DNA of 64,000 nucleotides. Source: Verrucomicrobiia bacterium. GTDB lineage: Bacteria > Verrucomicrobiota > Verrucomicrobiia > Verrucomicrobiales > DEV007. The DNA is taken from NCBI GenBank assembly GCA_030427505.1, contig JAUICH010000007.1, positions 124,001 to 188,000 of the forward strand. The letters are read 5' to 3'. This document shows positions 1 to 64,000 of the stretch, piece after piece; the stretch's first letter is position 1; each line of letters opens with the position of its first letter. Under the pieces are notes generated by a model, which was given only the letters and a program-made list of their open reading frames with translations, had not been told where the DNA came from and did no database searches. Position numbers and translations under genes: made by a program.

Positions 1-58
1 GCGAAAAAAGGAAGCTAAACAGTCACCGCTGAAGAAACGCGGCCACGAAGGTTCTACC

Positions 59-144
59 GGAGTGGTCCCGCACCTGATCGGCGAACAACGGGTGTCTGAT
101 AAACACCACATGGAAACAACAGAGGGTTCGACTCCCTTACTCCA
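59..144 (+). ncRNA. tRNA-like RNA module with an Ile-type anticodon loop
   Basis: The stretch folds into a near-cloverleaf. The 5-bp end stem is 59-63 with 139-143. A short D-like stem CCG/CGG is at 68-70/79-81. A perfect 5-bp anticodon-like stem (91-95/103-107) carries the 7-nt loop CTGATAA, identical to that of tRNA-Ile(GAT). The T-arm is 122-126/134-138 with loop TTCGACT. It is not a normal tRNA: the end stem is two pairs short, the D-arm lacks the usual consensus, the variable region is about 14 nt and CCA is not encoded. It lies upstream of slipin and RlaP genes. Bacterial Y RNAs (YrlA) of RNA-repair operons contain tRNA-mimic modules, so a Y-RNA-like role is inferred. A degenerate tRNA gene is the alternative. 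Confidence 0.4.
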
Positions 145-147
145 AAC

Positions 148-300
148 GGGTGCTTCCTGGCTTCCGGCTTTCTTCCCCACGGGAAGGGAGCGGCGGCGGG
201 ACGGCCTTGTGAGACTGGCCTCTCCCTAACTCCAGGGGTGGAAGGTGACGTCAGATCTCCCGCCGTTGAGCCGTGGAAGCCGGGAAGCACCTCTCTTTTT
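148..300 (+). ncRNA. Structured RNA with long closing stem and terminal U-tract
   Basis: Positions 149-166 pair with 274-291 in an almost perfect 18-bp helix with two wobble pairs. Inside lie a 6-bp triloop hairpin (172-177/181-186), a second helix (191-201/258-268, with an 8-bp GC core) and small hairpins between 203 and 236. The closing helix is followed at once by TCTCTTTTT, so it could end as an intrinsic terminator. A long helix joining the two ends around a branched interior is the general shape of Y RNAs. No Ro-binding consensus could be confirmed. No reading frame here looks coding. It may be one transcript with the tRNA-like module just upstream or a separate RNA. Confidence 0.45.
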
Positions 301-361
301 CCAGATTCGCATTTTCTGCAAGTCCGCCCGCTGACCCTGACAGAACCAGAAAGGGAAGAGG

Positions 362-377
362 CGGGGGACTTATTGCT
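362..377 (+). promoter_or_regulatory. Weak sigma-54-like -24/-12 element
   Basis: A GG at 363-364 and a GC at 375-376 have the exact GG-N10-GC spacing of sigma-54 promoters, and the -12 side reads TTGCT. The rest of the -24 block does not match well. It lies about 30 bases before the slipin start. RNA-repair operons of the RtcR type are sigma-54 dependent, which is the only reason to list it. Chance occurrence is quite possible. Confidence 0.2.
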
Positions 378-406
378 CAACTCAACTTTACCAGGAGAAA
401 CATCTT

Positions 407-1171
407 ATGGAATGGACCTTTATCATAGTTTTTGCCGTCTTGCTGGCAGCCGCGATCGCCGGCTTCCGCATCCTGCATAGCCTGTATCAGGAGGTCACCA
501 TCTGGGACTACCAGGTGGGGCTGCATTACAAGCATGGCCAGTACCGTGAAACGCTGAAGGCTGGGCGTCACCGCTTGTGGGGCCAGGGCCATGGAGTCGT
601 GCTGTATGACACGCGACTCATGGAAATGGTCGTGAAAGGCCAGGAACTGCTGACCGCGGACGACGCGCCTGTGACGGTTTCCGCCGTGGCAAACTACCGC
701 ATCGCCGATGCGCTGAAAGTTTCCCAGGCGGCCCAGAATCCTGTGCAACTCCTCTATGGAGAAGTGCAGTTGGCCCTGCGCCGCGTGATCGGCGCGGAGG
801 AGCTGGATGCCGTGTTGCAGAAGAAAGCCGCCTTTGGTCAGGCCCTGTTTGACCAAGTGGTGCCAAGAGCTGCCGCCCTCGGCTACGAAGTCGACAGCGT
901 GGATGTCCGGGACCTGTCCGTCTCCGGCGAGCTGAAGCGTGTCTGCGCCGGTGTGTTGCAGGCGCGCAAGGAAGCCCTGGCGGAACTGGAACGCGCCCGC
1001 GGACAGGCAGCCGCCCTGCGCACCCTGGCCAATGCCGCACGCGTCTATGAAAAGAACCCAGGTCTGGTGCGCTTGCGCTACCTGGATGTGGTGGAGAAAT
1101 CCGCCCAAGGCATGGGCAACACCATCGTGGTGGGTGGCCCGGAAAAATGGACCGTGGAGGTGGCTCCTTGA
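407..1171 (+). CDS. SPFH/band-7 (slipin-type) membrane protein
   Basis: A 254-residue protein with one N-terminal membrane segment (about residues 4-22) followed by a band-7/SPFH domain and a C-terminal Ala/Glu-rich helical stretch. The order fits slipin/stomatin proteins, which oligomerise on the inner face of the membrane. An AGGAGA ribosome binding site sits 8 bases before the ATG. It is the first protein gene after two structured RNAs and precedes an unknown gene and two RlaP nucleotidyltransferases. Slipin genes are recurrent members of bacterial RNA-repair loci, so a role there is inferred. Alternatively it is a general membrane-stress protein that happens to be adjacent. Confidence 0.85.
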   Translation: MEWTFIIVFAVLLAAAIAGFRILHSLYQEVTIWDYQVGLHYKHGQYRETLKAGRHRLWGQGHGVVLYDTRLMEMVVKGQELLTADDAPVTVSAVANYRIADALKVSQAAQNPVQLLYGEVQLALRRVIGAEELDAVLQKKAAFGQALFDQVVPRAAALGYEVDSVDVRDLSVSGELKRVCAGVLQARKEALAELERARGQAAALRTLANAARVYEKNPGLVRLRYLDVVEKSAQGMGNTIVVGGPEKWTVEVAP

Positions 1172-1246
1172 ATGGGGCCGCCTCCTTTCCGTCCAAGGAA
1201 ATGAAAGAGACAAAGTAGACATAGAAAATCTGCTAACCGTAGTATC

Positions 1247-2128
1247 GTGAAAGAAAACTGTGACAGTAAGAGCCGGCGCCGTGATCGCGCCGGACGGATC
1301 ACGGCTCACGACAAGAAGCTGCTTGCTTTGGATAAAGAAGTGCGGCGCCTCTATCGTGTAAGATGGAACGCGCCACTGATCGAACTCGATAGGCCCTATC
1401 AGAGTGGTTGGCTGCGTTACTTTGAGCTGACTCCAGAAGCCAAACGAAGAAAAGATGCCGACGATCTGGAGAAGCCCCTTGCTCTGTTTAACCACCGCCA
1501 GCGGAGTCGGCACCGGGACTTTCGAAAGCCAAAGGCCTCGAAGCGCTCTGGCAAACCCGCGGGCTTTGGTTTGCGAAAGCTCCGCGCCGATACGCTGCTG
1601 AGAGAACGCTGCGATGAGGCGCTGCTGAAGTATGTCGAGTTCAGACGGCGGCCGATCATGACACTTGAACGATTGATAGAAATCTTCCTTTCCTGTCCCG
1701 GATACCGCGTGAGCTTCCGCTATCCGCAGTACGCCAAAGTACGGGTCGAGCCCTATATGATCACCCACCAACGGGTGGACTTGCCCGAGGTGCGGCAGCG
1801 GATCGACGAGATCGAAACCTACTTCGAATCCTGCCATGGACGCCAACGGTTGGCGTGGCTTCGCGGAAGGCGATGTTATTGGAAATTCAACTCTGAATTT
1901 GCCAAGCTAAAGGCTCAGATCGCGGACCGGGAGGTGGAGACCGCTTTCAGGTTCTGGGAAGGGCCGGATCTGGACGAACTGAGTTTCGGTAAGATTGTAG
2001 AAGTAAAAGGCGGGTTCCAAAGCCCGCCTTTTTTGCATATGAATTCGTCTATTCACTCGACCTCCCTGACTTTCCGAGAAACTCAGCTCCCGGAATTGTC
2101 TTCCGTAGTCCTTTCCATGGCGGCGTAA
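1247..2128 (+). CDS. Unrecognised basic protein preceding RlaP genes
   Basis: 293 residues from a GTG start. The N-terminal half is very rich in Arg and Lys, with a conserved-looking segment of aromatic and Pro residues near residues 40-60, then a helical C-terminal half. No domain is recognised with certainty. The charge suggests nucleic-acid binding. The last ~40 codons are odd: the frame runs through a strong intrinsic terminator at 2005-2034, and the +1 frame carries stops at 1980, 1998 and 2004. The biological C-terminus may therefore lie near 1980-2005 and the last residues may be a read-through extension. The stop overlaps the start of the next gene by one base. Confidence 0.6.
   Translation: MKENCDSKSRRRDRAGRITAHDKKLLALDKEVRRLYRVRWNAPLIELDRPYQSGWLRYFELTPEAKRRKDADDLEKPLALFNHRQRSRHRDFRKPKASKRSGKPAGFGLRKLRADTLLRERCDEALLKYVEFRRRPIMTLERLIEIFLSCPGYRVSFRYPQYAKVRVEPYMITHQRVDLPEVRQRIDEIETYFESCHGRQRLAWLRGRRCYWKFNSEFAKLKAQIADREVETAFRFWEGPDLDELSFGKIVEVKGGFQSPPFLHMNSSIHSTSLTFRETQLPELSSVVLSMAA
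2005..2034 (+). terminator. Intrinsic terminator inside the 3' end of the upstream frame
   Basis: A perfect 10-bp stem (2005-2014 with 2023-2032) has an 8-base loop and overlaps a run of six T. It lies within the last 45 codons of the open frame that begins at 1247. It would cut or attenuate transcription into the two nucleotidyltransferase genes unless antiterminated or covered by translating ribosomes. Confidence 0.7.
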
Positions 2129-2910
2129 TGAACCCGACTGAATTAATTCAAAGTCGATTGAACCAGCTCGAAGCCGAATACGGTCTTAGAATTCTCCATG
2201 CCGTGGAATCGGGGAGCCGGGCGTGGGGCTTTGCGTCGGAAGACAGCGACTACGACGTGCGCTTTCTCTACGTGTGGCCGACGGCGCGCTATCTCAGCAT
2301 TTCAGAAAGTCCGGAATCCCTGGAATTGGGCGTGGACGAGAATAACCTGGATCTTTCCGGCTGGGACCTGCGAAAAGCATTGCGGCTGTTTTGCCGTTCG
2401 AACGGTCCCCTGTTGGAGTGGCTTCATTCTCCGGTGGTTTACCGAACCAACGCCGAAGAAGTGGATCGGTGGCGTTCGCTGGTGCCGGGCGTTCTTTCCC
2501 CCAAGAGTCTGGCGGGACACTATGCCGGATTGGCTAAGCGGCTGTGGAACGGCGCAAACGAGTCAGGAGCCTTCACCGCGAAGCGATACCTTTACATCAT
2601 ACGCGGCGTCCTTTCAGCCCGCCACGTGGCGACCACGGGAACGGTGGCGCCGGTTTCGTTTCAGAAACTTCGGGAGGTGGTGAAAATAGATTTGGATCTT
2701 CAGGCTCTCCTGGATGACATGATTGCCGCCAAAGAGCAGTCGGCGGAAAAAGACAGAGTCGACCGGGTTGACGCCCTGGATCTTTTCGTCGAATCCGAGC
2801 TTCAAAGCTTAAGCAGTATGATCGAAGGACTGAGCGAGCGGGAACCCGACATGACCGCCGTGGACGAGTTCTTTCGTTCCGTGGTATTGGAGGCAGGCAC
2901 AGAGGGATGA
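2128..2910 (+). CDS. RlaP-type nucleotidyltransferase (pol-beta superfamily), copy 1
   Basis: 260 residues. The N-terminal motif GSRAWGFASEDSDYDVRF (about residues 28-45) is the GS...D.D signature of the pol-beta fold, in the form seen in the YcgL/RlaP family (COG3541, PF10127). The two acidic residues of SDYD are the expected metal ligands. RlaP proteins are linked by genome context to RNA ligase and RNA-repair systems. The start overlaps the preceding stop by one base and the end overlaps the next gene by 4 bases, so all three are probably translated together. The substrate is unknown. Confidence 0.8.
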   Translation: MNPTELIQSRLNQLEAEYGLRILHAVESGSRAWGFASEDSDYDVRFLYVWPTARYLSISESPESLELGVDENNLDLSGWDLRKALRLFCRSNGPLLEWLHSPVVYRTNAEEVDRWRSLVPGVLSPKSLAGHYAGLAKRLWNGANESGAFTAKRYLYIIRGVLSARHVATTGTVAPVSFQKLREVVKIDLDLQALLDDMIAAKEQSAEKDRVDRVDALDLFVESELQSLSSMIEGLSEREPDMTAVDEFFRSVVLEAGTEG

Positions 2911-3968
2911 AACTGGAGGAAGCGAGTAGCCCGGATAACCTGCTGCTGGAATGTGTCTCCGGCAGCAAGGCTTATGGCACCGACACGCCGGAATCCGACG
3001 AGGATCTGCGGGGCGTGTTCGTTGTGCCCCGGCGGGTGCTCTATGGCCTTTCGACGATCGAGCAGGTCAGCGACACCGGAAATGACGAAACCTACTACGA
3101 GGTGGGGCGGTTTGTTGAGCTGTTGCTGAAGAACAATCCGAACGTCATGGAACTGCTCTACATGCCGGAGGACTGCATCCGGTTCCGGAATTCCCTGATG
3201 GACCTGCTCCAGCCTGAGCTATTTCTCTCTAAGTTGTGCAAGGACACTTTTGCTGGCTACGCCATGACCCAGGTCAAAAAAGCGCGCGGGCTGAACAAGA
3301 AGATCGTCAACCCGATGGAGGTCGAAAGAAAGTCCCTCCTGGAATTTTGCTTCGTGGTGGAAGGCCAGGGGTCGGTGCCACTAGAAACCTGGTTAGCAAA
3401 GAAAGGTATCCAGCAAAGCGAATGTGGTCTGGTCAGTATTCCTCACATGCGGGATGTCTATGGCGTGTACCACGACTCCAGCCAGACGCTTGGCTACCGC
3501 GGGGTGATCCGGGATAACGAGGGAACGGAGCTATGCCTGAGCAGCGTGCCAAAGGGCGAGCAACCGGTGGGCTGGATGAACTTCAACCGGGACGGGTTCA
3601 AACGCCATTGCAAGGAATACAAAGAGTATTGGCAGTGGGTGAACGAACGCAATGAAGCCCGCTACACTACCAACGTGGAACACGGTAAGAACTACGATTC
3701 CAAGAACCTCATGCACACCTTCCGTCTCTTGGACACAGCGGCTGAGATCGCCCGGGAAGGCCGGATTGGAGTGCGCCGGCCGAACCGGGAATTCTTAATG
3801 AGCGTCCGGAGAGGGGAGTTCGACTACGATGACCTGATCCGCATGGCGGAAGAGAAGATCGAAGAAATCCACGAACTGTTCGCGGTGTCTCCATTGCCGG
3901 AAACGCCGGACCGGAAGAAAGCGGAGGAGGCGTTGGTGGAGATTCGGGAACGATGGTATGGGCTGTGA
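2907..3968 (+). CDS. RlaP-type nucleotidyltransferase, copy 2
   Basis: 353 residues. The motif GSKAYGTDTPESDEDLRG near residues 19-36 is the family signature, with Asp/Glu metal ligands in SDED. It starts in an ATGA overlap with the previous nucleotidyltransferase. It is longer than copy 1 and only distantly similar, so the pair looks like two specialised enzymes rather than a recent duplication. The end of the co-directional block is here. Together with the slipin gene and upstream structured RNAs the context suggests end-healing or nucleotide addition on damaged RNA. This function is inferred from neighbours. Confidence 0.8.
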   Translation: MKLEEASSPDNLLLECVSGSKAYGTDTPESDEDLRGVFVVPRRVLYGLSTIEQVSDTGNDETYYEVGRFVELLLKNNPNVMELLYMPEDCIRFRNSLMDLLQPELFLSKLCKDTFAGYAMTQVKKARGLNKKIVNPMEVERKSLLEFCFVVEGQGSVPLETWLAKKGIQQSECGLVSIPHMRDVYGVYHDSSQTLGYRGVIRDNEGTELCLSSVPKGEQPVGWMNFNRDGFKRHCKEYKEYWQWVNERNEARYTTNVEHGKNYDSKNLMHTFRLLDTAAEIAREGRIGVRRPNREFLMSVRRGEFDYDDLIRMAEEKIEEIHELFAVSPLPETPDRKKAEEALVEIRERWYGL

Positions 3969-4006
3969 GTTGCTTTCTTGATTACAGGCTTAGGGAGAAA
4001 GGGTAA

Positions 4007-4330
4007 ATGAATCTAGTGATCCTCCCTTCTTACGGACTTGCTACTATCCGGGCGAGGAACTTCCGAACCGAGCTAACGAATTATTGCGGCGAAAAGTTCG
4101 CGCAATGTGTGGAAGAATTTAGTCTGTCGAAGGTCGGACTCAATGTCCTTGTATTGGTCAGATGCTGCCTTATTCTGCTTTCGCGAACGCGCTCGGAGAT
4201 CGCGTTCCACCTTCAGATGCGGCTTCGCTCATTTCCGAATTCGAACGGAAAACCTCATCAATCCAATTCCGCGTTGGTCGTATCCGCCTTGCGAAGCGGA
4301 AAGTTGAAAGACAAGGAGAACCAAAGCTAG
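4007..4330 (+). CDS. Possible small or degraded gene, unrecognised
   Basis: A 107-codon frame starts with ATG 4 bases after a purine-rich GGGAGAAAGGG. The first ~45 residues look protein-like, but the later part is poorer. From about 4162 a second frame (shift of two) reads more convincingly up to about 4345. This could be a gene broken by a frameshift. Base composition is more AT-rich than the neighbours. No family is recognised, and it converges on the minus-strand gene ending at 4327. Confidence 0.25.
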   Translation: MNLVILPSYGLATIRARNFRTELTNYCGEKFAQCVEEFSLSKVGLNVLVLVRCCLILLSRTRSEIAFHLQMRLRSFPNSNGKPHQSNSALVVSALRSGKLKDKENQS

Positions 4331-4692
4331 ATATCTATCTTGGCCACAGCTTCAAAGCCATACTGGTCGAGGGCGCGAAGCACTTCATCCGCGAGGCAGG
4401 GTGGAGACAGCGTGCGAGCAAAGGTAAGGGTCACGCAGTGAATGTAACCCACCATGGTTTCGAAGGGCCGGGCAGAGATGCCTCGCTCATGGAGCCAGTG
4501 GTCGAAGGCGGCCAGGGCGGAAAGCCAGTCGCTCAGCGCGTAGGGAGATTCGTCGACGTGCTGGAAGAGTTCAGCCATGGCGGCGTCGCTCTCAGCCTGA
4601 GCGGTTTGGAAGAAGGCGTCGAGTGTCCGCCAAGTGCCTGCGTCCGGGCAGGCGGCTCGGATCAAGGCTCGGTCTGAATCCGGGATCTCCAT
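4327..4692 (-). CDS. Small helical protein downstream of metH, unrecognised
   Basis: 121 residues, acidic and mostly alpha-helical, with no signal peptide or membrane segment. An AGGGAG ribosome binding site lies just before the ATG. It begins 23 bases after the metH stop on the same strand and is probably co-transcribed. No family or motif was recognised. The continuous frame, good ribosome site and operon position support a real gene. Confidence 0.55.
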   Translation of the reverse strand: MEIPDSDRALIRAACPDAGTWRTLDAFFQTAQAESDAAMAELFQHVDESPYALSDWLSALAAFDHWLHERGISARPFETMVGYIHCVTLTFARTLSPPCLADEVLRALDQYGFEAVAKIDI

Positions 4693-4715
4693 GGGCTCCC
4701 TGGTGAGGCTCGTGC

Positions 4716-7700
4716 TTAGTAACCCAGGTTGGGCTGCAACCAGCGCTCCACTTCTTCCACGCTTTTTCCGGTGCGCTGAGCGTAGTCTTCCACTTGGTCT
4801 TTCCGGATCTTGCCGACGTTAAAGTAGCGAGACTCGGGATGGAAAAAGTAGAGGCCGGAGACCGAGCTAGGCGGGTTCATCGCGTAGCTGGTGGTGAGCT
4901 GGATGCCGGTCTTCGCCTCTACGTCCAGCAGGCGCCAAAGCGTTTCCTTTTCGGTATGGTCCGGGCAGGCGGGATAGCCCGCGGCGGGTCGGATGCCGCG
5001 ATACTTTTCGGCGATCATCTCGTCCACTGAGAGCCCTTCGCTTTTGCCAAAGCCCATGAATTCGCGCACCCGCTTGTGGAGCAGCTCGGCGAGGCCTTCG
5101 GCAAAACGGTCGGCCAGCGCCTGGATAATGATGGCGGTGTAGTCGTCGTGCTTATTCTTGAAGGTGGCGGCGTAGTCTTCGATCTCCTGGCCAGCCGTGA
5201 CGGCAAAGGTACCGATGAAGTCTGCCCGGCCGCTGGACTTGGGCGCGATGAAATCCGACAGGCACTGGTAGGGCGTGCCTTCTTTGACTTTCCGCTTTTG
5301 CTGGCGGAGGAAGCGGAAAGTTTCCAATACCTTCCCGGAGTCATTGCCCGCGTAAACTTCCACGTCGTCGCCAATGCTGTTTGCCGGCCAGACACCCCAG
5401 AGGGCGCGCGCGTGAAGCCGGTTGTTGCTCACCAGTTCTTCCAACACGCGGCGGGCGTCGTTGTAAAGTTCCGTGGCCTGGGCGCCATGCTTGGGATGTT
5501 CCAGGATTTTCGGGAACACGCCGCGCAATTCCCAGGCGTGGAAGAAAGGCGTCCAGTCGAACATCTCCACGATCTCCTCCAGTGGAACGGGATCCCAGAG
5601 GTGAGAGCCGATGGATTCAGGTTGGGCGATCTCCATGGTGTCCCAGTTCGTTTGGAATGCTTCCGCGCGAGCTTCCTGGATGGAGACAAAGTCCGCGGCG
5701 GAATGCCCGCTCCCGGCGTGACGGAGGCGATCTTTCTCTTCGTTGTCAGCCAGTTCCTGGAGGAAGCCTTCGCGCATGTTGTCCGAGAGCAGGCGATTGC
5801 ACACGCCCACCACCAGGGAGGCATCGCCTACGTGGACCACGGGACCGTGATAGTTCGGCGCGATCTTGATGGCGGTGTGCGCCCGGCTGGTGGTGGCGCC
5901 GCCGACCAGCAGCGGCGTGTTGAAACCCTGCCGCTCCATCTCCTTCGCATTGAAGATCATTTCATCCAGCGAGGGCGTGATAAGGCCGCTCATGCCGATG
6001 ATGTCGGCGCCTTCCTTCTTCGCGGTTTTCAAGATGGTCTCGCAGTCCACCATGACGCCCAAGTCGATGACATTGTATCCATTGCACCCTAACACAACCC
6101 CTACAATGTTCTTGCCGATGTCATGGACATCGCCCTTTACCGTGGCGATGACGAAAGTGCCCGCGCCGGATTTGTCATTCGCGGCGGCTTTCTCCGCCTC
6201 CATGTAGGGCGTCAGGTAGGCCACGGCGCGCTTCATGACGCGGGCGCTTTTCACCACTTGGGGGAGGAACATTTTCCCTTCGCCGAAGAGATCGCCCACG
6301 ATCTTCATTCCGTCCATGAGCGGACCTTCGATGACATCCAGCGGGCGGGGCAGTTTCTGCCGGGCTTCTTCGGTATCCTTTTCGATGAAGTCCGTGATGC
6401 CTTTGACCAGCGCGTGGGAGAGCCGTGCTTCCACCGTGCCTTCACGCCAGGTCAGGTCTGGGCCGGTGCTCTTGCCTTTGCTGCTGTCGCCGCGGTTCTT
6501 GATCTCTTCCGCGTAGTCAATGAGTCGCTCCGTGGCGTCCGGGCGGCGGTTAAGCAGTACGTCCTCCACCATTTCCAGGAGCTTCGGCTCTACTTCCTCA
6601 TATACTTCCAGCATCCCGGCATTCACGATGCCCATGTCCAAGCCCGCTTTGATGGCGTGGAATAGGAAAGCCGCGTGCATGGCTTCGCGCACCGTGTTGT
6701 TGCCCCGGAAAGAGAAGGACACGTTGGACACCCCGCCGCTGGTGCGGCAGCCGGGGCAGACCTTTTTCACCTCGCGGACTCCTTCGATGAAGTTCACCGC
6801 ATAGTTGTTGTGTTCCTCCATCCCGGTGGCCACGGTCAGGATGTTGAGGTCGAAGATGATGTCTTCCGGCGCCAGGCCCACCTTGTTAGTCAGAATGTCA
6901 AAAGCCCGCTTCGCGATACGGACTTTCTCGTCCAGTTCCGCGGCCTGGCCCTTTTCGTCGAAGGCCATCACCACGGCCGAGGCGCCGTAGCGTTTCACCT
7001 TCTCCGCCTGCTCGATGAATTTCTCCTCGCCCTCTTTCAGGCTGATGGAGTTCACGATGCCCTTGCCCTGGACACACTGGAGCCCGGCCTCGATGACGCT
7101 CCACTTGGAGGAGTCGATCATGACCGGCACCTTGGAAATGTCCGGTTCGGAGGCGATGAGATTCATGAAGTGCCGCATGCACTCCTCACCATCCAGCATG
7201 CCTTCATCGAAGTTTACATCGATGACGTTGGCGCCGCTTTCCACTTGTTGCCGGGCCACGGCGAGCGCGGCGTCGAAGTCGTTATCCTTGATCAGCTTCT
7301 TAAAGCGTGGGGAACCGGTCACGTTGCACCGCTCGCCCACCATCAGGAACGGCGCGCCTACCTCCGGCAGGACCACCGGTTCCAGGCCGGAAAGAATCAG
7401 GGCGTGGTTACCGCTGGCCACTTCCCGCTTTGGATACGCGAGCGACATCTCCCGCACCTTGGCGATGTGGTCCGGCGTGGTGCCGCAGCAACCGCCCACC
7501 GCGTTCACCAGGCCGTCTTTGGCGAATGCGGACACCAGGCTGCCGGTGATCTCCGGCGTTTCGTCATAGCCGGTTTCGCTTAAGGGATTGGGTAGACCGG
7601 CGTTCGGGTAGACGTGGACGAAGCAGTCCGCGTTTTTAGAAAGAGCCTGAAGGTAGGGCCGCATCTGGTCCGCGCCCAGCGCGCAGTTCAGGCCCACACA

Positions 7701-8444
7701 CATGGGTTTCGCGTGCCGGACGGAGGCCCAGAACGCTTCCGTCGTTTGGCCGGACAGCGTGCGGCCCGAGGCATCCGTGATCGTGACCGAAATGAAGAGA
7801 GGCCAGCGCTGACCGCGTTCCGCGAAGAACTCCTGCGCCGCGTAAAGGCCTGCCTTTACGTTCAGAGTGTCGAAGATCGTCTCATAAAGGAGGATGTCCG
7901 CGCCACCCTCAATCAGCGTTTCGAGCTGCTGCCGGTAGGCGTTCTTCAGTTCCTCAAATGACGTGGCGCGGTATTCCGGCCGGTTTACATCCGGGGAGAG
8001 AGAGGCCGTGCGGTTCGTTGGTCCCAGCGCGCCCGCGACGAAACAGTGCCGCCCGGGATTCTCCGCTTCCACCTGATCGGCCACGGTGCGGGCCAGCTTG
8101 GCGGAAGCGACATTCAACTCCGGGACCAGGTCTTCCAGCTTGTAATCCGCCTGGGCGATCGTGGTGCCGGAAAAGGTGTTCGTTTCCACGATGTCCGCAC
8201 CCGCATCGAAATACGCGCGGTGAATCCCGCCGATGATGTCCGGCCGTGTCAGGGTCAGCAGGTCATTGTTACCCTTCAGGAGAATCTTGTGATCTCCGAA
8301 CCGGTCGCCGCGAAAGGCGTCCTCCTCCAGCTTGTGGCGCTGGATCATGGTGCCCATGGCGCCATCGATGATGAGGATGCGCTCCCGGAAAAGGGATTCC
8401 AGGAGTTGGCCGCGTTCCGTGAGGGGAAGTGAAGACGATTTCAA
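4716..8444 (-). CDS. metH: Cobalamin-dependent methionine synthase
   Basis: 1242 residues, close to the 1227 of E. coli MetH. Domains in order: homocysteine-binding barrel with zinc Cys ligands in GLNCALG and GGCCGTT; pterin-binding barrel (VGERCNVTG onward); cobalamin domain with the axial His in GDVHDIGKN (about residue 775); C-terminal AdoMet reactivation domain ending [10 protein letters not shown]. It transfers the methyl group of methyl-tetrahydrofolate via methylcobalamin to homocysteine. The first usable start is TTG; no good ribosome site was seen, so the N-terminus is uncertain by a few residues. It lies downstream of a BtuB-like receptor on the same strand, which fits the need for B12. 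Confidence 0.97.
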
Positions 8445-8525
8445 ACTGAGATGGTAGGGAAGAAAAAGTGGCTAAGTTAGGTCCTTGAGGACGGTGGGGA
8501 GACCTTCCGTCCTTTTCGCGACCTG

Positions 8526-10478
8526 TCAAAACGTGAGCCTCACACCGCCGAAGGCGCCAAAGCCGCGGGCTTCAAAGCCTTCAGTCGTTTCGTACTCTTC
8601 ATCGAAGACATTTTCGATGCGGGCAAACAGCTCCAGCCGGTCCGTCAGGTAGAGGCTCCCGTAGACCCGGGCCACGGTGTAGTCGCCCAGTGTCACGCCG
8701 GGGCTGTCCAGGCGATCATAAGCGCCGCGAACTTCCGCGCCCAGCGTCCAGTCCGTGCCGTGCTGATAAATGACGCCCGCGCCCAGAGTGTGGCGCGGCC
8801 GGCGGATCAGCCGGTCGCCAGGACCGCCGCCGAATCCGCCGAAGTATAGCCCGTCCGCCACCACGGCATCCAGGTAGGTGTAGTTCGCATACAGCGTCAG
8901 CCCGCGGCAGGGCTTCAGGTCCAGGCCCAGTTCAAAGCCGTCCATCTCCGTATCCACCTCCGTGGGAAAGGCGGGGTAGCCGATGGAATCGACCAGGTTG
9001 TCCACTTCCGTGTTGAAATAGACCAGCGAAACGGACCCCAGCCCTTCGGGCAGATACTGGCGAATCCCCAACTCCCAGGTGCGGCTTTCTTCCGGAGCGA
9101 TGGTGTCTGGATCCACGCTCGGATCCAGGTAGACGAAGTCCTGGCCAGAGGGAGCTTTGTAGCCCGTGGCGTATTTCGCAAACAGTTGCGTGCCGGTGGG
9201 CTCGATCTCCTTGGAAAGCTGGAAAGAGTAGGTGCCCTTGCTTTCGAAAGAGTCGTGCTCGTCCCAGCGGCCGCTCACCAGGAGGTTGAAGTCCGCTGGC
9301 AGGTCCACGTCCGCCTGGCCGAAGACGCTGGCGTAGCTGTATTCCTTGGAAGCGGGAGTGTTGAAGGCTCCCGGGATCAGCGGAATCCGCGCGAACTCAT
9401 ATTGGTAGTAGCCCGCGCCCGCCGTCAGAACCGTTCCGTCGAGGCCCGTGTAGTTGAGCCGGCCTTCTACTTCGTGCGCCGTCTGTTCCAGGCGATTGTC
9501 CGAAAAGAACGGGTCCCGCGTGGCTTCCAAAGTCGACTCGTTGTAAGAATAGAAGACTTGGCCGTTCCAATCTTCGTTTTCAAAGCTGAGGCGTGGCGAC
9601 AGCAGCCAAGACTCGTTGTCATTGCGCTGCAGGTCCGGGAAGCCAGCGCTCAGAGACGAGCCCGGCACGCCCAGACCGGATTGCTGGTAGTAGCCGAGCA
9701 GGTCGAAGAAGACTCCGTCCGCGATCTCCACCGCCATGTTGGTGCGGAGATTCAAGTTCTGGAAGTCGCTATTCGGCCGGTCGTTGTCCGTATCGAAATA
9801 CGACAGATCGAAGACGCCACCGACGGGGCCTTCCTTGGCGGTCATTTTCGTACCGAAGCGATAGGTGGAAAACGAGCCACCCTCGGCGAAGAGGCGGGTC
9901 TCCGCTCCCTCAGGCAAATATCGGGCATCCGTGACCCCCAGTTCCAGGGCTCCGGCCAAAGCATCCGAGCCATAGAGGGACGAAACCGGTCCCCGCACCA
10001 GCTGCACGCTGTCCAGATAGGTGGTGTCCAGCAGCTCCAAGCTGTAGAGACCCGTCAGTCCGGGTGCCAGGCGCCGTCCGTTCAGGGTGACCACCGCGTG
10101 ATTGCTCTCCATACCCCGGATGAAGAGAGAAGTCTGCGCGCCGGCTTGCCCAGCTTGCACTAGCGAAGTGCCCGGAAGGTAGCTCAGGACATCTTCCAGG
10201 GAGTAGATCTGGCGGATTTGCAGTTCGCCGCCGCTTACGTAGTCCACCGAGGGCGAGAGGTCAGCGGGTGCTTTGGGAGTCTTGGTGGCCACATGGATGG
10301 AGGTGGTCAGCACTTCGGCCCGGCTGGAATCGTCATTGCCGGGGCCGGAGAGAGCTTCGCCGGAGGAATCCTGCGCGGCGGAATAACTCACACTGGCACA
10401 AAGGAACGCGGCAGCGGGCATCAGCGCGCTTGAGATGCGGAAAGCAAAAGCTGGAAGCAGGGCGGCAAAAATTTTCAT
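8526..10478 (-). CDS. TonB-dependent outer-membrane receptor, BtuB-like
   Basis: 650 residues from the ATG that opens a hydrophobic signal peptide; the frame runs 77 codons further upstream but that part looks non-coding. A plug domain follows (IRQIYSLEDVLSYLPG, then a SLFIRG/RGPVSSLYG pattern) and then a beta-barrel ending in Phe (GGVRLTF). The size and plug resemble BtuB-type vitamin B12 receptors. It sits 81 bases upstream of metH, in the same direction. B12 or a corrinoid is the inferred substrate; a siderophore is the alternative. No cobalamin riboswitch was found in the leader. Confidence 0.85.
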   Translation of the reverse strand: MKIFAALLPAFAFRISSALMPAAAFLCASVSYSAAQDSSGEALSGPGNDDSSRAEVLTTSIHVATKTPKAPADLSPSVDYVSGGELQIRQIYSLEDVLSYLPGTSLVQAGQAGAQTSLFIRGMESNHAVVTLNGRRLAPGLTGLYSLELLDTTYLDSVQLVRGPVSSLYGSDALAGALELGVTDARYLPEGAETRLFAEGGSFSTYRFGTKMTAKEGPVGGVFDLSYFDTDNDRPNSDFQNLNLRTNMAVEIADGVFFDLLGYYQQSGLGVPGSSLSAGFPDLQRNDNESWLLSPRLSFENEDWNGQVFYSYNESTLEATRDPFFSDNRLEQTAHEVEGRLNYTGLDGTVLTAGAGYYQYEFARIPLIPGAFNTPASKEYSYASVFGQADVDLPADFNLLVSGRWDEHDSFESKGTYSFQLSKEIEPTGTQLFAKYATGYKAPSGQDFVYLDPSVDPDTIAPEESRTWELGIRQYLPEGLGSVSLVYFNTEVDNLVDSIGYPAFPTEVDTEMDGFELGLDLKPCRGLTLYANYTYLDAVVADGLYFGGFGGGPGDRLIRRPRHTLGAGVIYQHGTDWTLGAEVRGAYDRLDSPGVTLGDYTVARVYGSLYLTDRLELFARIENVFDEEYETTEGFEARGFGAFGGVRLTF

Positions 10479-10488
10479 CTGCCATGAA

Positions 10489-10510
10489 CATATCGCGATG
10501 CGTTGATATG
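10489..10510. promoter_or_regulatory. Inverted repeat just upstream of the TonB receptor start
   Basis: CATATC and GATATG arms with a 10-base spacer lie 11 bases upstream of the receptor start codon. The position would suit an operator or a translation-control hairpin. There is no direct evidence of the binding partner. Confidence 0.3.
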
Positions 10511-10872
10511 ATTCAAGTAAGAATCTGGCCTTTTGAGCCCATTCCTCAAAGTCTTTTCGCGAATCGGAAATGTAATAAATCTGAAACACCTGCTCGCTTC
10601 CCCGGTAGAAAAGGAGCGTCTCGCCAGACTTTACGAAGGCGGCGTTTCTTTTCGGTTGTGGAACCGGCTCCACTCCACCGTTGCTTTGCCCCTCCGGCCT
10701 GCTCTCCAAGCGCCTTGTCAGGAAAAATCTGACTCCGCAGCCGTTCGAAGACTGCCGATCAGGGGGTACCGAAATACAAGAAAGGCGCCGGACCGGACAC
10801 GATCTTCGCGACCGCGGCGCCTTGGGCGGAGAATATCTGGCCTTGAGAAGCCCAGTGGAGGGAGAGGAGATT
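10511..10872. other. Intergenic leader of the TonB receptor
   Basis: About 360 bases without a convincing gene. It holds arms AAGGCGCC/GGCGCCTT near 10783-10825 that can form a hairpin with an inner GC-rich stem, possibly the terminator of the DUF6580-like gene. I looked for a cobalamin riboswitch on the minus strand and did not find a B12 box. Confidence 0.4.
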
Positions 10873-11499
10873 CTACTCGCCGGGATGACGCGCGAGTGTG
10901 GGAGCGGCCTTGTGATCTTCTTCGAAGTCCGTACTCTTCGAATTAAACAGAGGCAGTGCGGCCACGCACCATAAAATGTTGGAAATCAAGGCATTCCGAA
11001 GAAAAAAGTAGGCCTTTGGTTCCCAATTGGGATCCCCGATCGTCTGGCTTTGCCACCACCCGGCCATCGTCTTGGAATAGGCGGGAGAAGACAGCCAGGC
11101 AAAGGTATTCCCCGCCATGTAAAAGACCACCGTGGCCACCAGAGTTCCGCCCAGCATCAACGGCCAGCTACGGGCATGAATGGAACAGAGCATCCCCGCC
11201 AGACCGGCCAGTGAATAGAGAACAGCCAGAAAAATGGAATGAGACCCCAGACCGTTCCCGCCGGACAGCGTCAGGGCCATGTCCGTTCCGAAGAGAAGCA
11301 ACGCGGGCACCCACCAAAATTGCCGGCCGAACAGGAGACCGCCTCCGAAGCAGATCGCCATCAGGGGCGATGTGTTGAAGAGAAACTCAGATCGTCCCAA
11401 AAAGACCCGATATCCCAAGGAGAGTACCAGGAGCATGAGAAGATAGGAGAGCCGAAATCTAGGCGAACGAATATGGGTGGCTTCGGGAGTCATAGACAC
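10873..11499 (-). CDS. DUF6580-like membrane protein
   Basis: 208 residues with about five to six hydrophobic segments. A conserved-looking FNTSPLMAICFGGGLLFG stretch lies after the first helix and a Trp-rich loop is at about residues 135-160. The pattern matches the small ECF-S-like putative transport proteins of the DUF6580 group. It is upstream of the BtuB-like receptor on the same strand, so a part in vitamin or corrinoid uptake is inferred. The assignment is from pattern memory, not from a search. Confidence 0.6.
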   Translation of the reverse strand: MSMTPEATHIRSPRFRLSYLLMLLVLSLGYRVFLGRSEFLFNTSPLMAICFGGGLLFGRQFWWVPALLLFGTDMALTLSGGNGLGSHSIFLAVLYSLAGLAGMLCSIHARSWPLMLGGTLVATVVFYMAGNTFAWLSSPAYSKTMAGWWQSQTIGDPNWEPKAYFFLRNALISNILWCVAALPLFNSKSTDFEEDHKAAPTLARHPGE

Positions 11500-11588
11500 G
11501 GAGCGAAGAAATCACCAGGTTCGGTTTCTGGCAAGCAGCATAAGATTTTCGCCTAATTACTTCGGAAAATCAAATATATTCTAACTAA

Positions 11589-12617
11589 TTAATTTAAGAA
11601 CGTTTCCAGCGCGGAAACGACCTGTTTCGACGAAATGCCGTCCATCGGCCGTTCCGGCAGTTTTTGACGGAGGTCCTTTTCCTCTAGAATTCCATCGTGC
11701 CCTGACAGGACAACCCGGGCTTCTTCATGGCGGGGTCTCCAGTGAAAAGGGTTGGTGGGTCCAAAGAGCACGACTTGAGGACGCTGGTAGGCGCTGGCCA
11801 AGTGCATGGCCGCGGTATCCACGCCCAAAGCGACCCGGCATCCCGAAATGACCGAGGCACTCAGTATCAGGCTTAGTTTTCCGGCCAGGTTTGTGATCTT
11901 TCCCCGCGAACGCCGCAAGATCTCCTCTAAATGCGCCGCTTCTTCCGGGGCGGAACCGCCGGTGAGCACGGTGGGTAGCCTGTGCCTTGCCCACAAGTGG
12001 TCGATCACTTCCGCCCAGCGTTCGGCCCGCCAGTATTTCTCCCGCCGGGCCGTTCCGGCGTGGACCAGGGCGTAGGGTTGTCCGGGAGAGATGCCGTGGT
12101 CTTGTAAGATTGCGGAGGCTCCGGCCCGCGCCGAGCCGGGGAGGACCAGGCGGAGCAGTTCCGGCCGGGTGTTCAGGCCGAGAGCCTTTAGCAGCGCCAC
12201 CATGTGGTCGATGGTGTGCAGTTTCTTTAGCGAGGCTTCCGTTGTGTGCGAGTACAAGTGTTTCCGGAAACGGCCGTGGGCTCTCTTGGAATAGGTTGTC
12301 CTGACATTCGCACCGGCCAGAAAGGTCATGAAGGCCGCGCGATCCGTTCCGCAAAAATCCAGCGAGACGTCGAAAGAGCTTACCGCCAAATGAGACCACA
12401 ACGCCGCGTTGGAATGGCCGTAGTGATAGTTTAGATGCTCGTCCACTTCAGGGATGCAGGGTACGAGCTCGCCAGCGGCGCCGAGCGTGACCAGCGTGAG
12501 ATGCACATCCGGAATCTCTCGACGCAGCACCCGTAACGCGGGAGTCGTCAGAATCAGATCTCCGATACGCTTGATCTGAATGGCCAAAAATCGGGGCCTG
12601 CGTCGCTCGGTGGGCAT
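11589..12617 (-). CDS. Glycosyltransferase family 9 (heptosyltransferase-like)
   Basis: 342 residues from the ATG before PTERRRPRFL. An N-terminal IKRIGDLILTTPALRVLR motif and a C-terminal nucleotide-sugar site (TGGSAPEEAAH, GVDTAAMHLASA, LFGPTNPFHWRP) are typical of ADP-heptose:LPS heptosyltransferases. It acts at the cytoplasmic face of the inner membrane on the LPS core. The frame continues 56 codons further upstream, but those residues do not align with the family. It is divergent from the GT4 gene at 13147, and both probably serve LPS core synthesis. Element A copy 1 lies between them. Confidence 0.9.
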   Translation of the reverse strand: MPTERRRPRFLAIQIKRIGDLILTTPALRVLRREIPDVHLTLVTLGAAGELVPCIPEVDEHLNYHYGHSNAALWSHLAVSSFDVSLDFCGTDRAAFMTFLAGANVRTTYSKRAHGRFRKHLYSHTTEASLKKLHTIDHMVALLKALGLNTRPELLRLVLPGSARAGASAILQDHGISPGQPYALVHAGTARREKYWRAERWAEVIDHLWARHRLPTVLTGGSAPEEAAHLEEILRRSRGKITNLAGKLSLILSASVISGCRVALGVDTAAMHLASAYQRPQVVLFGPTNPFHWRPRHEEARVVLSGHDGILEEKDLRQKLPERPMDGISSKQVVSALETFLN

Positions 12618-12812
12618 CAGAACAACCTGTTTTGCCGTATGTTTTTCAATGAATTGCGCGAAAAAGCCGTAACAGGTAAAGTCTCGCCCACCAGCCGTCA
12701 ATGCTGGTCCCCTGTCCGAAACAGGCACGGGATTCATGCCGGGTTCTTCAGGGCAAGAAATTGGATAATTCTCCTGCTCCTCCACGGGAAAGAAGACTTG
12801 GGAATACTAGGC

Positions 12813-13097
12813 AGTATGGACAAACTGGAGAACGGACCGGAAATGAAAAAAGGGAAAGAGGACTCAGCGCCGCGAAGCGGCGAGTACCAAGAGCCGCGGC
12901 CCATTGTTGTCCCGCCTTTGTGGGCTCTGCCGGCACCTTTCGCTTCGTTTCAGGGGGTTGCGAGCTGCTTCGCGGCCGGAGCAGTCTGCCTGGCTTCGTT
13001 CCCGCTCGCTCTATTGGGGGAAGGCCCCATGCCGTTCGCGCCGCCTTGCCAGCCAAGAGATGGCGTCGCGCCGGTCCGCCTCCCATTTGTCCACACG
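12813..13097. repeat. Inverted-repeat element A, copy 1
   Basis: Ends with imperfect terminal inverted repeats around TGGACAAA and TTTGTCCA (12816-12823 and 13086-13093). The interior is homologous to the copy at 18627-18839: shared blocks include CAGCGCCGC(G)AAGCGGCGA, CTCTATTGGGG and GCCTTGCCAGCC. This copy is about 70 bases longer because of an internal segment. No transposase is encoded. It lies in a divergent intergenic region between two glycosyltransferase genes. Confidence 0.75.
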
Positions 13098-13146
13098 GCC
13101 CAGAAGAGTCATTCTACGATTCCGGCAGTTTAACCGCATAAGACCC

Positions 13147-14295
13147 ATGAAGATCGGCTTGGTAAGGCGCGGCTACTCCGCGACAGGAGGAGCGGAACGG
13201 TATCTCCTCCGTTTCGCGCGGGGACTGGAAGACGCGGGCCATACCTGCGTGCTGTTCAGCGACCGTCAATGGCCGGAGGAAGCTTGGCGGAACCGGGAGA
13301 TTCGGGTGCTGCAAAACGCGGGCAGTCCCAAGGCGTTCGCCGATGCTCTCGCGGCCTCCCAGCCGGGAGCCGCCTGCGACTTTCTTTTCAGTCTGGAACG
13401 GGTATGGGCGTGCGATGTCTATCGTGCCGGGGATGGCGTTCACCGTGCCTGGATGGACCGGCGGGCGAAATTTGAGTCCCGGCGCCGCAGCCTGCTACGG
13501 GAGTGGAATCCGAAACACCGGCAGATCCTGAAGCTGGAAAGCGCTTTGTATGGCGAGGGTTCCAGCACGCATCTCATCGCAAACTCGCGGATGGTGGCGG
13601 ACGAAATCGGGTCTTACCACGGGTGCGATCCGGCCCGGATCACCATCATTCCAAATGGCTATGATCCGCCGGCGGAAGCCCGGAACGATGAACTGGTCCG
13701 GGAGAGCCGCGCCGCCATGCGTCAGAAGCTGGGCCTGGCGAAGGGTGAGATGGCGGTATTGTTTGTTGGCAGCGGATGGGAGCGAAAAGGACTTCGCTTT
13801 GCCGTGGAAGCGGTGAAACGGCTTCATGGACGAAGCCACCGGCCGGTGAAACTCCTCGTGGCGGGTCGAATGGAACGGAATCGTCCCGAGGATTCCCCTC
13901 AAGTATTGTTCCTGGAAGCGGTGAAGGATCTCACGCCGGTCTACGCGGCCGCCGATGTCTTCGTTCTGCCGACCCTGTACGATCCGTTTTCCAATGCCAG
14001 CCTGGAGGCCGCGGCTCATGGACTACCCGTGGTGACCACCGCCGCGAATGGGTTTTCCCAGATCTTGCCAGAGATCGCGGGCTACGGCTCCGTCACCCAC
14101 GCGGGAGACGTGGAAGGGTTGACCGAGGCCCTGGCCTGGCACGCGGAACGGGATGAGGCCCAGCAGTGGGAACAGCGAAGCTCGATCCGGCAGTGGGCGG
14201 GAAAGTACTCGGTGCGGCGGAATGTTGAAGCCACCTTGGACTGCTTCGAAAGGCTGACCCGGAACTCGACGAAGGCCACCCAGCCGGTGGCTTAG
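13147..14295 (+). CDS. Glycosyltransferase family 4 (WaaG-like)
   Basis: 382 residues from the ATG of KIGLVRRGYSATGGAERYL, which is the usual GT-B N-terminus with the GGAER donor-side loop. The C-terminal domain has VLFVGSGWERKGL and the nucleotide-sugar motif LPTLYDPFSNASLEAAAHG (Glu of the E-x7-E pattern). It resembles LPS core glucosyltransferase WaaG. The frame is open for 81 codons upstream through repeat element A, which is not coding. The TAG stop coincides with the first bases of repeat element B copy 1. Confidence 0.9.
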   Translation: MKIGLVRRGYSATGGAERYLLRFARGLEDAGHTCVLFSDRQWPEEAWRNREIRVLQNAGSPKAFADALAASQPGAACDFLFSLERVWACDVYRAGDGVHRAWMDRRAKFESRRRSLLREWNPKHRQILKLESALYGEGSSTHLIANSRMVADEIGSYHGCDPARITIIPNGYDPPAEARNDELVRESRAAMRQKLGLAKGEMAVLFVGSGWERKGLRFAVEAVKRLHGRSHRPVKLLVAGRMERNRPEDSPQVLFLEAVKDLTPVYAAADVFVLPTLYDPFSNASLEAAAHGLPVVTTAANGFSQILPEIAGYGSVTHAGDVEGLTEALAWHAERDEAQQWEQRSSIRQWAGKYSVRRNVEATLDCFERLTRNSTKATQPVA

Positions 14296-14481
14296 TGTGG
14301 TGTTTGCTAAATAGGTGGACGAAATTCGCGAGGAGGGAGTTGAGCAAGCTCAACGACTGATCGAGCAATGTGGAAATTGGAAAAGAAGACCGCGATCATA
14401 AATGTATCTGATCGAAGCGAGCAAATTTCCGGCTCTATCACCTAATTGGTTTCGTCCACCTATTTCGCAAGCACCACACTA
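14293..14481. repeat. Inverted-repeat element B, copy 1
   Basis: Terminal inverted repeats of about 30 bp (14293-14322 and 14450-14481) have only a few mismatches and contain AAATAGGTGGACGAAA. An internal perfect hairpin GTTGAGC-AA-GCTCAAC is near 14339. A second copy in opposite orientation is at 18411-18626. The element fills the gap between two convergent genes and starts on the stop codon of the first, so it may also act as a two-way terminator. Confidence 0.8.
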
Positions 14482-14509
14482 GCGAAGGGGTGGCCGGACA
14501 GGGGATTGT

Positions 14510-15256
14510 TTAAAGCCCCAGCGTTTCGCAGAAGGCCGAAGCGTCAGAGAGGTCGTCAAACAAGAGACCCGGCTGGTGCCGGGCCAACTCTTCGGCGTCG
14601 TAGAGACCGGTAGCGACCGCCACGGCCATCGCGCCGCAAGCGCGGGCACAGTCGATGTCTCGCGGTGTATCCCCGATGATGACGGTATCCGCGGGGGTGA
14701 ACTCATGTCCGGCGTGTTCGATGGCCCTTTGAATCCCAACCGGACCAAGCGCGTTCCGGTCGTGGTGATCTCCTCCGTAAGCGCCAAAGAGAAAAATGTC
14801 GCTCAGGCCATAGAAGGCCAGCTTGGCCATGGCGCCGGACTCGATGTTTCCCGTCAGCAGCCCCAGCACATGGTCCGTGTGCTCCTGAAGGTGGAGCAGC
14901 AATTCGTGCACACCGGGCAGGACGCGGCCATGGCGGGCGCCATGCTCCTCCAAGCGGGCTCGCAGGTGACGCTCGTAGGTTTGGAAAAAAGCCGCCTCAT
15001 TTTCCGCCGTGAGCGGGATGTCGAACCGCCCGAACAGAAGCCGCACCACGGCGGAGTCCGTGCTGCCGCGCAGGTCCAGGGACGGCATGTCATGGGCCCG
15101 GTGCTGGAGATCGAAGGCCTCCAGCATGGCTAACTCCAGCGCCTGTTTACCCGCGCCACCCGTGTCCAGGAGGGTCCCGTCTATGTCAAACAAGAGGAGA
15201 CGCCGATGACCTGGGCGGCCATTGGCATCAACCATTTGAGGAGACCCGGATGTCAT
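14510..15256 (-). CDS. HAD-superfamily phosphatase (phosphoglycolate-phosphatase-like)
   Basis: 248 residues. HAD motif I is LLFDIDGTLLDTGG (nucleophile and acid Asp, about residues 24-26), motif II is in GLLTGNIES, and motif IV is VIIGDTPRDIDCARACG. A helical cap (C1) lies between motifs I and II. This is the Gph/PGP-like group acting on small phosphoesters. It is the last gene before a convergent repeat element. The start is the upstream ATG; a shorter start is possible because the family core begins around residue 18. Confidence 0.88.
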   Translation of the reverse strand: MTSGSPQMVDANGRPGHRRLLLFDIDGTLLDTGGAGKQALELAMLEAFDLQHRAHDMPSLDLRGSTDSAVVRLLFGRFDIPLTAENEAAFFQTYERHLRARLEEHGARHGRVLPGVHELLLHLQEHTDHVLGLLTGNIESGAMAKLAFYGLSDIFLFGAYGGDHHDRNALGPVGIQRAIEHAGHEFTPADTVIIGDTPRDIDCARACGAMAVAVATGLYDAEELARHQPGLLFDDLSDASAFCETLGL

Positions 15257-15429
15257 GAATTCCCGTGGGTCAACGGTCGAAAAACGGATGAAAAAACGCG
15301 GCGAGCTGTAGCCATTCCTTCTCGACTTTGATCGATCGAAGGAATGAGGAGGAGGAGAACGCCTTCAGAAAGTAATTCTCCTCTCCGGTTCCGGAAGCTT
15401 GGCCGCGGCCAGACGCACTGGGCGTCTTA

Positions 15430-16107
15430 TTATTCCTTGGCCTCGGTTTCTTCTTCGGCGTCGTCGTGTTCCGCGTCCTCTTTTGCGTCCTTGGCTTCCT
15501 CCGCGGCTTCGTCTGCTTCGTGTTTCTCCCAGTCCACCTCTTCGTCATCCGGCGAACGGAATTTCGGCTTCTGCTGGTTTGTGGGCAGCGGAGACACCAT
15601 CATGAGGATGTTCCGGTTGTTCAGCTTCGGCTCCAGGTCGATGTGGGCCATGCCCCCCAGGTCCTTTTTCACCTGGTTCATCAGCTCGAAGCCGAGTTCC
15701 TTGTGGGCATTCTCACGGCCACGGAACTGGAGTTGCAGGCGCAACTTGAACCCGTGTGCCAGGAAGTCTTCCGCCCGCCGCATCTTGATCTGGTAGTCGT
15801 GCGGGTCGATCCGGACGCGGAACTTCACTTCCTTTTCTTTGACCTTCGGCTTGTTGTCTTTCTTCTGCTTCGCCTGATCGTACTTCCATTTGCCATAGTC
15901 GCAGATGCGGCAAACGGGCGGGCGGGCAGTCGGAGCAATTTCGACGAGATCCAGGCCGAGTTGCTTCGCTTTGCGCAACGCTTCCTGCGTGCGCATGATC
16001 ATATTGAGGTCCTCGTAAATTACGCGGATTTCAGGAACGCGAATCCGTTCGTTCACCCGGGTCATCGGGGTACGGGCGCGTTTGCGATTGAATGGTTTCT
16101 TGGCTAT
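15430..16107 (-). CDS. infC: Translation initiation factor IF-3
   Basis: The protein has the IF3 N-domain (RVNERIRVPEIRVI, PPVCRICDYGKWKYD) and C-domain (VKFRVRIDPHDYQIKM, LQFRGRENAH). It binds the 30S subunit and checks initiator tRNA. The first ATG in frame (16065) omits a basic IF3-like leader (AKKPFNRKRARTP) that lies in frame just before it. The only codon that could start that leader after the in-frame TAA is ATA at 16107. Rare starts are characteristic of infC autoregulation, so ATA is chosen (225 residues); the ATG form would be 211. An acidic C-terminal tail of about 40 residues is unusual. rpmI and rplT do not follow; thrS precedes, as is common. Confidence 0.93.
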   Translation of the reverse strand: MAKKPFNRKRARTPMTRVNERIRVPEIRVIYEDLNMIMRTQEALRKAKQLGLDLVEIAPTARPPVCRICDYGKWKYDQAKQKKDNKPKVKEKEVKFRVRIDPHDYQIKMRRAEDFLAHGFKLRLQLQFRGRENAHKELGFELMNQVKKDLGGMAHIDLEPKLNNRNILMMVSPLPTNQQKPKFRSPDDEEVDWEKHEADEAAEEAKDAKEDAEHDDAEEETEAKE

Positions 16108-16170
16108 GGCTTAGGTTGTTGAGTTAATATTAGGAGAGTCTGATCGACTGCGGGAAAAGAGATTACTTTG

Positions 16171-16222
16171 ACCTCCGCTCGTGGAGGTGAGCTTCCCGGA
16201 CAAGCGCCGCCGAAGGGGCGGC
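16171..16222 (-). terminator. Two hairpins between thrS and infC
   Basis: On the minus strand a GCCGCC-CCTTC-GGCGGC hairpin (16206-16222) is followed by ACCTCC-ACGAGC-GGAGGT (16171-16188) and then a T-rich stretch. They could end thrS transcription partly or form the infC leader. The T-tract is interrupted, so full termination is uncertain. Confidence 0.45.
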
Positions 16223-16263
16223 CAATTCGAAAACGAGGCTACCGCCACACATAAAGAACGACT

Positions 16264-18183
16264 TTACAGGGCCCGGCCATGGATTTCCCTGATCAATTGG
16301 TCCCCGAATTCAGCAATAGAAAGCGAACCCTCGTCACCCCGGTCACGGTGGCGGATGGAAACTTTTTGGGACTCCTGTTCGCGTGCTCCGATAATTAACA
16401 TATAAGGAATCTGCCCGAGCTGGGCAAGGCGAATTTTCGCCCCCACCTTCTCGTCGCCTTTATCCACGGACACACGGATGCCGGCGGATTTCAGTTCCGC
16501 GCCGATCTCTGAGGCAAATTCGTTGAACTTTTCCGAGATGGGCAGCACGCGCACTTGTTCCGGCGCCAGCCAGGTGGGGAACTTACCCGCGAAGTGCTCG
16601 ATCAACACGCCCACAAAGCGTTCCATGGAGCCAAAGGGGGCGCGGTGGATCATCACCGGACGGTGAGGCTTGTTGTCGGGGCCGATGTAGCTCAGGTCGA
16701 AACGCTCCGGCAGGTTGTAGTCCACCTGCACCGTGCCCAGCTGCCACTCGCGGCCGATCACATCCTTCACCACGAAGTCGATCTTCGGCCCGTAAAAGGC
16801 GGCTTCGCCCGGTTCTTCCGTAAACGGCACGTCCAGCGTGCCCGCCGCGCGGCGCAAAGCTTCCTCCGCGCGGTCCCAGTTCGCGGGATCGCCCACATAC
16901 TTGTCGCTCTCCGGATCGCGCAGGCTCACCCGCACCCGGTAGTCGTGCATGCCCAAGGTGTTCAGGACCGTTTTCACCAGGCCCAGACAGCCGGAGATCT
17001 CTTCCTCCACCTGATCTTCGGTGCAGAAGAGGTGGGCATCGTCCTGCGTGAAACCGCGGACTCGCGTCATCCCTCCCAGTTCGCCGGATTGTTCCCAACG
17101 GTACACCGTGCCAAACTCCGCCAAGCGGACGGGCAGGTCCCGGTAGGAGTGGTGCCCGGAGTCGAAGATCTTGATGTGGTGCGGGCAGTTCATCGGCTTC
17201 AGCAGGAAGCCGTCTATCTCGCCCGCCTCCAGCTTATTCGCCAGCGTGCCGCAGGAGCAGCCCTCGTCCGCCAGGGCCTTCAGCTGGTCGCGCTCGATGA
17301 TTGGCGGGTACTGGGATTCCTGGTAGTAAGGGAAGTGGCCGGAGGTCCGGTAGAGGTCCAGCTTTCCGATGTGCGGCGTGTAAACCTGCTGGTAGCCTTG
17401 CTTCACCAGCTCCGCGGAAATGAAATTCTGCAGCTCGTTTCGAATCGTGGCGCCTTTCGGCTTCCACAGGACGAGACCCTGGCCGACCGCTTCGTCGATG
17501 TGGAAGAGGTCCAGTTCTTTGCCCAGCTTCCGGTGGTCGCGCTTCTTCGCTTCCTCCAGGCGGACGAGGTGCTCTTCCAGTTCCGTCTTGTTCTTGAAAG
17601 CCGTGCCGTAGACCCGCTGGAGTTGCGGGTTGTTTGCGTCGCCTTTGTAAAAGGCCGAGGCGACGGACATGATCTTAAAGGCCTTGCAGTTCCCGGTGCG
17701 AGGGACATGCGGCCCAGCGCAGAGGTCCCAAAAGTCACCGTTCTTGTAGAGACTGATTTCTTCGTCCTCAGGGATGTCTTCCAGCAGGTCGATCTTGAAG
17801 GTAGAGGCCACGTCCCGCTCGCCCACGGCCGCCAGGCGGCCCTTTTTAGCCATCTCCAGTGCTTCGTCGCGCGAAACCACCATTTTTTCAAAGGGGTGGT
17901 TGGCCTTTACTTCCTTTTTCATCTCCGCCTCGATCTTCTCGAAATCGTCGGGCGTGATGCGGTGCTGGAGATCCACGTCGTAGTAAAAGCCACTCTCGAC
18001 CGGAGGACCGGCGGCAAACTGAGCGTCCGGCCAGAGCCGGGAAATGGCGGTGGCCAGCACATGGGCACAGGAGTGCCGCAAGCGATCCAGATCCGTCATC
18101 TGGGCGCGTTCCTCCAGGGTCTTCCGCTGGGGGGCGGAAGAAGCCACCGCGCTGCTGCCGTTGCCGTTCTCTTGGTCTGCCAT
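16264..18183 (-). CDS. thrS: Threonyl-tRNA synthetase
   Basis: 639 residues. The editing domain has HSCAH (residues 37-41) and a CAGPH motif. The class II core has the zinc site in MNCPHH, motif 2 (TVYRWEQSGELGGMTRVRGFTQDD) split around Arg-Glu contacts, and motif 3 (IHRAPFGSMERF). A C-terminal anticodon-binding domain follows. The N-terminal TGS domain of E. coli ThrRS is missing; the protein begins with a ~20-residue low-complexity lead. An insertion of about 40 residues with a CSC pair lies before the zinc-site Cys. The enzyme charges tRNA-Thr. A leader hairpin (CGGCTGG/CCAGCCGG) lies upstream at about 18220-18265. Confidence 0.97.
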   Translation of the reverse strand: MADQENGNGSSAVASSAPQRKTLEERAQMTDLDRLRHSCAHVLATAISRLWPDAQFAAGPPVESGFYYDVDLQHRITPDDFEKIEAEMKKEVKANHPFEKMVVSRDEALEMAKKGRLAAVGERDVASTFKIDLLEDIPEDEEISLYKNGDFWDLCAGPHVPRTGNCKAFKIMSVASAFYKGDANNPQLQRVYGTAFKNKTELEEHLVRLEEAKKRDHRKLGKELDLFHIDEAVGQGLVLWKPKGATIRNELQNFISAELVKQGYQQVYTPHIGKLDLYRTSGHFPYYQESQYPPIIERDQLKALADEGCSCGTLANKLEAGEIDGFLLKPMNCPHHIKIFDSGHHSYRDLPVRLAEFGTVYRWEQSGELGGMTRVRGFTQDDAHLFCTEDQVEEEISGCLGLVKTVLNTLGMHDYRVRVSLRDPESDKYVGDPANWDRAEEALRRAAGTLDVPFTEEPGEAAFYGPKIDFVVKDVIGREWQLGTVQVDYNLPERFDLSYIGPDNKPHRPVMIHRAPFGSMERFVGVLIEHFAGKFPTWLAPEQVRVLPISEKFNEFASEIGAELKSAGIRVSVDKGDEKVGAKIRLAQLGQIPYMLIIGAREQESQKVSIRHRDRGDEGSLSIAEFGDQLIREIHGRAL

Positions 18184-18410
18184 ATTTAAGGGGAAGTGAA
18201 TTCCGTGGTCCCGTTCGCGTTCGAGCCGGCTGGATGGGAAACTCTTGCCAGCCAGCCGCCGGGCAAAGGGGGCCTACTACATACCCCCGAAGCGGCGTTT
18301 TTCAATCAACGCTCCCATAAATTACTCCGGGAAACTGTCTCCGCGGCCTTCCTAACCGGTCCGGGTGCCTTTGCCGGCGAGCCGGGGACCAACACATCTC
18401 CGTGCCCTCC

Positions 18411-18626
18411 TGGTGTGGTGATTGCGAAATATCTAGACGAAATCAATTGGGTAATAGAGCCGGAAATTTGCTCGCTTCGCTCGGATTATTTCATAATCGC
18501 GGTCTTCTTTTCCAATTTCCGCGTGGCTCGATCAGTCGTTGAGCTTGCTCAACTCCCTCCTCGCGCCTTGAATTTGAAAAAGAATCCTCGCGAATTTCGT
18601 CCACCTATTTCGCAATCGCCACACCA
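18411..18626. repeat. Inverted-repeat element B, copy 2
   Basis: Opposite orientation to the copy at 14293. Its ends are TGGTGTGG...CCACACCA, with about 33-bp inverted arms carrying several mismatches. The interior shares GAGGAGGGAGTTGAGCAAGC (on the minus strand) with copy 1, plus an extra ~25 bases near one end. It directly abuts element A copy 2, giving a composite of 429 bases between the divergent thrS and sulfatase genes. No gene is encoded. Confidence 0.8.
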
Positions 18627-18839
18627 GGGTGTGTGGACAAATTCCCGAACCGCCCGGAATAGATGAAAAAGGAAGACAGAATCAGCGCCGCAAGCGGCGA
18701 ATTTTCCAAAAACGAGGCCCATTTTACGCCTGGCTGCGTTCCGCCTCACTCTATTGGGGTCACCCAACGGCGTTCGGCGCGCCTTGCCAGCCGAAAAATG
18801 GCCTCGCGCCGGGCAGTCCGCCAATTTGTCCACACACCC
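18627..18839. repeat. Inverted-repeat element A, copy 2
   Basis: 213 bases with perfect 17-bp terminal inverted repeats: GGGTGTGTGGACAAATT at 18627-18643 and its complement at 18823-18839. The interior is homologous to copy 1 at 12813-13097. It lies 25 bases upstream of the sulfatase start and could therefore influence its expression. No transposase or clear target duplication was seen. Confidence 0.85.
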
Positions 18840-18864
18840 TAGAAAAGCTATTGCCCCCCCGAAT

Positions 18865-20505
18865 ATGAAACGTTTCTTCGTTGCTCTGCTGATTGGAATT
18901 CTAACCTCTGGAATCACTCTTGCGGCGGACGCGCTGAGTGACAGCCAGTCTCCCAACATCATCGTCATCATGGTGGATGACATGGGGTTCTCGGACATTG
19001 GCTGCTATGGTAGCGAGATTCCCACGCCGAACCTGGATGCGCTGGCGGCGGAGGGGGTGCGGTTTTCCCAGTTCTACAACACGGGCCGCTGCTGTCCGAC
19101 GCGGGCTTCGCTGCTGACGGGGCTGTATTCGCACCAGACGGGGATCGGCTGGATGACAAGCGACCAGGGGAAACCGGGCTACCGGGGGCGGCTGAACGAG
19201 CAGTGCGTGACCCTGGCGGAGGTGCTGAACACGGCGGGCTATTTCACCGCCATGACGGGGAAGTGGCATGTGGGTTTCGAGCATGGGGTGACGCCGGCGA
19301 ATCGCGGCTTTCACCGCAGCCTGAACCTGCCGGCGGGTGGGCTGCACTTTTCCAACCAGACGGGGCCCAAAGGGGACACGAAGCTGTACCTGGATGGTGA
19401 GAACGTGGCGCGGGACGATCCGCGTTTCGCTCCGCCGTGGTACGGATCCGATTTATGGACGGAGTGGGGCATCAAGTTTCTGGACGAGGCGCTGGCGGAG
19501 GAGAAACCCTACTTCCTCTACCTGGCGTTTGTGGCGCCGCACTTTCCCTGCATGGCGCCGGAGGAAACCGTCGCGAAATACCGGGGTAAGTACCTGGCGG
19601 GCTGGGATAAGCTGCGGGAGGAGCGCTACGCGCGGCAGATCGAGATGGGGCTGATCGATCGATCCTGGCCGCTAACGCCGCGCCCGGAGGAGATCCCGGC
19701 GTGGGATTCTTTGCCGGAGGCCGAGCAAAAGCGTTATGATGACATGATGGCGATTTATGCCGCGATGATCGACGAGGTGGACAAAAATATCGGGAAGCTG
19801 TCTAACGCGCTGAAGGAACGGGGGCAGTGGGAGAACACGCTCATCCTGTTCCTGTCCGACAACGGCGGCAACGCGGAATCGGGGGTGCCGGGCAAGTATG
19901 AGGGCGAGCATCCGGGGAACCCGGACTCCAATGTATTCATCGGCCAATGCTGGGCGCACCTGAACAACACGCCGTTCCGGAAGTACAAGCACTACAACCA
20001 CGAGGGCGGGATCGCCACGCCGCTGATCGCGCACTGGCCCGCGGCGGTGGCGCCCCGGCCGGGGCCGGAAGGCTGGATCGATACGCCTGCTCACTTGGTG
20101 GATCTGATGGCCACCTGCGTGGACGTGGGTGGGGCGGCCTATCCGGAGAGCTTTAATGGGCATGCGGTTCTTCCCATGGAAGGCGTGAGCCTGAAACCGC
20201 TTCTCACCGGAACCGGGCCGCTGCCGGAACGTCCGCTGTTCTGGGAACACGAAGGCAACGCCGCGATCCGGGTGGGCGACCGCAAACTGGTCCGTCAGGG
20301 CATTAAGGGCGAATGGGAGTTGTTTGACCTGGCAACGGACCGGACGGAGCAGCACGACTTGGCGGCGGAACACCCCGAAGAAGTTCAGGCGCTGCTGGAC
20401 CAGTGGCGGGAATGGGCCAAACGGGCAAACGTCTTTCCTAAGCCGGAGGTGGGGAGTAAGAAGAAAGGTAAGGGGAAGAAGAAAAAGGCGGACGCGGCGG
20501 AGTAG
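18865..20505 (+). CDS. Secreted sulfatase
   Basis: 546 residues. A Sec signal peptide (about residues 1-21, cleaved after LAA) is followed by the sulfatase fold: metal ligands in MVDDMGFSDIGCYG, the formylglycine motif CCPTRASLLTG (Cys of CxPTR is the residue to be oxidised), GKWHVG, and the C-terminal LSDNGGNAESG. It hydrolyses sulfate esters, probably of polysaccharides, in the periplasm or outside. Thr replaces the usual Ser of CxPSR, a common variant. The tail is Lys-rich (KKKGKGKKKKADAAE). An 82-bp copy of its 3' end recurs at 21931-22012. Confidence 0.92.
   Translation: MKRFFVALLIGILTSGITLAADALSDSQSPNIIVIMVDDMGFSDIGCYGSEIPTPNLDALAAEGVRFSQFYNTGRCCPTRASLLTGLYSHQTGIGWMTSDQGKPGYRGRLNEQCVTLAEVLNTAGYFTAMTGKWHVGFEHGVTPANRGFHRSLNLPAGGLHFSNQTGPKGDTKLYLDGENVARDDPRFAPPWYGSDLWTEWGIKFLDEALAEEKPYFLYLAFVAPHFPCMAPEETVAKYRGKYLAGWDKLREERYARQIEMGLIDRSWPLTPRPEEIPAWDSLPEAEQKRYDDMMAIYAAMIDEVDKNIGKLSNALKERGQWENTLILFLSDNGGNAESGVPGKYEGEHPGNPDSNVFIGQCWAHLNNTPFRKYKHYNHEGGIATPLIAHWPAAVAPRPGPEGWIDTPAHLVDLMATCVDVGGAAYPESFNGHAVLPMEGVSLKPLLTGTGPLPERPLFWEHEGNAAIRVGDRKLVRQGIKGEWELFDLATDRTEQHDLAAEHPEEVQALLDQWREWAKRANVFPKPEVGSKKKGKGKKKKADAAE
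20422..20503 (+). repeat. 82-bp direct repeat, left copy (sulfatase 3' end)
   Basis: The last 82 bases of the sulfatase coding sequence before its stop codon recur at 21931-22012 with one mismatch. The two copies bound 1.43 kb of AT-richer DNA. Confidence 0.95.
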
Positions 20506-21052
20506 AAAAAACATATCGCAATTTCCTGTTTGCCGAAGCCATTCGACAACCATTCGAACAGGTTTTCCCGAAGTGAGGAGGGATGTAATTGGATTAATGT
20601 TTTTACGCTGAAATCGGCAGCAAAATTCGCCCGGCTTTGTTTCATTCCGCCCAATAGTGGTATCGTGACCGAAAGTCTTTTCGCCCCGATCCTTTTGGAA
20701 GATACGAGAGTTTTTCGGATCTGACGTGAATGCCGGGCAGTTAAGCGGCTTTTCCCCGGAGACTCGGCCAAGGGAAGAGCGAAATCGGCGTTGACTACGT
20801 GCCTTTTGAATCTGACGTGAAATCAACGAAAATGATTGATTATTGAGGTGAGAATGGGCTTTCTTGTTAGCTCTTCATAGAAACAAGGAGGGGCTTGAAT
20901 TGGTCTTGGCTGAGTTTGCGCCGATAAACGAGAATTCGAATTTTTTTTCAGATGAATCTAGAAATTTTCAGGACCTACGTTAGGAATTTGAAGACTGCGA
21001 TCTTTTGAGTTTTTGTTCGCAGAATACAATGACTTCAAGAAAGGCCTAGCTC
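20506..21052. other. AT-rich intergenic DNA, left part of an inserted segment
   Basis: About 550 bases with no convincing gene on either strand. The block ATCTGACGTGAA occurs twice (20718-20729 and 20810-20821 region). Base composition is clearly lower in GC than the flanking genes. It probably carries the promoter of the coiled-coil gene at 21053. Confidence 0.5.
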
Positions 21053-21805
21053 ATGAGTGATGAAACAGATCGCGGCGAAGCTCGGAGTAGTGACATTTCT
21101 TCTAAAACCGAATGGGTAAAATTCGGAACGGCGTTGTTTGTTCTTGCGGGTGTTATCACTGGACTTTTGGCCAGTAAATTTGTTTCAGAACCAAGTCTCC
21201 GGGAGAACAATTCGGATTTGAGGAAACAAGTGGAGATGTTGAATACCGAAATAGCGAGTCTCGAGAGCCAGATTCAAACGCGGGAGAAGCAGGAAAAGAT
21301 AGATTCTTCGCTGTTAGCGAATAAAGAATCTACCATAGAGACTCTGTTTCAGCAGGTAAGTCAACTTTCCAGCGAGCTAGGTAATGAGAGGGAGAAACGA
21401 GACAGGGCGAATGATGCGGCGCGGCAAGCCATTGAGTACGCAGGCAATGCAGCCAAGACTTTGAATCGGGTTGATTATCTGCTGGAAAATACCCTTGTGT
21501 ACCTTCAAGAGGATTCACCTGAGTTGGCTCCGGTCAACGAGCAGTTGAACCAATTGAACGACGTTGAACAGACGTTTGATCAAATGCTTCGGTTTTCTGA
21601 ATCGACTACCGATGATCCAACCGCAGGTCTTTTAGGGGCTTTGTTATCTCTGGGTATGAAAAACTCGAATCAACCATATAGAGAAGAGGCGATGCAGCGT
21701 AAATCGGAGATTGAAGCGCGAACCGCGATTGCCAAGCTGAACAAATTGGAAGCAACGCTTCCTGAAATACGAGAATTGATTCGGAGAGAGGCTTCACTGA
21801 AATGA
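21053..21805 (+). CDS. Membrane-anchored coiled-coil protein, unrecognised
   Basis: 250 residues. A short polar N-terminus is followed by one membrane helix (about residues 22-43) and then a long coiled coil (about residues 48-125, with EMLNTEIASLESQIQTREK-type heptads) and a second helical half. No enzyme motif is seen. The coding sequence is AT-richer than its neighbours and lies inside a segment bounded by 82-bp direct repeats, so it is probably a recent arrival. An AAAGG site precedes the ATG. Confidence 0.7.
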   Translation: MSDETDRGEARSSDISSKTEWVKFGTALFVLAGVITGLLASKFVSEPSLRENNSDLRKQVEMLNTEIASLESQIQTREKQEKIDSSLLANKESTIETLFQQVSQLSSELGNEREKRDRANDAARQAIEYAGNAAKTLNRVDYLLENTLVYLQEDSPELAPVNEQLNQLNDVEQTFDQMLRFSESTTDDPTAGLLGALLSLGMKNSNQPYREEAMQRKSEIEARTAIAKLNKLEATLPEIRELIRREASLK

Positions 21806-21930
21806 ATGCCTTTGGCATTTGCGCTCCTCTGTTAGTTTAGTTCCACTCAAATTTCAAATAGGGCGACTAAGTAGCGGGATATCCCTCAAAAATTTGCGCG
21901 TTATCAGTTCAGTTGCGGGATTGAGTGTGG

Positions 21931-22012
21931 CGGGCAAACGTCTTTCCTAAGCCGGAGGCGGGGAGTAAGAAGAAAGGTAAGGGGAAGAAGAAAAAGGCGG
22001 ACGCGGCGGAGT
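21931..22012 (+). repeat. 82-bp direct repeat, right copy
   Basis: Matches the sulfatase 3' end (20422-20503) at 81 of 82 positions but is followed by TGATCG instead of AG. It ends where the downstream GTG-started frame begins. It marks the right edge of the inserted or duplicated segment. Confidence 0.95.
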
Positions 22013-22532
22013 GATCGAAATCTCGCCGATATTGACCGGCCGGCTGGTGGCCGCCAGACTGAACCAAGCTCTAAACCCTGATGAAACGGTGAATCCGAGA
22101 CTTCATTCATTTCGATTCTGGTGTCCTTTGTGGATGGGGGCGTTGCTTCTCATTCAAGCGTCTTCCTCGTTCGCGGAACCGGTTCCGGATGCGATTCGGG
22201 AAACCTGGCAATTGAAGCAGGGAAAGGTGGAACTGTTGTGGGATGACAGCGGGAAGGCATTGACGATCCGGCTCCTGGAAAAACGCGCCTTGATAGATGC
22301 CCCTGGAGGAGCCTTTGACCTGGGCTACGAGGTCACGTTTGAGAGCGCGCTGCCGGAGTCCACGGTTCTGCTCCGGCTGGGGGCTGATGGCAAGCCAACC
22401 TGGATTCGTGAGCTGGGGGATTCCACGAAGACCGCGAATCCAAAGGTGGCCATTATCAATCCGCACGGAATCATGGTGGGGAATCCCGTTCCCTTTGCTG
22501 ACGGAGTGGTAGCGCCGCCCGTTCCCAAGTAG
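22011..22532 (+). CDS. Small exported protein, unrecognised
   Basis: Up to 173 residues from a GTG at 22011; a GTG at 22089 or an ATG at 22134 are alternative starts. A hydrophobic stretch (WMGALLLIQASSSFAEP) looks like a signal peptide, and the mature part (about 115 residues) is beta-rich. No family is recognised. It lies between the 82-bp repeat and a PocR-AraC regulator, on the same strand as both. Confidence 0.5.
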   Translation: MIEISPILTGRLVAARLNQALNPDETVNPRLHSFRFWCPLWMGALLLIQASSSFAEPVPDAIRETWQLKQGKVELLWDDSGKALTIRLLEKRALIDAPGGAFDLGYEVTFESALPESTVLLRLGADGKPTWIRELGDSTKTANPKVAIINPHGIMVGNPVPFADGVVAPPVPK

Positions 22533-22609
22533 ACACAAGGGAAAGGGACATCGCGTGGCGCAACGGGCGCCTCTTGAAAATGCTTGGAAACATCGCCTAG
22601 GTTAGCCGG

Positions 22610-23614
22610 GTGAGTGACGATGCCCCGCTGATTTCCGAACCGCCGCTTTCGGCTTCGCCGGTGGAACGGCGGCTGCGCGAGCGGGAGAAGGCCGCGCCCA
22701 CGGAACCGCCCTCGCTGCTCCTGGAAATGCTGCGGCTGCTGGAGGGGGATGATGGGCGGTGGAAGGCGAACTTTTCCGACCTGAGCGGGATCGCCCAACT
22801 GCTGAGCGATCTGCGGCTGCCAGTGGTCTATCAGTTGCACCGGTGCGAGTTTTGCGCCTTTGCCAAGGGGGATGTGTTAGGGTTGTCCGGGTGCGTGAAA
22901 AACAAGCACGCGGTGAACCGGCTGGTCCTGCGGCGGGAAACGGGGGTGGTGGGCTTCTGTCATCTGGGGGTGACCGACATTGTGGAACCTCTGCGGGTTG
23001 GAGGGCGGGTGGCCGGGATTTTCTTTCTGGGATCGGTGGTGGAAAGGGAGACGGAGGGTGTGGCGCGGGAGCGGCTCTTACGGGATTGCCGGCGCCGGGG
23101 ACGGGAGCCGGGTCCGGTGCTCGCGGCCTGGGAGGCGCTGCCACGGGTGACGGCGGAAGAGATCGCGAACCGCCGGCGGGACCTGAATCTCGTGGCCCGG
23201 CTGACGGCCCGGCTGGCGGAGAGCGCGGGCCGGACCGCGACGGAGCCGATTTTTTCCAGCCTGTCGGGCGCCATCTGGGAAGTCGACCGCCGGAAGGTGC
23301 CGGACACCTTGCGCCGGGCGATCGCCTTTGTGCGGCGGCACTATCGGGAGCCTCTGAAGCTACAGACCGTGGCGGAGGCGTTGGGTGTCCGGGCGGACTA
23401 TCTGGGGGCGCTGTTCCGGCGGCACACGGGGGGCACGTTGAACGAGTTTCTGGCGTCGGTGCGGGTGGATCACGCCCGGCGGTTGTTAGAGGGCGGGCGG
23501 TTCCGGAGCGGGGAAGTGGCGCTGATGGTGGGCTTCGCCGATCAGCCACACTTCAGCAAGACGTTCAAACGGCTGACCGGGCTGGCGCCGCGGGAGTATG
23601 TGGAGCGGGTGTGA
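22610..23614 (+). CDS. PocR-AraC family transcription regulator
   Basis: 334 residues from GTG. An N-terminal PocR-type sensory domain (about residues 50-190) has a Cys cluster (CEFCAF, GLSGC). A C-terminal AraC/XylS double helix-turn-helix follows (about residues 235-334; second helix FADQPHFSKTFKRLTGLAPREY). Such regulators answer to small metabolites. It lies between two secreted sulfatases and may control one of them or the utilisation genes that follow. The target is not known. Confidence 0.9.
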   Translation: MSDDAPLISEPPLSASPVERRLREREKAAPTEPPSLLLEMLRLLEGDDGRWKANFSDLSGIAQLLSDLRLPVVYQLHRCEFCAFAKGDVLGLSGCVKNKHAVNRLVLRRETGVVGFCHLGVTDIVEPLRVGGRVAGIFFLGSVVERETEGVARERLLRDCRRRGREPGPVLAAWEALPRVTAEEIANRRRDLNLVARLTARLAESAGRTATEPIFSSLSGAIWEVDRRKVPDTLRRAIAFVRRHYREPLKLQTVAEALGVRADYLGALFRRHTGGTLNEFLASVRVDHARRLLEGGRFRSGEVALMVGFADQPHFSKTFKRLTGLAPREYVERV

Positions 23615-23831
23615 TTTTGGCGGGTGTGCGGGGATGGGGGGAAGATGGATCTTTTTTGGTGGGCGGCAGTGATGCCAGCGGGCGCCCGCCGCCGCCCCTA
23701 CGGGGCTCGGGGAAAGGGGGTAGCGGGCGTTCCAGGAGGGTGCGTGTCTGGCTACTGAGCTATACCTACAAGTCATATAGCTTTAATAGTAAGTCCTTTG
23801 GACCGGAAGTGTCCGCCGAATCCCTGATCGT
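23615..23831. other. Intergenic region after the regulator
   Basis: About 215 bases without a gene. It contains the GC palindrome GGGCGCCCGCCG near 23678 and then an AT-rich stretch leading into repeat element C. Nothing coding is seen. Confidence 0.4.
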
Positions 23832-24135
23832 CCGGGGAAGCGAAGCTTCTTTGGACTGCGGCGATTCTTCGCCGCTTTGCGGCAGGTAGCCGGAGGCGCG
23901 GTGGGGACAAGGAGCGTCCGCTTTCTCTGATCCGTGGCTCTTTACCCCATTCGCCAAGCGGCTTTGCCGCACCTGGCGGGGCATAGTGGCCTGGTATGAA
24001 TTTGTCCGGAAACTGTCGGGCACAACGGGACGTTAGTCGGAACCACGTTCGCCAAACCTGTCCCACCACGCCTCCGGCTCCCACCCCAAAGCGCCGATTC
24101 TGATCGGCGCAGTCCAAAGACGCTGCGCGTCCCCG
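23832..24135. repeat. Large inverted repeat, element C, copy 1
   Basis: About 304 bases with inverted arms of 65-80 bp (23832-23910 and about 24060-24135) at roughly 80% identity. Arms contain TCTTTGGACTGCG and smaller nested palindromes (GGCGATTCTTCGCC and CGCCGATTCTGATCGGCG). The arms read AGCTTCTTTGGA, also the core of the element at 52024-52253. No protein is encoded. It would make a cruciform or a very long RNA hairpin. Confidence 0.75.
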
Positions 24136-24360
24136 TTAGCTTTGGGACTCAAGAACGATCTCATGAAAAGCGAAACGGGTACCGCCGCGCTTATGTGACT
24201 TGTGGATAAAGATCAGCCTGGCTAGGCACCGTCGTCCTTTCAGGGCTCGGGGGAACGGAGGGACCGGTACCATCAGGGGCATTGTAAAATCCTTTTCCAG
24301 ACAAAAGATCGGCCCTTCCTGAGACAAGCGAAAGCTGTCATGATGGCTACTCTTTCCGCC

Positions 24361-27300
24361 ATGAAACGATCCCCGTTCTGTCTGCTTTTCTTAACTTTCG
24401 TTCTGCTGTTGGGAGTGCGCGCGGCCGCGGGCGCCGCGGCGGAGCGGCCCAACCTGTTGTTTCTCTTTACGGACGATCAGCGGTGGGACGCGATGGGGTG
24501 CGCGGGGAATGAACGGATTCACACGCCGAATCTGGATTCGCTGGCTGCCAGCGGGACGCGGTTTCGCAATGCCTTTGTGACGCTGTCGATTTGTTCGCCG
24601 AGCCGGGCGGCGGCGTTGACGGGACGTTACAACAGCGCCAATGGCGTGACGGTGGTGGGGAAGGGGACGCTGGATAGCGATGAAATTACTTTTGCACAGA
24701 TTCTAAAGCAGGCGGGGTATCGGACGGGGGTAACGGGTAAATGGCACCTGGGCAATTCGCCGAAAGATTGCGGTTTTGATTTTTCCAACGTCTGCCAGGG
24801 GAACGGGACGTGGTATGGGCGGGCGTTTGTACGGGGGAACAGTGAGAAGATGACCGCGCCGGGTTTCGTGGACGATTTCATCGCGGACGAGTCGATCCGC
24901 TTTTTGCGCGAGCACGCGGCGGTGGGAGACGGCGCGCCGTTCGTGCTGTGGCATTGCACGCAGGTGCCGCACATGGACCCCCGCCACACCTGGCCGCCCT
25001 CGGAAGAATATCTTTCTCACTACGGCGCAAACGAAATGCCTTTGGCGGCGACCTGGCAAGATGACTTGTCTGGTAAGCCGCCGTATCTGGCGGGCTCGAG
25101 GAGCCGGACGCAGGCGCTTTCCTATGGATATGACCGGGCGGAGGCGATCCGGGAACATAACCGGGACTACTATGCCTCGGTGGAGCAGATGGACGCCACG
25201 CTGGGACGCGTGCTGGCGGAACTGGACCGGCTGGGGCTGAGGGAGAACACATGGATTTTCTTCATGGGCGACAATGGCTGGATGATGGGGGAGCACGGAT
25301 TCACCAGCAAGGTGCTGCCCTATGAGGAATCCATCCGCGTGCCCATGATCGTGACTGGTCCAGGTACCGAGGCGCGAGTGAGGGACGAACTGGTCCTGGG
25401 GTTCGACCTGACGGCGACGCTGCTGGAGGCGGCGGGCCTGGAGGCGCCGGAGCGAATGCACGGGCGCAGCCTGCTGGCGCTGGTGCGCGGGGACGGACCG
25501 GTAGAGGATTGGCGAAAGGCGTTTCTCTATGAAGCGCCCGACCCGCAACTGGGCTCCCGTCCGCTCTGGGCGGTGCGGACCGGGGATTGGAAATACATCG
25601 AGACCGGGCTGGGAAAAGATGCCGGAGAGCCGGGAACCTTTCGGGAACTCTATGACCTGAAGGCTGACCCGGAGGAGCGGGAAAACCTGGCGGGCGATGC
25701 CGGGCAGGAAAAACGGGTGGCGGGCTTTGCCGCGCAAATGGCGGAGTTGAAGGCGGAGATCGCGGAGCCGGAGAAAGCCTCCAAAGCCCAGACGGCGGCC
25801 AAACCGGTACCGGTTCCAGAGACGCCACCGGTGGAATATAGCGGCATCTATCCGCGCCTGGCTTACTTTAACAACGAAGGCGAATGCGGCACCGGGGCAG
25901 TGGTGCCCTGGGCGGACCGCTTGTGGGTGATCACCTATGCGCCGCACATGCCGAAGGGGTCTTCGGACAAGCTGTATGAGATTACCCCGGATCTGAAGCA
26001 GATCGTCCGGCCCGAGTCTATTGGCGGGACGCCGGCAAACCGGATGATTCACCGGGAGTCGAACCAGCTTTTCATCGGCCCCTACGCGATCGGCGCGGAC
26101 CGGAATGTCAGGGTCATTCCTTATACTGAGATGTTTGGCCGTCTGACCGGAAACGCGCGGCACCTGACGGACCCGGCTAAGAAGATCTACTACGCGACGA
26201 TGGAGGAGGGGCTCTACGAAGTGGACGTGGAGACGCTGGAGGTGAAAGAACTTTACGCGGACAATCAGACCGGCCGTGAGCCGCAGTCGGGATTACCCGG
26301 TTATCATGGGAAGGGGCTCTACTCCGGCCAGAGCCGGGTGGTCTATGCGAACAATGGGGAGAAGAGTCCGGAGGCGAAGAAGAACCCCTTCGTGCCCTCC
26401 GGCGTGCTGGCGGAGTGGGATGGCAAAGACTGGACGGTGATCTTGCGCAATCAGTTCACGGAAGTGACGGGGCCGGGAGGGATCTATGGTAACGAAAATC
26501 CTGAGACCGATTCGCTGTGGTCGGTGGGTTGGGATGCCCGGTCGCTGATCCTGATGCTGTTGGACGGTGGGGAATGGCGCTGCTTCCGTCTGCCCAAGGC
26601 CAGCCACAGCTATGACGGAGCGCACGGCTGGAACACGGAGTGGCCCCGGATTCGCGACATTGGCGAGGACGATCTGCTGATGACCATGCACGGCATGTTC
26701 TGGAGGTTTCCCCGGGACTTCCGAATGGGGCAGACGGCGGGAATCGCGCCACGCTCCACCTACCTGAAAGTGGTGGGAGATTTCTGCCGCTGGCGGGATC
26801 GCATTGTGCTGGGTTGCGACGACACGGCGCACAGTGAGTTCCTCAACAAGCGGCGGGCGAAGGGAGAGATCGAGGGGCCGCAGTCGCAGTCGAACCTCTG
26901 GTTCCTGGAGCCGGAACGGCTGGATGCTCTGGGGCCGGTGATTGGGAGGGGCGCGGTGTGGCTGAATGATGAGGTGCCCGCGGGCGAGCCCTCCGACCCC
27001 TACCTGTTCTCCGGGTTTGCGAAACGCGCCGTGCACCTGGTGACGGATAGAGAGACGGCGATCACTTTCGAGATCGACCGGACCGGGAGCGGAGAATGGA
27101 CGCCGCTCTCCGAGGTAAAGGTCAATGGCTACCACTGGCAGCCTTTTGAAGAGGGGCTGGACGCGGCCTGGATTCGGGTGAAATCGTCAGAGCCGTTGGG
27201 GCGGGCCTCGGCGTGGTTCACCGGCGCGGGAGAGGATTCACGAAAGGCGGGCGTGACGCCGGAGAAGTTCGCGGGCGTGGCGCGGCCGGGGGATGCAAAC

Positions 27301-28176
27301 GTGATTGGTGGGCTTGTCAGGGCGCGCGGGGAGAATACGCGGACGCTGCAACTCGCGGCGGCGGACGCGAACGGAAAAGTGGGGAACTACATCCTGGACG
27401 CGGAAATGAAGCTGGCGCCGGGCGGTGGCGAGGGGGGCTGGGATTGGCTGCAAAAACACGCCGCCATCCCGTCCCGGGAAGGCGTGCTGGAAGCGGACGC
27501 GGCCTCCGTGATTTACACGGATGACGATGGGCAGCGCTATCGCCTGCCGAAGAGCGAGGGCTTTTCCGAACCTGGACCGCTTGGCTTCGGGCGGCTCTGC
27601 CGGGAGGTGGCGACGGAGCGCGACCTGTTTAACTGCCACGGCACCTTCTACGAACTACCCGCCGAGAACGCGGGCGGTTTCGGCCGGGTCCGGCCCGTGT
27701 CCACGCACAACCTCCAGATCTTTGACTATTGCAGCTATCGCGGGCTGTTCGTGATCTCCGGCATCAACGCGGACGCGGACGCGGAAGCCACGGCAGGCAA
27801 TCGCCACATCATCCGCGGCGAAGACGGCAAGGCCGCGCTGTGGGTGGGCGCGATTGACGACATCTGGGAACTCGGCAAGCCGGTGGGAACCGGCGGTCCC
27901 TGGCTGGATAGCAAAGTGGCAGCCAAGGTCTGGTCCGATCCCTACCTGATGACGGGGTATGACGAAAAGGTGCTGGAACTGAAGACGGACAAGGCAGCCA
28001 CGATCGCCGTGGAAGTGGATATCTCCGGAATGGGGGACTGGCAGCCGTACCGGAAAATTCAGACAGCGGCGAATGAGACGTTCCGGTACGAGTTTCCGGA
28101 CGGATTCCAAGCCTACTGGGTTCGATTCCAGCCGGACGTTCCGGCGGTGGCGACGGCGCGGTTGCGTTACCGATAA
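24361..28176 (+). CDS. Sulfatase fused to a large C-terminal module
   Basis: 1271 residues from the ATG of KRSPFCLLF, which starts a signal peptide (an ATG 7 codons earlier is possible). Residues ~30-460 are a sulfatase: LFTDDQRWDAMGC metal ligands, CSPSRAAALTGR with the formylglycine Cys, TGKWHLG, GDNGWMMGEHG, and a conserved C-terminal DLKADPEERENL. A Pro/Ala-rich linker (about 480-500) leads to ~770 residues with repeated beta-strand patterns (several WDGKDW, YSGQSRVVY, DPYL(F/M)(S/T)G(F/Y) blocks). That part looks like a beta-propeller plus carbohydrate-binding-like beta-sandwich repeats. Such an extension is far beyond the usual 450-550 residues. Sulfated glycan binding is the likely reason. 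Confidence 0.88.
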   Translation: MKRSPFCLLFLTFVLLLGVRAAAGAAAERPNLLFLFTDDQRWDAMGCAGNERIHTPNLDSLAASGTRFRNAFVTLSICSPSRAAALTGRYNSANGVTVVGKGTLDSDEITFAQILKQAGYRTGVTGKWHLGNSPKDCGFDFSNVCQGNGTWYGRAFVRGNSEKMTAPGFVDDFIADESIRFLREHAAVGDGAPFVLWHCTQVPHMDPRHTWPPSEEYLSHYGANEMPLAATWQDDLSGKPPYLAGSRSRTQALSYGYDRAEAIREHNRDYYASVEQMDATLGRVLAELDRLGLRENTWIFFMGDNGWMMGEHGFTSKVLPYEESIRVPMIVTGPGTEARVRDELVLGFDLTATLLEAAGLEAPERMHGRSLLALVRGDGPVEDWRKAFLYEAPDPQLGSRPLWAVRTGDWKYIETGLGKDAGEPGTFRELYDLKADPEERENLAGDAGQEKRVAGFAAQMAELKAEIAEPEKASKAQTAAKPVPVPETPPVEYSGIYPRLAYFNNEGECGTGAVVPWADRLWVITYAPHMPKGSSDKLYEITPDLKQIVRPESIGGTPANRMIHRESNQLFIGPYAIGADRNVRVIPYTEMFGRLTGNARHLTDPAKKIYYATMEEGLYEVDVETLEVKELYADNQTGREPQSGLPGYHGKGLYSGQSRVVYANNGEKSPEAKKNPFVPSGVLAEWDGKDWTVILRNQFTEVTGPGGIYGNENPETDSLWSVGWDARSLILMLLDGGEWRCFRLPKASHSYDGAHGWNTEWPRIRDIGEDDLLMTMHGMFWRFPRDFRMGQTAGIAPRSTYLKVVGDFCRWRDRIVLGCDDTAHSEFLNKRRAKGEIEGPQSQSNLWFLEPERLDALGPVIGRGAVWLNDEVPAGEPSDPYLFSGFAKRAVHLVTDRETAITFEIDRTGSGEWTPLSEVKVNGYHWQPFEEGLDAAWIRVKSSEPLGRASAWFTGAGEDSRKAGVTPEKFAGVARPGDANVIGGLVRARGENTRTLQLAAADANGKVGNYILDAEMKLAPGGGEGGWDWLQKHAAIPSREGVLEADAASVIYTDDDGQRYRLPKSEGFSEPGPLGFGRLCREVATERDLFNCHGTFYELPAENAGGFGRVRPVSTHNLQIFDYCSYRGLFVISGINADADAEATAGNRHIIRGEDGKAALWVGAIDDIWELGKPVGTGGPWLDSKVAAKVWSDPYLMTGYDEKVLELKTDKAATIAVEVDISGMGDWQPYRKIQTAANETFRYEFPDGFQAYWVRFQPDVPAVATARLRYR

Positions 28177-28237
28177 CCGGAAACTGGCTCTCAGAAGTTT
28201 GCCAAGGAAGCTCGGTTTATGAGACCTTTCTCCAAAG

Positions 28238-28864
28238 GTGAGGTCCACGAATCTTCTCATGCTCGACGAAAAATTTGGCGAAGGAAAGTACCTGTTTCGG
28301 AATTTCGATGAAGCAGACGTTGCAATGCTCGGATCAGAGCCGATTCGGTGGCTTAGGATCATTCGGACGCGTTTTACAGACTTTCCGGCCCTCAATTTTC
28401 ACAAGGAGTCGCATGTGCAGATTCAGGCGGGGGCAAAACTGCAACGGCTGAGAAATCTTCGAGCGCTATCCGTTGAACTTGAGACGTGTTCGAATATTAC
28501 GGAAACTTCCTATGAGGGAATGAGCGGGATTAGATTTCTCACTTTGAGGAGCATGCGGACTCTTCATTCCGTGGAAATGCTGAGGGACTGGAAGGATCTC
28601 CGAGCGCTTTGGATTCTGGCGAAACCCAGCGCTCTCAAAGATCTTTCGCCGGTCTTGCAGTTGCCAGCTCTCAAGATCCTGTGGGTCAGTCCATTTCCCA
28701 GACGGGAAATGGAACGATTGAGTCAGGAGTACCCTAAGATTCAGATGTGCAACAGCCTGCGAAGGTACAAAGCGGGTGAGTCTTCAGAAGATCTGGCTCC
28801 GTTTTTTGATGCGGCGAGAGACGAAGGCTGTTTCGATCTTCGATCCGCGTCGTCCGCGAATTGA
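28238..28864 (+). CDS. Leucine-rich-repeat-like small protein
   Basis: 208 residues from GTG (or 201 from the ATG at 28259). Several LxxLxxL strands (RLRNLRALSVEL, IRFLTLRSMRTLHSV, LRALWILAKPSALKDLSPV, LPALKILWVSPF) are spaced about 22-25 residues apart, which suggests four or so leucine-rich repeats. There is no signal peptide, so it is probably cytoplasmic. It is somewhat AT-richer than its neighbours. It converges with the oxidoreductase ending at 28889. The function is not known. Confidence 0.55.
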   Translation: MRSTNLLMLDEKFGEGKYLFRNFDEADVAMLGSEPIRWLRIIRTRFTDFPALNFHKESHVQIQAGAKLQRLRNLRALSVELETCSNITETSYEGMSGIRFLTLRSMRTLHSVEMLRDWKDLRALWILAKPSALKDLSPVLQLPALKILWVSPFPRREMERLSQEYPKIQMCNSLRRYKAGESSEDLAPFFDAARDEGCFDLRSASSAN

Positions 28865-28888
28865 GGAGCTTGATAGCCTGTTTTTCGA

Positions 28889-30151
28889 TTATGCCACCTC
28901 CTCCACTTCCCACCCCGGACGGTAGTCTTTGGTAAGGTAGCGGTTGGCTTCGGGGAGGTTGGTGACTTTGAGGTTTGCGGAGTCCCATTCCAGGGTCTGG
29001 CCGCGGAAGCGGACGGCGACGTTGCCGAGTTGGACGGCCTCGGTGAGGGGACCGGCGTAGGCGAAGGTGTCGGTGATGGAGTTGCCGGTGAGGCAGGCGT
29101 CCACCCAGTCGTGCCAGTGGTGGGCGGCGCCGACATCCGGGAGCTGGTAATCGGCGAAGTCCTTCTCTGGATACAACTTTGGCGTGCCCCAGTGGGGAAC
29201 GAGGAGGTTTCCTTTTTCGCCGATGATGAGGGAGGCGGGCTGGGGCAGGGCATGGCCGGATGGAGTGCCGGGCAGCTTGAAGTCCGGCTTTCTGCCGCCG
29301 TCGTACCAGGTGACTTTCAAAGTGTCTCCGGCGGTGTATTGAGTGCCGGGGAAGGTGTAGATGAGGGTTTCCTGGGCGGGCCAGACTTCGCCATTCATCC
29401 CCGTGTGATCCGCGGTGACGGACAGGGGCGCGATGAGGTCCATGGCGGTGAAGAGGGGATCGAAGAGGTGGCAGCCGTTGTCACCGATGGAGCCGGAGCC
29501 GAACTCCTGCCAGTCCCGCCAGGAGCGGGGGTGGTAGACGCCGTCGCCGCCGTAGGGGCGGGGTTGGGCGGCGCCGATCCAGAGATCCCAGGACACTTCG
29601 TCCGGAGCGGGCAGGGGATTTTCCGGGCGCTCGATCATGCCGCTGCGGCCGTGCCCGGCGGCGGAGATCCAGGTGTGCACTTCCTTGACCTTTCCGATGA
29701 CGCCTTCCTGGATCATGACCTTGGTGGCGCGGTACTGGGGCTCGGAATGGATCTGGTTGCCCATGCGGGTAGTGACCTTGGCTTTCTCCGCCAGGCGGGC
29801 GATCTGGCGGGCCTCCCAGACGGTGTGGGTGAGGGGTTTTTCGCAGTAGACGTGTTTACCGCGGCGCAGGGCTTCCTGGGTGATGACGGCGTGCATGTGG
29901 TCGGGCACGGACACGTTCACGGCGTCGATGTCGTCGCCGAGTTCGTCGAACATCTTCCGGAAATCGTCGAACTTGGGCCGGCCGGGGAAGGCTTTCTCAA
30001 CATTGACGAAATGCCGGGTATCGATGTCGCAGAAGGCCACCAGGTTGACCTTCGGGTGCTGGCCGATCATGGAAATGTCTTTCCAGCCCTGATTGTTGCA
30101 GCCGATGCCGGCGAAGTTGAGGGTGCTGTTAGGGGATTTTGGAGAAGCCAT
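28889..30151 (-). CDS. Gfo/Idh/MocA family oxidoreductase
   Basis: 420 residues. An N-terminal Rossmann fold (FAGIGCNNQGWKD), the catalytic-type EKPLTHTVWEA motif (Lys of EKP), a GxxH-like HLFDPLF region and a C-terminal beta-sheet domain follow the family order. No Tat or Sec signal is present, whereas many family members in this phylum have one. It is an NAD(P)-dependent sugar or inositol dehydrogenase acting in the cytoplasm. It follows the esterase gene on the same strand after 77 bases and is probably in its operon. The substrate is unknown. Confidence 0.92.
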   Translation of the reverse strand: MASPKSPNSTLNFAGIGCNNQGWKDISMIGQHPKVNLVAFCDIDTRHFVNVEKAFPGRPKFDDFRKMFDELGDDIDAVNVSVPDHMHAVITQEALRRGKHVYCEKPLTHTVWEARQIARLAEKAKVTTRMGNQIHSEPQYRATKVMIQEGVIGKVKEVHTWISAAGHGRSGMIERPENPLPAPDEVSWDLWIGAAQPRPYGGDGVYHPRSWRDWQEFGSGSIGDNGCHLFDPLFTAMDLIAPLSVTADHTGMNGEVWPAQETLIYTFPGTQYTAGDTLKVTWYDGGRKPDFKLPGTPSGHALPQPASLIIGEKGNLLVPHWGTPKLYPEKDFADYQLPDVGAAHHWHDWVDACLTGNSITDTFAYAGPLTEAVQLGNVAVRFRGQTLEWDSANLKVTNLPEANRYLTKDYRPGWEVEEVA

Positions 30152-30228
30152 GGTAACGGATTTTGGGAGGAGGGTTTTTTCGAAAAGAAATGGGGGATCA
30201 GGGTTAGACCGGCGAGCGCCGGGAACGT

Positions 30229-32343
30229 TTAATCCGGCAGCGGTTCTCCAGTGACAGACACTGGATGCGTGAGGGAGAGCCGGTCCCCATCCAAAGTGGC
30301 GATGAGGTCGGGCAGGTCGTAGAGCCGCAGCGCGCCGTGGACGAGGTTTGGCTGTTGGTTGAAGGTCTCGGGCGTCTCCACGACTTCGGTCCAGGAGCGG
30401 ATCATGCCGTCCAGGGTGATTTCCGAAAACAGGCCGGGCTCCAGGGCGGCGGCATGGAGGGCGGGAATGGCGGCTTGACCACTGGCGAAAAGATTCGGCT
30501 GAAGGTCTGGAGACTTCAACTGTTCGCGGAGGAAGCGCACCGACTGGAGAATGTCGCTGGCGCGCATACCCACATAGCTGTGCCCCAGGAGGAAGGCCAG
30601 GGTGGTGTCCCGCCAGTCCGGGCCGAGGAGATCGTCATAGGCCTTCAGACCGCCGGGAGGCTCCGTCTCGCCCATGCCGCGCAGGTCTACCGCGAGAACG
30701 GTAACGCCTTTCTTCACCCAGGCTTCGATGGGGCCACCGGGGGCGGCGCCGGTGTGTTTGCCCTGGCCGTGGAGGTAGAGAATGGGTGTTCTGTCAGGGG
30801 CAGGCGTGGCGGGCACGAAGAGAAGGGCGGGCAGGCGGATGCCGCCGTTCCGAATGACGAATTTTTCGATGCGATAGCCGTCTCTTTCCACGTTGCCGGC
30901 CGCTTCCGGGTTCAATGGGGGGAGATCGGCGAACGGACGCAGGTGGAGGAGGGACCGGACCTTTTCGAGGGTGGCGCTTTGCTGGTCCGGCTGCCAGAGA
31001 GCTTCGCGGCGCTCGGCGAAGCGCCGATTCCAATCGGCATTCAGATCGAAGGCGGAACGCGCGCCTTCCAGCTTCAGAACCTGCCCTTCGGGGGTGCACC
31101 GGATCTCTTCTTCGCTGAGGACCGGGAAGGGCGTCTCCTCCACGGTGGCGGTTTCATTCAGCAGCCAGCGCCGGAAGAAGTTGGCGGCGGCCACGCGCAT
31201 TTCGGTAGGGAACCCGTGGGGGGTATCTGGTTCCACAAGATCGACCCGCTCCGGGTGGCCCAGGCGGGTGTAGGTGCGCTTGGCTTCGCGGAACAGGTCC
31301 CAGGCGCCCGCGATGGGGAAGTAGTCCTGCGTGGCGGCCATGATGAGGGTGGGTTTGGGAGCACGCATGAGCACGTAGTCCGCGTGGTCCATGCCAAAGG
31401 AGATCTGCCCAAAAATGTTCTGCTCCGCGTCCTGGGGGCCGAGTTCGGTGAGGAGGTGGCGGAAGCCAGTGAGGTAGCAGCCAGGGGCGGCGGCCTGAAT
31501 ACGGCCGTCCAGGGCCATGAGGTAGCTGGTATTCGTGCCGCCGCCGGAAATACCGGTGCAGCCGATGCGTTCCGGATCGACCTCCGGCCGGGACTGGAGG
31601 TAGTCGATGCCGCGCATCGAGTCCCAGATCATGAAACGGGCGGTGTTGGAGCCGAGCAGCACGCTGCCCTGATTGATGAGCTGATGTTCCTGGGTGGTGC
31701 TCTTGAAGCGGGGCTGGCCGGCGCCGTCGAGAAACTGGCGGCGCTCGCCCTGGCCGGCGGGGTCGTAACACAGCACGGCGCAGCCGCCTTTGGCGATGAC
31801 AATGGAGGCCTGCTGGTAGAGATCCCGCGCCTTACCCGTGGCGCTGTGACCGGTGGGATGAAGCACGCCAGGGAAGGGGCCTTCACCCTTGGGGAGATAC
31901 AGGGATGCGGTAACGAAGAAGCTGGGCTGACTCTCGAAGATGACCTTTTCGAGCACGTAGTCCTCATACTCCAGGCGGTCCACGGTGCGGGCGTTTAGCG
32001 GGGTGCGCTCTGGCAGGCCGCCAATCTGGCGCAAAAAGAAGTCCCGTCGTTTCTCCTGCCAGGCGGCAATGTCTTCCGGTGTTTTCAGAGCTTCGAAGGC
32101 CGCTTCGCGCCGGTCCAGAGCGGCGAACGCGAGCCGCTTCAGCCAGGCGTCCATCATCATGGCGGGAGGCACCCCTGGCGCGAGTTCTTCCGGGAGCACC
32201 CGGAGGGAGGGGGCCGGGGCGGGGCCGTTCTCCTGAGCCCAGCCGGGCCCACAGGGAAGGTGCAGGGTCAGGTAGAGGGCCACCCCGAGTGTCAGGTGAG
32301 GAAAGCGAGGGACCGGAAAGGGACGGAACTGAGAAGCGCGCAT
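30229..32343 (-). CDS. Secreted tandem alpha/beta-hydrolase (acetyl-xylan-esterase-like)
   Basis: 704 residues from the ATG before RASQFRPFPV; an ATG 12 codons earlier is also open. A signal peptide (LTLGVALYLTLHLPCGPGWA) precedes the first alpha/beta-hydrolase domain, with nucleophile GISGGG (Ser), and Asp and His near DTPHGFPTEM. A second hydrolase-like domain (about residues 480-704; ILYLHGQGKHTG, VDLRGMGETEP) has ASGQAA where a nucleophile elbow GxSxG would be. It therefore looks degenerate. The size matches the long AXE1-like esterases of Planctomycetes and Verrucomicrobiota. It would remove acyl groups from polysaccharides in the periplasm. Confidence 0.85.
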   Translation of the reverse strand: MRASQFRPFPVPRFPHLTLGVALYLTLHLPCGPGWAQENGPAPAPSLRVLPEELAPGVPPAMMMDAWLKRLAFAALDRREAAFEALKTPEDIAAWQEKRRDFFLRQIGGLPERTPLNARTVDRLEYEDYVLEKVIFESQPSFFVTASLYLPKGEGPFPGVLHPTGHSATGKARDLYQQASIVIAKGGCAVLCYDPAGQGERRQFLDGAGQPRFKSTTQEHQLINQGSVLLGSNTARFMIWDSMRGIDYLQSRPEVDPERIGCTGISGGGTNTSYLMALDGRIQAAAPGCYLTGFRHLLTELGPQDAEQNIFGQISFGMDHADYVLMRAPKPTLIMAATQDYFPIAGAWDLFREAKRTYTRLGHPERVDLVEPDTPHGFPTEMRVAAANFFRRWLLNETATVEETPFPVLSEEEIRCTPEGQVLKLEGARSAFDLNADWNRRFAERREALWQPDQQSATLEKVRSLLHLRPFADLPPLNPEAAGNVERDGYRIEKFVIRNGGIRLPALLFVPATPAPDRTPILYLHGQGKHTGAAPGGPIEAWVKKGVTVLAVDLRGMGETEPPGGLKAYDDLLGPDWRDTTLAFLLGHSYVGMRASDILQSVRFLREQLKSPDLQPNLFASGQAAIPALHAAALEPGLFSEITLDGMIRSWTEVVETPETFNQQPNLVHGALRLYDLPDLIATLDGDRLSLTHPVSVTGEPLPD

Positions 32344-32598
32344 GAGGGGGGGCGAAGCGGCGTTGGGGGTTGAGGGCAAGCTTGGTGGAACCGCGCGGGC
32401 GTTTCAACCTTTCTGTATTTCCCAGCTTTGGAACGCCTGGAGCCCACGCCGTTCGGAAATAGCCCGAGAGAGGTTTCGAGTCCTGGGAAACGGGCTCGTG
32501 GTTTTGGGTTTTAGAGACGTTTTCTTTTCTTGAAGAAGACTACAGGCTGTGACAGCCATTGAGGGACAGGGGACCCGAGTCGCGTTCCGTTTCACCGC

Positions 32599-33645
32599 AT
32601 GAACAAGAAAAAGCTGGCCGGTTCGCTGCTGAAGAGTGTTTCGCGTTCGTTTTACCTGTCTCTCAAGGTGCTTCCGGGGCCGATGCGGCTTCCCGTGAGT
32701 TTGGCCTACCTGCTGGCGCGAATTTCGGACACGCTGGCGGACACCAAGTCCGCGCCGGTGGAACTGAGGCTGGAGATGCTCGCTGCGTTTAGCGATCTGG
32801 TGCAGGAAGAAAACGGCTCCGGTGGCGGCGGCCAGAGCGAAAGGGTCTCTGCTCTGACGGCACGCCTGAAGCATGACTTTGTGCCACTGCAAAAGGACCA
32901 GGCGGAGCAGGCTCTGCTTCTCCAGGCCGGAGAGGTGGTTGGGTGGCATCTCGGCGAAGAGGCGCCCGCCAAGCGCCTGATCCAGAAAGTCTTGTTGGAG
33001 ATTACCCGGGGACAAACCTGGGACCTGGAACGATTTGAGGCCGGTGGCGGGGACGCGGGCGGGGGGCTCCGTTTTTGCGAGAACGCGGCGGAGTTGGACT
33101 TGTACACCTACCAGGTGGCGGGTTGCGTGGGGGAATTTTGGACGGAAGCGGGGCTGATGACCTGCCACCGTTTTGCGGATGCGGAGGAACGGGACACGAT
33201 GATGGACCTGGGAATGGCCTATGGAAAAGGGCTGCAACTGGTGAACATTCTGCGCGACCTGGGGGAAGACTTGGAAAACGGGCGCTGTTACCTTCCCAAA
33301 GACGAGCTGGAAGCCGCGGGTTGGCGCGGCGAGACGGCGAAAGGAAACAAGAAAGCGCTGGCGCACGTGGCCATGGAATGGAGCCAAAAGGCCCGGTCTT
33401 GCCTGGAGTCCGGCCTGGAGTATGTGCGCCTGGTGGAGAAGCCGCGGGTGCGCTACGCGACCGTGCTGCCTATGCTGATCGGGTGCCGCACCCTGGCGCT
33501 GATCGAGCGGCGCGGTCCGTCGGAAATCAAGACCAAGGTCAAAGTCGGCCGGAAAGAAGTCCAGAAAGTGATGTTGAATGCCTGGCTGGCCCGGAAAAAG
33601 ATGGGCAGCCTGGTGGCGCTGTATCGGGAGGGCTATGGGGCTTGA
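32599..33645 (+). CDS. Squalene/phytoene synthase family protein
   Basis: 348 residues. The first Asp-rich motif is ARISDTLADT (about residues 40-49), the Tyr/Val region is LYTYQVAGCVGEFWT, and the second Asp motif is NILRDLGEDLENGRCYLP. These are the prenyl-diphosphate sites of head-to-head trans-prenyl transferases. The product could be squalene (hopanoid precursor) or phytoene. No other isoprenoid gene is in the window, so the product cannot be decided. The C-terminus has a helical hydrophobic part (YATVLPMLIGCRTLALIE). It is divergent from the esterase gene at 32343. Confidence 0.92.
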   Translation: MNKKKLAGSLLKSVSRSFYLSLKVLPGPMRLPVSLAYLLARISDTLADTKSAPVELRLEMLAAFSDLVQEENGSGGGGQSERVSALTARLKHDFVPLQKDQAEQALLLQAGEVVGWHLGEEAPAKRLIQKVLLEITRGQTWDLERFEAGGGDAGGGLRFCENAAELDLYTYQVAGCVGEFWTEAGLMTCHRFADAEERDTMMDLGMAYGKGLQLVNILRDLGEDLENGRCYLPKDELEAAGWRGETAKGNKKALAHVAMEWSQKARSCLESGLEYVRLVEKPRVRYATVLPMLIGCRTLALIERRGPSEIKTKVKVGRKEVQKVMLNAWLARKKMGSLVALYREGYGA

Positions 33646-33707
33646 TTGGGGAACTTTGTAAACCCTGACAACCTCCTCGTTACAGGTGGATTGGCATGAA
33701 TTTTACG

Positions 33708-34661
33708 TTATTCCCTCAAAAACCGATGAAAGGGTTCCGGAGGTGAGGATTCGAAAGTCAGTCGCTCTTTGGTCTCCGGGTGGGTGAAGCTGAGCTTCCA
33801 GGCGTGGAGCATGAGGCGGCTGGTCTTGACGGACTGGCGGGAGGGTTGGGCGTAGATGGGGTCGCCCAGGATGGGATGACCCAGACCCTTCATGTGCACC
33901 CGGATCTGGTGGGTGCGGCCGGTGTGGAGATCGCACTCCACCAGGGCATGGTCGCCGAAGGGTTTCACCACGCGGTAGTCCGTGGCGGCTTCTTTGCCCG
34001 CGGGCGCGTTTACCTCGGCCATTTTCTGCCGGTTGACGGGATGACGGCCAATGCGGTTGCGGATCTCTCCGGCGGGCGGTTCGGGAACTTCCTGGACGAC
34101 GCAGAGATAGGTCTTTTTCACCTCCCGCCCGGAAAACTGACGGGTCAGCTCCTGATGGGCGGCGTCCGACTTGGCGGCCACCAGGCAGCCGCTGGTGTCT
34201 TTGTCCAGACGGTGCACGATGCCGGGCCGGAGCACGCCGCCGATGCCGGAAAGCTGGCCCCGGCAATGGTGGAGCAGCGCGTTCACGAGAGTGCCGTCCG
34301 GATTTCCCGCCGCGGGGTGGACGACCAGGCCGGAGGGTTTGTTGATGACGATGATGGAGGCGTCTTCAAACAGGACTTCCAGCGGAATGTCCTGAGGCAG
34401 GGCCTCCATGGGCTCTGGCTCGGGGATGTGGACGGTGATCTGGTCCCCCTCCGCCAGGGCGTGCTTGGGTTTCGCCGGACCGTCATTCAGGAGGATGTGA
34501 CCGTCCTTAATCAGGTCCTGAATGCGGGAGCGGGACAGCTCGGGGAGGGTATCGGAGAGGTATTTGTCCAGCCGCATGCCGGGACCGCGCCCGCCGGAGA
34601 CCTCCAGCACGGTCAGGCCTTCTTCCAGGTGTTTGGGACTTTTCGATTCCGGGGTGCTCAC
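33708..34661 (-). CDS. RluA-family 23S rRNA pseudouridine synthase (RluD-like)
   Basis: 317 residues. An N-terminal S4 domain (MRLDKYLSDTLPELSRSRIQ) is followed by the RluA catalytic domain with GIVHRLDKDTSGCLV (catalytic Asp). Then come the VECDLHTGRTHQIRVH motif and the C-terminal MLHAWKLSFTHP. It makes pseudouridine in large-subunit rRNA. The start is 40 bases from the divergent kinase gene, so the two promoters overlap. Confidence 0.95.
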   Translation of the reverse strand: MSTPESKSPKHLEEGLTVLEVSGGRGPGMRLDKYLSDTLPELSRSRIQDLIKDGHILLNDGPAKPKHALAEGDQITVHIPEPEPMEALPQDIPLEVLFEDASIIVINKPSGLVVHPAAGNPDGTLVNALLHHCRGQLSGIGGVLRPGIVHRLDKDTSGCLVAAKSDAAHQELTRQFSGREVKKTYLCVVQEVPEPPAGEIRNRIGRHPVNRQKMAEVNAPAGKEAATDYRVVKPFGDHALVECDLHTGRTHQIRVHMKGLGHPILGDPIYAQPSRQSVKTSRLMLHAWKLSFTHPETKERLTFESSPPEPFHRFLRE

Positions 34662-34701
34662 TGCGTTGCTTTGCTGAGGGCCAAATGGTAGCTTCGGCCC
34701 G

Positions 34702-37149
34702 ATGTCGGAGGAAGACCAGCCGGTTTATAACCAATGTCCGGAATGCCAGGAGGTGATCGATGTGGGCAATCAGCCCCCGTTTGCCAAGATCATCTGCCCG
34801 TATTGTAACCAGGCCATCCGGGTCCGGACCACGCTGGGGCCCTTTTTTATTGATCGCTTGCTGGGAGAGGGCGGCATGAGCCAGGTCTTTCTGGCGCGGG
34901 ACTCAAACCTGAGCCGCGCGGTGGCGTTAAAGATTCTGCACGCGGAACTCAGCCAGGACGAGATCCTGACCGCGCAGTTCGAGCGCGAGGCGAAGCTGAC
35001 GGCCTCCATCAACCACGCCAACGTGGTGAAGGTCTACACCGTGGGCAAGGACCAGGGGTACTTCTTCATCGCGATGGAACTGGTGGACGGGTCCAGCCTG
35101 GAGGAGCGCATTGCCGAAAGTGGCTCCGTGAACCAGGTGGAGGTGCTGGACATTGCCTATGACGTGACCTCCGGGTTGCGGGCCGCGCACAAGGAGGGGC
35201 TGATTCACCGGGACATCAAACCCGGCAACATTCTGCTGAGCAGCGAGCCGGCGGCCAAGCTGGTGGACTTTGGCCTGGCCATCATCCAGGGCGGGCAGGA
35301 CGCCACCGAAGACGTCTGGGCCACGCCCTACTATGTGCCGCTGGAAAAACTGTACGGCCAGCCGGAGGATTTCCGGGGCGACATCTACAGCCTGGGCGCC
35401 ACGCTGTTCCATGCCCTGGCAGGTAAGCCGCCGTTTGACGCGAATACCTCGAGCATTCAGGAGCTGATACAGATCAAAGAACAACCCATCCGGTTGGCCG
35501 ATTACACGAATGACGTAAAGCCCGCCGTTTGCGCCCTGATCGATCGCATGATGGCTCACCAGCCCGGCGCCCGGCATCAGAGCTACGACGAACTGCTCGA
35601 GCACATCGAAAAGGTGCAGGATTCGCTGCCGGGAGCGCGGACACGCAAGCGTGGTGGCTCCGGGACGGCCCGGACGGGGCAGGATGCGCTGGCGCCCGCG
35701 GCGAAGTATTCGCTGGTGGCCGCCGGGGTCCTTCTGCTGGCGGGGGGAGGGTGGTACTGGTGGTCTCAAAGCCAGGACTCTGGTGGCAAAGGCCTGGGGC
35801 TGGATCCGGATACGGAGAGGGTGCTTTCCGCCGGAGAACAGGACATCGCCTCCGAATACCACGAAGCCCGGCAGGCGCTGATCGGCCGGAAATTCCAGGA
35901 CGCCGAGCGTGGATTTGCCGGGCTACTGAAGAACGAAGACCTGAAGCAGCCCACCCGGAACTGGACGCGGTTTCACGCGGGCCTGGCCCTGCTGTTTGAG
36001 GGGAAGGAGCCGAAGGCTCGCGAAGTGTTCCGGGAGTTGGCTCAGGAAAGCCCGGAGGAAGCCGGGGTAATGGAGCCGGCGCTGGCGAAATTCTTTCACT
36101 GGGCGGGAAGCCAGCTTCAAGAGGCGCTGCCGGTGCTCCCGGAAGAAGCCGGTGCGGAAGCCGCAATGGAAGATCTGCCCCCTCTGGCCTTTCTGGCCTT
36201 TGGACTGAAGAACTGGAATCAGAATCAGTTCGAATCCGCCGGAGCGTTTTTGACCCAGTTTCGGGAAGCCTCTCTGGAAGGGGACTTTGCCTGGATGGAG
36301 CCGTATAAGGCCTTGACCGCTCCCTACCTGAACGACCTCAGCATCATAAGCCAGGCGGGGCGGCCCCGGAGCAGCATGAGCCCCGAGGAACTAACCAAAC
36401 TGGCGAACAAGCTGGAGACCGATGCGGCCGCGCTGAAGACAAGCGGCGCGGCTCCTTCCTGGATGAAAGACCGGGCAGAGCGGGCCGTAATGCTGGCCAG
36501 TTTACCCCGGAATGAGAAGCCGGCCGCGGCCACGGCCGCCTCAACAAAGCCGCCGGCAGTGGTGACGCCACCACCACCGAAGGAAAAGAAGGTCACCGCG
36601 CCAGATTCGCGGGAGGCCGGGAAATTCATCGAACTGATGGAGAAGGTTCACGCTCAGGCGAACACCTTTGACTTCGACGCGGCGGCCCTAACCTTGAAAG
36701 CGGAGACCTTTGAATCCGAAGTGTTGCGGGACCGGGTGCGGGACGAACTGACCGCCGTGACATTGGCTGGCGAGTTTCTGAATGAAGTTCTCGAACGCTT
36801 GCGGAAGCAGAAATTTGAGGGTGACATCTTCCGGCGTGCCGGTCATAACCTGAAGGCCACCGTGAACATGCTGGAAGGGCGAGAGCTGTCCGTGGACTTG
36901 GGTTTTGGGCCAAGCACGTTGAAACTTTCCGATCTCAAGGCCACCTGGCCTCTCTACGCGGCGGAGCGGGAGTTTCTCCGGGACGCCGTCAGTCCTCCCG
37001 CCGAGCACCCGGAGCTTTGGGCGCGGGCCGCCTGCTACGCCAGCATGATCAATATCAACAAGAAGGCTGAGGAACTGGCGGATAAAGCCGGGAAAGACAA
37101 TCCGGACTTCAGAGAGTTTTGGTCGAGACTGAATGAAAGTTATGAATAA
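34702..37149 (+). CDS. Membrane Ser/Thr protein kinase with zinc-ribbon N-terminus
   Basis: 815 residues. A four-Cys zinc ribbon (C12, C15, C32, C35) precedes a Hanks-type kinase domain (about 46-305): Gly loop GEGGMS, Lys77, HRDIKPGNIL (169-178), DFG (189-191). One membrane helix (about 336-354) leads to an extracytoplasmic helical, TPR-like region (about 375-600). Then follow a Pro/Ala linker with PPAVVTPPPPKEKK and another helical domain to the end. It signals across the inner membrane. The stop overlaps the start of an FGE-like gene, so the pair is co-translated. Confidence 0.93.
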   Translation: MSEEDQPVYNQCPECQEVIDVGNQPPFAKIICPYCNQAIRVRTTLGPFFIDRLLGEGGMSQVFLARDSNLSRAVALKILHAELSQDEILTAQFEREAKLTASINHANVVKVYTVGKDQGYFFIAMELVDGSSLEERIAESGSVNQVEVLDIAYDVTSGLRAAHKEGLIHRDIKPGNILLSSEPAAKLVDFGLAIIQGGQDATEDVWATPYYVPLEKLYGQPEDFRGDIYSLGATLFHALAGKPPFDANTSSIQELIQIKEQPIRLADYTNDVKPAVCALIDRMMAHQPGARHQSYDELLEHIEKVQDSLPGARTRKRGGSGTARTGQDALAPAAKYSLVAAGVLLLAGGGWYWWSQSQDSGGKGLGLDPDTERVLSAGEQDIASEYHEARQALIGRKFQDAERGFAGLLKNEDLKQPTRNWTRFHAGLALLFEGKEPKAREVFRELAQESPEEAGVMEPALAKFFHWAGSQLQEALPVLPEEAGAEAAMEDLPPLAFLAFGLKNWNQNQFESAGAFLTQFREASLEGDFAWMEPYKALTAPYLNDLSIISQAGRPRSSMSPEELTKLANKLETDAAALKTSGAAPSWMKDRAERAVMLASLPRNEKPAAATAASTKPPAVVTPPPPKEKKVTAPDSREAGKFIELMEKVHAQANTFDFDAAALTLKAETFESEVLRDRVRDELTAVTLAGEFLNEVLERLRKQKFEGDIFRRAGHNLKATVNMLEGRELSVDLGFGPSTLKLSDLKATWPLYAAEREFLRDAVSPPAEHPELWARAACYASMININKKAEELADKAGKDNPDFREFWSRLNESYE

Positions 37150-38467
37150 CGTTACCCCTTTTCGCAAGATGATGAAGAGTTCCGTCAGGATCGTTTTTGT
37201 GCTGCTTGGCTTGGCGGGGCTGTCTTCGCTTTCTTTGGAAAGAGTCCAAGGCGAAGATTCTCCGGACGAGCCGAAGACCCTGGATCAAGTCCAGTTTGAT
37301 TGGGAAGTGCAACTGGAGGAGATCAAGAAGCCGGTCACGGATCTGCAAAACAGCTATCAGGCACAGCTGGAGAAGCTGAGAGAAGCGGCGCAAGCGGTGG
37401 GAAACCTGAAGGCCGTGCTGGCGGTGGACCAGGAACTGACGTCGTTCCGGACCTCCGGAACCACCGAGGTGGACGACAGCGAGCAGCGGGAACTGGCCAG
37501 GCTCCAGGGCATCTACGAACGGGCCATGAAGGAGCGATTGCCCGCGGTCAACGGCCAGCTGAAGCAAGCGTACACTGCCTACCGAAACGACCTGAGTGGC
37601 CTGATCACGGCCTACACTCAGCGGAATGAGTTGAACCGGGCCAAGCAGGCTCAAGCGGCGCTGGAGGGGTTGAAAGAGGAAAGCTTTTCCATTGGCGACC
37701 CCGCTCCGGATGGCGTCAGAAGGCGGAACATCGCCACGCTGGAGAACAGCCTGGGAATGAAGTTCGCGCCAGTGGAGATTACCGGCGGGCCCTCGGAGGG
37801 GAAAGACATTCTGTTCTGTGTCTGGGAAACCCGGAACCGGGACTACGAAGCCTTCATGAGAAAGACGGGAACAGAGAAGAAAAAGGTGAGTTTCGATCAG
37901 AAAGACGACGAGCCGGTTATCGCCGTTTCCTGGGACGGCGCGAAGGCCTTTTGTGCCTGGCTGACGAAGATGGAGCAGGAAGAAGGGAAACTCCGCGAAG
38001 GGGATGTCTACCGCCTGCCGACGGATCACGAATGGAGCTGCGCCGCGGGAATCGGAGAAGCAGAGGACGCGGACGAGTCGCCTGAGGACAAAAGCGATAA
38101 GATCAAGGGCTACCCCTACGGGCGGCATTTTCCGCCGAAGGCGCGGGACGGGAACTATCACTTCCAGCCGGAAGATGGCTTCGAGCGGACCGCGCCAGTG
38201 GGATCCTATTCTCCGAACAAATTCGGACTCTTCGACATAGGGGGCAACGTGATGGAGATGTGTGAAGACACGGTGGAGAGGCCCGGTCAGTCCGTGCTCT
38301 ACTTTGTGTCGCGGGACACGCCTTTCGCTTTCGGCAATCCCGATCAGCGGGACACGGTCACGGAGAGCGCGGCGTTCTTTACCTCGCACCGGACTTTCAC
38401 CAGCATGGAAAAGGACAACAACGTGTGGATCGGGTTCCGTGTGGTGCTGGAGTTAGGCGAGCGGTAG
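37142..38467 (+). CDS. FGE-sulfatase-domain (SUMF1-like) exported protein
   Basis: 441 residues from the ATG overlapping the kinase stop by 8 bases (ATGs at 37133 and 37169 are alternatives). A signal peptide or anchor (about 15-35) is followed by a helical/coiled-coil region (about 45-180) and a formylglycine-generating-enzyme-like domain (about 195-441). That domain has VSWDGAKAFCAWL, YRLPTDHEWSCAAG, YPYGRHFPPKARDGNY, GLFDIGGNVMEM and IGFRVV. The active-site Cys pair of true FGE near the C-terminus is not present, so sulfatase activation is unlikely. A binding or signalling role with the kinase is inferred. Confidence 0.9.
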   Translation: MNNVTPFRKMMKSSVRIVFVLLGLAGLSSLSLERVQGEDSPDEPKTLDQVQFDWEVQLEEIKKPVTDLQNSYQAQLEKLREAAQAVGNLKAVLAVDQELTSFRTSGTTEVDDSEQRELARLQGIYERAMKERLPAVNGQLKQAYTAYRNDLSGLITAYTQRNELNRAKQAQAALEGLKEESFSIGDPAPDGVRRRNIATLENSLGMKFAPVEITGGPSEGKDILFCVWETRNRDYEAFMRKTGTEKKKVSFDQKDDEPVIAVSWDGAKAFCAWLTKMEQEEGKLREGDVYRLPTDHEWSCAAGIGEAEDADESPEDKSDKIKGYPYGRHFPPKARDGNYHFQPEDGFERTAPVGSYSPNKFGLFDIGGNVMEMCEDTVERPGQSVLYFVSRDTPFAFGNPDQRDTVTESAAFFTSHRTFTSMEKDNNVWIGFRVVLELGER

Positions 38468-38503
38468 CTGAGACTGGGTTCCGGCTATTCCTAAGAAATA
38501 GAA

Positions 38504-38540
38504 ACGCGGACCCGGTTTCCCAGGTCCGCGTCTTTCTTGA
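38504..38540 (+). terminator. Intrinsic terminator after the kinase/FGE-like pair
   Basis: A perfect 9-bp stem ACGCGGACC/GGTCCGCGT (38504-38512 and 38523-38531) with a 10-base loop is followed by TCTTTCTT. It lies between the + strand FGE-like gene and the - strand sialidase, so it may serve both. Confidence 0.85.
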
Positions 38541-38564
38541 ATTTGTTAGAGCTTTCTTTTGCCC

Positions 38565-39761
38565 TTACTCCGTCAGCCAGCTGGTGGTAAACCCGCGGAA
38601 CAGGATGGAGGCGGGTTCGCGCTCGGTCATGTTGGCGCCGCTTTCGTAGAGGACATAGACGGCGTCGCCTTCACCGGCGGCCAGGCAGGAGTAGCCGGCC
38701 ACGCCTTCGGCGATGGGCTTGCCGTCGGACCAGGTGGCGCCGTTGTCCGTGCTGACGCGGGCTTTCAGGTCGCGGCGCATGATCATGTTCGCCGGGTTGG
38801 AGAAGACCAGTCCGGCTTCCGTGCCGATCATGCTGGCGTGGCAGATGGGCTCCATGAGGCCGTCCACGAAGGTCACCTCGCTCCAGCCCGTGGCGCCGTC
38901 TTTGCTGGTGGCCTGGGCGCGCAGGGTTTGGAATCCGCTGGCGATGGCCTTGTTGCGGATGTTGATGACCACGGTGCCGTCCTTGGACTGGGCGACGGTG
39001 GCTTCAAAGCATTTGTCCACTTTGGTGCCGGTCTTGGTGCCTTCCACTTCCAAGTCCACGGCCACGATGTCGCCGCGCTTCCAGGTGGCGCCCGCGTCGT
39101 CGCTGTAGATGGTGGCCACTACGGCGGGCTGGAAACCCATGCCGTGAATGCCTTTGGAAAGCCACACCGGCACGACCAGACGGCCGCTGTCCAGTTGCGT
39201 GCCCGCTCCGGGACCAGGAGCCGCGACGCGCCAGTCGAACTCCGGACGGAATTCCTCAAACACGGAAGTGATCTCCACGGGATCGCTCAGGTTTTCGCCC
39301 GCGGCGTCCGCCGTACGCAGGAAGAAGCGATTGTACTCCACGCCGTAGAGGAACAGCGCGGCGCCTTCCTTGGTGGTGACGACGGTGGGGTTGTGAATGG
39401 CGATCTCGCCTTCCTTTGCCTGGGCGCGATCCAATTCGAAGGAGACGGGGTTGTCCTTGATGTCATCGGGCGCGATGCCCAGCTTCGCGGCGTCGCTCCA
39501 GGTGGCGCCGCCGTCTTTGGAGACGCGCATGAAGATATCGGAGGCGTTCCAGCCGCTGTCCTTGGCCTTGCGGGCTTCGGCGCAGGCGATCAGCGTATCG
39601 CTCGTGGTCCGCGCCAGGGCGGGGTAGCGGTAGATGGCGTAGTCGTTTTCCCCCTGCTTATAGACTTCCACGGGGTCGGTCTGAGCCAGCAGCACGGCCG
39701 GCGCCGCCAGGAATCCGGCGGCCACGGGGGCGAAAAAGGCGATGAGGTTTCTTCTTTTCAT
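38565..39761 (-). CDS. Secreted exo-sialidase (GH33-like)
   Basis: 398 residues. A signal peptide (about 1-26, cleaved after LLAQ) leads into a six-blade propeller. It has the YRYPAL form of the (F/Y)RIP motif (residues 44-49; Arg of the substrate triad) and four Asp boxes: SKDGGATWSD (81), SDDAGATWKR, a degenerate SKDGATGWSE and STDNGATWSD. Further Arg residues fit the triad (EEFRPEF, FSNPANMIMRRD). It releases terminal sialic acids in the periplasm or outside. The frame is open upstream through repeat DNA, but the signal peptide fixes the start. An SGNH esterase is next upstream on the same strand. Confidence 0.92.
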   Translation of the reverse strand: MKRRNLIAFFAPVAAGFLAAPAVLLAQTDPVEVYKQGENDYAIYRYPALARTTSDTLIACAEARKAKDSGWNASDIFMRVSKDGGATWSDAAKLGIAPDDIKDNPVSFELDRAQAKEGEIAIHNPTVVTTKEGAALFLYGVEYNRFFLRTADAAGENLSDPVEITSVFEEFRPEFDWRVAAPGPGAGTQLDSGRLVVPVWLSKGIHGMGFQPAVVATIYSDDAGATWKRGDIVAVDLEVEGTKTGTKVDKCFEATVAQSKDGTVVINIRNKAIASGFQTLRAQATSKDGATGWSEVTFVDGLMEPICHASMIGTEAGLVFSNPANMIMRRDLKARVSTDNGATWSDGKPIAEGVAGYSCLAAGEGDAVYVLYESGANMTEREPASILFRGFTTSWLTE

Positions 39762-39880
39762 AAATCGATAGATACCAGTCAATTTGAAGGCCGTAACCAA
39801 AGCGGGCAACCAAAACCCTTGCAAGCCCGGATTTCCGGCGGGATCAGGGGAGGCCGAAGGGCCGGGAGGGAGTGGGGAAT
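39762..39880. other. Sialidase upstream region
   Basis: About 120 bases of leader between the sialidase start and the short-repeat array. It should hold the sialidase promoter; no clear boxes were recognised. Confidence 0.35.
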
Positions 39881-40137
39881 AGCCGCGAAAAGGCGCAAGA
39901 GACGCAAAAAGTGGAGGGTGAAGGGGATGGTCTGAGGGAGAGGCGTGACCGGTGGGACGGGGGAGAGGAATGGCCGCAAAAAGGCGCAAGAGGCGCAAAG
40001 GTGGGGATTGGGATTGGCCGCGAAAAGGCGCAAGAGGCGCCAAGGTGGGGATTGGGAATGGCCGCAAAAAGGCGCAAGAGGCGCAAGAAGAAGCGGGTGA
40101 AGGGGATGGTCTGAGGGAGAGGCGTGGCCGGTGGGGG
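39881..40137. repeat. Short tandem repeat array E1
   Basis: Four copies of the core GCCGC(A/G)AAAAGGCGCAAGA, each followed by a GCGCAA-type step. Two inner copies have a 45-46 base period with GGTGGGGATTGGGA. The first and last are longer and both carry GAAGGGGATGGTCTGAGGGA. A second array with the same core in inverted orientation is at 41261-41441. The two arrays flank the SGNH hydrolase gene. Open frames across them are low-complexity and non-coding. Confidence 0.85.
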
Positions 40138-40432
40138 AGTGTCTTCACAGGCATCGAACGCCTCATCGACTGGCAGACCGTTCTCAGCCGCATCCGGGCC
40201 GCCGGAGGTCTCGCCGCACTCAGCGAAAGGCTCATGAAACACCTCGCCTGCCACGGACGCCATGAAAGCCGCCAAGGGCGTGAGCCTCTCCCTGACAAAA
40301 TAGCCAAAACTCTCTTCCCTGCCGGCTTCTCCGGCGCCTTAGCCTGACGCCTATGGGCTGAAAGCCCGGCGCATCCTTTCCCTAACGTGTTCGCCACGGC
40401 AGGCGCCAAACCTTCACGGCTTAGCAAGCCAA
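40138..40432. other. Intergenic region with a palindrome
   Basis: About 295 bases downstream of the SGNH gene. It includes a GGGCTGAAAGCCC palindrome followed by GGCGCATCC (about 40353-40375), which is the short arm of the element D family. A 69-codon plus-strand frame runs through it but looks non-coding. Confidence 0.45.
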
Positions 40433-41134
40433 TCACCCTTTCGGCGAAAGCGCCTTTTGCAGGATGGGGTCCAGCACCGTCTTCCACGCCGCGTAACCTT
40501 CCGGCACCATGTGCAGGCCGTCGCTCTTGAACAGCTCAGCCTTTGGCTTCCCGTCCGCGCCCAGCATTACCGGCGCAATGTCCACAAAATAACGGTCCGC
40601 CGTTTCCGCGCAGTAGGCGGCGATCAGGTCATTCGCGGCCTTCATGTCCGGCCACATGTCCCAGCGTTTCACGCTCGGCTTGATGGCGATATACAGCAGC
40701 GGCGTGCCCGGCAGCTTTGTCTCGATGAGCTTGGAGAGCTTCTTGAAGTCAGCCGCCACCTCCTCCGGCGTCATCTCGGCGGCAATGTCATTGTCGCCCG
40801 CGTAGAGGACAATCGCCTTTGGCTCGTAGGGCAGGATAATCCGGTCCGCGAAATACAGGCTGTCCGCAATGATCGACCCGCCGAAGCCGCGATTGATCGC
40901 GTTCAGGTCCGGGTGCGTCGCCTTCAGGTCCCACATGCGAATGCTGGAACTCCCCACAAACACCACCGGATGCTCCGCCGGCGGCGACTCCGCGTCCTTC
41001 TTCTCAAACGCCGCAATCGACGGCTCCCATTTGGCGATGCGCGCTTCCGAAATCACCGGATCGCTCGCGCAAGCCGAAGAAAACAGGCTGGCCAGCGCGG
41101 CCCCGGCAAAAAGCAGAACACTCAATGGCTTCAT
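40433..41134 (-). CDS. SGNH/GDSL-type esterase, exported
   Basis: 233 residues from the ATG of KPLSVLLFAG, which opens a signal peptide ending near ACASD. Block I is VVFVGSSSIRMW (nucleophile Ser about 63), block II is the Gly in NRGFGGS, block III is YAGDNDIA (Asn) and block V is DGLHMVPEGY (Asp and His). All four catalytic blocks are present. It is close to the sialidase and on the same strand, so removing O-acetyl groups from sialic acids or other glycans is a reasonable guess. Short-repeat arrays flank it on both sides. Confidence 0.9.
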   Translation of the reverse strand: MKPLSVLLFAGAALASLFSSACASDPVISEARIAKWEPSIAAFEKKDAESPPAEHPVVFVGSSSIRMWDLKATHPDLNAINRGFGGSIIADSLYFADRIILPYEPKAIVLYAGDNDIAAEMTPEEVAADFKKLSKLIETKLPGTPLLYIAIKPSVKRWDMWPDMKAANDLIAAYCAETADRYFVDIAPVMLGADGKPKAELFKSDGLHMVPEGYAAWKTVLDPILQKALSPKG

Positions 41135-41260
41135 GGAAAAACCGGCGGCAGAAGAAGGGGTTAAGGCTCTCATAAGCCCCTACTCTGGCAAGCCCCCGAA
41201 AAAAGGCAAAGACTTCGGGCCAGTCAGGTTCGCTTTCCCACCCACGAAAGATCACGCCAC

Positions 41261-41441
41261 TTTTGCGACCGTTTGCGCCTTTTCGCGGCCAATCCCAATC
41301 CCCACTTATGCGCCTCTTGCGCCTCTTGCGCCTTTTCGCGGCCAATCCCAATCCCCACTTTGCGACCGTTTGCGCCTTTTCGCGGCCAATCCCAATCCCC
41401 ACCTTTGCGCTTCTTGCGCCTTTTCGCGGCCATCCCCAACC
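41261..41441. repeat. Short tandem repeat array E2 (inverted relative to E1)
   Basis: Four copies of GCGCCTTTTCGCGGCC followed by AATCCCAATCCCCAC, with a period near 45-55 bases. This is the reverse complement of the E1 core. Two units carry GCGACCGTTT in place of the GCGCCTCTT step. It fills the gap between the SGNH gene and the convergent end of the flavin-binding protein gene. Confidence 0.85.
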
Positions 41442-41443
41442 CA

Positions 41444-41893
41444 TCACCCAAACGGCACCTCAAAATACTCCAGCGCCCATTCCCGCATGAAACGCACCTG
41501 CTTCGGCGCCACGCGATAGATGATCAGCTCCGGATTTTCCGGCGTGCCCAGGTACTGGCGGAGCAGGGGATTGCTCTCCCAGATGCCGGCCAGGACCTCC
41601 GCGTCCGTCACCACTTCCGCCACACCCGTAATGCGCACCTGGTCGTGGCTCGGCGCCAGGTAGCACAGTTCCACCTTCGGGTTTGCCGCGATCTCCGCCG
41701 TCTTGTGATAGCTCCGCAGGTTCGCCACATAGATGGTGAAGCCGTCCACCTTCACCGGAGACACCGGCCGCAGGCGCGGCTGCCCGGTCTCATCCACCGT
41801 GGCGAGCTGGGGAAACTTCGCCTCCCGGATCACGGCCCGCGCCAGTTCGGGGAGCTTCTCAGGATCGACGGGGTCGGGTTTCGGCTGGGCCAT
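41444..41893 (-). CDS. Pyridoxamine 5'-phosphate oxidase-like flavin-binding protein
   Basis: 149 residues, the usual size of a split-barrel flavoprotein. An N-terminal strand pair FPQLATVDETGQPRLRPVSP, the middle VDGFTIYVANLRSYHKTAEIAANP and the C-terminal IIYRVAPKQVRFM fit the PNPOx-like family that binds FMN, F420 or heme. The real substrate is unknown. It is divergent from the VTT gene at 41980. Confidence 0.85.
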   Translation of the reverse strand: MAQPKPDPVDPEKLPELARAVIREAKFPQLATVDETGQPRLRPVSPVKVDGFTIYVANLRSYHKTAEIAANPKVELCYLAPSHDQVRITGVAEVVTDAEVLAGIWESNPLLRQYLGTPENPELIIYRVAPKQVRFMREWALEYFEVPFG

Positions 41894-41979
41894 GCCTTTA
41901 CCATAGGCAAAGTCCGCGCCAGGGGCAATACCATGACGCGGCGCATGACAAACCCCGCCGGCGCCTGTATGTCAGGGGC

Positions 41980-42651
41980 ATGCGCGTGTGGTGGTTGGTG
42001 CTCTTGCTGGCGGTCATCGTCATCGTTCCCTTCCTGATTTGGGGGGACTTCTTCATGTCCCTCTTTTCGGCGGAAGGCGGCCTGGCCTGGCTCCAGGACT
42101 GGGGCGCCTGGGCCTGGGCGGCGGGTGTGGCCGCCCTGGTGCTGGATCTCTTTCTGCCCATCCCCGCCACCGTGGTCATGGCCGCCCTCGGTTACGAATA
42201 CGGCGCCCTGCTCGGCGGGACCCTCGCCGCCACCGGCAGCGTGCTGAGCGGCCTGCTGGCCTATGGCCTGTGCCGGAGCTTCGGCCACGGCGCCGCCCTG
42301 CGCATCGCGGGCGAAAAAGACCTCGCCCGGGGCGAAGCCATGTTCGCCCGCCGGGGCGGCTGGCTGGTGGCCCTGTCTCGCTGGCTGCCCGTGTTCCCGG
42401 AAGTCGTCGCCTGCCTCGCCGGGCTCACCCGCATGCCCTTCCGCGCCTTCTTCGCCGCCCTCCTCTGCGGCAGCCTGCCCATGGGGTTCTTCTACGCCGC
42501 CCTCGGCACCACCGGAAAACTCGCCGTCCTGCTCAGCATCCTTTTTCCCCCTATCTCCTGGCTCATCGTCCGGCCCTTTGTGATCGAGAAACAACCCGCG
42601 AAAGAAAACCTCGAAGAGACTGGGAAACCTGAGATAAACTCATCGGAGTAA
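41980..42651 (+). CDS. VTT/DedA-like (TVP38/TMEM64) membrane protein
   Basis: 223 residues with five to six membrane segments. The VTT-domain features are LFLPIPATVVMAALGYEYG and the re-entrant loop FARRGGWLVALSRWLPVFPE with GLTRMPFRAFF. The family acts in lipid scrambling or membrane homeostasis at the inner membrane. Its last ~30 codons are copied at the front of the second unit of the tandem duplication that follows. Confidence 0.9.
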   Translation: MRVWWLVLLLAVIVIVPFLIWGDFFMSLFSAEGGLAWLQDWGAWAWAAGVAALVLDLFLPIPATVVMAALGYEYGALLGGTLAATGSVLSGLLAYGLCRSFGHGAALRIAGEKDLARGEAMFARRGGWLVALSRWLPVFPEVVACLAGLTRMPFRAFFAALLCGSLPMGFFYAALGTTGKLAVLLSILFPPISWLIVRPFVIEKQPAKENLEETGKPEINSSE

Positions 42652-42701
42652 TCCCCCCAGATGCTGTGAAAACCTTCCCCTGAACCCTCCCGGAACCGCC
42701 G

Positions 42702-43439
42702 ATGACCCGGCGGGAAAAGACACCCCGCAACGACCAGAAGGACCGCCGGTGGGTGGGAAAGCTGATCATGGGAGCGGTCTTCCTCTTCTTCGGCGTGGAA
42801 ATGCTTCACAGCTTCGACCGCTTCTGGACCGGTCTTCAGACCTACTTCTGGGATCAAGCGGAGGGCCAGATTACCGCTTCAGATCTCACGGTTCGTGACC
42901 GGGGCGGCTGGGGAGATGTCACTTATGCCGTCACCATCGATACCCAGGAAGTCACCCGGACCGAAGAGGTGAATCGAGGATGGGCCGCCAACAGGGAGAA
43001 AAGGGAGCGCCAGATCGACGAATGGACGGAGTCCCTGAAAGTGGGCAGCACGGTGACCATCTACTACGCGGATGCCAAACATCATTCCCTCGGTCACTGG
43101 CCCGCGGAATGGGTGCAGACCAACAGCGTTAGCGGCATTCTCTATCTGCTCGGCGGGTTCGGCTTGATCCTGGCGGCCCTCCACGAACGCAAGCACGGCC
43201 GGCCCGATCCGAGGGCGGCGGAGAAAGGCAGGCTCGCTCAGAGTATCACCATCGGCCTGATCATTGGGATCGGCACCATGGTGAGCCTGTTAGTGATAGA
43301 ATCCGGCTTTGGCGTATCGGCAGGCGGCTGGCTTGCGGGCCTGATTGCCGCCTTCTGGGCCTTCATCGGCTGGCTGGTCGTTGTGGGGATGAAAAATGGG
43401 ACGCAGGAGTCTCCAGCGAAAGACGCTGCGGCGGGGTGA
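42702..43439 (+). CDS. DUF3592-like membrane protein, copy 1
   Basis: 245 residues. One N-terminal membrane helix (about 20-36), an extracytoplasmic domain with YAVTIDTQEVTRTEE and VGSTVTIYYADAKHHSLG, and three C-terminal hydrophobic helices. The GQI.AS...V.Y.V...G..V.IYY pattern resembles DUF3592. Its function is unknown. It follows the VTT gene by 50 bases. The paralogue at 43810 is about two-thirds identical by eye. Confidence 0.75.
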   Translation: MTRREKTPRNDQKDRRWVGKLIMGAVFLFFGVEMLHSFDRFWTGLQTYFWDQAEGQITASDLTVRDRGGWGDVTYAVTIDTQEVTRTEEVNRGWAANREKRERQIDEWTESLKVGSTVTIYYADAKHHSLGHWPAEWVQTNSVSGILYLLGGFGLILAALHERKHGRPDPRAAEKGRLAQSITIGLIIGIGTMVSLLVIESGFGVSAGGWLAGLIAAFWAFIGWLVVVGMKNGTQESPAKDAAAG

Positions 43440-43500
43440 AGTCCAAGTCCGCCATCCGAAATACATGTTCGCATACAGAGGTCCGCGTCCGCAAACAGAG

Positions 43501-43596
43501 CTGAGGGCCGGAGGCCCGCCGCATACCAGCCCAGGCCGCGAGGCCTGGGTAAACGTCCCGCGACCACAATAAGGGCTGAAAGCCCGCCGCATCCGG
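43501..43596. repeat. Palindromic element D, copy 1
   Basis: GGGCCGGAGGCCC followed by GCCGCATACCAGCCCAGG and a CGCGAGGCCTGGG return arm, then GGGCTGAAAGCCCGCCGCATCC. The core GCATACCAGCC recurs at 44632, 44794 (inverted), 58610, 58780 (inverted) and about 63859 (inverted). It lies in the tail of the first duplicated unit. Confidence 0.75.
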
Positions 43597-43809
43597 GGGG
43601 GAGAGGGTTTTGGTCTGGCGATGCGCTGGGTTTACAGCCCTTAATGCTAAGCGCAAAACGATACTTGGTGTCGTCATCCGGCCCTTCGTATTCGAAAAAA
43701 CAACCCCCGAAAGAAAACCTCGAAGCATCCGAGGAATCTGGGATAGACTTACCGGAGTAATCCCGCCGATGTTGTGAAAACCTTCCCCTGGACCCTGCCG
43801 GAACCGCCG

Positions 43810-44550
43810 ATGACCCGGCGGGAGAAAGCGACACAGAGTGAAAACCGGAAGTACCGCCGGTGGGTGGGGAAGCTGATCATAGGAGCGAACTTCGTTTTTT
43901 TAGGCGGCACCTTGCTTCCCGATCTTGACCGCTTCTGGACTGGTCTTCAGACCTACTTCTGGGATCACACCGAAGGCCAGGTCATCGCTTCAGACCTGAC
44001 GGTCCGGGATCGCAGTGGATCGGGAGAGGTTACCTACACCGTTTCCATAGAGGGGCAGGACATCACCCGGACCGAAGAGATATTCAAGCGGTGGTCCGGA
44101 AATGAACAGAAGTGGGAGCAGGAAACCGAACATTGGATCCAGTCATACGAGGAAGGCAGCCCGGTGACCATCTACTACGCGGATGCCGAACGCCTCTCCC
44201 TGGGCCATTGGCCGGCGGAATGGGCCTGGAACAAGGGCGTCAGCGCCGCTTTTTATCTGCTCTCCGGCTTCGGCCTGATCCTGGCGGCACTACATGATCG
44301 CAAGCATGGCCCGCTCGAGCCGAAGAAGGCAGAGAAAGGCTGGCTCTCCCACGGTCTAGCCCTGGGCCTGATTGTCATAGTGGGAACCGGGCTTACCCTG
44401 GGAATTATCGAAACCGGCTTTGGCGTATCGGCAGGCGGCTGGCTTGCGGGCCTGATTGCCGCCTTCTGGGCCTTCATCGGCTGGCTGGTCGCTGTGGGGA
44501 TGAAAAAAGGGAAGCAGGAGTCTCCAGCGGAAGACGCTGCGGCGGGGTGA
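43810..44550 (+). CDS. DUF3592-like membrane protein, copy 2
   Basis: 246 residues from the ATG of TRREKATQSENRKY, which aligns with the start of copy 1; an in-frame GTG 12 codons earlier is part of the shared leader. Same architecture as copy 1. The C-terminal 50 residues (GFGVSAGGWLAGLIAAFWAF region) are nearly identical and the middle is more variable. The function is unknown. Confidence 0.75.
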   Translation: MTRREKATQSENRKYRRWVGKLIIGANFVFLGGTLLPDLDRFWTGLQTYFWDHTEGQVIASDLTVRDRSGSGEVTYTVSIEGQDITRTEEIFKRWSGNEQKWEQETEHWIQSYEEGSPVTIYYADAERLSLGHWPAEWAWNKGVSAAFYLLSGFGLILAALHDRKHGPLEPKKAEKGWLSHGLALGLIVIVGTGLTLGIIETGFGVSAGGWLAGLIAAFWAFIGWLVAVGMKKGKQESPAEDAAAG

Positions 44551-44610
44551 AGTCCAAGTCCGCCATCCGAAATACATGTTCGCATACAGAGTTCCGCGTC
44601 CGCAAACAGA

Positions 44611-44825
44611 GTTGAGGGCCGAAGGTCCGCCGCATACCAGCCCAGGCCGCGAGGCCTGGGTCAAACGTCCCGCAAAAAGATCGAGGGCTGAAGGCCCGCC
44701 GCATCCGTTGGAGAGAGCATGCTGGTTTGTCGATGCGCCGGACTTACAGCCCTTAATGCTAAGCTCGAACCGTTACCTGGGGCTCGCGCCCCAGGCTGGT
44801 ATGCGCCGCGCCGTCGGCGCTCTGG
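44611..44825. repeat. Palindromic element D, copy 2 (long form)
   Basis: The left half matches the copy at 43501. The right half (about 44745-44825) holds the inverted arms CCTGGGGCTCGCGCCCCAGG and CTGGTATGCGCCG. The whole can fold back on itself. It ends the second duplicated unit and is followed by about 130 bases with no gene. Confidence 0.75.
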
Positions 44826-44962
44826 TATTTGCTTTTGCTGTTGGATAGCAGGGGGTAAATTGAATCTTCCAAGGCATCACGCCAGCCGCGCGCACCAGGA
44901 CTCCGCGCTTTCTTGCGAACAACAGCGCGCTCCGCTTAAAACCTCACCGCCTCCGCCGTCCC

Positions 44963-45514
44963 CTACATCACCAAGGGCTGCGGATGGCTCGGCATGGGGG
45001 CGAAGTCGGACGGCACGCCGGGGAAATTCTCTTCCACAAAGCGGTCCCAGGTGCGGCGGGTCTGTTCGGACACCAGCTCGCTCATTTCTTCCATGCAGAA
45101 AGAGCAGATCATGTTGCCGTCCAGCAGTTGATCGCCCAGGCAGGCGCCCACCAGGCCGAATTCCCCGTTGCGGGTCGTCTCCCGCGTCCGGTCGCACAGC
45201 GCGCAGTCGGAGAACCCGTCCACGTCGCGGACCCGGCTGTTTTGAAATTCCTGGAGCCGTTCCTTCGATTCCTCGGAAGACTCCTTCATGATGTTGTTCA
45301 GGCAGGGCAGGCACAGGGCGTATTCGAAAATGACCTCGCCCGCGCGGAAGACCTTGGAAACCCGGTATCCCTCCTGGAAATGGATGAGCGACTCGCCGCA
45401 GCGGGTGCAGGTGCGGAACGGGCGTTCTTCGTATTCCGAATACAGTTCCTCGGGAATGGGGCCCTTGGGCCGGATCAGGTAGCCAGAATCAGGTTCGGGC
45501 GGTTGCTCGTCCAT
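44963..45514 (-). CDS. Four-CxxC putative zinc-binding protein, unrecognised
   Basis: 183 residues with four CxxC knuckles: CTRC, CLPC, CALC and CSFC. Together they could bind two zinc ions. The rest is acidic and helical. There is no signal peptide, so it is cytoplasmic. No family was recognised; the CALC/CSFC half resembles general zinc ribbons. It is divergent from the propeller lipoprotein gene at 45624. Confidence 0.7.
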   Translation of the reverse strand: MDEQPPEPDSGYLIRPKGPIPEELYSEYEERPFRTCTRCGESLIHFQEGYRVSKVFRAGEVIFEYALCLPCLNNIMKESSEESKERLQEFQNSRVRDVDGFSDCALCDRTRETTRNGEFGLVGACLGDQLLDGNMICSFCMEEMSELVSEQTRRTWDRFVEENFPGVPSDFAPMPSHPQPLVM

Positions 45515-45623
45515 GCAACTTATGATAGCAGAGGATTCGGACTTGGAGAAGTGAAACCGAGCCGTTCATGGGGACACGCATCCGCGTGACTTGCGGGAGG
45601 GCGATTTTTGCGGACATTCCCCA

Positions 45624-46991
45624 ATGCTCGACTCCCCCCCGTGGCTTGCGGTGAACCGGCTGATCTCCGGGAGCCTCCCGTCTCCCCAACGTGTGGGCAA
45701 AGCCCTCACGCTCACCGCCCTGGCCGCCGTCACCACCAGTCTCATGGTCTCCTGCGGTGGCGGTGATGGCGCGGGTGGAGAAGACAGCGCCGCGGACGAG
45801 CCGGAGGCCGAACCCGCCCGTTTTGTCCAGGAATGGCCGCTTTTCCGCCGGAACACCGAGATGCATGGCGACTCGGAAGAAGACCTCGTCCCACCCCTGG
45901 AACTGGCCTGGACCTTCGAACCGGAAGTAGAAGAGGGGAAACGCCTCCTCCCCTTCAAGTCGTCGCCCGTCATTTCGCAGGGCCACATCTACGTGGGCGG
46001 CCTGGATGCCAAGCTCTACTGCCTGAACCTGGAAGACGGCAGCAAAGTCTGGGAGTTTAAGGCCGAAGGCCCCATCACCGGCTCCGCCGCCGTGGTGGAT
46101 GGAAAAGTCTTCTTCGGCTGCAATTTCGGCTTCATCTACGGGCTGGACGCCGAGACCGGCGCTGAGATCTGGCGCACCGAAACGGACGACAAGATCGAGG
46201 GCGGCGTGAACTTCCTGATGGTGGAGGACCCCCAAAAAGGGGAGGGGAAACAGCTCCGCCTCTTCGTCGGCAGCCATGACTTCTTTCTCTACTGCCTGAT
46301 GCCAGAGACAGGAGAGGTCCGCTGGAAAGTGGAGACCGAAAACCTGGTCAACTGCGCCCCCTCCATCGCGGAAAACCTCCCGGCCGTCACCTTCGGCGGT
46401 TGCGACGGCTTCCTGCATGTGGTGTCCGCCGTGGATGGCTCGGAGATGCAGAAGGTGGATCTCGGCAGCGGCGCCTACGTGGCCAGCACCTCGCCCGTGG
46501 CCAATGGCATTTCCTACATCGCCCACCATGGCGGAGAGATCCTGGCGGTGGATGTGGCCACCGGGGAAACCATCTGGAAAGTCACCGGAGGCCGCGGCGC
46601 CGAATACCAGGCCGCGCCCGCTGTGGATGCCAAGCACGTTTACGTGGCCGGCCGGGGCGACAAGCGCCTCGTGGCCCTGGACCGCGTCACCGGGAATGAA
46701 GTCTGGGGCTACAACGTTTCGCGGGACCTGGATAGCTCCCCCGTGGTCTGCGCCAGCGCGGTTTATCAGGCTGGCATGGACGGCCGTGTTTACGCGCTTT
46801 CCCCCGCCGACGGCGCGGAACTTTGGAATTTCGACGCCGGCGCGCAGTTTACCGGTTCGCCCGCCATATCGGGCGGAAAGCTGGTCATTTGCGGCGAAGA
46901 CGGCCTGGTGTATGCTTTTAACGAGTCAGAAAGTGCCGCTCCCTCCGGTTCCAAAGCGGAGAACGCGGCCGAAAAACCCGCCGGATCATGA
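45624..46991 (+). CDS. PQQ-type beta-propeller lipoprotein
   Basis: 455 residues from the ATG of LDSPPWLAV (the frame also opens from a TTG at 45591). A lipoprotein signal ends at LMVSC. Then come about seven PQQ-like blades with the repeated pattern YCLNLEDGSKVWEFKAEG, GLDAETGAEIW, AVDVATGETIWKV, ALDRVTGNEVWGY, ALSPADGAELWNFDAG. It resembles BamB and related outer-membrane-anchored scaffold proteins; no PQQ-enzyme motif is seen. It lies 144 bases before the radical SAM operon in the same direction. Confidence 0.88.
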   Translation: MLDSPPWLAVNRLISGSLPSPQRVGKALTLTALAAVTTSLMVSCGGGDGAGGEDSAADEPEAEPARFVQEWPLFRRNTEMHGDSEEDLVPPLELAWTFEPEVEEGKRLLPFKSSPVISQGHIYVGGLDAKLYCLNLEDGSKVWEFKAEGPITGSAAVVDGKVFFGCNFGFIYGLDAETGAEIWRTETDDKIEGGVNFLMVEDPQKGEGKQLRLFVGSHDFFLYCLMPETGEVRWKVETENLVNCAPSIAENLPAVTFGGCDGFLHVVSAVDGSEMQKVDLGSGAYVASTSPVANGISYIAHHGGEILAVDVATGETIWKVTGGRGAEYQAAPAVDAKHVYVAGRGDKRLVALDRVTGNEVWGYNVSRDLDSSPVVCASAVYQAGMDGRVYALSPADGAELWNFDAGAQFTGSPAISGGKLVICGEDGLVYAFNESESAAPSGSKAENAAEKPAGS

Positions 46992-47058
46992 AAGGCAAAT
47001 CACGGCCTGGGCGTCGCTTTACGACTAAGTGGAGCAGGTCCCGGCTCCAGTTCTCAAA

Positions 47059-47090
47059 GGGAGGGGACGTTGGATCGAACGCGTCCTCCC
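47059..47090 (+). terminator. GC-rich hairpin before the radical SAM gene
   Basis: GGGAGG and CCTCCC arms with an extra inner ACG/CGT pairing form a stem of about 9-10 bp. No T-tract follows. It could be a factor-dependent pause, an mRNA-stabilising hairpin or a leader structure for the following operon. Confidence 0.3.
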
Positions 47091-47135
47091 GCCACCTGGG
47101 CACTCATTAGAACGCCAAGTTCCCCGTAGAAAATC

Positions 47136-48521
47136 ATGGATTCCTCCTCAGACACACCCAAAACGCTGACCGATGCTGTAGGTCAGCTCAAGACGCCGCT
47201 GGAAGGCGCTCACGGAAAGGAAAAAGAAAAGACCGAGGCCGGAAACTACTTCGTCGCCAACTACCCGCCTTTCTCCTTCTGGCAGCCGGAACAGGTCCCG
47301 GCCATGATGGACGTGCTGGACAGCCCGGCCCCCACGGACAAGAACCTGGGCGTCTATTTCCACATCCCGTTCTGCCGGAAACGCTGCCACTTCTGCTACT
47401 TCCGCGTCTACACGGACAAGAATGCCGCGGAGATCAATGCCTACCTGGAGGCGGGCATGAAGGAGCTGGAGATGTATGCCCAGAAAGCCTACCTCCAGGG
47501 CCGGAAACCGCAGTTCGTTTACTTCGGCGGCGGCACGCCGTCCTACCTGTCCGTGAAGCAGCTCACCGAGCTGACGGACCGGATGAAAAGCTACTTCCCC
47601 TGGGACGAGACGGAGGAGGTCGCCTTCGAGTGCGAACCCGGCACCCTCACCGAGAAAAAGCTGGAGGCCATCCGGAACCTCGGCGTCACCCGGCTCAGCC
47701 TGGGCATCGAAAACTTTGACGACCACGTCCTGGAAGTGAACGGCCGCGCCCACCGGGGCAAGGAACTGCACCGCGCCCTGAAGTTCGCCCAGGACCTCGG
47801 CTTCAAGCAGATCAACATCGACCTCATCGCCGGGATGATGGACGAGACCGAGGACAACTGGAAACGCTGCGTGGAGCAGGCCATCGAATACGGCCCGGAG
47901 TGCGTGACCATCTACCAGATGGAAATTCCTTACAACACCACCATCTACCAGGAGATGAAGAAGACCGGCCGCGTCACCGCGCCGGTGGCGGACTGGCCCA
48001 CGAAGCGCCGCTGGGTGAACTACGCCTTCGACGAGTTCGAGAAAGCCGGTTACACCACCTCCAGCGCCACCACCGTGGTGAAAGATCCGAAGGACGTGAA
48101 GTTCGTCTATCGCGACAGCCTCTGGGAGGGCGCGGACCTGCTCTCTCTGGGCGTGGCCTCCTTCGGACACTTCGGCGGCGTGCACTACCAGAACCAGGCG
48201 GACGTCGGCCCCTACATGATGGCCCTGGATGCCGGTGAGTTGCCCGTCTATCGCGCCTACGAAACGTCCGAAGAAGAGCGCCTGGTGCGCGAGTTCATCC
48301 TGCGCATGAAGCTGGGCCGCGTCACCGCTTCCTACTACCAGGAAAAATACGGAGTCGATGTCCTGAAGCGCTTCGAAAAACCGCTCCACCACGCCCAGAG
48401 CGAAGGCTTCCTGAGCATCGATGGCGATGAGATTCGCCTGACCCGGGACGGCCTGCTCCAGGTGGACCGCATGCTGCACGACTTCTTCCTGCCCCAACAC
48501 CGCAACGCCCGCTACACCTGA
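47136..48521 (+). CDS. HemW/HemN-like radical SAM enzyme
   Basis: 461 residues. An ~70-residue lead is followed by VYFHIPFCRKRCHFCYF, the CxxxCxxC cluster motif (three Cys for the 4Fe-4S/AdoMet site). Then FGGGTPSYLS, ECEPGTLTEKKL, RLSLGIENFDDHVLEVNGRAH and a HemN C-terminal domain follow. The SLGIENFDD segment replaces the usual SxGxQS of coproporphyrinogen dehydrogenase and HemW. It is therefore probably a heme chaperone-like or radical transferase paralogue rather than HemN itself. It heads a one-direction set with a chorismate-lyase-like protein, a flavoprotein and a glycosyltransferase. Confidence 0.88.
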   Translation: MDSSSDTPKTLTDAVGQLKTPLEGAHGKEKEKTEAGNYFVANYPPFSFWQPEQVPAMMDVLDSPAPTDKNLGVYFHIPFCRKRCHFCYFRVYTDKNAAEINAYLEAGMKELEMYAQKAYLQGRKPQFVYFGGGTPSYLSVKQLTELTDRMKSYFPWDETEEVAFECEPGTLTEKKLEAIRNLGVTRLSLGIENFDDHVLEVNGRAHRGKELHRALKFAQDLGFKQINIDLIAGMMDETEDNWKRCVEQAIEYGPECVTIYQMEIPYNTTIYQEMKKTGRVTAPVADWPTKRRWVNYAFDEFEKAGYTTSSATTVVKDPKDVKFVYRDSLWEGADLLSLGVASFGHFGGVHYQNQADVGPYMMALDAGELPVYRAYETSEEERLVREFILRMKLGRVTASYYQEKYGVDVLKRFEKPLHHAQSEGFLSIDGDEIRLTRDGLLQVDRMLHDFFLPQHRNARYT

Positions 48522-48629
48522 TGGGGAGCGCCGGTGAACCGGAACTTTTTTCCGCCTGACACGCCGCGGCAGGAGGGAGTTGGCTAATCGATTGGAGTAA
48601 GCGGCCTAACACAGCCCCAGAAACCTATC

Positions 48630-49256
48630 ATGTCATCATCCACGGAGACCCAGACCGACGCAGCCGCCCTGGCGGAAGCGCTCCACTACCTGATGCCCCT
48701 GCATTTCTTCTACGAGCGGCATGGTCTGGATCTGCCCGACTTCCAGTTTCTGACCGGAAGCCAGGTGCCCTATCCCTACCGCTCCCTCCTGGTGCATGAA
48801 AATGACATGACGCCCACCCTGGCCGCCTTCCACCATTCCCGCCTTTACCTCCAGGTGCTGGAAAAAGAGCAGAATGACAACTACCTGCTGCGTTTCGTCA
48901 TCCTGCGCAGCGCGGCCTCCGACACGCCCGTGGAGTTCGGCGCCATCGGCATTCACCTGGACAAGTTCCAGGGCGAGGCCCGCAAGATGATCGAGGAAGG
49001 CCGCAAGCCCCTCGGCGCCATCCTGGGCGACTACGAACTGACCCACAGTGGTAAGCCGGTCACCTACTTCTCCGTTCCGTCCGACCGCATCATCAGCGAG
49101 GCTCTGGTGCAGCCGGAAGGAACCGTCCACTACGGCCGCTGCAATCAGCTCCTCGACGACGAAGGCATGGTCTTCGCCGACATCGTCGAAATCCTTCCCA
49201 AGAGCGACGAATCCGAACGCTGGATCACCAGCGTAAGCAAGCCTGGGGACTCCTGA
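48630..49256 (+). CDS. Chorismate-lyase-like protein (UbiC/DUF98 fold)
   Basis: 208 residues, cytoplasmic. The pattern fits the chorismate lyase fold: YRSLLVHENDMTPTLAAF (LL...DMT), YLQVLEKEQ, LLRFVILR, PVEFGAIGIHLDKF, then KPLGAILGDYEL and a final GRCNQLL...ADIVEILP. Members release pyruvate from chorismate to give 4-hydroxybenzoate, or act as related ligand-binding proteins. Whether the catalytic residues are complete could not be settled by eye. It is 22 bases upstream of a halogenase-like flavoprotein gene. Confidence 0.6.
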   Translation: MSSSTETQTDAAALAEALHYLMPLHFFYERHGLDLPDFQFLTGSQVPYPYRSLLVHENDMTPTLAAFHHSRLYLQVLEKEQNDNYLLRFVILRSAASDTPVEFGAIGIHLDKFQGEARKMIEEGRKPLGAILGDYELTHSGKPVTYFSVPSDRIISEALVQPEGTVHYGRCNQLLDDEGMVFADIVEILPKSDESERWITSVSKPGDS

Positions 49257-49278
49257 AATCTCGAACCCTCAACGACTC

Positions 49279-50595
49279 ATGAAGGAACTTCCCAACTATG
49301 ACGTTATTGTGATCGGCGCCGGTCCGGCGGGCTGCACCGCCGCCACGCTCCTCGCGGAGAAAGGCCGGAACGTCCTCATGATCGAGAAGGATGTCTTCCC
49401 GCGCTACCACGTGGGGGAATCGCTCATGCCTTTCTGCTGGTACACGCTGGAGCGCCTGGGCCTGGAGAAGCAGATGAATGAAGTCGGTTTCATCCAGAAG
49501 CACAGCGTGCAGTTCGTCGGCCAGAGCGGAAAAGTGTCCCGGCCCTTTTACTTCTTCCAACACTACGAACACCCCTCGTCCACCACCTGGCAGGTGGAGC
49601 GGGAGAAGTTCGACATGATGCTCTTTGAGAATGCCGTGGCCAAAGGCGTGACCGCCCTCCAGGGCACGAAGGTGAAAGACCTCCTCCGCGACGACAACGG
49701 CGCGGTCATTGGCGTGCGGACCGTGGGACCGGACGGCGAGGCGCAAGACTACCACGCCCAGGTCACCATCGACGGCTCCGGCCGCGACGCCCTCGTCGCC
49801 AGCAAGCTGAAGTGGCGCAACCGGGACCCCCAGTTGGGCAAGATCGCCCTCTGGACCTATTTCAAAGGCGCCATGCGCGACCCCGGCCTCGATGCCGGTT
49901 CCACTACCGTGGCTTACCTTCCTGATAAGGGCTGGTTCTGGTACATCCCCATGCAGAACGACCTCGTCAGCGTGGGCATCGTCGCGGAGCGCGACTATCT
50001 CTACGACGAAAGCCGCGACCCCGGCGAAATCTTCTGCCGCGAAATCGGCCGGAACGCCTGGATCAAGGAACACCTCGCCCAGGGCGAACAGGTGGGCCAG
50101 TACTGGGTGACCGGAGAGTTCAGCTACCGCGCCAGGTTCTGCGCCGCGGATGGCTTGGTGCTCGTCGGCGACGCCTTCGCCTTCCTGGACCCCGTCTTTT
50201 CCTCCGGCGTCTTCCTCGCCCTGAAAAGCGGCGAACTGGCCGCGGACGCCATCGATGCCGCCCTGGAAGCTGGCGATGTGTCCGGCGAACGCTTCAACGG
50301 CTACGGAGACCGCGTCTGCTCCGCCATCGAGAAGATGCGGAAGATCGTTTACGCCTTCTACGACGAAGACTTCAACTTCGGCAAGCTCGTCCGCGCCCAT
50401 CCGGACCTTCGCCCCCGCCTGACCGATCTGCTCATCGGCGACGTCTTCGAAGAGAAATTCGAAGAACTCTTCCAGGCCGTCGAAGAAATCACCGATCTCC
50501 CCGCCGAACTCAGCTACGGCCGTTCCGCCTCCCCCGGCGGCGCCGTCATGGCCACCGATCAACCGCCTTCCAAGGCGGAAGCGGTGAGCGCGTAG
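49279..50595 (+). CDS. FAD-dependent halogenase-like oxidoreductase
   Basis: 438 residues. The N-terminal dinucleotide site is VIVIGAGPAGCTAATLL, then YHVGESLMPF, then WFWYIP (about residues 215-220), matching the WxWxIP signature of flavin-dependent halogenases. GDAFAFLDPVFSSGVFLA is the flavin-binding C-terminal motif. Related enzymes without halogenase activity (geranylgeranyl-reductase-like or hydroxylases) share these features. The Lys of true halogenases was not identified with certainty. It lies between a chorismate-lyase-like gene and a glycosyltransferase, so modification of an aromatic product is plausible. Confidence 0.85.
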   Translation: MKELPNYDVIVIGAGPAGCTAATLLAEKGRNVLMIEKDVFPRYHVGESLMPFCWYTLERLGLEKQMNEVGFIQKHSVQFVGQSGKVSRPFYFFQHYEHPSSTTWQVEREKFDMMLFENAVAKGVTALQGTKVKDLLRDDNGAVIGVRTVGPDGEAQDYHAQVTIDGSGRDALVASKLKWRNRDPQLGKIALWTYFKGAMRDPGLDAGSTTVAYLPDKGWFWYIPMQNDLVSVGIVAERDYLYDESRDPGEIFCREIGRNAWIKEHLAQGEQVGQYWVTGEFSYRARFCAADGLVLVGDAFAFLDPVFSSGVFLALKSGELAADAIDAALEAGDVSGERFNGYGDRVCSAIEKMRKIVYAFYDEDFNFGKLVRAHPDLRPRLTDLLIGDVFEEKFEELFQAVEEITDLPAELSYGRSASPGGAVMATDQPPSKAEAVSA

Positions 50596-50670
50596 AGAGT
50601 CGCGCTTCCACACGGATGTCATCGGTTGCCGCATCACCCTCGCGGTTCCGGCGAGCGTAAAAATTCAGGA

Positions 50671-51954
50671 ATGAAGATCCTCCATCTTGTTCCTGGCACC
50701 GGTAACTTTTACTGCGGCGCCTGTCTGCGGGACGCGGCCCTCGTCCGGGGCTTGCGCGAGCGGGGGCATGACGTGGTCATGCAGCCCCTCTACCTGCCCG
50801 TGGTGCTGGAGACCACCGAAGTGCGGGAGCGGGTGCGCCTGGGCGGGATCAATCTTTTCATGCAGGTGAAACACCGCGCTTTCCGGAAGTCCTCCGCCTG
50901 GCTGGAAAGGCTCCTCGACGCGGAAGGTCTGCTCCGCATGTCCGCCCATCTCTCCGGCATGACCCGCGCGCGGGACCTCGGGGAAATGACCCTGGCCTGC
51001 CTCCAGGGCCCGGAAGGTCCCCAGGCGCGGGCCTGGGCGGACCTCATCCAGTGGATCACCGAAGACCTCCAGCCCGACGTGGTCTCCGTTTCCAACAGCC
51101 TGATCTCCGGCGTGGCGGGCGCGTTGAAAGCAGAGACAGAGCTACCCGTCGTCATAAGCCTCCAGGGCGAAGACGTTTTCCTGGACGCCCTGCCCGAACC
51201 CTTCCGCGAACAGGCCTGGTCCCAGCTTTCCCAGAACGCCGCGAACGTGGACCGTTTCGTGGCTCCCAGCGGCTTTTACTCAAAACACATGCGCCAACGC
51301 CTCGGGCTGGGGGAGGAGAAAGTCGCCACCGTGCCCAACGGCGTGGACCTGGAGACCTTCCGCCCCCGTCCCGAAGTCCAGGACCCCGGTCCGCCCAGCA
51401 TCGGCTTCCTCGCCCGGCTCTGCCACGGGAAGGGGCTGCACCTGCTGGTCGAGGCCTTCATTCAGCTCAAGAGACAGAACGCCGTGCCGGATCTGCAACT
51501 GCAAATCGCCGGCGCCTGCACGCCCGCGGACCGGCCTTTCATGAAAACCCAGGTCCGGGAACTGGCCAAAGCCGGGGTGAGCGAAGACGTGCGGTGGCAC
51601 CCCAATGTGGACCTGAACCAGAAAGTCTTTTTCCTGCAGAACCGCACCGTCTTCAGCGTGCCCACCGTGTATCCCGAAGCCTTCGGCCTCTACGCCGCCG
51701 AAGCCCTGGCCTGCGGCGTGCCGCTCGTTCAACCAGACCACGGCGCCTTCCCCGAACTGGTGGGCGAAACCGGCGCCGGAAAACTGGTGGAACCCAAGAA
51801 CGCCGAAGCCCTCGCCGAAGGCCTGAAAGAACTTCTCCTCGATTCCGATGCCCACGAGAAGGCCGTCCTGGCCGCCCTGAAAGCAGCAAAAACCCGCTTC
51901 AGCGCCGACAGCATGTGCGAGGAATACGAGTCGGTCCTTGAAACGCTGGCGTAA
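50671..51954 (+). CDS. Glycosyltransferase family 4
   Basis: 427 residues from the ATG of KILHLVPGTGNFYCG (in-frame start 15 codons upstream is less likely). GT-B fold: N-terminal acceptor domain, VISLQGEDVFLDALP, APSGFYSKHMRQRL, then VPNGVDLETFRP, IGFLARLCHGKGL and the donor motif VPTVYPEAFGLYAAEALACG (Glu-x7-Glu). It is last in the radical SAM/chorismate-lyase/flavoprotein set after 75 bases. A hairpin at about 51968-51993 (CCGGCTC/GAGCCGG) may end transcription. The acceptor is unknown. Confidence 0.9.
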   Translation: MKILHLVPGTGNFYCGACLRDAALVRGLRERGHDVVMQPLYLPVVLETTEVRERVRLGGINLFMQVKHRAFRKSSAWLERLLDAEGLLRMSAHLSGMTRARDLGEMTLACLQGPEGPQARAWADLIQWITEDLQPDVVSVSNSLISGVAGALKAETELPVVISLQGEDVFLDALPEPFREQAWSQLSQNAANVDRFVAPSGFYSKHMRQRLGLGEEKVATVPNGVDLETFRPRPEVQDPGPPSIGFLARLCHGKGLHLLVEAFIQLKRQNAVPDLQLQIAGACTPADRPFMKTQVRELAKAGVSEDVRWHPNVDLNQKVFFLQNRTVFSVPTVYPEAFGLYAAEALACGVPLVQPDHGAFPELVGETGAGKLVEPKNAEALAEGLKELLLDSDAHEKAVLAALKAAKTRFSADSMCEEYESVLETLA

Positions 51955-52023
51955 CTTATGAGTTGGCAGAACCGGCTCTCAATAAAGTGAGCCGGCGACT
52001 CCATCTGTCATCGCCCTCGAATT

Positions 52024-52253
52024 TGGTACTGAAGCGAAGCTTCTTTGGAATGCGGAGATCCTTCTCTGCTTTCGATTGCTGTTAGGCTCTTCGCAAAAGA
52101 TTTTGGCACACCTATTCTCTAAGCGTTTTGCGGCTATCGCCTTTTGCGGTGATCACTCTGTCTGGCCACGCTGGGCCCAGATTCGTACAACTCATCCGCA
52201 AATAAAAGCGGCGAAGGATCGCCGCACTCCAAAGAAGCTACGCTTCACTACCG
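52024..52253. repeat. Inverted repeat, element C, copy 2
   Basis: 230 bases with inverted arms of about 45 bp: 52024-52070 and 52206-52253. The arms hold GAAGC(G/T)A(A)GCTTCTTTGGA and a nested GGCGATCCTTCGCC palindrome, shared with the copy at 23832-24135. The centre is unrelated. It fills the space between the glycosyltransferase and the SUKH gene, which converge. Confidence 0.8.
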
Positions 52254-52343
52254 GTGACGCTCACTTAAGGACTCACTGATCGGCAAAACCCCAGTCCACC
52301 TTCAGCGCCCTATACAACGGTGCCGAAAGCAGTCGAGCATGCA

Positions 52344-53084
52344 CTAAGCCTTATTCGAAAAAAGCCCCTTCAGCTTCTGTCCCAGAGACTGAGGCTCCTT
52401 GAAGTCCAGGCCGAAGATCATGTAGTCCGGGTGCCTCTGGTAGCGGTCCTCCCGGCACCGGCCCACGGAAAAGCCGTCGCCCACCTCCGGCTGCCGCAGG
52501 TCTTTCACCTTCCAATCGTCCGGCAACGTCTTGGCGAATTCCGCGATCGCTTTGTCGGACGACTGCCGCGCTTCTTCCACTGGAATCAGGCCGGGGTTCC
52601 CGGTCCAGACTTCCATCACCTTTTCTTCCAAGACCTCTTCGATCAAGCTCTCGTGAGGCGGACGTCCCATCTTAAACAACTCCTCCAGGAAGTGTGACAG
52701 GTGAGGGGACTGGTAGAGTATGACTGGCGCATCGTGACAGAAAAAGTAAATCGGTCCCAGGTCACGCGACGTCCGGTCCAACGCGTAACCCCAGTGGTTT
52801 CCACAGTCGTCCTGGGCCAGGAAAAGAAAGGCATCGCAAAAACCCGTGTCGCGAACAATGTCCAGGTCACTGAACCCCAGTCCCTGAATGGGAACCCCGG
52901 ACAAGCCATTGGTGTAGCGCAGTAACTCGCGCGTCGGCTCCGCCAAGGTAAAGCCGAGGGCGCTTTCAAATTCCGCCAGCTGTTCCGCGCTGATCCCCGG
53001 CTCCAGTTCCAGCTCCCACGGCTGGCCTTTCTCGTCCGTGAGTTCCAGGTTCCGGTAGTGTTCGATGACTTCGACGGGGGTCAT
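52344..53084 (-). CDS. SMI1/KNR4 (SUKH) family protein
   Basis: 246 residues from the ATG of TPVEVIEHYRNLEL. The SUKH core is LEPGISAEQLAEFESALGFTLAEPTRELLRYTNGL, then DIVRDTGF, FLFLAQDDCGNHWGYALD and SPHLSHFLEELF. SUKH proteins often act as immunity proteins against polymorphic toxins. No toxin gene is next to it, so that role is open. A further 80 residues follow the core. It is 13 bases downstream of a small gene on the same strand. Confidence 0.85.
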   Translation of the reverse strand: MTPVEVIEHYRNLELTDEKGQPWELELEPGISAEQLAEFESALGFTLAEPTRELLRYTNGLSGVPIQGLGFSDLDIVRDTGFCDAFLFLAQDDCGNHWGYALDRTSRDLGPIYFFCHDAPVILYQSPHLSHFLEELFKMGRPPHESLIEEVLEEKVMEVWTGNPGLIPVEEARQSSDKAIAEFAKTLPDDWKVKDLRQPEVGDGFSVGRCREDRYQRHPDYMIFGLDFKEPQSLGQKLKGLFSNKA

Positions 53085-53097
53085 GGTCGGATTACAG

Positions 53098-53502
53098 CTA
53101 GTCGCCCCAGCTTTCGTCAATGATGGCGTGTTCCTTGATGGAAAAATCGATTCCCATATCGCCCCACTTTTCGCCGCCGGACCAGCAGATTTCGTAGATG
53201 CCCTCGCCGGCCAGATCGGTGAGGTTCACCAGACAGGTTTCGCCGGTGTCGATCTTCGGCCCTCCCCATTTCTCCCAACCTTTTTCCAGCCGCCTTCGCA
53301 TCTCTGGCTGAAGTTCCTTGAAGTCCCGCGCGATTTCTTCCAGTTGGGCTTTTTCCGGCAGGCTGAAACGCGGCTCCGCCGACATGAATTCGAGACCCGA
53401 GAATTCAAAGCTCCAGATTTCAGCATCGGGGCAGTACGAAATGACCGTTCCCTCCACGACAATGGAGGGCTTGGTCTTGGTTTTATTGGAGAGCCATCCC
53501 AT
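53098..53502 (-). CDS. Small protein upstream of SUKH gene, unrecognised
   Basis: 134 residues from the ATG of GWLSNKTKTKPS; the frame is open for 134 codons further upstream but those residues are low-complexity and antisense to the next gene. The middle is helical and charged (LEEIARDFKELQPEMRRRLEKGW), and the end is acidic and aromatic (GEKWGDMGIDFS). There is no signal peptide. It is probably translated with the SUKH gene. No family is recognised. Confidence 0.6.
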   Translation of the reverse strand: MGWLSNKTKTKPSIVVEGTVISYCPDAEIWSFEFSGLEFMSAEPRFSLPEKAQLEEIARDFKELQPEMRRRLEKGWEKWGGPKIDTGETCLVNLTDLAGEGIYEICWSGGEKWGDMGIDFSIKEHAIIDESWGD

Positions 53503-53567
53503 GGAGTGAGTCTTGGAAAGATAGATCAAGGAATATCGCTTCTGTCGGCAGCGGACATCACGTTTCG

Positions 53568-54236
53568 TTAATCCCGGTAAGTATGCGGCCCCGAGTCCAC
53601 GGCTTCGATCCGGTTCGTCGCCACGGGCGGCTGAGAAACCTCCGCCGCGCTGGGAACTTCCGCCTGCGGCACGGTGCGAAACAGCAACTCCGCCCCCGCC
53701 AGCCTCCGGTAAAGCCGGATCTGTTTCTGGTGCGGAAACCAGTCGATCAGGTAGATCGCCACCGCGTTCCACATCGACACCCAGGCCGCGATGGTGAGGC
53801 CCTCCGCGAAGACGTAGTTCACCACCGAGTGTTCCTTCACCAGCCACTGGTGCGCCGAGACCGACACGAACAACAGCGTCAACCCAATGCCGAAGAGCAG
53901 CCACGACTGCCGCACGATCTGGCGCACCTTGCGCCGCTCGATCTCTTCGACGTAGAGGAAGTAGCCATTCACGCTCTGCTGAATACGCGACAGCCCGCCA
54001 TCCAGCGGCGGATTCGCCAGCGAAAAGCGAATCCGAAACGGCGTCTTCCCGATCTCCGCCGCACAGTCCGTCAAGTAGTCCACCAGGTCCTGATCGAGAT
54101 CCCGCCGGATGAACGGCGCCGTCTTGTCAAAGTCCTCATAAAGATCCTCCACCCGCGCCGCCGCCACGTCGATCAAGACCTCGCCGTCCGGAGCGCGTTC
54201 GTAGCGGGAGAGAATGCTGGGTTTGGAAGGGGGCAT
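53568..54236 (-). CDS. Two-helix membrane protein, unrecognised
   Basis: 222 residues from the ATG of PPSKPSILSRYERAP. A cytoplasmic N-terminal part of about 110 residues (ending in a helix IEERRKVRQIVRQSWL-like) precedes two membrane helices (LLFGIGLTLLFVSVSAHQWL and FAEGLTIAAWVSMWNAVAIYL). A polar C-terminal tail follows. A further 101 codons upstream in frame overlap the next gene and look non-coding. It starts 8 bases after the preceding small membrane-protein gene. Confidence 0.6.
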   Translation of the reverse strand: MPPSKPSILSRYERAPDGEVLIDVAAARVEDLYEDFDKTAPFIRRDLDQDLVDYLTDCAAEIGKTPFRIRFSLANPPLDGGLSRIQQSVNGYFLYVEEIERRKVRQIVRQSWLLFGIGLTLLFVSVSAHQWLVKEHSVVNYVFAEGLTIAAWVSMWNAVAIYLIDWFPHQKQIRLYRRLAGAELLFRTVPQAEVPSAAEVSQPPVATNRIEAVDSGPHTYRD

Positions 54237-54244
54237 GGGGCGAT

Positions 54245-54628
54245 TCAGTCCAGAAAGTAGCCGCGATCGAAGGCCCAGTAAAACACGCTTAGAACGGGCC
54301 ACGCAAAAGAAACGGCACCTGATAGGAGGATAGCCCCCAGCATCAGCCAGCCTCGCCACCCCTTCCGGAACTGCTGCTCCAGCATCCAGGCCACCGTGCC
54401 GGTAGCGGAGAGGCTGAACGCAAAGAAACAAGACCACTGAAATACAAAATAAGCCGGCTTCCATCGGAAAGGGAGGATCACCATGCCCGCCGCAATCAGG
54501 AGAAACAGAAACGCGGTGATGAAGGTCCCCGCGAGACAATGGTTTAAACGGGAAAATGCCGCCAAATCGCGAGCGGTTTGGCGAAGGAATGCCCGGACGG
54601 CGGAGAGATATCGCGAGAAATTAGGCAC
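54245..54628 (-). CDS. Small membrane protein, unrecognised
   Basis: 127 residues with three or four hydrophobic helices (TFITAFLFLLIAAGMVILPF, AYFVFQWSCFFAFSLSA, GWLMLGAILLSGAVSFAWPV). The N-terminus is basic. It is co-directional with genes on both sides (14 bases from the upstream gene's end). No family is recognised. Confidence 0.6.
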   Translation of the reverse strand: MPNFSRYLSAVRAFLRQTARDLAAFSRLNHCLAGTFITAFLFLLIAAGMVILPFRWKPAYFVFQWSCFFAFSLSATGTVAWMLEQQFRKGWRGWLMLGAILLSGAVSFAWPVLSVFYWAFDRGYFLD

Positions 54629-54642
54629 GACCGCTCCTGCGT

Positions 54643-55518
54643 CTATTGGTCTGGATCTTCAGCAGGACGAATGATTAAGTTTGACGATTCTTTGTGATTG
54701 CTCATTTGGATCAAGACCTCGTGCCTCAGGTCACCGTCCAGGTCCGCTACCGCGAAGGAGACGTCTCCCGATAGAGTGGTGTCGTCCATCCAGACGAGGC
54801 GGCCGTGTCCGTCCAGGATACGGACTGCAAAACGGTTGTAGTCAATGCAATGCGCAGTGGTGGAATCGATCCGCAGGGATCCCGGATAATCCAGGTAGAT
54901 CGCGAATGGAGAGGTGACCGAACCGGAAAGGGTATTGCCAGCTCTGAACCACGCCAAGGACGGTGGGAAGGCTGTGGTTGCCTTCTGAATCTGATAGCGT
55001 GTCAGATCGAACTCATCGCTTTTGGGGGCATCGCGAGCTTCAAGCTCCGGCCAATAAGGAATTTCGCCGCACAACCAGGCCAATTGGTCGATAATGTCGG
55101 CGAACTCGGAAAGGTTCAGTTCCTCCTGCGTGGTGATGGTGCATTCCAGTTCTGTAAAGTTCAGGCTGACTTTCGTTCCCTCTGGAAAGAAAGCGGCATA
55201 AGTCGATTCACGTTCGTCGCGGGATATGGACAAAGAAATCTCCTCATCCGTAAACGGGTTCGGGACCTCTTTCCGCCCGGACGCTTCCTCCGGATACCGG
55301 TCTTCAAAGTAGGTATAGATGCCGGTAATGACATACCGCCACTTTCCCTCTTCGGTTCGAGTCGCCGTAATGGCGTCCGGAAGTTTCGCGATGGCGCGTT
55401 CCGGGAGTCCGGTGCTTTCCGCGTCTGAATCTTCGGCAAAAGGGTCGGTCTCCTGCGCCGGTGCCTGGGCAAGTGAGCACAGCATCCAGAGGATGAATAC
55501 GGATACACGTTTCTTCAT
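54643..55518 (-). CDS. Exported protein with a VCBS/FG-GAP-like end, unrecognised
   Basis: 291 residues. A clear signal peptide (residues 1-21, cleavage near APAQ) is present. The central part is beta-rich. The C-terminus contains VADLDGDLRHEVLI, a VCBS/FG-GAP-like calcium-binding loop, after a LDGHGRLVWMDDT strand. It is probably periplasmic. It heads the three-gene run of small membrane/exported proteins. The function is unknown. Confidence 0.65.
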   Translation of the reverse strand: MKKRVSVFILWMLCSLAQAPAQETDPFAEDSDAESTGLPERAIAKLPDAITATRTEEGKWRYVITGIYTYFEDRYPEEASGRKEVPNPFTDEEISLSISRDERESTYAAFFPEGTKVSLNFTELECTITTQEELNLSEFADIIDQLAWLCGEIPYWPELEARDAPKSDEFDLTRYQIQKATTAFPPSLAWFRAGNTLSGSVTSPFAIYLDYPGSLRIDSTTAHCIDYNRFAVRILDGHGRLVWMDDTTLSGDVSFAVADLDGDLRHEVLIQMSNHKESSNLIIRPAEDPDQ

Positions 55519-55683
55519 GGCGAAGGAAGGGGAGGCTGCTCAAACCTGGGGACCTCAGAAATACCGGGAATCCCGTCAAACTACCAGCAAAACCCGGCTG
55601 ACGAGGTAGTAGGTGAAGGGCAGAATGCCGGCTTGCCATGGAAGGCAGGTTTTGCATCTCCCTCTCTCCATCCTGGCAAATTC

Positions 55684-56118
55684 TCAAACCCGGCCCGCTT
55701 CGAGATCCTGTCTCACCAGTTGACCTGTGCACCAATCGCTAAAGTCAAACGTGTCAGGGTTCGCCATCAGCTTGGCGGCACGTTCGCGCAGCAGGTGAAA
55801 CCGGTACTTCGGAAAGGGCTTCGTCATGTCGAGGAACTCCTCAATTTGCGCTTTGGACTCGGTCCGGTAGCCGGTTCGAACCGCTTCACCGACGATCTGG
55901 TAGAGCACACCGAGAAAAAAGTCCCAGTTGGGACACTCGTCATCCGCGGCCAGTTCCACATACAGATCGAACTCCCGCGTCCAGGTGAGGATGAGATCCC
56001 AGGCAGGAATGGGATACAACGCGCCCTCGGTATAGGCCCATTCCCGGATATCTTCGCGAGTCGGGTTCTCGGGAGAGCGCATCGCCCCATTAGGTGAAGT
56101 GCGTATTCCCGAGGCCAT
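55684..56118 (-). CDS. Small acidic protein, unrecognised
   Basis: 144 residues (or 132 from the ATG at 56082). Helical and acidic with many aromatic residues (REWAYTEGALYPIPAWDLI, CPNWDFFLGVLYQIVG). There is no signal peptide. Its look resembles the small immunity-like or effector-associated proteins found near SUKH genes, but no family is recognised. It lies 23 bases downstream of the PagL-like gene. Confidence 0.6.
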   Translation of the reverse strand: MASGIRTSPNGAMRSPENPTREDIREWAYTEGALYPIPAWDLILTWTREFDLYVELAADDECPNWDFFLGVLYQIVGEAVRTGYRTESKAQIEEFLDMTKPFPKYRFHLLRERAAKLMANPDTFDFSDWCTGQLVRQDLEAGRV

Positions 56119-56141
56119 TGCGGCCCGTCTTCGCGTGGCCC

Positions 56142-56933
56142 CTAAAACTTCCAGGAAAACCCGATGGTCGGGCCCACGGCGTTGAGGCCGGGGTTGGGGT
56201 CGGTCATGCCTTGATTGGACATGTGTTGAAAGAACACGCCGGCGGTGCAGGAGAAATCTTCCGTCAGGTTAAAGCGCAGGCCGGTCTTGGCGAACCAGTT
56301 GAAGGTGAAGTCCTGGCCCTGGGCGCCCTCCACGTCTTGGCTGTCCACCCAGCCGCAGCCGCCGCCGATGGCGAAGTAGAGGTGGGTATCGCGGGACGGC
56401 GTCCAGTATTCAAAGGAAGGGCTGGCGTGGAAACCCAGGTAGTAAGACTCCGGCCCCTCGGCGACGATCTCGCCCAGGAAGGCCAGGTTGCTCCGCACCA
56501 CGAAGGCGGCCTGGTTCTTCAGGTCCCACTTCATGACGTAGGGCGTGCGCACGGAAAAGACCTGGGGCAGCAGCACATAGTCCAGCGTGGTCTGGTCCCC
56601 GACGCTCCAGAGCGCGGAGGATTCGAAGTCGAAAGCGCAGCGCTCGTAGGGTTCCAGCTTTGGCGGCGCGGCCACGGCGGCCATGTCCTGCTTCGGGTCC
56701 AGCGCCGTCTGGGCGGAGAGCGGAGCCGTGGAAAGCAGCGATGCGCCCAGCGCAAGCGCGGCGGCCAGGAAACCCGCGCCGCGGGTGACCCATCCGGAAC
56801 GTCCTTTCCGATAGTCCCGCGCCTCGGCGCCGGACAGGCCGGAAAAATGGGCAATGAAAGAGCGACGGACGCCGGAGGAAGTTGAGAACCGATTCACGCC
56901 GGTAAAGATGCGGGCATTCACCCGCCAAGGCAA
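56142..56933 (-). CDS. PagL-like lipid A 3-O-deacylase (outer-membrane barrel)
   Basis: 263 residues. A long N-terminal lead ends in a hydrophobic signal (GAGFLAAALALGASLLSTAPLSAQ). The barrel that follows has alternating strands and a C-terminal aromatic end (GFSWKF). Near the end, FFQHMSNQGMTDPNPGLN gives the His-Ser pair and NPG pattern of PagL/acyloxyacyl hydrolases. It would remove an acyl chain from lipid A in the outer membrane. The N-terminal 50 residues before the signal are unusual and the true start may be later. Confidence 0.75.
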   Translation of the reverse strand: MPWRVNARIFTGVNRFSTSSGVRRSFIAHFSGLSGAEARDYRKGRSGWVTRGAGFLAAALALGASLLSTAPLSAQTALDPKQDMAAVAAPPKLEPYERCAFDFESSALWSVGDQTTLDYVLLPQVFSVRTPYVMKWDLKNQAAFVVRSNLAFLGEIVAEGPESYYLGFHASPSFEYWTPSRDTHLYFAIGGGCGWVDSQDVEGAQGQDFTFNWFAKTGLRFNLTEDFSCTAGVFFQHMSNQGMTDPNPGLNAVGPTIGFSWKF

Positions 56934-57081
56934 GCAAGGTATCTTGAATATTCAGAGAAGGTAGAAGAGGGTTTCCACGGGGGGCGCGTGAGTCGAATTC
57001 GTTGACAGAAATTGAGTTGGAATGCGTCAAAGAACATCGTAAAGGATGCGGTGCCCCGCCTCAGTTCCATCTTTCCGCCCC

Positions 57082-58440
57082 ATGGCTTCTGATCCGACCT
57101 CCAGCGGACCCGCGTCCTCTCCAATGGCGACGGGCTTCTGCCCCAGTGTCGTTATCGTGGGCGGCGGACCGGCGGGCTGCACGCTGGCGGCCCTCCTGAC
57201 CCTGGGGAACGTGCCCGTCGCCATCGTGGATGAAGAACGGCCCACGGACCTGCTGGTGGGCGAGTCCCTCATTCCCTCCGTGGTGCCGCTGCTCCAGCGC
57301 CTGGGCATCGAGGAGCGCGTGGCCGCCATGGGCACCTACAAGCCAGGCGTCTCCTTTCAGCACAGCGGCGGTCACGAGATCCGTTTTCGCTTTCAACCCT
57401 TCGAAGGGGCTTCGCCGCCGTATGCCTACAACGTGCCGCGCCCGGCCTTCGACCGCCTCTTGCGCGAGCGCGCCGCGGAGCTGGGCGTCTGCCGCGTGGA
57501 GGGCCGGGTGAAGCTGGAGGCGGACCGGGAGACCGGGACGCTGCGGCTGGCGGAGGAGTCCCTGGCGCTCTTTCCGGGGCTGGAAGGCCGGCAGCCGGAC
57601 CTGCTGGTGGACGCCACGGGCCGGACCCGGCTCTTTGCCCGCGCCCTGGGCATTCCGGCCCGGCGCGGCAACCGGACGGACGTGGCTTACTTTGCGCATT
57701 ACCTGGGCTCGAAACTGGAGGAACCGGAAGGCCAGGTGGTGATCGACCGCCTGGAGAACGGCTGGAGCTGGCGCATCCCGCTCCAGGGCCGCGTCTCCGT
57801 GGGCGTTGTGCTGCCGCTGGAGGAAGCGAAGAAGCTGGGCGCCACCCAGGAGGACCGCCTGGAGGCCGCCATTCGGAGCAATCCACGCCTCGCGGCGCCG
57901 CTGAAGAACGCGGAACGCGGCACGGAGGTGCTTACCTATTCCAACTACCAACTCATCTCGGAAACCGGCGCCGGTCCGGGCTGGGTGATGGCGGGGGATG
58001 CCTACGGCTTTGTCGATCCCATGCTGTCCTCCGGCCTCTTCATGGCCATGGAGTCCGCCAAGCTCCTCGGCGATCGACTGGTGAAAGCCTATCGCGGCGC
58101 GGAGGGGGCGGGTGCCTGCGTGCCCAGTCCGGCTCGCCTGCGGCAGGCCTGCGAACGGGCCGTCGCGGAGACCCGGGAATGGCTGGTGGCCTGGGAGCGG
58201 CTGATCGAAATGTTTTACGACGGGCGCATTTTCGCCCTGGGCCAGGCGGAGGGGCAAAAGGTAAACGTGCCCATCCTGAGCGGGCTGGTGGAAATCGTGC
58301 AGCGCCACACGAAGCGGCAGGTGGCCGGCATGGCCGCCGGGGCGCTCACCCGCTCCGCCTACAGCCGTGGGGCCGTGAATTTCGTGTCCCGCTACCTGGT
58401 GCGTGGCGTGGATCCGCCTGAAGAATTAGCGATCCGTTAG
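57082..58440 (+). CDS. FAD-dependent halogenase-like oxidoreductase, second
   Basis: 452 residues from the ATG of ASDPTSSGPAS (the ATG at 57124 is possible). The dinucleotide site is VVIVGGGPAGCTLAALL; LVGESLIPSVVPLL follows; WSWRIP (about residue 228) matches WxWxIP; GDAYGFVDPMLSSGLFMA is the C-terminal flavin motif. It is divergent from the PagL-like gene. It shares the architecture of the flavoprotein at 49279 but is only moderately similar. Whether it halogenates, hydroxylates or reduces prenyl chains cannot be told. It is followed by repeats, so it is probably a single-gene unit. Confidence 0.85.
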   Translation: MASDPTSSGPASSPMATGFCPSVVIVGGGPAGCTLAALLTLGNVPVAIVDEERPTDLLVGESLIPSVVPLLQRLGIEERVAAMGTYKPGVSFQHSGGHEIRFRFQPFEGASPPYAYNVPRPAFDRLLRERAAELGVCRVEGRVKLEADRETGTLRLAEESLALFPGLEGRQPDLLVDATGRTRLFARALGIPARRGNRTDVAYFAHYLGSKLEEPEGQVVIDRLENGWSWRIPLQGRVSVGVVLPLEEAKKLGATQEDRLEAAIRSNPRLAAPLKNAERGTEVLTYSNYQLISETGAGPGWVMAGDAYGFVDPMLSSGLFMAMESAKLLGDRLVKAYRGAEGAGACVPSPARLRQACERAVAETREWLVAWERLIEMFYDGRIFALGQAEGQKVNVPILSGLVEIVQRHTKRQVAGMAAGALTRSAYSRGAVNFVSRYLVRGVDPPEELAIR

Positions 58441-58590
58441 CCTGAATGGCACTCGGATAAGCGTGGTGACCGGGTCTGTTACGGGATACCATTGCGATGC
58501 AATTACCGGCTAGGTATCGCGCGGCCTTCTCGCCGGATGTGCGCCCCAAAGTTTTGCGCGCCGGACCTGGCTGATCGTCCTCGCGGGGCA
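58441..58590. other. Intergenic DNA before palindromic element D
   Basis: About 150 bases without a gene or clear terminator. It leads directly into the palindromic element. Confidence 0.35.
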
Positions 58591-58815
58591 TGAGCGCCAA
58601 CGGCGCGCCGCATACCAGCCTGGGTCGCAAGGCCCAGGTTAGGCGGATTGATAAATTTCGAGGGCTGAAGGCCCGGCGCATGTGGGCGCGCCGTGACTCC
58701 GCCGCCATCCCCAGGGGGATGCGCCGGACCTACGGCCCTCGATATTCATGGGGACCCGTTTTCCTGGGGCTCGCGCCCCAGGCTGGTATGCGCCGGGCCG
58801 TTGGCCCTCCGGCCC
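58591..58815. repeat. Palindromic element D, copy 3 (full palindrome)
   Basis: 225 bases in mirror order: a left half GCGCCGCATACCAGCCTGGG, then CGAGGGCTGAAGGCCC and GGCGCATG; a right half GGGGATGCGCCGGACC, GGCCCTCG, then CCTGGGGCTCGCGCCCCAGG and CTGGTATGCGCCG. It is related to the copies at 43501 and 44611 and to the tail of the window. It is a large potential cruciform with no coding content. Confidence 0.85.
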
Positions 58816-58924
58816 TGAGACCCCGGTGAAGCGATTTCATCGGCGATCTGTCAGTGCCAGTCGCCGCCGTCGAAGGGCTCGACTTGACCGGTCGCCGCGC
58901 TCAACCGAGTGCCATTCCCGTTAG

Positions 58925-59097
58925 CCTGCATTTCTCACCAGTTCTCGTGGCGAGACGCCGCGAGGCCTGTCCTGACAGGCGCGCGAAGATCTTTTCGCGG
59001 GACTGTATGAGTACATACTGTTCGAGAAAAAATCGAGCGGAACGCCGACAATGCGGGCCACAGCAAGTCGCAGCCGGGAACTGGTGAGAAATGCAGG
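58925..59097. mobile_element. MITE-like element F with target duplication
   Basis: 173 bases bounded by perfect 20-bp terminal inverted repeats, CCTGCATTTCTCACCAGTTC and its complement, and flanked on both sides by TTAG (58921-58924 and 59098-59101). The 4-bp direct repeat is the mark of a transposition event. The interior has no gene. It is a non-autonomous element that would need a transposase from elsewhere. The family cannot be named from sequence alone. Confidence 0.9.
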
Positions 59098-59176
59098 TTA
59101 GGCTTCTCCGGGGTAAGCATCTCGACTCCTTCAACAGGGAGAGGCGTCCGGGTGCGCTCTTTTCCGGCCAGCGGTT

Positions 59177-60850
59177 TCACTCCACCTCATCCGCGCCCAC
59201 GTCGGGGGCCTTCCCTAGGAAGTAACCGGGCTCGCAGCCGGGGAGCGGCTTTCCGTCCAGGTAGGTGGAAAGATCCAGACCGGCGTCGATGGCGGGGGAG
59301 CCGGGGGCGGGTTTGCCGTTGGCGTCGTGGGAAATTTCCACGCCGTAGCGGCTGCCCGTGTCGCGGTCCGGGGTGCCTTCGGGCCAGGGGCGTTCTTTGC
59401 CGCCGGAAATGTTGTGAGAGGTCGTGAAGTCCAGCGCGGGCTTTTCGCTGGGCTCGCAGAAACCGCGATCGTTCAGGGTGAGGTTATTGAGGAAATGCCA
59501 CTTCGGCGCGACGAAGTCCCGCCTCCGGGAGTCGCGGCTGACTTCCAGGAATTCCCGGTGCCCCCCTACCACGGTGTTGTGATAGACGTAGGCCTCGGCG
59601 GGGGAGGCGTCCATGCTGAACCACACATTGAAGGGCGAGCCGTCGATGAGGCGGTTGTGATGGATGTAGAGAGGGCCGAGCCGGGGCAGCTTGAAGCGCA
59701 GGCCGCCGTGGGTCTGACGAAGAGTGTTGTGATGCACCTTCACGTCCACACTACCGGCGCCGAGTTCGATGCCGGAGTCGCGGGTGTTTTCGATGAGGTT
59801 GCGCGCGATCTCGGCGCCCTGACAGTGGGCCGGATCGGGCAGGGGGATGTCCAGAGACTCGGCCTTGTAGTCTCCCAGCGCGATGCCGTCGAACACGCGG
59901 TGCAGGTGGTTTTCCAGCACGCGATTGTCCGCGCCGGCCCGCAGGAGGACGATGCCGTTCCGGTCGGAGTAGCCGGCGCTCTTGTGCAGTTGCCAGATTT
60001 CGTAATTCCCCCGGCTGTGTTCCAGGGGTGGCCGCCATTCTTCCAGGGAGCCTCGCGTAATGTCGCAGCCCTGGATGGTGCACCGGGTGGCGCCTGCGGT
60101 AAGCACGATGCCGGTATCCTCAAAGGAGGTGATGGTGACGTTCCGCACCACGCAGTCCCGCGCCTGGTCGAGCCACACGCCGTAGCCGCCGTGAGCCAGG
60201 GTCAGCCCCTCCACGGTGACGTTCTCCGTTTCGGATATGCGGACGAGCGGATTCCGGGACGGGACCCAGGACAGGCGGGAGCCTTCGGGCTTAGCCCTAT
60301 CTGGCAGGCGAAGGTAGAGCCTTTTCTCCCGCGGGTGGTAAACCCAGAGGGCGAGGATCTCGTCGAAGTGGCTGAGGGGCGTGCCTTTGGCCAGCAGGGT
60401 CTGCCACTGCCAGTCGCCTTCTTTCTGGGCCTTGTCGAAACGGATCTCGGCGATGAATTTCCGGTCCCAGAGCAGGCCAACGGGTTTGCTGCCGCTCTCC
60501 GCCGTGTAAACGCCGGGCAGATCGCCGCCCGCCGGTTCCCACGCCAACGCGAGCGGTTCGGAACCCTCCAGCGTCGCGCCGGGCAGGCCGCGCAGGGTGA
60601 GGGGTTTTCCAATGTCCAGCGACTCGCGGTAAGCGCCGGGCTCGACGATCAGCACGTCGCCCGGGGCGGCTAGCTTGATGGCATCGGAGATGGGCTGGGC
60701 GTGGGGCTTGTCGCTGGGGGAGACACGGATCTCCGCGGCGTTGGCGGGTAGAGAGGACAGGCCCATCGCCACAATGGCGGCGGTGAGGGCGGGCAACACC
60801 AGGAGCAGGCGGGTAACCAGGGGGTCCGGCATGGCGAAAGGATCGCACAT
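59177..60850 (-). CDS. Secreted right-handed beta-helix protein
   Basis: 557 residues (or 551 from the ATG at 60832). A signal peptide (LLLVLPALTAAIVAMGLSSLPANA) precedes a DUF1565-like start (HAQPISDAIKLAAPGDVLIVEPGAYRE split by strands) and parallel beta-helix coils (ENVTVEGLTL, DCVVRNVTI, TRCTIQGCDI, DNRVLENHLH, EIARNLIEN, DVKVHHNTLRQ). It ends with a DVGADE motif common in polysaccharide-degrading beta-helix proteins. Candidate activities are polysaccharide lyase or epimerase; catalytic residues were not identified. It is 73 bases downstream of der. Confidence 0.88.
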   Translation of the reverse strand: MCDPFAMPDPLVTRLLLVLPALTAAIVAMGLSSLPANAAEIRVSPSDKPHAQPISDAIKLAAPGDVLIVEPGAYRESLDIGKPLTLRGLPGATLEGSEPLALAWEPAGGDLPGVYTAESGSKPVGLLWDRKFIAEIRFDKAQKEGDWQWQTLLAKGTPLSHFDEILALWVYHPREKRLYLRLPDRAKPEGSRLSWVPSRNPLVRISETENVTVEGLTLAHGGYGVWLDQARDCVVRNVTITSFEDTGIVLTAGATRCTIQGCDITRGSLEEWRPPLEHSRGNYEIWQLHKSAGYSDRNGIVLLRAGADNRVLENHLHRVFDGIALGDYKAESLDIPLPDPAHCQGAEIARNLIENTRDSGIELGAGSVDVKVHHNTLRQTHGGLRFKLPRLGPLYIHHNRLIDGSPFNVWFSMDASPAEAYVYHNTVVGGHREFLEVSRDSRRRDFVAPKWHFLNNLTLNDRGFCEPSEKPALDFTTSHNISGGKERPWPEGTPDRDTGSRYGVEISHDANGKPAPGSPAIDAGLDLSTYLDGKPLPGCEPGYFLGKAPDVGADEVE

Positions 60851-60923
60851 CGCGATGTATCCGCCATGGGAATGAAGGGGCGCGTTTACGGAATAGAAAC
60901 CGGGACCGCGAAGAGGCTTCCGC

Positions 60924-62453
60924 CTAAGGCTTGGGCTTCGGCTTTTGCCGGGTCCTGGGCTTGGACTTGTAGGCGGCTTTCTTTTTGGCCTTGGGTTTCG
61001 GCTTTGGCCTGGGTTTGGAGGCCGGGCCTTCTTCCTCGTCCTCCCGGCGGGAGCGGACGTCGAACACGATGGGCAAGCCCTCCAGGGGGAAGGCGTCGCG
61101 CAGGTGGTTTTCCAGGTAGCGCTCGTAGGTCTTGGGCAGGAGGTCTTTGTGGTTCACAAAGAGCATGATGCGCGGCACCTGGATGGCGCGGGGGCGGTCC
61201 TCCCGCTGCTGGGTGGCGTAGAGCAGTTTCAGCCGCTTCCGGCCTTTCAGTGGCGGTGGGTTTTTCTCGAGCGCCTTGTGCAGGGTGCGGTTCAGGGCGC
61301 CGGTGCCGACGGGGTGGTCGGAGGCGTCGCGCACCTTCTGCACGGCCTGGAAGATCTTGCCCAGGTACTCGCGCTTCAGGGCGGAGACGGCCACATGCGG
61401 CGCGTAGTGCAGGAAGAACAGGCCGTCGCCCAGCATTTCCTGAAGGTGCTCCACGCGGTCCCGGAAATGGCCGTCCGGATGGAAAAGGTCGAACTTATTC
61501 AGCAGCACCAGGCAGGGCTTATTCTCTTCCAGAATGGTTCGGGCAATGCGGCGGTCCCCGGTGGTGATGCCCGCGTTCGCGTCGATGACGAGCAGGCAGA
61601 GGTCAGCGCGGCGGATGGCTTTTTCTGTCCGCATGGCGCTGAAGACTTCCACGGAGGTGTCGCGCTTCATCCGGCGGCGCAGCCCGGCGGTGTCGATGAG
61701 GAGATAGGGTTTCCCGTCGCGTTCGTAGGGCACGTCCACGGAGTCCCGCGTGGTGCCCGCGATGTCGCTGACGATGGTGCGGGAGTCGTTCAGCAGGGCA
61801 TTGATGAGAGAGGATTTTCCAACGTTCGGGCGGCCCACGATGGCCATCTTCAGGGGGTAAACTGGCTCGGAATCTCCAGATGGTATCTCCGGAAAATCTT
61901 CCGCATCTTCTTGAGCCTGTGAGATTCGAGCGGCCTCCACTTTAGTCAGCTCGCCGTCGATGAGGCGGACCAACTCTTTGAAATTCCGGCCGTGAGCGGC
62001 GCTGACGGGAACGCGGGTTCTGAAGCCCAGGGCGGAGAACTCGGCCTCGGCGGTTTCCACCTTTTCCGTGTCCATCTTGTTCACCAGGAGCAGAACGGGA
62101 ATCTGCGTGCCGTGCAGGCGCTGGGCCAGATCCTGGTCCACGGGGGTGATGCCCTGGCGGCCGTCCACGGTGAAGAGAATGAGGTCCGCGGCGGCCATGG
62201 CGATGTCCGCCTCCGCCCGCACCTGATCGGCGAATCCGTCTTCCAGGGGCGCGCCGATCCCGCCGGTATCGACCAGTTCGAAGGGCACGCGCCCGGGTTC
62301 GCAGTCGGCGGACAGGCGGTCGCGCGTGACGCCGGGCTGGTCGTGGACGATGGCGATGCGGCGGTTGGCGAGCCGGTTGAAGATCGCGGACTTGCCGACG
62401 TTCGGACGCCCTACGATGGCGACGATGGGTTTACTCTTTTTCGGGATGGGCAT
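60924..62453 (-). CDS. der: Ribosome biogenesis GTPase Der (EngA)
   Basis: 509 residues. Two GTPase domains in tandem: the first has GRPNVGKSAIFN, DTGGIG and NKMD; the second has GRPNVGKSSLIN, DTAGLRRR and NKFD. A KH-like C-terminal domain follows (FVNHKDLLPKTYERYLENHLRDAFPL split). A Lys/Pro-rich basic tail of about 40 residues is longer than usual. It assists 50S assembly. The start overlaps the end of pgsA by 23 bases. Confidence 0.97.
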   Translation of the reverse strand: MPIPKKSKPIVAIVGRPNVGKSAIFNRLANRRIAIVHDQPGVTRDRLSADCEPGRVPFELVDTGGIGAPLEDGFADQVRAEADIAMAAADLILFTVDGRQGITPVDQDLAQRLHGTQIPVLLLVNKMDTEKVETAEAEFSALGFRTRVPVSAAHGRNFKELVRLIDGELTKVEAARISQAQEDAEDFPEIPSGDSEPVYPLKMAIVGRPNVGKSSLINALLNDSRTIVSDIAGTTRDSVDVPYERDGKPYLLIDTAGLRRRMKRDTSVEVFSAMRTEKAIRRADLCLLVIDANAGITTGDRRIARTILEENKPCLVLLNKFDLFHPDGHFRDRVEHLQEMLGDGLFFLHYAPHVAVSALKREYLGKIFQAVQKVRDASDHPVGTGALNRTLHKALEKNPPPLKGRKRLKLLYATQQREDRPRAIQVPRIMLFVNHKDLLPKTYERYLENHLRDAFPLEGLPIVFDVRSRREDEEEGPASKPRPKPKPKAKKKAAYKSKPRTRQKPKPKP

Positions 62454-63018
62454 GGCCGCTTTCAGTTAACTGCCGGACCCCCTCGACTAAATAGACCGCG
62501 CCTGAAATGACGGTGAAGATGCCCGCCAGAATGACGGGGTAGATCGGGTCAGGAACGGAAATGTCGAGCATAACCCAGGCGACCGCAACCATTTGCAGAA
62601 AGGTGCAGGTCTTGCTCGTCCAGTGCGGCTGAATGTGCACCGCGTGGTTCAGGTAATAGACGACGCCGATGCCGCCCACGATGGCGAGGTCCCGCCCGAT
62701 GACGATGATGGGGAACCAGAGGGGAAAGCTCCAGTGCCAGTTGGTAAAGGTCAGGGTCAGGATGGCGGCCAGGAGAAGCAGCTTGTCCGCGATGGGGTCG
62801 AGCACCCGGCCCAGCCTGCTCCGCTGGTTGAAGTGCCGCGCGATGTAGCCGTCCAGCCCGTCGCTGACCGAGGCCAGGATGAAGACCGCCACCGCGGCGA
62901 TGCGCAGGCGCACGTCTTCCACCCCGGACTCCACGCTGGCCCCGTAGTAAACGGCCAGGATGATGAAGACCGGGATGAGGAGAATGCGGGTGATGGTGAT
63001 CTTGTTCGCGGTGGTCAT
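62431..63018 (-). CDS. pgsA: CDP-diacylglycerol-glycerol-3-phosphate 3-phosphatidyltransferase
   Basis: 195 residues from the ATG of TTANKITITRILL, the typical PgsA N-terminus; the frame is open 30 codons upstream. The CDP-alcohol phosphotransferase motif is DGLDGYIARHF...GRVLDPIADK (D-G-x2-A-R-x8-G-x3-D-x3-D). There are about five membrane helices. It makes phosphatidylglycerophosphate for phosphatidylglycerol. It overlaps der by 23 bases and is divergent from bcp. Confidence 0.94.
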   Translation of the reverse strand: MTTANKITITRILLIPVFIILAVYYGASVESGVEDVRLRIAAVAVFILASVSDGLDGYIARHFNQRSRLGRVLDPIADKLLLLAAILTLTFTNWHWSFPLWFPIIVIGRDLAIVGGIGVVYYLNHAVHIQPHWTSKTCTFLQMVAVAWVMLDISVPDPIYPVILAGIFTVISGAVYLVEGVRQLTESGHAHPEKE

Positions 63019-63124
63019 GACGGAACCGGGGAAGAGGGGGAGGGAGGAAGAGAGGCTTCGATTCTCGCGGACGGACTCTTTCTTGTCACGGGTCAGTGAC
63101 GGCTCCATAGGTTACGGTTTTTCC

Positions 63125-63598
63125 ATGGCGCAACAACCTCAACCCGGCAAGAAGGCCCCCGATTTTTCCGCTCCCGTCGCGGGCGGCAACTACGAGGACG
63201 GCGAAACGGTCCAGCTCTCCTCCCTGAAGGGCGAGAAAGTGGTGCTCTACTTTTACCCGAAAGACGACACCCCCGGCTGCACAAAACAAGCCTGCGGCCT
63301 GCGCGATGCCTGGGGCGAGATCTCGAAAAAGGCCAAGGTCTTCGGCGTGAGCATCGACCCGGTGAAGAAGCACCGGAAGTTCATCGACAAGTACGAGCTG
63401 CCCTTCCCGCTGATCAGCGACGAGGACAAGAAGATCGTCGAAGCCTACGGCGTGTGGGTGGAGAAAAAGCTCTACGGCAAGACCTACATGGGCACGGAAC
63501 GGACGACGTTCGTGATTGGGGAAGACAGCAAGGTGCTGGCGGTATTCCCCAAGGTGAAGCCCGGGGAGCATGTGGAGAAATTGTTGGAGGTGTTGTGA
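63125..63598 (+). CDS. bcp: Thioredoxin-dependent peroxiredoxin (Bcp/PrxQ type)
   Basis: 157 residues from the ATG of AQQPQPGKKAPDF. The peroxidatic site is YPKDDTPGCTKQACGLRD: the first Cys is peroxidatic and the second, five residues on, is the resolving Cys of PrxQ. The length is standard. It reduces hydroperoxides in the cytoplasm. It is divergent from pgsA and the frame is open upstream, but the family N-terminus fixes the start. Confidence 0.95.
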   Translation: MAQQPQPGKKAPDFSAPVAGGNYEDGETVQLSSLKGEKVVLYFYPKDDTPGCTKQACGLRDAWGEISKKAKVFGVSIDPVKKHRKFIDKYELPFPLISDEDKKIVEAYGVWVEKKLYGKTYMGTERTTFVIGEDSKVLAVFPKVKPGEHVEKLLEVL

Positions 63599-64000
63599 GA
63601 GGGGGGGAGCGTGTTTGCGGTGTGACGTGACGGGAATGGAGAGACCGCAATCAGAGCGGAGCGGAGACGGACAACCGCCGGTAGCCGGAGTGCAGCAAAG
63701 GCAAAACGAAGTGAAGTCAAATGACACGGATGGCTCAGATCAGATTTTGAGTGTGGGAGGAGTGTTTGTTAGAGTTCGAAAACGAACCCGCCATAGGCAA
63801 TTGACGTTCCCAACGGCCTGAAAGGCCGGGGAGGCCGCCTTAGCGAATGGAGCGGCGTAGGCTGGTATGCGCGGGGCGTTTGGTCCTCGGGGTGCGGCTG
63901 CCGGGCGGGCTGGAAACTCGCGACCCGGACCAACGGTGCGTGGCGGCGAGGGATTCACGCTGCGTCTGAACGAACCAGATGGACCCCTGCTGGCGGAACC
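63599..64000. other. Intergenic end of window with part of palindromic element D
   Basis: About 400 bases with no convincing gene. GGCTGGTATGCGC near 63860 and GGCCTGAAAGGCC near 63817 are arms of the element D family. The remainder is not recognised and continues beyond the window. Confidence 0.5.

Follow-up and report, generated by a model that had tools for sequence, protein, structure and literature searches.

The window is the whole 64,000-nucleotide stretch analysed here, from contig JAUICH010000007.1 of a Verrucomicrobiia bacterium. A MITE of 173 bp lies in it at positions 58925-59097, between an open reading frame on the left (57046-58440, + strand) and a converging one on the right (59177-60850, - strand). 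Its terminal inverted repeats, CCTGCATTTCTCACCAGTTC at 58925-58944 (+ strand) and its counterpart at 59078-59097 (- strand), match perfectly over exactly 20 bp; the 26-nucleotide arms, which include some flanking bases, are 92% complementary. The four bases TTAG are found on both sides, at 58921-58924, where they are common to the MITE and the element on its left, and at 59098-59101. This confirms the preliminary description of a MITE at 58921-59101 with perfect 20 bp ends and a TTAG duplication. Its membership of a multicopy family, the YTAR-flanked neighbour that adjoins it and the conservation of its interior go beyond that description. There is no transposase gene in it, and the open reading frames that overlap it are short. 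The 15-base end of the MITE occurs at no other place in the window with up to two mismatches, and at three places with three mismatches.

REPs are not known to have a target duplication or long inverted ends. With its 173 bp, TTAG duplication and 20 bp inverted ends, the MITE falls outside this class of GTAG/CGTC-tagged palindromes, which according to PMC3733652 are 20-40 bp long and carry the tetranucleotide GTAG or CGTC as a tag.

The genome to which the window belongs (6.41 Mb in 56 contigs, 96.5% complete) has 13 near-full copies of the MITE, the window copy included, that are 81-100% identical to a 181 bp query, as well as fragments. The flanking 4-mers are equal and of the form YTAR (CTAG, TTAG, TTAA or CTAA) in 12 of the 13, far above chance; the exception, L004, has CTGG and CTAG. 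Because the outer bases agree as well in these 12 copies, YTAR is taken as the duplication, and a TA duplication was dropped. In a fourteenth copy (L014) the right end is degraded and the core described below scores 86.5 bits. Two shrunken copies (L018 and L019) have paired ends, have lost most of the interior and are flanked by 4-mers that no longer match. From the clean ends and intact duplication a recent insertion had been proposed. This is unsupported: the copy closest to the window MITE is 90% identical, mean pairwise identity among the 13 copies is 87%, and all that intact ends provide is a limit on how long ago the insertion took place. Among the genomes drawn for comparison (57 relatives and 74 of the family) the window's own is the sole representative of its genus. 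The 17-base MITE end was found in no stretch of the viral contigs, and elements of the MITE type gave no match in plasmids (two queries) or phages (one query).

The element adjoining the MITE on its left, at 58441-58920, is also multicopy. It is 480 bp long, has NNNGAATGGCACTCGG ends and is bounded by TTAG on both sides. MITE copies abut ends of this element at a common YTAR in L003 and L014 (on the left), in L013 (on the right) and in the window at 58921-58924; the right CTAG of the MITE is followed in L004 and L011 by an end of the GGCAG..TGGACAAATT type. Equal YTAR flanks are present in 11 of the 12 copies of the 480 bp element read with both ends. The three bases between YTAR and GAATGGCACTCGG vary by copy and by end, CCT being the commonest, yet at 23 of 24 ends the 13 bases that follow are intact. 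We know of no mechanism that explains the variable trinucleotide.

A scan of a genome collection with YTAR followed by the 15 outermost bases of the MITE end found at least 116 stretches. The 80 for which titles were displayed include MAGs of Deltaproteobacteria, Bryobacterales, Verrucomicrobia, Gammaproteobacteria, Nitrospira and Eisenbacteria. Complete elements selected for equal YTAR flanks number at least 42 (among the 116 listed loci and L210), and 23 of the 42, among the matches listed, are 176-178 bp long. Ten genomes bearing such elements were searched for PF13701, the IS1380 transposase domain; six have matches, five of them above the cut-off. One Bryobacterales MAG contains two intact IS1380 elements, L198 (1723 bp, CTAA on both sides) and L204 (1724 bp, CTAG on both sides). 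Their left ends match the 15-base MITE end at 14 and 15 positions, respectively, and their right ends at 12 in both. The encoded transposases match NF033539 (E 3e-115 and 4e-115), that of L204 also PF13701 (E 8e-147). L204 is inserted within a MITE; L088 and L108 contain this MITE without the interruption and with one CTAG in its place. Full-length insertion sequences with the same ends, the check suggested in the preliminary description, therefore exist with near-identical ends.

In the window's family, PF13701 matches occur in 19 of the 74 genomes and exceed the cut-off in 13. Among the 20 family loci whose ends were inspected, two (L243 and L245) are IS1380 elements with CCCGCATTTCTCA-type ends and CTAG duplications, sharing 11-12 of 15 bases with the MITE end; both have a stop within the transposase match. 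The mobiliser of the MITE is most likely an IS1380-family transposase, judging by the similar ends and by the duplications of equal length at a YTAR target. Against this assignment, the window's own genome has no IS1380 transposase match, and L198 and L204 each depart from the MITE at 3 of the 15 right-end bases. Since that genome is 96.5% complete and in 56 contigs, a collapsed or missing copy is possible. The proposal that the transposase acts in trans from elsewhere is thus supported by elements with matching ends in other genomes, and a source within the own genome was not found.

The MITE is too short to code for a transposase, and its core was not found in the IS1380 elements. The model R1 of the MITE core finds no match in L204, L243 or L245 at E values up to 10, and its one match in L198, of 15 bits, is not within the element. 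An origin of the interior by deletion from the IS1380 copies seen was accordingly dropped. IS1380 is a prokaryotic transposase family distantly related to piggyBac, as described in parts of PMC10140906. The eukaryotic piggyBac elements likewise duplicate 4 bp, TTAA; the target of the MITE is broader and its host bacterial, so that this is a resemblance only.

The interior of the MITE contains a structured core at 58946-59076 (+ strand), which is a strong match to the models R1 and R2, both built from interiors alone, and a weak one to R3. It scores 129.9 bits with R1, whose training set contains the window copy, and 25.9 bits with R3 (E 0.0012, L001); the R2 match is at L213:2010-2140. Read on the + strand, the core begins with the 5' strand of a conserved internal loop 1 (CGTGGCGAGACGCCGCGAGG, 58946-58965), followed by the 5' strand of helix A (58966-58976) and that of a conserved internal loop 2 (AGGCGCGCG, 58977-58985). 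The central hairpin CTGTATG-AGTA-CATACTG is at 59003-59020. On the 3' side come loop 2 (GAGCGGAACGC, 59035-59045), helix A (59046-59059) and loop 1 (GCAAGTCGCAG, 59063-59073). Helix A covaries, with both-side changes at 12 of 12 pairs (helix 4). The loops are asymmetric and mostly 70-100% conserved, and the adjacent helices are rewritten.

In relatives of the same family, YTAR is mostly kept and certain interior blocks are retained, with changed ends (CCCGCATTTCTCATG, CCCGGATATTTCATG, CCYGCATTTCTCAAG and others). Apparent reuse of YTAR sites could be a way in which ends and cores become combined. The alignment A2, made from sequence only, comprises 18 interiors without ends, and omits L009 (internal deletion) and 12 rows of the genomes G032, G025 and G012 that were misaligned in helix A. 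It folds as a rod; 16 of its 40 pairs are doubly changed, with 65 cells as against 21.1 when shuffled and 5-18 when slid. Both-side changes rise to 23 of 40 pairs in A3 (32 sequences) and to 31 of 40 in A4 (54 interiors, loci repeating a copy already included being omitted), where 323 cells compare with 95.8 shuffled and 35-80 slid; since the model guided the alignment of A3 and A4, both are inclined in its favour. Covariation thus exceeds the controls, as expected of a structured RNA. Copy L012 has an arm altered over about 10 bases so that it matches the opposite arm. This resembles hairpin-templated correction, and part of the covariation may therefore be mutational. Against Rfam at lax thresholds, five elements gave nothing beyond sub-threshold matches (0, 6, 1, 1 and 1), and the sole match for nine loci at the gathering threshold was outside the element, a group II intron (RF00029, L188:179-251, 40.6 bits with gathering at 40). 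The core looks like a conserved folded RNA that matches no Rfam family at threshold.

A strand preference is seen in the window's family, where G-U cells outnumber A-C cells by 221 to 27 on the + strand, although one near-invariant U-G pair gives 50 of the 221. In A2, for pairs that are at least 70% Watson-Crick, the G-U to A-C ratio is 30 to 3 on the + strand and 8 to 18 when the minus strand is used for both folding and counting. The corresponding numbers for A1, from which the spurious row L069:171-303:- was removed beforehand, are 39 to 9 and 6 to 17. The signal is weak in the 13 own copies alone (21 to 7 on +, 7 to 7 on -). The distant alignment A5, after removal of three element rows without readable orientation, does not support it, with 16 G-U and 6 A-C on the + strand and 23 G-U and 3 A-C on the - strand. 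The + strand gives the better fold in 43 of 54 interiors.

Neighbouring genes, oriented by heuristic gene calls, show a related tendency. The upstream gene is co-directional in 8 of 11 callable own copies (14 examined, p 0.23) and in 18 of 23 callable copies of relatives (37 examined, p 0.011); a cruder earlier call put the own copies at 9 of 12. Counting against the RNA reading, the gene downstream lies antisense in 9 of 11 own copies (p 0.065) and 15 of 22 in relatives (p 0.13). The start of the element lies no more than 1 bp from the stop codon called for the upstream gene in L005, L061, L075 and L315, which an overlap of YTAR with TAG or TAA stops would be expected to produce. The G·U/A·C bias and the gene context favour, but do not show, an RNA made from the window's + strand; the claim is kept at this level because the strand test fails in A5 and an arm is rewritten in L012.

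With the own genome included, R2 matches occur in 22 of 74 genomes and 8 of 18 genera of the window's family (E 1e-4), and in 3 of 288 genomes of a sample of the phylum (E 1e-5). One of the three, G360 (a single contig of 2.3 Mb), has 11 matches, and the six that were read have CGGCCATTTCTCAC-type ends with CTAG on both sides in five and CTAA in one. The distant searches with R1 and R2 covered 100 of the at least 116 loci from the end scan; of these 100, 15 have R2 matches at E<0.01, 16 matches in all. R3 was built from 20 distant interiors (Bryobacterales where titled), chosen from loci with an R1 or R2 match or similar ends and oriented by the loop-2 motif. Of the 53 family loci it recovers 35 at E<0.0033, agreeing in strand with R2 in 35 of 35, a cross-finding that is not fully independent because of how its interiors were preselected and oriented. 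Among the 48 loci searched here with R3 are matches in MAGs of Deltaproteobacteria (L082, 2e-7), Acidobacteria (L131, 7e-7), Nitrospira (L124, 3e-5) and Chromatiaceae (L151, 5e-5). Per genome (11 genomes, E 0.001), R3 finds at least 150 cores in each of two, then 73, 8, 5 and 1. It finds none in the other five, and common ends therefore do not always imply a common core. Model matches of about 30 bits were dropped as proof when taken alone, since a palindrome (L073) reaches 30 bits with R1 on the wrong strand.

The own genome also contains about 30 weaker R1 matches. Paired ends of GGGTGTGTGGACAAATT or GGCAGTGTGGACAAATT were found in 13 of 14 such loci examined, with TA on both sides in 10 of the 13; the sequences at L282 and L283 are compatible with duplication of TA at TTAA. 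The main subfamily shares CAAGGCGCGC and GCGGAACGCAG with the consensus of the window MITE's family, and L279 scores 38 bits; a GGCAG subfamily differs, with GCGGGAACGAAG. A copy with GGGTGTGTGGACAAATT ends and the loop-2 motif lies in the window at 18627-18839 (- strand), scoring 28.1 bits with R1 at 18707-18811, and its family has many matches in the own genome. TA is found on one side only of this copy. From the TA duplication we take this second family to be MITEs of the IS630/Tc1-mariner type, although the own genome has no match to DDE_3 (PF13358); the window MITE, unlike them, has YTAR as its duplication.

The MITE resembles NEMIS/Correia, ERIC, CIR, QMITE and TIME elements in being short and in the inverted ends that most of them have, and its RNA would form a long stem-loop as their transcripts do. 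According to PMC2229807, PMC10969869 and PMC4133298, some transcripts of bacterial MITEs may act on adjacent mRNAs, ERIC depending on orientation, and phylogenetically conserved RNA structures are proposed for CIR repeats. The window core differs from these elements in having two defined loops and covarying helices and in recurring across phyla and with different ends. By its title, a study of intergenic RNA motifs in Borrelia plasmids (PMC2674063) also concerns phylogenetically conserved RNA structures. IS1380 is not mentioned in the text of PMC10969869. No published description of the core was found among open-access PMC papers, which does not imply its absence from print. The novelty is the conserved interior, a MITE with these ends and duplication having been noted already.

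Taken together, we consider it probable that the MITE is moved by an IS1380-family transposase and carries a folding core selected on one strand, which most likely acts as RNA. The transposase would recognise the ends, insert the element at YTAR and duplicate those 4 bp. The core of about 130 nucleotides between the ends would be selected for a fold on one strand, a long hairpin without branches that includes two internal loops of conserved sequence and whose basal helix the inverted ends would form. Sense read-through from the upstream gene could place this rod in the 3' region of an mRNA, where it may be bound or processed.

That the core works as DNA, its extruded or single-stranded hairpin being a cis part of transposition that binds or spaces the IS1380 transposase, appears unlikely. 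The clustering of complete elements at 176-178 bp, the ends as a basal helix and the strand test in A5 are consistent with such a role. Against it stand the lack of an R1 core in L198, L204, L243 and L245 and the existence of copies shortened by deletion to 39 and 62 bp that have paired YTAR (L189 and L171). Elements whose ends differ and whose duplication is TA also carry the loop-2 motif, and the G-U bias of the window's family is not expected from a cruciform. We regard it as improbable that the core is a functionless palindrome, kept complementary by hairpin-templated repair and spread by amplification and horizontal transfer: the arm rewriting in L012 and the long stable hairpins usual in MITE transcripts (extracts of PMC10969869 and PMC2229807) agree with this, but templated repair would also pair the loop strands, which are instead asymmetric and mostly conserved, and the core recurs with different ends, its loop-2 motif even in a family with unlike ends.

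The reading of the core as an RNA selected on one strand can be extended, tentatively, beyond the window's family. The core may be a selected RNA module, new to Rfam, that rides MITEs of unrelated transposases (the IS1380 type at YTAR, with several ends, and the TA type) across phyla, reaches at least 150 copies in some genomes and works within host mRNAs, in their 3' regions; we hold this to be possible rather than probable.

Bacterial MITEs are often seen as deleted transposons with arbitrary insides. A fold and loops that outlive the ends suggest selection on the action of the element and not only on its mobility. With its many natural copies, the core provides an RNA family open to testing, and ties an orphan repeat to IS1380.
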